Origin: a virus
Reading direction: 5' to 3' (one strand)
IMG/VR virus record: IMGVR_UViG_3300039106_000001
Location: 1-22,609 of that record
DNA: 22,609 bases
The stretch's first letter is position 1. Each line of letters opens with the position of its first letter. Of this stretch, positions 1 to 22,609 are shown one piece after another. A program made the translations under genes and the position numbers. The notes beneath the pieces were generated by a model that was not told the origin of the DNA, did not search any database, and saw only the letters and a program-made list of their open reading frames with translations.

Positions 1-228
1 TTTCCCAACAATGCCTCCAATGCCACCAACAATCAACAAAACAATGTCGTTGAGCATCTTTGTGTAGGCTTGATCGATGGGAGCCATGCTCTTGATTGGC
101 TGTGTCACAAAGGTGACTGAGTACAACAGTGAAAACACGATGCCAAACAAAATGATGGTAATCATTACCACCACAAAGCCCCAAATGCGGACTTCGACTT
201 CTTCTGGGGTGTATTTACTTTTTGTCAT
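1..228 (-). CDS. Partial small membrane protein, holin-like (3' end outside window)
   Basis: The first 76 codons of a gene that runs off the left edge, starting at the ATG at 226-228. A charged, probably cytoplasmic N-terminus (K3, K5, then acidic TPEEVEVR) is followed by a hydrophobic segment at about residues 16-38, a polar loop (about 39-60) and a second hydrophobic, glycine-rich stretch from about 61 to the edge. Two helices with a short loop fit a class II holin, but no holin signature is visible, so the function is inferred from topology and neighbours. The start overlaps the end of the upstream putative lipoprotein gene by 14 bases, making it the last visible member of four overlapping membrane-protein genes. 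It could equally be a phage membrane protein unrelated to lysis. The reading frame is secure; the role is not. Confidence 0.6.
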   Translation of the reverse strand, partial: MTKSKYTPEEVEVRIWGFVVVMITIILFGIVFSLLYSVTFVTQPIKSMAPIDQAYTKMLNDIVLLIVGGIGGIVGK

Positions 229-463
229 CATCGGCCTTCTTTTCTTCAACCTTGGGTGGTTCAACTTTGGTGGTCAAGATAGGTGCTACAAGATACTCAG
301 GACAGGTCTGAGTGAATAAACAACGAGGTTTTTGGCATTCAGGCAAGTCAAACTTGTCTGGGTTTTGGCACACATATCTGTACCTGTCTTCACATCCTGA
401 AAGCAATATGACGCAAAGTAATGATATGGCGATCACAACATACAAAAACTTATTTTGATTCAT
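215..463 (-). CDS. Small lipoprotein, candidate outer-membrane spanin (Rz1-like)
   Basis: An 82-residue protein with a lysine near the N-terminus, a hydrophobic signal core (about residues 6-21) and a lipobox L21-S22-G23-C24, so signal peptidase II processing and lipidation at C24 are expected. Position +2 is Glu rather than Asp, compatible with outer-membrane sorting. The mature part has four more cysteines (C32, C43, C48, C54) spaced by prolines and a lysine/acid-rich tail with PP motifs. An upstream start at 493 is possible, but the ATG at 461-463 has a good GGAGAGG ribosome site 7 bases ahead and gives a clean signal peptide. It overlaps the preceding membrane/coiled-coil gene by 14 bases, the arrangement of inner/outer spanin pairs. 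Lipoprotein status is read from sequence; a spanin role is inference. Confidence 0.7.
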   Translation of the reverse strand: MNQNKFLYVVIAISLLCVILLSGCEDRYRYVCQNPDKFDLPECQKPRCLFTQTCPEYLVAPILTTKVEPPKVEEKKADDDKK

Positions 464-644
464 TGCGATGCCTCTCCAGTTGTTGGCGCTCATACTCTAA
501 TTGCTGGCGCAGGCGCTCCATGCGTTCAATCTGCATTTTGCTCTCTCTTTGTGCAGCCAATGTGTCGTAGTAAATCGACCCTATCAGCGGAAGCAATAGG
601 ACGAAAACCAAGACCATAGCGACTAATGCGACTAGAAACCCCAT
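450..644 (-). CDS. Small membrane protein with coiled coil, candidate inner-membrane spanin (Rz-like)
   Basis: A 64-residue product: a strong N-terminal transmembrane helix (about residues 2-24) followed by a charged heptad-like segment rich in E, R, Q and L (about 33-61), predicted coiled coil. This is i-spanin topology, although the periplasmic part is short for that family. The ATG at 644 overlaps the upstream gene by 13 bases, like its neighbours. The same frame is open to an ATG at 767, which has a GAGAGG motif 4 bases ahead and would give 105 residues with a basic, proline-rich N-terminus. That form would overlap the upstream gene by 136 bases out of frame, so I prefer 644 but cannot exclude the longer form. 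Location before a lipoprotein gene and a two-helix gene supports a lysis role; this is inference. Confidence 0.55.
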   Translation of the reverse strand: MGFLVALVAMVLVFVLLLPLIGSIYYDTLAAQRESKMQIERMERLRQQLEYERQQLERHRNESK

Positions 645-1333
645 CTTACTTTTCGATCCATAACTAGGAGGCTGAAGAACAGGACTAGGTACAGGACGAA
701 CACTAAACAAGCTACCCCGTAGATTGCCTTGTCTTGGATTGCGCTGATTACCTTTCTGCGTTGCCATTCAGCCTCTCTTTGCCTTTTCTCTTGTGCCAAC
801 CTTGCTTCTTCTTGTTCTTCAATGATTTGCACCCGCATTGCATTGACCCTGGTATACAAGTTCCCCAACTCAGGTGGGCTTTGATACACCATAATCTCAC
901 GAATTTCCTTTGCCAACTTCTCAAACTGAGTCTTTGCCAATTCCCTGTTTAACGCCGACTCCATGATGTTTTGATTCGGGTCATAAACAGTCTTAGACTT
1001 CTCTTCTTCTTCACGAATGTGATCTGCAAGCTGTTGCTGAACCTTGAAGAACTGCGACAGATTCGCTGCCAAGTCAGCCACAACACGACCTTCATCCCAA
1101 ACTTCGGCTTCAGCCTTTTTCGGCTTGGGCGCAACAACAGGCTCTGTGGGCTTGGGCTTTTTCTTCTTAAAGAAGCCAAAGAAGCCACCGACTTCTTCAG
1201 CAATAGCTTGGACTTCCTTAACTGTCTTTTGAGCCTGGGCGACAGTGCCCTTGACCTCTTTGTAGAGTTCACAGCCCTTGCGAATAGCTGCGACACAGCC
1301 ATTTGCCATTGCCAGAAGGGTGAGAGGATCAAT
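632..1333 (-). CDS. Coiled-coil protein with C-terminal membrane anchor, probable ATT start
   Basis: About 233 residues if initiated at the ATT at 1331-1333, or 225 from the ATG at 1307-1309. The ATG has no ribosome site (CCCTTCTGGCA precedes it), whereas AGGAG lies 6 bases before the ATT. The added residues (IDPLTLLA, read with initiator Met) extend the N-terminal helix smoothly. The protein has an alanine/lysine helix, a G/F patch then a K/P-rich linker (roughly residues 50-75), long charged helices with E/R/Q heptads, and a single hydrophobic segment close to the C-terminus (about residues 205-225) ending in a short basic tail. I do not recognise the function. Position between the ejection proteins and a spanin-like pair is compatible with either a virion-associated membrane protein or a lysis accessory protein. 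Confidence 0.75.
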   Translation of the reverse strand: MDPLTLLAMANGCVAAIRKGCELYKEVKGTVAQAQKTVKEVQAIAEEVGGFFGFFKKKKPKPTEPVVAPKPKKAEAEVWDEGRVVADLAANLSQFFKVQQQLADHIREEEEKSKTVYDPNQNIMESALNRELAKTQFEKLAKEIREIMVYQSPPELGNLYTRVNAMRVQIIEEQEEARLAQEKRQREAEWQRRKVISAIQDKAIYGVACLVFVLYLVLFFSLLVMDRKVRWGF

Positions 1334-1339
1334 GTCTGT

Positions 1340-1344
1340 CTCCT
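1340..1344 (-). promoter_or_regulatory. Ribosome binding site AGGAG deciding an ATT start
   Basis: On the minus strand AGGAG is followed by ACAGAC and then ATT GAT CCT, in frame with the 225-codon reading frame. It overlaps the TAG stop (1343-1345) of the upstream gene. The first ATG of that frame lies 24 bases further on with no purine-rich site, so this site is the main argument for non-canonical initiation. Confidence 0.5.
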
Positions 1345-3511
1345 ACTTAGCTTGCTCTATGTATGCGTCCCAATTTATGCCTTCTGGAGATGCGCCTCCA
1401 GTTGGCGCTTGAGTTGGAGCAACATTGCCTTGTGGAAGTCTTATCTTCCTTTCAATTTCATTGATATATTCACTATCAATGACACCAGACTTGTTTAGTT
1501 GCTCTGCAATCTTTGCAGAAACAGCACCAAAATACTTTGGATTGTTTTGCCCTTTAGCAATCATTGCAAGTGCATCAGCGCCCTCTTTACTTGTCAATGC
1601 TCTTGACAGGAATTTTGGAGTCAACCAAAGAACACCAGCAGTTGATATTGCGCTTGGCAAATCAATCTTATTTGTAACAGTATCTGGCAATGTTAAATAA
1701 GCAAGACCACCCAATCCAGCCGCTTGAGCCGCGCCCATTGCTGCTGTTGCACCTTGAGTTCTGAGTGCAGTTGTCCCGGCAAATGTTTCAGTGCCAAACT
1801 GAGCCGCATTTGTAATGTCTTTTATTAAATTGGCTTTTTGTGAGTCTTTGAAAAGAAATGCAATTGTTTTCTTGAACTCAGGGTCTTGCATCTTTTTGCC
1901 AAAGTTTGCAATGTTATCTGGTGTGCTAAAAGCATTGCTTAAGAACCCATATTGCAGTTCATCGTACAAGCCTTTTGCTTGATCTTTTGGAAGATACTTT
2001 TGTGCCTCAACAATTGCCTTGAAAGCATCTCTTGTTCTCTCTGGTCTGTCAATGTTAAAAAGATATTCGCCAACAGCAGATGGCTCATCTTTCAACGCTT
2101 TTGAGATAGTTCCATTGTAAAAACCCTTCATTGCGTTTGCATATTCGTCTTGAGCATTCCAATAGTCACGCAATAAGGCATTGTTTGCAGTGGTTGCTTT
2201 TGTGCGACCAATTGCATCCTTCATTGTCTCAAGGTCTTTATAGTTGGCAAGATATTGTCCTGTTCTAAGACTTCCTGGCTGATCTACTCCACCAAGCAAA
2301 CCTAACTTTCGTGCCAAGGCCTTTTCTTCCTCATTGCCAAAAGTAAGAACAGCAATCCTGTCCATTTCATTTCTTAAGCCCTGAGCATATTTGTTATACG
2401 CTCCCTCAAGAACAGTTGTTTTAACGCCTTCTTTCTTCGACTCTCTTGCGCCTGCAAGCAAGTTGCTTCTCAAGTCATGTGCAACACTGAATGAAATTTC
2501 ATCATCTTGTTTCAATATGTCTTCAAGGGCTTTCCTCTTTTCAGCGCCAGCACCAGCAAACTTTGTTTTTGCAAGACGATCAAGTTCTTTTTGGGCATCA
2601 GACTTTAAGTTGCGAATATCAACAATAAGGCCGTCACCTTGCTGTTCCATTTGTTGATAGACAGGACGATATTTGTCCTTCATTGCAGTTTCAGCAACAG
2701 CAATAGCATTTTGGAATCTGTCTCCAATCGCCATTTGAGTTGGATCGCCTTGTTGCAATGCCGCTTTAAAAGCATCTGAAGTATCAAGCGTATCAAGGAC
2801 TTCTCTTGAGCCTTTTTGTAATGCTTCAGCAACTTTCTTTTGTTGTTCAGCAAATGATGCAGCACCGCTTGTATATTTCAATGCGCCTTCAATAGCTTGA
2901 TCTGAAACATTGCCAGTAAGCTGACCTCTTGTAAGAGTTGCTCCACGACTAGAAAACCACTCTTGAGCAGCCTTTCTTGCGGCAGATTCTTCGGTATCAA
3001 AAGCGCCTTTATTAAAGCCAATTTCTTTCAAAGAATCTTTGCTAACCTTAAATGCTTTTCCAGCCAATGAAAATGCCAAATTTCCACCAACATCAAAAAC
3101 AGCATTCTCAATGTTTGATTGAAGAAATCTTTTACCAAATTCACTAGATAATGGATTTGTTCCTGTTAAGCTAGCCTCAACCAAGTTGCCAACACTTGTG
3201 CCAACGGCAGAGCCAGCTAAAGATGGGATAAATGGCCTAGTGACTGCTGGAGTGGCCTCGCCCAAACGCAACATTGCCGCGCCAAATCTTGATTGAGGCG
3301 CAATAAATGGGATAGTTCCTGCCGCCATCCCAAATAATCCTGGGATAGATGTTTCGCCTTCTTTTGGGCGAATATCAGGAAATGGCGCAATAGCCGCTTC
3401 CAAAGACTGAAGCGTTCTTTGTCGATTGGCTTCATCTTGTGCAGATGTAGAAGGGCCAATTACTCGACCTCCAGAAGCCTCTAGATTTTTGAGGTATTGA
3501 TCCCAATCCAT
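1343..3511 (-). CDS. Large internal virion / ejection-type protein (722 aa)
   Basis: A 722-residue, mostly helical protein rich in A, K, E and Q with no cysteine in its main body and no visible enzymatic motif; I see no lytic transglycosylase or peptidase signature. A hydrophobic glycine/alanine patch lies near residues 53-70 and a longer one near 585-635 (AAMGAAQAAGLGGLAYL and following), as expected for proteins that insert into or cross membranes during DNA ejection. Both ends carry the same short motif: W3-D4-x-Y6-L7 and W714-D715-x-Y717-I718. The start ATG shares one base with the stop of the preceding 470-codon gene (TAATG), implying coupled translation. Size, composition and position after the tail genes match internal core or ejection proteins of podoviruses; the assignment is by context. 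Confidence 0.7.
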   Translation of the reverse strand: MDWDQYLKNLEASGGRVIGPSTSAQDEANRQRTLQSLEAAIAPFPDIRPKEGETSIPGLFGMAAGTIPFIAPQSRFGAAMLRLGEATPAVTRPFIPSLAGSAVGTSVGNLVEASLTGTNPLSSEFGKRFLQSNIENAVFDVGGNLAFSLAGKAFKVSKDSLKEIGFNKGAFDTEESAARKAAQEWFSSRGATLTRGQLTGNVSDQAIEGALKYTSGAASFAEQQKKVAEALQKGSREVLDTLDTSDAFKAALQQGDPTQMAIGDRFQNAIAVAETAMKDKYRPVYQQMEQQGDGLIVDIRNLKSDAQKELDRLAKTKFAGAGAEKRKALEDILKQDDEISFSVAHDLRSNLLAGARESKKEGVKTTVLEGAYNKYAQGLRNEMDRIAVLTFGNEEEKALARKLGLLGGVDQPGSLRTGQYLANYKDLETMKDAIGRTKATTANNALLRDYWNAQDEYANAMKGFYNGTISKALKDEPSAVGEYLFNIDRPERTRDAFKAIVEAQKYLPKDQAKGLYDELQYGFLSNAFSTPDNIANFGKKMQDPEFKKTIAFLFKDSQKANLIKDITNAAQFGTETFAGTTALRTQGATAAMGAAQAAGLGGLAYLTLPDTVTNKIDLPSAISTAGVLWLTPKFLSRALTSKEGADALAMIAKGQNNPKYFGAVSAKIAEQLNKSGVIDSEYINEIERKIRLPQGNVAPTQAPTGGASPEGINWDAYIEQAK

Positions 3512-4923
3512 TACAGGCCAAGCCTTTCTTTAAGTTCTTTTGCCTTTAACGCTTCATCTTTGGTTGCCTGACCTTTCAAGGCTTTTTGCTCAATGGTTCT
3601 GTATGAGTCAATTTCATTGCGAATCTTGCCATACAAAATATTTGAGTTTGTTTTGTACCTTTGTTCTTCAGGCATTGCCGCCAATTGCTCATACATTGAT
3701 GTTTCTGCTTTTGCCTCATCAAGTCCACGAGAAATCAACTTCATAATTGTTGGCAACTGTTGAGACACATTTGGTTGGCTAAGAATAAGTTGTTCCAACT
3801 CTTTGAGCGCCTGACTGCCAGGGAAATTCCTTGCAATCTTTTGAACAAATGAACTTTTCAGTGCTTCCAAGTACTCTGTATTTGATGCTTTTTCTGAAAT
3901 TGGAATATTGAGAGCGCCTAAAACTCTTGACAAATTTGTAAGAGTAGAAGCACCAGCACCAGTAAAGGCATCAGGGGCAAGTTTTCTAAAGTCAGAAAGG
4001 TCTTTTGTAAGACCAATTTGAGCCTTGTATTGATCTCCAGCCTTAGTCCAAAGTGCGCCTTGATCTTTTGCCTCTTGACTTGCTTGAATTTGTTTAAGAA
4101 GCCCAGGCAAATTGGTATCAACAGTTGTTTTTGGTGCGCCAGCAATTTTTGATTGCAACTGACGATCAAATTCCAACTTGTTTACTTGTGCAACTTGTTC
4201 TGGCGTGTAATCATTGAATGTCTTTTTGGCAGGAAGACCAAGTTCTCTAGCTGTTTTTAACCAATCTTCACTTGGCTTGGTTGTCATATCAACAAGTTCT
4301 AGTGTTCCTTTGTCAGTAGACCAGTTAGCAATGCTTTCAGGAGTGAACTTTCCTGTCTTCAACAACTCAAATCCTTGAGTGGTCTTTGGAGCAAAATACT
4401 GTTTCACAAGATCGGGATTAGATGCAACAGCAGATGCTTCATCTTCACTCAAATTAAATTTAGTCATCAACTGTTTAATGCGAGCAGTTCTATCCATTGC
4501 GCTCACATTTAATGCTCCAGTTTCTGCCATTGTTTTTTGTGCAGTAGCAGATTTTTGCGCTTGCTCAATTAAAGAGCCTTGAATTGCACGATAACGATCT
4601 GCCGCTAGTGCCGCACCTTGCACATCACCTGCCTCTTGCAAGGCATTTGAATACTGAATCAAACCTTGTGGGGTGTTGGTATCAAACTGCCGTGCCAGTG
4701 CATTGCGTTGACTGATTAAGCGCATCATTGGGTCTTCTACGCCCATTAAGCCGCCCAGGGCTTGGCCTGCTTGTTGACCAGCACGATACAACCCAAATGT
4801 TGCTTGTGTGCGTGGATCAGCTTGAGCAAACTCCATTGCTTGCTTCTGACGCATCAAATCACGCTGTTCTTGATACAACTCAGGCGTAACCCCGAACAAA
4901 CTTCCAACAATATCTGTTGCCAT
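3511..4923 (-). CDS. Internal virion / ejection-type protein (470 aa)
   Basis: A 470-residue, largely alpha-helical protein rich in Q, A, K and L. The N-terminal third has glutamine-rich helices (many QxxQA repeats and a GLYRAGQQAGQALGG patch near residues 45-58). The C-terminal third is charged and lysine-rich and ends KELKERLGL. No catalytic motif or membrane segment is visible. The start has a strong AAGGAG ribosome site, and the stop overlaps the next gene by one base. It lies between two other large probable ejection proteins, and sets of three large helical proteins downstream of the tail nozzle gene are typical of P22- and T7-like podoviruses. The structural role is inferred from order and composition. 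Confidence 0.65.
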   Translation of the reverse strand: MATDIVGSLFGVTPELYQEQRDLMRQKQAMEFAQADPRTQATFGLYRAGQQAGQALGGLMGVEDPMMRLISQRNALARQFDTNTPQGLIQYSNALQEAGDVQGAALAADRYRAIQGSLIEQAQKSATAQKTMAETGALNVSAMDRTARIKQLMTKFNLSEDEASAVASNPDLVKQYFAPKTTQGFELLKTGKFTPESIANWSTDKGTLELVDMTTKPSEDWLKTARELGLPAKKTFNDYTPEQVAQVNKLEFDRQLQSKIAGAPKTTVDTNLPGLLKQIQASQEAKDQGALWTKAGDQYKAQIGLTKDLSDFRKLAPDAFTGAGASTLTNLSRVLGALNIPISEKASNTEYLEALKSSFVQKIARNFPGSQALKELEQLILSQPNVSQQLPTIMKLISRGLDEAKAETSMYEQLAAMPEEQRYKTNSNILYGKIRNEIDSYRTIEQKALKGQATKDEALKAKELKERLGL

Positions 4924-4932
4924 GATTACTCC

Positions 4933-7266
4933 TTAGAAATTAGCGTTGGTGTCAAGTTGACGGGTGTTGGTTCCATAACCACTTCCACCACTTAACCATT
5001 GTGCCAACGCTTGTTGTGCTTCTGGACTGTTTGCCAAACCTGTCAATGCAGTTCCAAAAGGACTAAATCCAGATGCCGCCTGAGTGGTTCTAGCACCCAA
5101 CAGACCACCTTGCAACAAGGTTTGACCAACATTAGCACCAGCCTGGGCAGACCTACCGCCCAACTGTGCGCCAATGTCCAAAGGCGCTTGACCCAAGGAC
5201 TCTAGTGATGACCCCACGCCCACACCAGTGCTAAATGGCGAGTAAGCGCCCGTCAAACCTTGCGTATAGCTTCCAAGCAGGCCAGCGCCAGAACCCAGCA
5301 AACCAGCGCCAAATTGGACTTGTTTCTGGCCTTCAGCTTGTGCCTGTGCCGCCAGTGCCGCATCCTGTTGAGCAATGGCGTTGTAGTAGGCTTCCATCTC
5401 AGGTGATGCCGCCCGTAGACCTTCGCCACCACCTGGGCGCATACCAGTTCCACCAACAGACAAGCCACCACGACCAGTTTGGAACAGCCTGTTTTGCAGT
5501 TGAGCAAACTCACGCTCACGGCTAGGTGCAAGCAAACTTTGCTGTTTTGCCATGTAGTCAGCGGCAACTTGTTCAGGTGTCTGAGCCAAATACTGTTGGC
5601 CCAGGCCAAACAAGCCTTGTGCGCCAGCAGTCAAAGGCGCATAGCGACCAGCGGCTTTCTCTGCCTCAGTCAAGCCTTGACCAGACAAGGCCATGATGCG
5701 GTCTTGCATCGCCTTGAGTTCTGGGGTGACTGTGTAACCAGCACTTGTCAACTGACCAGTTGTTGGATCAAACCCAAACTGTGACGCTCCAAAACGAGTG
5801 GTTACGCCAACAGGACGAAACTTCTGTGCTTCAGCCGCCTGTGCTGCCGCATCTCTGATTGCTTGAGCAGAGATTCGTGCTGCCTCTACATTGGCTTGGT
5901 TGGTCAACAAACCACCAGCACCACTGATTCCAGCACCAATAATGCCTTTTGTCAGAGTTGGATTAGTTTTGAAGAAGTTAAGAACATCTCCAACCTTGAG
6001 GCCAGAAGTTTGTGCAGTCTGCTTTGCGGCATTAGTGAGTGCGTAATAAGCATCACTGATGTTTTGTGTACCACCAGCTTCCTGGGCTAACTGATAAATC
6101 AACTGTTGTTCTTCGGGAGAATAGTTGTAAGGAGTGGTGTCCTGCATCTCAGTAGCAGGAGCATTCATTTCTTCATCATAAATAGCCATATTTCCTCCGA
6201 TAATCTGTTGTGCTGGTGTTTGTGCTGGTGGTGCAAATCCAGATGTGTCTGAAATGTCTTGCGTTGTATCAAATGCAGTGGTGCTTGGTGGTATAGAAGA
6301 CTCATAAGGAGCCAACTGATTCTGCAAATCCTGTTGACCAGCAAGAGTCTGCTGTTCAGTAGGTACTGTTACGCCAGAATCTGGCCTAAGAGAATCAAAC
6401 GCAACACCTTTGACAGCACTAGTAACAGCCTGTTCTGGATTCTTTCCAGCAAGCAATCCACCAGCAGTTCCTTGAGCAACTTGCCCAGCAACAGTTGAAC
6501 CAGTTGCACCAGCAACACTAGAACCAATGCCTAGTTGACCAGCAATAGTTTGAGCCGCATAATTTGTTGCAGTCTTTTCATCACCACTGGCAATTGCACC
6601 AGCAGTAACGCCACCAGCAACAGCAGTCCCAATTCCAGGCAGCCCATAAGCTGCGCCAACAACATCCAATGCCAGCGGAAGTATTGGGCCAGCTTTTAAT
6701 ATCTCATTACCAAGACCAGCAAGCAATCCACCGCCACCGCTAATCCTATAGCCAACAAGTTTTGTCTCTGTCTTGGTTACTTTCCCGCTGTCATCAGCAT
6801 AACCACTTGGCAATATATAGGCAGGCTTTCCATTTGCATTGCCAATACCTGTTGGCCTGCCAGCAAATGAAGTGTCATACTGCGTGATACCAGCAGACAA
6901 AACAGGGTCTACAACTTCCTTGGGAGCAAGAAAGCCTTTGGTTGACCCGCCCATGTTATTGACAACAAAATTACCAGCATCAAAACTTCCAAAATTAACA
7001 CCAGACAAATCAACATAATCTGATGCGTTTTGTAAATTAGACAGTACAGTTGGGTTCAGGAAACCAGTAAATAAAGCGCCATTGCTTCCAGATGCCGCAC
7101 CTTGGGTGATGCGGTCTTCAGGAATGAATGTAAATTCTTTGCCACCAACATTAAAAGTCAATCCAAGGCCCAATGCTGGGTCTGAACCTACGCCAGTTAA
7201 TGAGACAGGCATTCTCCCGCTAGTATCTAGCGTTCCAAACTTTGATGTTTGTATGGATTGAGCCAT
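4933..7266 (-). CDS. Large Gly/Ala-rich tail or ejection protein (777 aa) with possible internal start
   Basis: A 777-residue protein in two dissimilar halves. Residues 1-170 are beta-prone. A glycine/alanine-rich hydrophobic stretch spans 176-228 (GGGGLLAGLGNE onward), followed by low-complexity A/G/T/Q sequence. From about 360 to the end it is helical and Q/A-rich, with a second hydrophobic glycine patch at 440-455, a conserved-looking block at 484-515 (RPVGVTTRFG to YTVTP), an SREREFAQLQNRLFQTGRGG block near 582-601 and glycine-zipper-like repeats at 652-670. Such segments suit proteins extruded across membranes at infection. Residue M360 (codon at 6187-6189) is preceded in frame by GGAGGA, so a 418-residue C-terminal product could also be made. 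The start shares one base with the stop of the small fibre-like gene upstream. Confidence 0.7.
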   Translation of the reverse strand: MAQSIQTSKFGTLDTSGRMPVSLTGVGSDPALGLGLTFNVGGKEFTFIPEDRITQGAASGSNGALFTGFLNPTVLSNLQNASDYVDLSGVNFGSFDAGNFVVNNMGGSTKGFLAPKEVVDPVLSAGITQYDTSFAGRPTGIGNANGKPAYILPSGYADDSGKVTKTETKLVGYRISGGGGLLAGLGNEILKAGPILPLALDVVGAAYGLPGIGTAVAGGVTAGAIASGDEKTATNYAAQTIAGQLGIGSSVAGATGSTVAGQVAQGTAGGLLAGKNPEQAVTSAVKGVAFDSLRPDSGVTVPTEQQTLAGQQDLQNQLAPYESSIPPSTTAFDTTQDISDTSGFAPPAQTPAQQIIGGNMAIYDEEMNAPATEMQDTTPYNYSPEEQQLIYQLAQEAGGTQNISDAYYALTNAAKQTAQTSGLKVGDVLNFFKTNPTLTKGIIGAGISGAGGLLTNQANVEAARISAQAIRDAAAQAAEAQKFRPVGVTTRFGASQFGFDPTTGQLTSAGYTVTPELKAMQDRIMALSGQGLTEAEKAAGRYAPLTAGAQGLFGLGQQYLAQTPEQVAADYMAKQQSLLAPSREREFAQLQNRLFQTGRGGLSVGGTGMRPGGGEGLRAASPEMEAYYNAIAQQDAALAAQAQAEGQKQVQFGAGLLGSGAGLLGSYTQGLTGAYSPFSTGVGVGSSLESLGQAPLDIGAQLGGRSAQAGANVGQTLLQGGLLGARTTQAASGFSPFGTALTGLANSPEAQQALAQWLSGGSGYGTNTRQLDTNANF
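6193..6198 (-). promoter_or_regulatory. Internal ribosome binding site within the 777-aa gene
   Basis: On the minus strand GGAGGA stands three bases ahead of an in-frame ATG (6187-6189) within the 777-codon gene. It matches the anti-Shine-Dalgarno sequence better than most true starts in this window. The motif encodes Gly-Gly, so it may be accidental, but it falls exactly at the junction between the two unlike halves of the protein. Confidence 0.4.
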
Positions 7267-7538
7267 TACACAGTGCCATTAGCCACAATGTTGCCCAACA
7301 CAGTCAGATTCCCAGATGTGTCAATCTTCATCACATCTGTTCCAGATGCCCTGATGTACAAGTACGAACCACTCTCAACAAAGCTGAAGTTTGTGAAAGT
7401 TCCATCTGCTTTCGAGGCAATGGCAGTCTGAATGTTGGTGAACTCAGTATCAATCTCAGTTCCCTTGACAACCTTGTTGGCATTCCCAGGCGACAAAGCA
7501 TCTTTAGCCGCAAAGTTAGTGGTTTTGGTGTAGTTCAT
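7266..7538 (-). CDS. Small fibre-like protein sharing a C-terminal module with the collagen-like fibre
   Basis: A 90-residue protein. The N-terminal half (MNYTKTTNFAAKDALSPGNA and on) resembles the attachment region of small phage fibre proteins. The last 41 residues (50-90) align without gaps to the last 41 of the 591-residue collagen-like fibre: identical positions include the opening N-F-S, E-S-G at 55-57, L60, G76, T79 and a closing run NIVANGT at 83-89, 17 identities in all. The ATG has an AAAGGAA ribosome site; the stop shares a base with the next gene (TAATG). It lies directly after the stabilisation/nozzle gene, so a short tail-tip or adaptor role is plausible. Function is inferred from the shared module. 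Confidence 0.7.
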   Translation of the reverse strand: MNYTKTTNFAAKDALSPGNANKVVKGTEIDTEFTNIQTAIASKADGTFTNFSFVESGSYLYIRASGTDVMKIDTSGNLTVLGNIVANGTV

Positions 7539-7549
7539 GTCAAGTTCCT

Positions 7550-9106
7550 TTAAACCAGTTTGCCATTCTTGGCTTGAATCTCAATCTTTTGAATGCTCAC
7601 AGGGTAACCATTGATCTCAGTCTCATAGCCCGTTTGCACAGTCTTGCCAGAACCACTTGTTTGACCAACCAATGTCTGCAAAGCAATGCCCTGTGAGTAA
7701 TAAGCCACTGGAGAACCATTTGCGCCATACTCAGCAGTCCCATACTCGGCAACAGTGGACACAGGAATTGTCAGTGTTGTTGAGTAGTACTGACCAGAGA
7801 AGTCATATCCCCACTTGATGATGAAGCCTTGATTCGATCCACCGATCACCACCACAGCAATGCGCTTCAGAATGGATGTGACATTGGGATTCCCTAGATC
7901 AGCATAAGTGGTGAAGTACTGCAATCGATATGTGCTTGCATGGTCAAGATATGTCCCATACTTACCCACATAACCATTTTTGCCAATCAACAAGTCTCCA
8001 TTGCGTCTAGCAAGGAAAGCAGTTGGCGTAATGGAATCCCACACAGTCACCCGTGAAGAGCCATCTTGCAAAGCCGCCTTGGTGTCAAAGCAATAGACTT
8101 GGGCAGCAGTTGGGAAGTTAATCAGGTAAAACGCATTTGACTCTGAGTAGACTGCCTTGATGTTTGCCAATGTCTCAGCGGCAACAATCGTCATCAAGTC
8201 ATTGCGGACATTCTTAGACAAATCACGCAAAGGTGCAGACTTCTCTTGAATGGTTCTCAGGAACGAACGAATGCCACTGTTTGATAGGAAGATCACATCA
8301 GTGCCAGTGTTGGCAATCGAATCCCTTGCAATGCAACCAATGTTGCTAACAGCATCAGTCAAGGTCATCGTTGATGGCGTAGTCGCACCAGAGTAAATCA
8401 GGATTTGACGCTTACCAAAGATCAACAAGAATCCATTGTGCGCTGCCAAACCAGTGATTTCATCTGAACCATTGGGCCATACCTGGGAAACATTCAAAGA
8501 ACCAGATGTTCCTGTTGACCACACATGGCCTGCCAACAAGTCAGAGAAATAGACAGTCACATTGTCAGCAGTTGTGTTAGCCGCCCACAAGCGCCCATAA
8601 GCAGAGATAACAATGTTTGCCTGCGGAACAGTGGCGGCATAACCTGTTTTCTCAGTCACACGCTTGTATGTAGTGGTGCTGACAGCAGGGTCATACACCA
8701 ATGGGTCATGGCCTGTCTGAAAGAAATATGTGATTCCATTCAAAGAGGCACACTGCCAGTTACTTGCGGTGATGGTTGGGGTAGTACCTCCCCCCCCATA
8801 GGTCAACTCAACAACACTTGTGCCGCTGAGTTTGAATAGCTTATTGTTGCCAGCAAACAAAACAGTCAAAGTGCCATCAGTCTGAACCAACTCATGGATG
8901 ACACCAACATTGTTTGCGCCAAGATTGCCAGATGTTGTGTTAACCCTTGACCAACCCTTGCGAGAACCAATGCGCCCGTACTGGTCAATCACACAGTTTG
9001 TGGCAATCGCAGCATATCCAGCCGCTAAATCAAGCGGAGAGTCCTGTGTGTTGACTCCATAGAAGCCTGGAGCCGATACAGAGAAGGTCTGGATTTGCTG
9101 TGTCAT
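7550..9106 (-). CDS. Packaged-DNA stabilisation / tail nozzle protein (P22 gp10-like)
   Basis: A 518-residue, strongly beta-predicted protein. The N-terminal region (FYGVNTQDSPLDLAAGYA, then NCVIDQYGRIGSRKGW near 37-52) matches what I know of phage stabilisation and hub proteins of the P22 gp10 / T7 gp12 type, which close the portal channel and form the tail nozzle with beta-propeller folds. Repeating Tyr/Gly/Thr strands such as FAGNNKLFKL and FLLIFGKRQILIYSG look like propeller blades. It follows the adaptor gene with a 4-base ATGA overlap. A run of eight G on the coding strand (8790-8797) encodes a glycine stretch near residue 105. The family assignment is by pattern, without a search, but fits both position and length. 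Confidence 0.75.
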   Translation of the reverse strand: MTQQIQTFSVSAPGFYGVNTQDSPLDLAAGYAAIATNCVIDQYGRIGSRKGWSRVNTTSGNLGANNVGVIHELVQTDGTLTVLFAGNNKLFKLSGTSVVELTYGGGGTTPTITASNWQCASLNGITYFFQTGHDPLVYDPAVSTTTYKRVTEKTGYAATVPQANIVISAYGRLWAANTTADNVTVYFSDLLAGHVWSTGTSGSLNVSQVWPNGSDEITGLAAHNGFLLIFGKRQILIYSGATTPSTMTLTDAVSNIGCIARDSIANTGTDVIFLSNSGIRSFLRTIQEKSAPLRDLSKNVRNDLMTIVAAETLANIKAVYSESNAFYLINFPTAAQVYCFDTKAALQDGSSRVTVWDSITPTAFLARRNGDLLIGKNGYVGKYGTYLDHASTYRLQYFTTYADLGNPNVTSILKRIAVVVIGGSNQGFIIKWGYDFSGQYYSTTLTIPVSTVAEYGTAEYGANGSPVAYYSQGIALQTLVGQTSGSGKTVQTGYETEINGYPVSIQKIEIQAKNGKLV

Positions 9107-9750
9107 TGCGGAACAAACTCTTGGTTCTCAGGATAACGACTGCCCTCCAAAGCAATGTAATCCGACAACATGGATCGAAACAGCGAATAAGCCTCAGATG
9201 AAGACAGGCCACCATCTTCACCACGCTCAACCAATGCCCTGGCGTATGCGCCCTGGGCAACCACCACATCAGGGACAAGAATCACAGTGCTGTCAGCCGC
9301 CAGTGGAGCCTGTGGCACTGCCAAAGCAAACATGATGCTGTAAACACCATCTGGCCTTGGATACAGGCTTATTTTGGTGTCATAACTACCATTTACACCA
9401 TCAAAAGTGTATTCGCTTGGGATGCCCGTCATAATCGTAGAGAAGTTCTGCTTACGATTCATGTCCACAAAAGTGATGTTTGTCAGGCCAATGTTGCTTG
9501 TTGCGTTGATTGCATCAAGAACCTGGAACTTCTGACCAGCACCAGTTAATGCGTATTGGTATGTGCCAGCAATAGTGCTGACAGTGATTGTTTGACCAAG
9601 TGCATTCCAACCAAAAGCATCTTCAACCTGACGCTTGGTGTCATTGACGAACTTGGCAATTAGGGTGGAATAGGTGGTTTCGTTGTAAGTTGTTACAACA
9701 GGCTCACGCAAACGAATCAATACATCGTTGACCAGTTCAAGAAATGTCAT
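9103..9750 (-). CDS. Head-tail adaptor / tail tubular protein A-like (P22 gp4 or T7 gp11 type)
   Basis: A 215-residue protein beginning with a helical segment (FLELVNDVLIRLREP), then YNETTYSTLIAKFVNDTKRQVEDAF, a pattern I associate with phage adaptor or tubular-A proteins that bind under the portal ring. A beta-rich middle (about residues 50-150) and an acidic, helix-forming C-terminus (about 160-210, SSSEAYSLFRSMLSDYIALEGSRY) follow. A GAGG site stands 7 bases before the ATG. Its stop overlaps the nozzle gene start by four bases; adaptor followed by nozzle is the usual short-tail order. Confidence in a tail-completion role is good; the exact homologue is uncertain. Confidence 0.75.
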   Translation of the reverse strand: MTFLELVNDVLIRLREPVVTTYNETTYSTLIAKFVNDTKRQVEDAFGWNALGQTITVSTIAGTYQYALTGAGQKFQVLDAINATSNIGLTNITFVDMNRKQNFSTIMTGIPSEYTFDGVNGSYDTKISLYPRPDGVYSIMFALAVPQAPLAADSTVILVPDVVVAQGAYARALVERGEDGGLSSSEAYSLFRSMLSDYIALEGSRYPENQEFVPQ

Positions 9751-9759
9751 TGTGCTGCC

Positions 9760-10062
9760 TCATTTCGCTTTTGCCTTGTTCCTTGCGGATATAGCTTTAG
9801 CTTTTGCCTTTGCGTCAGCCTTGGAGTTAGCACCCCAGGCTTTTAGCGAAAGAAGCAGTCTCGTTGGTTCACCATTCTTGTACTCAGGGCCATCCATGTT
9901 GCCCATACGAGCCAAGAAACTCGCTCTACGGGGATTATCCCCCGATTTAACTGGTGCTTTCAGGTTGCCACCAGTTGCCGCATTATAAGATGCTCTCCCC
10001 TTGGCATTCAAGCCGCCTTTTGGGTTTTGACCAGCTTTTGTTTGCCAAACAGGAGATTTCAT
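9760..10062 (-). CDS. Basic phage protein of unknown function (possibly DUF6321-like)
   Basis: A 100-residue protein, strongly basic. Its core (QNPKGGLNAKGRASY, then APVKSGDNPRRASFLARMGNM) resembles a short conserved phage family that I recall as DUF6321; this is memory, not a search. The tail is an alanine/lysine repeat (KADAKAKAKAISARNKAKAK) that should be helical and could bind nucleic acid. The gene abuts the upstream 52-codon basic gene with no gap (TAAATG). Four of the small genes in this stretch encode lysine-rich proteins, suggesting a common theme such as DNA binding inside the head, but no function is established from the sequence. Confidence 0.7.
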   Translation of the reverse strand: MKSPVWQTKAGQNPKGGLNAKGRASYNAATGGNLKAPVKSGDNPRRASFLARMGNMDGPEYKNGEPTRLLLSLKAWGANSKADAKAKAKAISARNKAKAK

Positions 10063-10221
10063 TTACTTTGCCTTTTTAGGTTTCTTTGCTGTTTTTGCCG
10101 CTTGCTTGAAGTCAGCCGCAGTTGGCGCACCCTTTGCCCCAACCTTTCTCATTTTTTCGCCAGAACCCGCTTTAATACGGGCTTGTTTGGCATGGATATT
10201 GGCGTATAAACCTTGTTTCAT
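10063..10221 (-). CDS. Small basic phage protein (52 aa), unknown function
   Basis: A 52-residue product, mostly helical and strongly basic, with a recognisable core: GLYANIHAKQARIKAGSGEK then KGAPTAADFKQAAKTAK. Small proteins of this pattern (NIHAK, RIK-GSGEKMR, GAPTA) recur in tailed phages next to structural genes; their role is not known to me. The start overlaps the preceding 56-codon gene by four bases (ATGA), and the stop at 10063-10065 abuts the next ATG. The tight packing on both sides supports this as a real gene despite its size. Confidence 0.75.
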   Translation of the reverse strand: MKQGLYANIHAKQARIKAGSGEKMRKVGAKGAPTAADFKQAAKTAKKPKKAK

Positions 10222-10388
10222 TTCTTTTTCTTCATTGGTTTGGACATACCAGCTTCAGATAGGGCAATGGCGACTGCCTGTTTCTTGCTCTTTACAACAG
10301 GCCCACCCTTACCAGAATGCAGAGTCCCCTCCTTGTACTCACGCATGACCTTGCCGACCTTCTTTTGAGCCATAGTAGGTTTTTTCAT
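10218..10388 (-). CDS. Small basic phage protein, DUF6496-like (56 aa)
   Basis: A 56-residue lysine-rich protein. The central pattern KVGKVMREYKEGTLHSGKGG followed by KSKKQAVAIALSEAG matches the conserved core that I recall for the phage/bacterial family DUF6496; the exact family name is from memory. It ends MKKKK. A GAGGAAG ribosome site stands just before the ATG at 10386-10388, and its stop overlaps the next ATG by four bases. Function unknown. The basic character and repeated GK motifs are compatible with nucleic-acid contact, which is inference. Confidence 0.78.
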   Translation of the reverse strand: MKKPTMAQKKVGKVMREYKEGTLHSGKGGPVVKSKKQAVAIALSEAGMSKPMKKKK

Positions 10389-10397
10389 GGTGCTTCC

Positions 10398-10682
10398 TCA
10401 GTAGAGAATCTTGGCAATGATGGTTCCAGAGGTGTAGGCAGTGCAATTTGCCCTCAAATACTTTGGAGCATTAGCCAGGGTGACAAAGCCATCAGCAGTC
10501 AAGGCAGTGCCAATCGTGCTGAAGGTTGTGCCATCAAGACTGCCTTGCAAAGCAACAGTGGCGGTTGTGATGCCTGTGACATGCAAGATTGCTGGAAAAC
10601 CAGCATCCACCTGAACGGCCTTAGATGCGCCAGTTGCAGTTACAGAACTTAGCAAAGTGATAGGAGCGGTTAAGGATGACAT
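10398..10682 (-). CDS. Small beta-rich protein, possible capsid decoration or head fibre component
   Basis: A 94-residue protein rich in T, A, V and G with alternating beta-prone strands and almost no charge: SSLTAPITLLSSVTATGASK, then VQVDAGFPAILHVTGITTAT, then ALQGSLDGTTFSTIGTAL. This composition suits an immunoglobulin-like or jelly-roll surface protein such as a decoration protein. The ATG shares one base with the stop of the upstream gene (TAATG). It stands out among basic neighbours by being neutral. No family is recognised with certainty; the virion role is inferred from composition and location in the head-gene region. Confidence 0.6.
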   Translation of the reverse strand: MSSLTAPITLLSSVTATGASKAVQVDAGFPAILHVTGITTATVALQGSLDGTTFSTIGTALTADGFVTLANAPKYLRANCTAYTSGTIIAKILY

Positions 10683-10840
10683 TATTTACCTCTTGAAGAT
10701 TTCTTCATCATGTTTGTTGCGGTTCGCTGACCCTTTTTGGGGAGCATCTTAGGTTTTCCAATTGCCACCATGATGGTGACAGGAACACCTTTCTTCTTTG
10801 CGGGAGACTTTGCGTCTTTCATTGGCTTGCCATACATCAT
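10682..10840 (-). CDS. Small lysine-rich protein (52 aa), unknown function
   Basis: A 52-residue protein starting at the ATG at 10838-10840, chosen because it overlaps the upstream stop by four bases as neighbouring genes do; an ATG at 10876 in the same frame would overlap far more. It is extremely basic: many K, a KSPAKKKG patch, a short hydrophobic centre (VPVTIMVAIG, about residues 19-28) and a K/R/M-rich tail. Histone-tail-like composition hints at nucleic-acid binding. I do not recognise a family. The stop shares a base with the next gene. Confidence 0.6.
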   Translation of the reverse strand: MMYGKPMKDAKSPAKKKGVPVTIMVAIGKPKMLPKKGQRTATNMMKKSSRGK

Positions 10841-11247
10841 GGTTTTTCCTTGGTTATTGGCCCACCAGACTTCCAAGCATCACAAGTACGGGCCGCAGCA
10901 CAGGTGAATTGAAACAGATCACAGTATCCCAGGTTAGCCGCCTTGACGAAGTTCTCGTCATAGGACAGTTCGCCCTCGTTCTCATCCTTTTCCAAGCCAG
11001 AAACGATGCATTCCATCATGTTAGGAGTCTGGATGAAAGCGGCACAGTTGCCACATCTCATGTTCTTGATGCTAGATGTAGGTGCGTTGTACATCTTGGC
11101 CTTCTTTAGCCAAAAAGCATCGTTTGCCTCATTGGGATTGGGTGGGCCATAGCCAAACTTCTTGAATGCGTTATTCCTGTTTTTCAGGTTAACAGACACA
11201 TCCTGAGTGGCAATGGGGCACGACTTCCCTGAGAGCAATCCTTTCAT
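10837..11247 (-). CDS. Cysteine-rich phage protein resembling high-potential iron-sulfur proteins
   Basis: A 136-residue protein starting at the ATG at 11245-11247, which overlaps the upstream stop by four bases. The N-terminal half has a pattern CPIATQDVSVNLKNRN then YGPPNPNEANDAFWLKKAKM that looks strongly conserved. The C-terminal half carries a cysteine cluster: C65-x2-C68, C80, C109, C116, C122, with NLGYCDLFQFTCAAARTCDAW and a closing GGP. The spacing recalls high-potential iron-sulfur proteins (four cysteines around a 4Fe-4S cluster) and may bind a metal. Similar proteins occur in phage head regions, but I know of no proven role. Metal binding is inference; a zinc site or disulfides are alternatives. 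Confidence 0.75.
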   Translation of the reverse strand: MKGLLSGKSCPIATQDVSVNLKNRNNAFKKFGYGPPNPNEANDAFWLKKAKMYNAPTSSIKNMRCGNCAAFIQTPNMMECIVSGLEKDENEGELSYDENFVKAANLGYCDLFQFTCAAARTCDAWKSGGPITKEKP

Positions 11248-11447
11248 TTCATCAGCCTTTCGCCAATAAATGTGACTACACCACCCAAAGCAGAGGCAAT
11301 GGTCATTCCCATCCAAAGTCCACCTTTGCCCTTGTTTGCCAACTCAAGCAAAGCCTTTACATCTTTGCTTAAGGTATGCACTTCATTCTGGAGAGCCTCA
11401 ACTTGGGCCTCCAGTTTTCCAAAATCTCTTGCGTCTATGTCAGACAT
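11244..11447 (-). CDS. Coiled-coil plus membrane-segment protein, XhlA/holin-like
   Basis: A 67-residue protein starting at the ATG at 11445-11447; an in-frame ATG at 11483 is possible but overlaps the upstream gene more. Residues about 5-37 form an acidic heptad pattern (KLEAQVEALQNEVHTLSKDV), followed by KGGLWMGMTIASALGGVVTF, a single hydrophobic segment, and a short basic tail ERLMK. Coiled coil followed by one membrane helix with this sequence style resembles hemolysin XhlA-type proteins, often listed as holin partners. Here it sits between head genes far from the membrane-gene cluster at the left end, which leaves its role open. The start overlaps the upstream gene by 8 bases. Confidence 0.65.
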   Translation of the reverse strand: MSDIDARDFGKLEAQVEALQNEVHTLSKDVKALLELANKGKGGLWMGMTIASALGGVVTFIGERLMK

Positions 11448-11655
11448 TTGCAACTTTCCTTGGGCGACCCATGCGCCGAACAACTGGCGGTGTGAAAGCA
11501 GTATCTTTTCTTACGGCTTCAGGATCATAAGCAATAGGCGCTTCCTCTTGTTCATCAACACGAACATATCCTTGGTGACCCTTCATGGAGTCAATGTCAT
11601 GTTGCAAGGTGAAACTGACTGTATTACCAGACTGAAGACAGCGAAAAGTTGCCAT
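11440..11655 (-). CDS. Small conserved-looking phage protein (71 aa), unknown function
   Basis: A 71-residue protein with a beta-prone N-terminus (ATFRCLQSGNTVSFTLQHDI), then SMKGHQGYVRVDEQEE, and a basic arginine-rich C-terminus (VVRRMGRPRKVANV) that contains an AT-hook-like RPRK. A GGAG site lies 7 bases before the ATG. It is the first gene after the hairpin terminator at 11668-11694, so its expression should be lower than that of the coat protein genes. I do not recognise a function; a minor head protein or head-associated factor is possible from location alone. Confidence 0.65.
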   Translation of the reverse strand: MATFRCLQSGNTVSFTLQHDIDSMKGHQGYVRVDEQEEAPIAYDPEAVRKDTAFTPPVVRRMGRPRKVANV

Positions 11656-11667
11656 TTATTTCTCCAA

Positions 11668-11694
11668 AACAAAGAAAGGGGGGACGAACCCCCC
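11668..11694 (-). terminator. Strong intrinsic terminator after the possible decoration gene
   Basis: On the minus strand GGGGGG (11694-11689), loop TTCGT, CCCCCC (11683-11678), then TTTCTTTGTTTT. A six-base all-GC stem with a T-rich tail is a textbook intrinsic terminator. It starts 5 bases past the stop codon at 11700-11702. Partial read-through is needed for the downstream genes unless another promoter exists. Confidence 0.8.
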
Positions 11695-11699
11695 AATCT

Positions 11700-12023
11700 T
11701 TAGACCATACGAGCAATTACCAACTTGACAGTGCTTGACGCTAGGTCAACAGCACCACCAGTTGTGTTGGTAGTGGCAATGGTTACAGTGTCAGTAGCAG
11801 AGATATAAGCACGGCGAACCAAACCCGCCTCACTTACACCAGCAGACATACCAATCACCATGTCGCCCAGGGCAACGCCAGGGACAGTCACAGTATCAGT
11901 TGCAGCAGCTTGATCTGAAACAGATGCAGAGTTCAATGTGCAAGTAACTGTCCATGTGTCACTGAACAATCCACGAAAAGAATCGTTGTCTCGACTAGAA
12001 ACAACAGCGGTAGCAGCAGCCAT
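11700..12023 (-). CDS. Small beta-rich protein, probable capsid decoration or auxiliary head protein
   Basis: A 107-residue protein rich in V, T, A and S, predicted all-beta (TDTVTVPGVALGDMVIGMSA, then TDTVTIATTNTTGG near 80-93). It lies immediately downstream of the coat protein gene and is flanked by terminators on both sides, making it a nearly separate transcription unit at the level just below the coat gene. That position and composition are usual for decoration/cement proteins or small head-fibre proteins. An AGGAG site stands 6 bases before the ATG. No catalytic motif is present. The structural role is inferred. Confidence 0.7.
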   Translation of the reverse strand: MAAATAVVSSRDNDSFRGLFSDTWTVTCTLNSASVSDQAAATDTVTVPGVALGDMVIGMSAGVSEAGLVRRAYISATDTVTIATTNTTGGAVDLASSTVKLVIARMV

Positions 12024-12046
12024 TTTGTTCTCCTAAATTACAGGTT

Positions 12047-12076
12047 AAAAAAAGACCCCCCCACTAGGGAGGGGGC
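12047..12076 (-). terminator. Intrinsic terminator after the major coat protein gene
   Basis: On the minus strand GCCCCC (12076-12071), a loop containing TCCCTAGTGG, then GGGGG (12060-12056) and TCTTTTTTT (12055-12047). It begins 9 bases after the coat protein stop at 12085. This should cap much of the coat transcript while letting some polymerase continue into the next gene. Confidence 0.8.
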
Positions 12077-12084
12077 AACTGCAA

Positions 12085-13062
12085 TCAGGTAGGCACAACC
12101 AAGGCGAACATGGATGCGGCATTCGGATCGGTTGAAGTGGTGGAAGTGCGGAGAGCCTTCACGCCATACAAGGTGTCCGAAGTGAACAGCGTACCCAAGT
12201 ACTCTTGTTTGTACTGAGTTTGTGAGCGGATGCCCACTTGCTCAACCAAAACCATAGAGTCACGATGGCCCATCAAGCAAACACGGGCAATGGCAGTGCC
12301 AGATGCGGGGAAAGTCGCAGTGGCAGATGCAGAGTCAGCGTTGCTGGTGGTGAACACGGGGATGCCGTACAGGTTGCCGATCTCACCATTGCGGATGGCG
12401 TTGCCATCACCCACAAAGGCTTGCTCAGTGTAACGAGCCAAACCCATCAGCGTGTTACGGCTGGACGGGGGGATGATGAAGAAACGACCATCCATAGGAG
12501 TATCGTTGTCATCCAAACGCTGAATGGTGCGGCGAATAGCGGCATCAGTCAGAGCAGTGGCGTTACCAGTGTTGGTGTTGGCAGAGTAGTCGAAGGCAGT
12601 CGTGCCATCGCCACCGATGTAGCCACCAGCATAGCGAGCATTGTCAGCAGTACCGCCGTTGGCAGAACGACCCAACTGGATCAAGTCGGTATCGACTTGT
12701 TTAGCCAGGGCGTAACCAGCATCATTGGTATAGAACTGACGCAAGCTGTTCAGGGCTTGGGCTTCAACGATGTCCTCAATCAAGCGGCTATATTCATAGT
12801 GCTTGTTGATCGACACTTGCACTTCAGTCTCAGTGGCGGCAATCAGCGTCACTGCGGTAGAAGCGGCTTTGGCAGAAGCAGAACCACGATAAGGTGCGGG
12901 AATGTGAACGGTGTCACCTTTCTTGCCCTTAAAGTTCATCTTCATCACAAGGTTCGCCAGCACCAAGTTTTTCTTGTATGCGGCGACAATTTCATCACTC
13001 CAAATCTCAGGAATGAAGGTTGCGGCGGTAGTCGTAGTTACCGCAGGGGTAGGAAATGCCAT
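12085..13062 (-). CDS. Major capsid (coat) protein
   Basis: A 325-residue protein. N-terminal FIPEIWSDEIVAAYKKNLVL followed by VMKMNFKGKKGDTVHIPAP is a pattern of phage coat proteins with the HK97 fold. A central block (about residues 165-215: RRTIQRLDDNDTPMDGRFFI, then PPSSRNTLM) and a C-terminal block (about 225-290: GEIGNLYGIPVFTTS, ARVCLMGHRDSMVLVEQVG) fit the peripheral and axial domains. It has an excellent AAGGAG ribosome site, follows the scaffold gene, and is followed at once by a terminator, as expected for the most abundant virion protein. Its sequence is visibly more GC-rich than the ejection-protein genes. No N-terminal prohead protease site or protease gene is seen, so assembly probably uses a separate scaffold. 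Confidence 0.9.
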   Translation of the reverse strand: MAFPTPAVTTTTAATFIPEIWSDEIVAAYKKNLVLANLVMKMNFKGKKGDTVHIPAPYRGSASAKAASTAVTLIAATETEVQVSINKHYEYSRLIEDIVEAQALNSLRQFYTNDAGYALAKQVDTDLIQLGRSANGGTADNARYAGGYIGGDGTTAFDYSANTNTGNATALTDAAIRRTIQRLDDNDTPMDGRFFIIPPSSRNTLMGLARYTEQAFVGDGNAIRNGEIGNLYGIPVFTTSNADSASATATFPASGTAIARVCLMGHRDSMVLVEQVGIRSQTQYKQEYLGTLFTSDTLYGVKALRTSTTSTDPNAASMFALVVPT

Positions 13063-13090
13063 GATGTTTCTCCTTAGAAACGAAAGTTAG

Positions 13091-13849
13091 TTACTTGACC
13101 CGCCCCTCTGCGTACGCTGTAAGAATTTCATCATGCAACGCATCGTAGCGGTTTGGATCGGTCATTTTCAGCCGAATAAGGTCAGCCCGTCTGTAAATCC
13201 GCTTTGAACTCTCTCCAGTTCCACCAACATCAACTTGTGCGGCCTTCATATTCTGCTTCCTGGCGGTTTCACCCGCTTGCTCAGTCTGCTTTGACTTGAC
13301 ACCACGCAACTCTTTGTAAGTAGAGAGCAATTCATTGGCGCTATCGTAATCGAACTCACCATCAGCTTTTGCATACAGGCCCATGCGAATAGGAGAAGAT
13401 TTCACCCAATTCACAAAGTCTGCATCTTGAGCAATCTGAGTGTAGTCAGGATGCTCTTGCGCCAACTTCTGTTGAATCTGCATCTTTTTGAACTCTAAGC
13501 CTGCTTGACGGGCCGCGAGAACATCAGGATGATTATCAATAGTCTTTTGAACTGCCTTCTGTGGATTTTCAAAGAAATCTACTTCAGGTTCTTCCTCTTT
13601 AATAGGTTGCTGTTTTGAACTGAGGTTCTGCTTTATGAGTTCATCAGCAAGTTTCCTCACCTCTCCCACTTCTTGCGCTTGCTTGCCAATCAACTTTTCA
13701 GCTTCTTGGTGCATCCGAACAATGTCCTCAAGACTTTTGTCCCTGTACTTGTCAGGGAGTCCTTGAGTTGGAGGCGCAATGGTGTTAGATAGCTTGGATT
13801 CCTCTGCTTCTAACTCACTTTTCATCTCAGGTTCGTTATCAATCAACAT
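13091..13849 (-). CDS. Scaffolding protein
   Basis: A 252-residue, highly charged helical protein placed directly before the coat gene. The N-terminal region has GLPDKYRDKSLEDIVRMHQE followed by a heptad-like KLIGKQAQEVGEVRKLADELI coiled coil (about residues 52-72), an acidic patch EEEPEVDFFENP (about 84-95), further helices, and a basic C-terminus (SSKRIYRRADLIRLKMTDPN, about 214-233) that would be suited to binding the coat protein. These are the features of podovirus scaffolds; the sequence order scaffold-coat is also standard. An AAGG motif precedes the ATG at 13847-13849. Confidence is high for role, moderate for details of interaction. Confidence 0.8.
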   Translation of the reverse strand: MLIDNEPEMKSELEAEESKLSNTIAPPTQGLPDKYRDKSLEDIVRMHQEAEKLIGKQAQEVGEVRKLADELIKQNLSSKQQPIKEEEPEVDFFENPQKAVQKTIDNHPDVLAARQAGLEFKKMQIQQKLAQEHPDYTQIAQDADFVNWVKSSPIRMGLYAKADGEFDYDSANELLSTYKELRGVKSKQTEQAGETARKQNMKAAQVDVGGTGESSKRIYRRADLIRLKMTDPNRYDALHDEILTAYAEGRVK

Positions 13850-13904
13850 ATTTTTACCTTTTCCTGCCGTTTCGGTTGTAGGAGAATCAACTCGACATTT
13901 CTGT

Positions 13905-14132
13905 TTAAGAGTTGGCTTTACGCTCAGATTTCAGCTTGTCTAAGTGGCTTTTTTCGAACTTCCCATGTGCTGTTGGGAAAGAACCAGACCACCCTTCCAA
14001 CCTAAAAGCTGGCGCACTAAGAATGCGATTGGCTGTTTCACCGCATTCACACCTGAAACTGACCGCCTCATAATCAGTCAGCCTCTCGGTTTTATGCCCG
14101 TTTGCACAGGCAAATTCAAACATTCTTTTCAT
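13905..14132 (-). CDS. Zinc-ribbon-like protein, FmdB-like
   Basis: A 75-residue protein. The N-terminal MFEFACANGHKTE and RCECGETANRI give potential metal ligands C9, H13, C28 and C30, resembling the FmdB-type zinc ribbon but with one cysteine replaced by histidine. The region after it (SAPAFRLEGWSGSFPTAHGK) includes aromatic and glycine residues as in FmdB family members; the tail is lysine-rich. The ATG at 14130-14132 is favoured because GAGGA lies 6 bases ahead; it overlaps the upstream gene by 17 bases. Such proteins occur in phage head-gene clusters with no established role. A non-standard metal site is inference. Confidence 0.7.
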   Translation of the reverse strand: MKRMFEFACANGHKTERLTDYEAVSFRCECGETANRILSAPAFRLEGWSGSFPTAHGKFEKSHLDKLKSERKANS

Positions 14133-14355
14133 TCAGTTCCTCGTATGCTCTCTCGCTGACCTGTTTTAAGGTTTTCAGCCAAGTAAGTATAGAAAGTTCG
14201 CCTTTTTTGAATTGTAGGCTTTGTTCATCAGGAATCACAGATATATTATTCAAGGATGAAATCATGGTGTCAATATCTTCCATGAGGTCTTTCCATCCGT
14301 CACTTCCCATCATCGAGAAGCGATCTTCATAGTATTTCTGCAATTCAGGTGTCAT
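14116..14355 (-). CDS. Small phage protein (79 aa), unknown function
   Basis: A 79-residue acidic, helical protein: MTPELQKYYEDRFSMMGSDG, then WKDLMEDIDTMISSL, and a C-terminal helix ILTWLKTLKQVSERAYEELN. The pattern PELQKYYE...GW.......L and FKKGELSIL resembles small conserved phage proteins seen near head genes; I know of no function for them. The start overlaps the upstream gene by four bases (ATGA), and its 3' end overlaps the zinc-ribbon gene by 17 bases, so the three genes are likely translated as a coupled set. Confidence 0.7.
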   Translation of the reverse strand: MTPELQKYYEDRFSMMGSDGWKDLMEDIDTMISSLNNISVIPDEQSLQFKKGELSILTWLKTLKQVSERAYEELNEKNV

Positions 14356-14645
14356 TCATCACCCCAGGGCAAACCTTTTGCAATCTTGGGAGCCTTTTGT
14401 TCAGCAATCTGAGCCTCCAAAGCGGCCTCTACAGCCTCTTTATCCACAGACTGCCACACCCAGGCCAACACATCAGCTTGAGTCAAAGAATCATAGGAAA
14501 CAGTGGGTTCACCTGTCCATGAGCAAGTGTTAATGACAGATGCTGAGTAATCTCCATCTGTTGCAACTGCTTGCCAGTGGGCCGTGGTGACAAAACCATC
14601 AGAGGTTTGTCGGTCAAGTTGGGAGATAGTCCAAGTGACTGCCAT
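14352..14645 (-). CDS. Small phage protein near fibre genes (97 aa), unknown function
   Basis: A 97-residue protein. The N-terminal half is beta-prone with aromatic residues (AVTWTISQLDRQTSDGFVTT, AHWQAVATDGDYSASV), followed by a helical, acidic C-terminal half (ADVLAWVWQSVDKEAVEAAL) and a final PWGDE. This layout resembles small proteins often found right after phage tail-fibre genes (I recall a DUF7936-type family, not verified). AAAGGAG stands 7 bases before the ATG and overlaps the end of the S74 fibre gene. Fibre assembly or chaperone functions are possible from position only. Confidence 0.65.
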   Translation of the reverse strand: MAVTWTISQLDRQTSDGFVTTAHWQAVATDGDYSASVINTCSWTGEPTVSYDSLTQADVLAWVWQSVDKEAVEAALEAQIAEQKAPKIAKGLPWGDE

Positions 14646-14647
14646 GT

Positions 14648-15943
14648 TTATGCTCCTTTAAGCGCCGCTACATCGGCTTGCAGTTTGGTGATGAGGGCTT
14701 GTTGTTCTTGGATGGCTTTTACCAACACAGGAATCAGGTCTTGTCGCACAGACTTGTAGCGTTCTTCGCCTTCTGGTGCTGGGTCACGCCATTCGTCAAT
14801 CAAGTCGGGGAATACTTCCTCAAACTCTTGAGCGATAAATCCACGAGCGTTTTTGATGTCAGCGCCTTTGCCTTCTTTCCAATCGTACAGGCGAGGCTTC
14901 AATGCCATCACTTCTGCAAGGCCAGCATCTAAATCACGCACATTTTCTTTGAATCGTATATCTGAGATTGCGCTGATTGTGGTACTAGTTGCAAAAATTG
15001 TCCCGCCAGCACCGACATAAAATCTAAAAGCACCCGCACCAGTTGAATACAACTCATAAGTTGTCAACTGCGCGTTTGTAGTGTTTGCCGTAGTAACGCA
15101 AGCAACTTGACCAGAAGTCAGTAATTTAAACCCTGCGCCAGCATTTTCATTGGAATTCGTAGTCCCCACCAGCAAGTTACCGCTGGAGTCGATACGGGCT
15201 TTTTCCCCATATCCACCAGAAGCAAATACAAGGTTTGCATTGGCTTGAATAGCCATATCAGCGGCAGCACCTGATGTGATGTTTCCAGCGCCGTTACCAA
15301 TACCGCCTCGCAATGTGCCGTTGTTTGCAAACTCAAGTGACAAACCGCTTGATGCACCGCCACTATTTATGCGACCAACAGTATCGCCACTTGCTTCAAA
15401 GATGAATTTACGATTGCTAGGCAAAGTCGTAGTCCCCACCAGCAAATTCCCACTAGCATCAAGGGTCATTGCTTGGGTGAAGGTGATGTTAGCCCCTGCT
15501 GTGCCGGAGGCAGCGGTAAACCATTGGTGAGCGCCAGCACTTTGCCCATAAGCTGTTGCAGTATTGGTATTTAGATATTTGTTGTTTGTGCCATCCCAGT
15601 AAAAATTGGAACCCAAAAAAGTTCCGTTTGCACCGGCATTGTTGTACAGCGAAGTGCCAAGTCCAATTTGTATGGCTTTAAACGAGCCGCCCCAAGCACT
15701 AGGAGTAACACCAACACCCAAATTCGTGCCATCAAACACCAATGCACTGCCCGATGTAACTGCTTTGCTTCCATTCAGGTAAGCAACCCCGTTGGCTGTA
15801 CCGCTGGTCAGAATAGGATTCTGTGCAAGAGTTGCAACTTGACCAGTGCTAATGCTGACTGCTTGAGTCGTTCCATTGGTTTGAATAGCCAATGCCCCTG
15901 CACTTGCTACTGCGCCATCAGTTAAAGAAACTTGAGTTGCCAT
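14648..15943 (-). CDS. Tail fibre/spike with C-terminal S74 intramolecular chaperone
   Basis: A 431-residue protein. Residues 1-325 are low-charge, beta-rich, T/G/A/N-rich sequence typical of trimeric fibre shafts, with an imperfect internal repeat (ASGNLLVGTT and SSGNLLVGTT, nearly 90 residues apart, also visible in the DNA near 15165-15190 and 15428-15460). The C-terminus from about S327 (SDIRFKENVRDLDAGLAEV, then LKPRLYDWKEG, ARGFIAQEFEEVFPDLI, YKSVRQDLIPVLVKAIQEQ) is a Peptidase_S74 domain, which folds the trimer and then cuts itself off just before the S-D-x-R-x-K motif. The last helix is coiled coil. It follows the other fibre gene in the operon with an AAAGGAA ribosome site. It probably contacts the host receptor; no glycan-hydrolase motif is evident. 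Confidence 0.88.
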   Translation of the reverse strand: MATQVSLTDGAVASAGALAIQTNGTTQAVSISTGQVATLAQNPILTSGTANGVAYLNGSKAVTSGSALVFDGTNLGVGVTPSAWGGSFKAIQIGLGTSLYNNAGANGTFLGSNFYWDGTNNKYLNTNTATAYGQSAGAHQWFTAASGTAGANITFTQAMTLDASGNLLVGTTTLPSNRKFIFEASGDTVGRINSGGASSGLSLEFANNGTLRGGIGNGAGNITSGAAADMAIQANANLVFASGGYGEKARIDSSGNLLVGTTNSNENAGAGFKLLTSGQVACVTTANTTNAQLTTYELYSTGAGAFRFYVGAGGTIFATSTTISAISDIRFKENVRDLDAGLAEVMALKPRLYDWKEGKGADIKNARGFIAQEFEEVFPDLIDEWRDPAPEGEERYKSVRQDLIPVLVKAIQEQQALITKLQADVAALKGA

Positions 15944-15956
15944 GATTTACTTTCCT

Positions 15957-17732
15957 TTAAGGTGTTCCATTTGCAACAATGTTGGTTGCAGATGTAATGA
16001 CTCCAGTTGAAGACATTGATGCAATAGTCGTTGCCCCATACTTGAACAACAACTTTCCACCACTTTCTTCAATTGAGAAGTTGGTTGTTGCCACTGAACC
16101 AGCAGAACCAGTGGTGTTTTGATTGAGTGTAGGCACATCACTGGCAGCCATTGCCCTGAATGTTGGCACTCCAGAAGCACCATTAGGAGCCGCCAGGAAA
16201 TACTTGGCAGTCTTGGAGGCATAAGGATTTAGAGTGTCTCCATAAGAAGATGCCAAGGCAACAGTGATAGAACCAGCGCCATTGGAAACACTGATACCAG
16301 TTCCAGCAGTCAATGTGTGCTTTTCCCACAATGCAGTTGACTCGTTGTAAATCAGAGTCTGTCCATTCGTAGGATTTTGAGCCGCAACATTGTGCAACTC
16401 ATCTAGTTCATATCCGTTTTGGACTCGGACATACAAACGACCATTACCACTATTGGCTCTTTCAACAACGCCAATATAAACAAGGTGGTTAGGCGCATAC
16501 GGCTTTGTGCTTGTCAGCGTTCCTGCTGTTGCACCAAGATACAAAGTATCCCCAGGCGAATATGCACCCAGATTCAAACCATCTTGAACACCCTGGCATA
16601 AAACCATGCCAGTTTGGTTTGCACCAATGTTTTCAGCACAAAGTCCAAGGGTTTTGGCAGATGTGGCATCACCAGAGTTTGAGGCCAACTTGACCGACAC
16701 GCGATCACCTTGAGCCGCATACATATAGACAGGCTGACCCTTTGTAATGGTCACAGACTCTGCATTGGTCACATAGGCATACAAGGTCTGCCCAATGTCG
16801 GCAGCAACATCAGCAGTCAATCCAACAGTTAGGGTTGTCTGAGTGTTATCCCAATACAATTTGCCAATTGCATTGGTGACTGTTGCGGCAGTATCAAACT
16901 GGATGAAATCAGGTGATGAAATGCCACCAATGATTCCTGTCATTGATGTGATGTTGTCGTTGGCTCCAGCAATAGCCCAACTTTGGTCAATCTTTTGCCA
17001 AGCAGTGCCATTGAAAATCAACCAATCGCCAGCTTTCCAATCAGTGATTCCATCAAGATTGGTGGAGCCTGGAGTGCTGACAACATAGTACCAGTTGGTA
17101 GTACCAGCTCCAGAGGCAAGAGTGGGAGAGTTTGTAGATGCGTTCCAAGTGCCTTTGTAGACCAAGCCACCGCTGATGGCATTGATCTGAGTTTGAAGGC
17201 TTGCTAGAGTATCAAGTACATACTGAGAAGTGCCGCCACCATTAGTAATGACTTTGATGCGTTCAGCAATATCAAAAGGAACAACCTCACCAGCATTAAC
17301 TTCACGACCATCATCAAAAACGATAATGAGGCTACCATCAAAATCAATGCGAGCAGAGGCAACACCAGTGCCGTTAGCACCATCGACTCCATCACGCCCA
17401 GGAACACCATCTCGACCTCTTGGCCCTGTTGTTCCTGCTGGCCCTTGTTTGCCATCTCGTCCGTCTTTGCCATCTTTGCCATCCCGTCCATCTTGAATAG
17501 CGGAAACTTTGCTTTGAATCTCAGTGTTCAACAGAGCAAACTTTTGCTCCATGTCAGACCTGATCTTCTTTAAGCCCTGGATAACAAGTTCAGCACCTTT
17601 ACCAATAGACTCGCTCTTGGCCTTGGCAATCTTTTCAGCCGCAGATTGTTGCAAAGCAGTAATGATTTCCATCTGCTGTTCAGCAGAGATTCCATCAATT
17701 CCTAGCTTACGCTCAAGATCAGAAATGTCCAT
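15957..17732 (-). CDS. Collagen-like tail fibre protein (591 aa)
   Basis: A 591-residue fibre. Residues 1-80 form a helical coiled-coil-like region (EIITALQQSAAEKIAKAK); residues 82-123 are fourteen Gly-X-Y triplets (GRDGKDGKDGRDGKQGPAG and on), a collagen-like triple helix. Then comes a beta-rich segment with YKGTWNAST near 192-200, STNLDGITDWKAGDWLIFNG near 223-242, and a long beta section with repeats of small residues. The last 41 residues duplicate the C-terminus of the 90-residue protein at 7266-7538. The ATG abuts the portal stop with no gap (TAAATG). Its place between portal and scaffold is unusual, since fibre genes usually sit at the end of the structural operon. Fibre identity is well supported; which end binds the tail is inference. 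Confidence 0.85.
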   Translation of the reverse strand: MDISDLERKLGIDGISAEQQMEIITALQQSAAEKIAKAKSESIGKGAELVIQGLKKIRSDMEQKFALLNTEIQSKVSAIQDGRDGKDGKDGRDGKQGPAGTTGPRGRDGVPGRDGVDGANGTGVASARIDFDGSLIIVFDDGREVNAGEVVPFDIAERIKVITNGGGTSQYVLDTLASLQTQINAISGGLVYKGTWNASTNSPTLASGAGTTNWYYVVSTPGSTNLDGITDWKAGDWLIFNGTAWQKIDQSWAIAGANDNITSMTGIIGGISSPDFIQFDTAATVTNAIGKLYWDNTQTTLTVGLTADVAADIGQTLYAYVTNAESVTITKGQPVYMYAAQGDRVSVKLASNSGDATSAKTLGLCAENIGANQTGMVLCQGVQDGLNLGAYSPGDTLYLGATAGTLTSTKPYAPNHLVYIGVVERANSGNGRLYVRVQNGYELDELHNVAAQNPTNGQTLIYNESTALWEKHTLTAGTGISVSNGAGSITVALASSYGDTLNPYASKTAKYFLAAPNGASGVPTFRAMAASDVPTLNQNTTGSAGSVATTNFSIEESGGKLLFKYGATTIASMSSTGVITSATNIVANGTP

Positions 17733-19793
17733 TTAGGTCAATTCCCTGGAAAGACGATTGAGAAACTCATCTTCAACGCTCGACATTTTGCCCTTCTTGT
17801 CAGCCATTTGCAACTCGACAATCTTGGACTTGTTCTTAATGTCAGCTTCTTTGAGCATCAGTTCAGCAATCTTAACCCGCTTATCAAACTCTTTTGAGCC
17901 AGCATCGTCTTGATTGGGCAGATTCTTGGTCATTGCCGCCATGTTCTTGGCCTGAACTTCTTGCGGCATCAACTGAGCCTCAACTTGCAACTTCTGAGCC
18001 TCGGCACGATTTTGTTCAGCCTGCGTGGTTTGAACAGCAATCTGAGCCTGGGCCGCTTGCAATGCCAGTTGTTGCTGGAGTTGAGCAATTTGCTGTGCCT
18101 GCGGATCAGGTTGGCTCATCTTGTCCAACATCTCCATCAGTTGATAGCGGTTTGTCAGAGAAGAATTAGCCAAAATACCCTTGAGAATTACTGGCAACAC
18201 AGGTGTATTGGGGCCAAGGGTCTGGAGCAACCCAATGAACTGCTGTTGTTCGTACTCACGGGCAATGATGCCCAGGGTAGCGGTCGGAATGAAGGTCATG
18301 TCCACAGAGGGATAACGCTCTGGGTCAAACTGCATATACCTGAAAGCCGCCTTTTGGATGAAGGGAATCAGGAAGTCCTCTTGGAAGTTCACCAAAGTGC
18401 GCTTGTACTTCTTGATGATGGATGCCACTGCCATCGACATGCCACCTTGAGAACCATCACGCGAGACTTGCGAAACCATGCCCTGAGAATCCAAAGTTCC
18501 AGTGGATTGCAGGAGCATTCGCTCAAAATCTTTGGCTGTGGCTAGGTTATTGCCATCAGTCTGCCCAAACTTAAAGGGATACAGAATCTCTGAAGGTGCG
18601 CCATTGGTGAGAATCGCTTTCCCAGGCTTGACTTCAAACTTAGCACCACGGGGTAGACGGGTTGCATCCATCGCAATCATGGGGCTAGTAGTCAGCGCCA
18701 ATGAATCCAAGTGCGAACGAATCTGAGCATCAATAGCCTTCTGCATATTGAAGGCTTTTTCCACTGTGCCACGGCCCAAAAGACGATTAGGAACAGTATC
18801 ATCTTGATAAGCCAAGACAGGGCGATCCTTCATCATGTAAGGATTTGCCTCTGCTTTGAGCAATTGACCATCATTGGCAATCACCACAATAGCCTCAACC
18901 ATGTCTGTGTAGTCTTCAGCGGCTGAATTCTCAGGAAACAACTCAACAACTTCTTTGTTTTCCTTGAGGTTTTCCAGGTATTCACGAGGAACCAAGCCGT
19001 AATAGGTCAGCAACAGCACCTTTTCGTCTTGGTACTGACTAACCTCTTGGGTCGGTTCCAAGTCGGTGTCTTCGTAGGTGGGCGTAATGTCTACTTTGCG
19101 ATAGATGCCGCGCTCAATACCTTCAACAATCTTGTGGATAGAGATGTATTTCTCGATTGCTACGCCCATGCAGTCATCGATGGATGTACCGTTAGGGTCA
19201 AACAGGAAGTTTTTTGGGTTTACAGGTGAAATCTTGACCGCAATCCGGTCTTTTTCCACAACTCCAATGGCAGCTTGACCAATTTGGCCTGGAATAGGCT
19301 GTGTGGAGGGGACATACTGCTTTTCAGTCTTGACGATGATCTCGCCAATGCCTGTGCCGTAGATTTCTGCCATCAACTCAATCTGGTCAATGGATTTCCT
19401 GATCTTGTCCCGCTTGAAATCCTCCATCAACTGGGCTTTGATGATGCCCACATCGATGGGATTGTTGTTCACATCCCGAATATCGTCTTGAATGTCAAAG
19501 AACTCGCCTTGACCAAAGATTGCCTCCATGATTTCGGCATGGCGGGTTTCTACGGCTTGTTGGGTGGCAGGGGTTACGATGCGTGAACGCTCAGACTCAC
19601 GGGTTTTGTCTTCAGAAGCCCACTGACCACGAAAGATTCGCTCGTATTCAAGCCAATCAGGGAGGAAGTTGGTGTCTCGGTAGTCGCGCCAGCGGTTGCA
19701 ATGGTCAACAACAAAATCAGTCAGTTCTTTATCAGCCTCAGTAGGCTCATAAAACTCATTTTGTTCCAGCTTTTCTTGCTTATCTGTTGCCAT
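17733..19793 (-). CDS. Portal protein (P22-like)
   Basis: A 686-residue portal. The start at 19791-19793 is chosen because its ATG shares one base with the terminase stop (TAATG) and has GGGGG 5 bases ahead; a frame-open ATG at 19826 adds an unlikely overlap. It forms the dodecameric ring through which DNA is packaged. The central block VPNRLLGRGTVEKAFNMQKA followed by IDAQIRSHLDSLALTTSPMI is characteristic of portal stems and clips. An N-terminal helical region (FVVDHCNRWRDYRDTNFLPD) matches P22-type portals. The C-terminal part (from about residue 570) is a long glutamine/alanine coiled coil (QIAQLQQQLALQAAQAQ), equivalent to the P22 barrel extension. Length and position after the large terminase agree. 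Confidence 0.9.
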   Translation of the reverse strand: MATDKQEKLEQNEFYEPTEADKELTDFVVDHCNRWRDYRDTNFLPDWLEYERIFRGQWASEDKTRESERSRIVTPATQQAVETRHAEIMEAIFGQGEFFDIQDDIRDVNNNPIDVGIIKAQLMEDFKRDKIRKSIDQIELMAEIYGTGIGEIIVKTEKQYVPSTQPIPGQIGQAAIGVVEKDRIAVKISPVNPKNFLFDPNGTSIDDCMGVAIEKYISIHKIVEGIERGIYRKVDITPTYEDTDLEPTQEVSQYQDEKVLLLTYYGLVPREYLENLKENKEVVELFPENSAAEDYTDMVEAIVVIANDGQLLKAEANPYMMKDRPVLAYQDDTVPNRLLGRGTVEKAFNMQKAIDAQIRSHLDSLALTTSPMIAMDATRLPRGAKFEVKPGKAILTNGAPSEILYPFKFGQTDGNNLATAKDFERMLLQSTGTLDSQGMVSQVSRDGSQGGMSMAVASIIKKYKRTLVNFQEDFLIPFIQKAAFRYMQFDPERYPSVDMTFIPTATLGIIAREYEQQQFIGLLQTLGPNTPVLPVILKGILANSSLTNRYQLMEMLDKMSQPDPQAQQIAQLQQQLALQAAQAQIAVQTTQAEQNRAEAQKLQVEAQLMPQEVQAKNMAAMTKNLPNQDDAGSKEFDKRVKIAELMLKEADIKNKSKIVELQMADKKGKMSSVEDEFLNRLSRELT

Positions 19794-21052
19794 TAAACCC
19801 CCGATATGATGTCTACAGGCTCCCATTCATCATCTTCTTCACCCTCAAAGTAAGATGTGACCGCCAGTTGGTCAATATAACTCAAAGCATCGGGTAGGTC
19901 ATCATGTACGCCATTGGCAGGAAACATCAAGAGTTGATCGGTAAATGCGTCCCAATCTTCTTCAGAGTTCAGCACAATTCGCCCATGCTCAAACCGCCCT
20001 TGGAGACTCCAGATAATCCTGTCAGCCTTTTTCCTGTTGCCATGCGTTAGGTCAACTATGTGCGAATATACATTATTTTTCCGCATCAAGTCACTGAGAT
20101 ACGGCAAAACAGCGTTTTTCAGTGCCCCGCGCTCGATTCCCACCGAAATTGGCCTGTAATCGCGCATTTTCATCAGGATTTTGGCAGCAGTCTCCCGAAT
20201 GTCCCACCGCCCGTGGTCAATCTCTTTGACAAACCACTTGCCATCATCAGTGACTTTGACCACCGCAATGGCGCTCTCATCTAGCCTTTTCTTGGCATTC
20301 GCAGCTTGTTTAGCCACTTCTTCAAATCCTGCCAAGTCGATTGCAATGAAGTAACTACCATAGTCAGGTTCCACACCATATTTGATCCATTCTTCCTTGA
20401 AAACATCGCTTCCAGCATTGTCAAAAGAGGCTAAGTATTCCTGTTTGAAGGCAAAGGAACTTAGCGTTTTCTTGGCAGACTCAATCTCATCTGGGTCTAT
20501 CAGTGGATTGTCCTTGGTTGTGAAGTGCCAGGACTTCCAATCAGCATCAGACCCATCTTGGCCCTTCTTGAACAAGTCGTAGAACCAGTTGCGCCCCTTT
20601 GGAGTACCGATGAATATGGCTCTGCCCTTTTTGTCTGCCAGTGATGCCCTGATAACTTGTTCCCAAGTCTCTGGCTTAATGTCCGCAACCTCGTCTAGCA
20701 CCGCATAGGTAAGAGACACACCACGCAAAGTATCTGGTCTATCAGCGCCACGAACATAAATCTTTGCACCATTTATCATGGTTATGTCCATGTTGTTGAT
20801 GTGACTAGACTGAATCACATCACGCCCAATCTCCATCAGCACATCCCAGATAATCTGTCGTGCCTGCCCATTGGTGGGAGCCACATACAGAACTGCGCTC
20901 CCTGCTGGGCAACGCAATGCTTCGATGATGAGAGTGGTAGCGGCTAGTCTTGACTTACCGCAACGCCGACCAGCAGCCACAATCTTGAACCTTGTTTTGT
21001 CAGCAAAGACGACTTGTTGCCAAGGCAAGAGTGAGAAGTCAAGATCAGCCAT
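19793..21052 (-). CDS. Terminase large subunit (packaging ATPase and nuclease)
   Basis: A 419-residue terminase that pumps DNA into the prohead and cuts concatemers. ATPase: Walker A AGRRCGKS at 27-34, Walker B AVLDE at 117-121 with catalytic E121, and coupling motif GTPKG at 149-153. RNase H-like nuclease: D239 in AIDLAG, D258, E307 in GIERG, and D384/D385/D388 in HDDLPDAL, supplying the acidic metal ligands. All key residues are intact, so the enzyme should be active. The start overlaps the preceding small-terminase candidate by 8 bases. The length of 419 residues is in the compact range for TerL. Gene order small terminase, large terminase, portal is canonical. Confidence 0.95.
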   Translation of the reverse strand: MADLDFSLLPWQQVVFADKTRFKIVAAGRRCGKSRLAATTLIIEALRCPAGSAVLYVAPTNGQARQIIWDVLMEIGRDVIQSSHINNMDITMINGAKIYVRGADRPDTLRGVSLTYAVLDEVADIKPETWEQVIRASLADKKGRAIFIGTPKGRNWFYDLFKKGQDGSDADWKSWHFTTKDNPLIDPDEIESAKKTLSSFAFKQEYLASFDNAGSDVFKEEWIKYGVEPDYGSYFIAIDLAGFEEVAKQAANAKKRLDESAIAVVKVTDDGKWFVKEIDHGRWDIRETAAKILMKMRDYRPISVGIERGALKNAVLPYLSDLMRKNNVYSHIVDLTHGNRKKADRIIWSLQGRFEHGRIVLNSEEDWDAFTDQLLMFPANGVHDDLPDALSYIDQLAVTSYFEGEEDDEWEPVDIISGV

Positions 21053-21437
21053 TTTTTGGTTCTATGTCGATTACATCTTCAACTGGTTCAATCTCTACGC
21101 CACCAATGCCAGTGATGTTGATGGTGACAGCATTTCTTTGCTTGCCCTCTTTCTCAAACAAGCTGACAGGAAGCATCCGATCCATACAGAGTTTGAGCAT
21201 AGCGGCCTGGGCAGGGTGTTCGTCATTCATTGCAATCTCAATTGCTTTGTGAACAACATTGGAGCCTGCGCTGTTTATCAGGAGGTCTTTGAGTTCTTTG
21301 ATGCGCTGAACTTCAGTCTTTGGCAGAAGTGCTGCGGGCCTATCGGCATAGGTAGACATGGTGAACTTCTTGTTCACAGACCCCTTGGGCCGACCTTTTT
21401 TCTTCAGGTTGTTTGGCAGTGCATCAATCACATTCAT
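21045..21437 (-). CDS. Putative terminase small subunit
   Basis: A 130-residue protein directly before the large terminase. The N-terminus is basic with an AT-hook-like core (KKKGRPKGSVNKKF, about residues 12-25), suitable for DNA contact. A helical middle (KTEVQRIKELKDLLINSAG, then AIEIAMNDEHPAQAAMLKLC) follows, and a C-terminus with acidic residues (EIEPVEDVIDIEPK) could bind the large subunit. No classical helix-turn-helix can be named with certainty, so the assignment rests largely on position and size. The ATG at 21435-21437 has only a weak ribosome site (GGTAAAG), perhaps because translation is coupled to the small ORF that overlaps it by 14 bases. Confidence 0.7.
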   Translation of the reverse strand: MNVIDALPNNLKKKGRPKGSVNKKFTMSTYADRPAALLPKTEVQRIKELKDLLINSAGSNVVHKAIEIAMNDEHPAQAAMLKLCMDRMLPVSLFEKEGKQRNAVTINITGIGGVEIEPVEDVIDIEPKNG

Positions 21438-21531
21438 ACTTTACCCATTTATGGAAGTAGTATAGGTTGTTGGCGAACCAGTCGTCATCTGGTTTGGGGC
21501 GCTTGACTGCATTCGCTCCCGTTGCAGACAC
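21424..21531 (-). CDS. Small ORF before the terminase genes (35 codons from GTG)
   Basis: A 35-residue reading frame ending at a TGA 14 bases inside the small-terminase gene. Its C-terminal part looks protein-like: KRPKPDDDWFANNLYYFHKW, then VKYECD. The 14-base overlap with the next gene is the same size as the overlaps in the left-end membrane-gene cluster. The only plausible start is the GTG at 21529-21531, without a clear ribosome site; the frame is open for 17 more codons upstream without ATG, GTG or TTG. Another frame has ATG with GGGAG just ahead of it but encodes only 23 ordinary residues. The gene may be real with an atypical start, or a remnant. Function unknown. Confidence 0.4.
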   Translation of the reverse strand: MSATGANAVKRPKPDDDWFANNLYYFHKWVKYECD

Positions 21532-21655
21532 GGGTGTTTGACTAGAACCACGACACCAACACGGCTGGAGATTGGTGAGGAATTACCAGGGGCGGCGCAA
21601 GACCTAAGTCGGCAACCGCATGAACCAGTCAATCCCCATGCGTCTTGGCGATAGC

Positions 21656-21684
21656 AATGTAACTCACTTTGTTTTGTTTGACAA
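21656..21684 (-). promoter_or_regulatory. Possible minus-strand promoter for the structural operon
   Basis: On the minus strand TTGTCA (21684-21679), 17 bases, TACATT (21661-21656). The -35 matches five of six and the -10 four of six consensus bases. It is the best candidate I see upstream of the terminase genes. Its -35 occupies the same bases as the -35 of the stronger plus-strand promoter. Confidence 0.3.
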
Positions 21685-21706
21685 GTGGGGTAAACCCTTA
21701 TATAAT
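21678..21706 (+). promoter_or_regulatory. Perfect-consensus sigma70 promoter
   Basis: TTGACA (21678-21683), a 17-base spacer, TATAAT (21701-21706): exact match to the bacterial housekeeping consensus with optimal spacing. The expected start is A21713 or adjacent. The spacer contains a short inverted repeat GGG-TAAA-CCC (21688-21697) that might be a binding site. It should be recognised by unmodified host polymerase, so it could be active early in infection or in a lysogen. It drives the structured RNA at 21713-21803. Confidence 0.8.
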
Positions 21707-21712
21707 CTCACC

Positions 21713-21803
21713 ATCTGTTCTAGCCAGATAAAGCCTTTTAGAAGTGGTACAGCCCTGGGGATACTCGGGGGCTAGACTGTATCACCCCTAAAGGGCTTTT
21801 TTT
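21713..21803 (+). ncRNA. Candidate small structured RNA ending in an intrinsic terminator
   Basis: About 90 nt from the predicted start to the T-tract. Hairpin 1: ATCTG (21713-21717) pairs with CAGAT (21725-21729), loop TTCTAGC. Hairpin 2 begins at the very next base: 21730-21741 pairs with 21788-21799 (12 bp including one G-U), a 2x2 internal loop, then GTGGTACAG (21744-21752) with CTGTATCAC (21777-21785; 9 bp with one G-U), enclosing a 24-base loop. TCTAGCC (21719-21725) in loop 1 is complementary over seven bases to GGCTAGA (21770-21776) in loop 2; six of these are loop bases, allowing a kissing interaction. Seven T follow. I recognise no known RNA class. It may be a free-standing RNA or a leader of the HNH gene. 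A 51-codon ORF covers the region but lacks a ribosome site. Confidence 0.6.
21730..21803 (+). terminator. Intrinsic terminator closing the small RNA
   Basis: The 12-bp outer stem AAAGCCTTTTAG / CTAAAGGGCTTT (one G-U) is followed by TTTTTTT (21797-21803, partly paired with the stem base). Its 3' arm is close to the tract as required for intrinsic termination. The next base is the A of the HNH start codon, so HNH expression would depend on read-through. Confidence 0.65.
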
Positions 21804-22265
21804 ATGGGCATTTATCTGTATAGCCAAAAGGCAGTTGACGCTTACAAAAAGAAGCGCAAGAAGGATGCTGAGAAAGCCAAGAAAACATTAGCAAAATTAG
21901 CAGAATCTAGTCCTGTCATTCAGGCTTTGATAAACAAGAAGGCTTCTCAAATAGCCTGGGCTATGCAAAAGAAGTCTGTCAAAAAGGCTCCCACATTTGA
22001 ACCGCCGCCTGCTTATGTGTTTGACATGGGAAAAGAGTTTTACAAGACAAGGGAATGGCGGGAAGTCAGGTACAAGGCTTTAGTCAAGTTCGGCAAGAAG
22101 TGTCAGGCTTGCGGGGAAACAAGTGGCTACATCCATGTGGATCACATTCTTCCCAGGTCAAAGCACCCAGAGAGGGAACTTGACATAAACAATTTGCAAG
22201 TGCTTTGTGAAGCGTGTAACATAGGCAAATCCAACACGGATACAACTGATTGGCGTGACAAGTAA
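21804..22265 (+). CDS. HNH endonuclease
   Basis: A 153-residue HNH nuclease and the only confident plus-strand gene. The N-terminal 60 residues are lysine-rich and helical (DAYKKKRKKDAEKAKKTLAK), probably for DNA binding. The nuclease domain spans about 79-145: FYKTREWREVRYKALVKFG, zinc ligands C100-x2-C103 and C135-x2-C138, catalytic H114 in VDHILPRSK, and N130 in NNLQVLC. All core residues are intact. The ATG directly follows the T-tract of the small-RNA terminator; AAAGGG (21790-21795), 8 bases before the ATG, is the only ribosome site and lies in the terminator stem. HNH proteins next to terminases take part in DNA cutting at packaging in some phages; others are free-standing homing nucleases. 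Either is possible. Confidence 0.88.
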   Translation: MGIYLYSQKAVDAYKKKRKKDAEKAKKTLAKLAESSPVIQALINKKASQIAWAMQKKSVKKAPTFEPPPAYVFDMGKEFYKTREWREVRYKALVKFGKKCQACGETSGYIHVDHILPRSKHPERELDINNLQVLCEACNIGKSNTDTTDWRDK

Positions 22266-22609
22266 AGGGATGTCGGGTGTGGCAGTCGCACCCTCAAAGG
22301 CATGAGATATTCGGTTGCCCAAGCAAATCCTCACCAGGAAGTAAGGGCGGTGGCTATAAAGCGGTACGCACTGTTTAACAGTAATACGACCTGATGTCCC
22401 ACAGAGTCTGCTTAACTCTGTACGCTATACGACACCCACCCTAGTCAAGGGATTCTCAAGACCATGAGAATTGCTACGACTGCCTTGCTACGCCTGTACA
22501 TTACCTCTCCCCTTCTTCCTTCCCAACAAAAGCTAGTCATTTTTGTAGGTAATCCTAATTTCACTTTTCCAGTGGATAGGAGGCTCCACAAAATCTCTCA
22601 CACCTCACC
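22266..22609. other. 344-base region without a convincing gene; clustered inverted repeats
   Basis: No credible long reading frame on either strand. Visible structure: GGGTG/CACCC (22275-22293), the palindrome-like ACTGTTTAACAGT (22370-22382), ACAGAGT/ACTCTGT with a 7-base loop (22401-22421), and ATTCTCA/TGAGAAT with a 6-base loop (22452-22471). GGGTGT at 22275-22280 can also pair with ACACCC at 22432-22437, which would enclose the first three repeats. No tRNA features, promoter with good spacing or T-tract terminator are seen. The last 100 bases are C/T-rich on the plus strand and show nothing recognisable. Confidence 0.4.

Follow-up and report, generated by a model that had tools for sequence, protein, structure and literature searches.

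The DNA at positions 21678-21803 of the window, a 22,609-base IMG/VR virus record whose terminase, portal, and capsid genes lie on the opposite strand, is one copy of a real, conserved phage RNA family that apparently has not been described. Many viral contigs from freshwater carry a member, as do at least two of the complete phage genomes that have been deposited. A search of Rfam 15 at the gathering score gave no match on the element in the window or at ten other loci, in agreement with a sequence-only reading of the window, which knew of no RNA family of this form. Matches at relaxed thresholds were limited to c4-2 (18.8 bits) and two unrelated weak ones, and were judged to be due to chance. 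GenBank phages gave no relatives in BLAST searches with the window region and subfamily B (see below), and weak ones with queries of the D and E types only. Among the titles and abstracts listed by searches of the open-access literature for phage RNAs that contain pseudoknots or kissing loops, none describes such an element.

Structure of the window element

The element starts with a sigma-70 promoter (21678-21706, + strand) matching the consensus at 12 of 12 positions, with TTGACA at 21678-21683, a 17-nt spacer, and TATAAT at 21701-21706. About 6 nt past the -10 box begins P1 (21713-21729), a hairpin of 5 bp formed by ATCTG (21713-21717) and CAGAT (21725-21729) around the loop TTCTAGC (21718-21724). 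The long hairpin that follows (21730-21799) consists of the terminator stem P2a (5' strand 21732-21741, 3' strand 21788-21797), the stem P2b (21744-21752 and 21777-21785) separated from P2a by an AA/CC internal loop, and the apical stem-loop P3 (21753-21770) with the loop GATA at 21760-21763. All of these parts lie on the + strand; P1, P3, both strands of P2b, and the 5' strand of P2a are supported by fold and covariation, and the 3' strand of P2a by sequence and covariation. Seven T residues at 21797-21803 (+) touch the ATG at 21804, which opens the downstream cistron, a 153-aa HNH endonuclease (21804-22265, + strand). The sole Shine-Dalgarno-like sequence in front of this gene, AAAGGG, lies within the 3' strand of P2a, 8 nt before the ATG.

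The minimum free energy of the window element was -41.5 kcal/mol (z = -4.55), and none of 200 dinucleotide shuffles equaled it. By sequence and fold, the stem and the seven-T run make up an intrinsic terminator; a simple terminator scanner omitted it, such long hairpins being outside its model. The promoter, P1, the long hairpin, and the T-run can all be read directly, which bears out the earlier description of promoter, RNA, and terminator as one unit. That description also proposed a complement between TCTAGCC and GGCTAGA, and both are present (21719-21725 and 21770-21776). Its placement of GGCTAGA in the apical loop of the second hairpin was mistaken, since the sequence corresponds to a 6-nt strand bulged between P3 and P2b. 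The two halves supported by covariation are UCUAGC in the P1 loop (21719-21724, + strand) and GCUAGA in the bulge (21771-21776, + strand).

Subfamilies, covariation, and genomic placement

Relatives were gathered via a TerL search and two DNA patterns. Of 84 distinct pattern matches, 79 fell into two subfamilies, A (52) and B (27); the matches L201, L202, and L204 were excluded as members, having no evident P1 or loop complement and an unrelated downstream context. Subfamily A, to which the window belongs, lies upstream of a TerS-like gene and divergent to it. In all A loci inspected an ATG follows the T-run after 0-2 nt, and the same place is occupied either by an HNH protein of about 150 aa or by a 74-aa basic protein, for which a family search gave no convincing match. 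Subfamily B occurs in a different set of phages, for the most part in early regions with Cro-like, Holliday-junction-nuclease-like, and replication-initiation genes nearby. Within a few nucleotides its T-run gives way to a noncoding stretch of about 250 nt, and at most B loci a covarying structured RNA begins there; at two loci a NUMOD4-type HNH gene has its ATG there instead. A start codon 0-2 nt past the T-run was found for three unrelated proteins (HNH, 74-aa, and NUMOD4-type HNH). The most conserved parts of the element are the terminator stem and the T-run, the latter being invariant in A and nearly invariant in B.

In A (29 sequences), 99.8% of cells pair, and the six pairs of the loop complement are formed in 29 of 29 sequences, five of them with changes on both sides. 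Both-side changes were also found in four of the five pairs of P1 and three of the five counted pairs of P3. The loop complement of B (25 sequences) is 100% paired, with both-side changes in five of seven pairs. Slid controls drop to 37%-49% of cells paired in A and 30%-57% in B. The complement first noticed in the window is therefore always paired in the homologues of both subfamilies, and compensatory changes, proposed beforehand as the check on the fold, are abundant in the helices and in the loop complement. Covariation extends over P1, P2, and P3 of both subfamilies. Conservation by codon position is not seen: the linkers and P3 show indels that are not multiples of three. Many of the one-sided changes in A convert G-C into G-U when viewed on the + strand, in keeping with an RNA read in that direction. 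In B a 4-bp hairpin, preserved through one compensatory change, presents the bulge strand as its loop, so that a true loop-loop kiss can form. The kissing sequences themselves are hypervariable; the loop haplotypes UCUAGC/GCUAGA, UCGCGU/ACGCGA, and UCGCGC/GCGCGA were found in otherwise near-identical RNAs, and 29 of 63 pairs of RNAs near-identical in P2 differ at no fewer than four kissing columns.

Further copies were located by a sequence-free scan for a terminator hairpin, an upstream hairpin, and the loop complement. Applied to 13 near-complete phage records and the window (0.96 Mb), it returned 18 matches, of which two look false and about 16 genuine, vs one match in block-shuffled sequence. 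A wider locus set contained 64 distinct A- or B-like matches and 17 others (about 10 look genuine) vs nine in shuffles, and single low-scoring matches in this set are distrusted because of the latter number. Covariance-model searches of 17 viral records likewise yielded additional copies. Two additional subfamilies, D and E, were revealed, with the same architecture and different P2a sequences; P2a varies among the subfamilies (for example, GCCTTTTAG, GCCCTAG, GGGTTACAC, and GCCACTTA), and the partner strand matches in each case. A second copy, of type D, is present in at least four B-type phages, on the same strand and about 3.6-3.9 kb from the B copy. These D copies have a promoter-like pair just upstream, and in most of them the ATG comes roughly 15-17 nt past the T-run. 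The T-run of D copies is followed by a ribosome-binding site of their own and, after about 9-17 nt, by an ATG; they stand ahead of replication-type genes. The structured RNA that follows E copies is a relative of the one found behind B. In addition to the A copy, the A-type phages L101, L119, and L200 each have one of type D or E, and both of these types are also represented in the deposited complete genomes MW202462 and MW202484. Copies within one genome differ in sequence.

The presence of a promoter just upstream of the element is well supported, strongly in A and more weakly in B. Promoter-like pairs match on average 10.0 of 12 positions in A (4.7 in shuffles) and 7.4 of 12 in B (4.8 in shuffles), where many single copies are no better than shuffles. 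Such pairs also precede A relatives with unrelated flanking sequence.

A candidate conditional terminator and its rivals

Four features point to cis action at the heads of operons: the position behind a promoter, the built-in terminator, the constant abutment on unrelated cistrons, and the presence of several copies per genome. A cis-acting leader had been among the candidates of the sequence-only reading, and promoter-proximal placement next to unrelated genes or structured RNAs favors it. At about even confidence, we consider the element to be a promoter-proximal leader with a conditional transcription terminator (attenuator) heading phage transcription units. Since the ATG or the next RNA lies only 0-17 nt past the T-run, there is no room for another promoter before the cistron, and downstream expression needs read-through unless a promoter is located inside the element. 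The default product would be a terminated RNA of about 95 nt. The course of folding during synthesis could be set by kissing or pseudoknot pairing, such that polymerase reads on in response to a signal, for which a phage or host factor and the elongation rate are candidates. The downstream genes or structured RNAs would be expressed solely in this way. The gated cassette of the window would comprise the HNH gene and the structured RNA behind it; translation of HNH may also be blocked when the stem forms, because the only Shine-Dalgarno-like sequence lies inside it. As relatives sit behind other promoters in many freshwater phages, the element probably serves the genes behind it as a built-in on/off gate.

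Folding predictions for B are consistent with an attenuator. An alternative fold, composed of an 11-bp loop:strand helix (the extended loop complement) and a linker:P2b hairpin, is the minimum free energy structure in 88%-100% of the 25 RNAs as long as the P2a 3' strand lacks its last bases; once these are added, all of the RNAs turn to the terminator. The B loop complement is thus predicted to form an antiterminator as well; the linker:P2b hairpin shows one-sided changes only. In A, including the window, the nested alternative fold is competitive only for a short time, so a switch in the window is proposed by extension from its relatives, and for A a tertiary kiss steadying the terminator is an equally open interpretation. 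Nested energy models do not score the pseudoknot itself. Geometry seems to strain a static kiss in the completed A RNA, where a P1-P2 linker of just 1-5 nt faces about 21 bp of P2. The hairpin might also be stable enough for constitutive termination.

Leader attenuators are the closest known systems in logic, and the put RNAs of phage HK022 are the closest in placement. Like the element, leader attenuators are located between a promoter and the first cistron and combine a pseudoknot with an intrinsic terminator, to which B adds the predicted competing antiterminator. Unlike riboswitch-type and other leader attenuators (e.g., the fluoride and ZMP riboswitches), the element has no evident ligand-binding core, its pseudoknot is hypervariable, and it recurs before unrelated cassettes.

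HK022 put is an RNA that binds the zinc-binding domain of beta' and suppresses terminators lying downstream of it. The HK022 genome contains two put RNAs of about 70 nt, each with two stem-loops, downstream of its two early promoters (PMC9378689). Similarly, the RNAs described here are short (about 95 nt), have two main hairpins, lie behind promoters, and occur more than once per genome, just as putL and putR head two transcription units. The nascent RNA might accordingly bind RNA polymerase and make it resist downstream pausing and termination, its own hairpin and T-run being the first site overcome. This explanation is rather unlikely, because put carries no terminator, while in the element the stem and T-run of its terminator are the best conserved features. 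In addition, put lacks kissing loops, and its tertiary feature is a minor-groove triplex, these comparisons being made by description.

There is a similarly modest chance that the element is a stand-alone phage sRNA ending at the T-run and acting in trans by structure or protein binding, with the adjoining cistrons being incidental. In favor of this are the promoter and terminator of its own, the stability of the RNA, and the start of its hairpin a few bases beyond the predicted transcription start. However, nearly all copies abut a cistron or another structured RNA, the copies of one genome differ in sequence, conserved unpaired stretches are absent, and the loop sequence does not recur elsewhere together with its haplotype. 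The absence of a conserved unpaired seed and of such recurrence weakens the free trans-acting regulator suggested by the sequence-only reading.

Somewhat less probable still is a translational gate, in which the stem hides the Shine-Dalgarno sequence of a (homing) endonuclease gene, as has been reported for T4 I-TevI and Aeh1 mobE. Structures hiding the ribosome-binding sites of homing endonuclease genes have been documented (PMC3014915), and the HNH and 74-aa cassettes share the relevant features: a Shine-Dalgarno sequence within a hairpin (AAAGGG in the window) and an ATG abutting the T-run, in the case of HNH also the type of gene. Unlike in the I-TevI and mobE leaders, the hairpin here is a terminator with its own promoter, and the element is present also without an endonuclease ORF; the stem is kept in most B, D, and E copies although no ORF abuts it, and a ribosome-binding site lies beyond the T-run in D copies. 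A leader specific to HNH genes was rejected as too narrow, since the element also precedes non-endonuclease genes and noncoding RNAs.

An extension of the attenuator model, which we regard as no more probable than the translational gate, is that the terminated leader, present at several promoters of a genome, pairs in trans with its own nascent copy once it has accumulated and tunes read-through. The elements would then be RNA self-counting devices, widespread RNA-only phage switches, and the hypervariable, always self-matching loops would give each unit a private specificity.

Very improbable is an immunity RNA of the P1 C4 or P4 CI type, whose variable loops would pair with a target in a transcript of the same specificity. 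As in the C4 antisense RNA clan (CL00128), the RNA is short, of phage origin, and close to a promoter, and close relatives differ mainly in the kissing pairs. However, the similarity of the second hairpin to c4-2 (18.8 bits) is well under the Rfam cut-off of 41 bits, and in the flanks examined no haplotype-matched second copy of the loop or of its complement, and hence no target copy, was found. A packaging RNA like phi29 pRNA with kissing between molecules is hardly credible. In its favor are the complementarity of loop and strand and the terminase genes next to the element in the window clade, on account of which a role in packaging had been suggested earlier. However, terminase association is confined to clade A, copies of the B, D, and E types have early and replication genes as neighbors (B near Cro-like, nuclease, and replication genes, D ahead of replication-type genes), and the window TerL matches ordinary large-terminase families.

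The architecture can serve as a descriptor, independent of sequence, for locating the heads of phage transcription units. Should the attenuator interpretation hold, these phages gate whole cassettes (homing-type endonucleases, replication genes, and structured RNAs) via a kissing-loop RNA, and the element is a natural, evolvable terminator switch that could be tested by simple reporters.

Neighboring RNAs and other features

Directly 3' of the window HNH gene lies a conserved structured RNA (22266-22499, + strand; GTCGGGTGTGGCAGTCGCACCC...GACTGCC). Among 18 phages, both-side changes retain pairing in 20 of its 50 predicted pairs, and its first hairpin contains GGCAGTCG, a complement of CGACTGCC at the 3' end. 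The 74-aa cassettes carry a different conserved structured RNA behind the gene (e.g., L012:1993-2204:- and L116:3890-4128:+), and the HNH or 74-aa gene swaps as a pair with its downstream RNA. The structured RNA of about 250 nt behind B (e.g., L155:1858-2119:- and L160:12268-12529:-) has both-side changes in 16 of 29 predicted pairs; in L145 and L167 it contains an extra insert of about 150 nt with long matching ends. In three viral contigs (L147:1785-1901:-, L177, and L184), the RNA directly 3' of the element was Betaproteobacteria-1 (RF02932), a separate RNA distinct from the element, which is a hint that Betaproteobacteria-1 travels with phages. Six matches to it in four Comamonas-order genomes had no evident copy of the element adjoining. 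Nor does Betaproteobacteria-1 accompany every copy of the element.

The promoter spacer of the window contains the inverted repeat GGGGTAAACCCT (21687-21698, + strand), which by its sequence looks like an operator. Among A relatives this repeat varies by clade (GGGGTAAACCCT, AGGGTAATCCCT, or AGAATCAGATTCT), and similar repeats occur downstream of the cassette in L007, L025, and L028. In L003 (4150-4700, - strand), the same promoter start leads into a noncoding stretch of about 300 nt from which the element is absent; the same arrangement was found in L004-L006, L016, L017, L021-L023, L026, and L029-L033.

A divergent copy (L203:2610-2717:-) was located on a plasmid-like contig of a Comamonas MAG. 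This contig also codes for a ParA-like protein and a possible replication-initiator protein; therefore, the element may occur on plasmids too. A search of 300 genomes of the same order with model R2 recovered L203 alone and no further copy. In MW202462.1 (L252:914-1010) and MW202484.1 (L254:1424-1516), the annotated hypothetical proteins UOF77143.1 and UOF77725.1 overlap the element, and these annotations are probably spurious.
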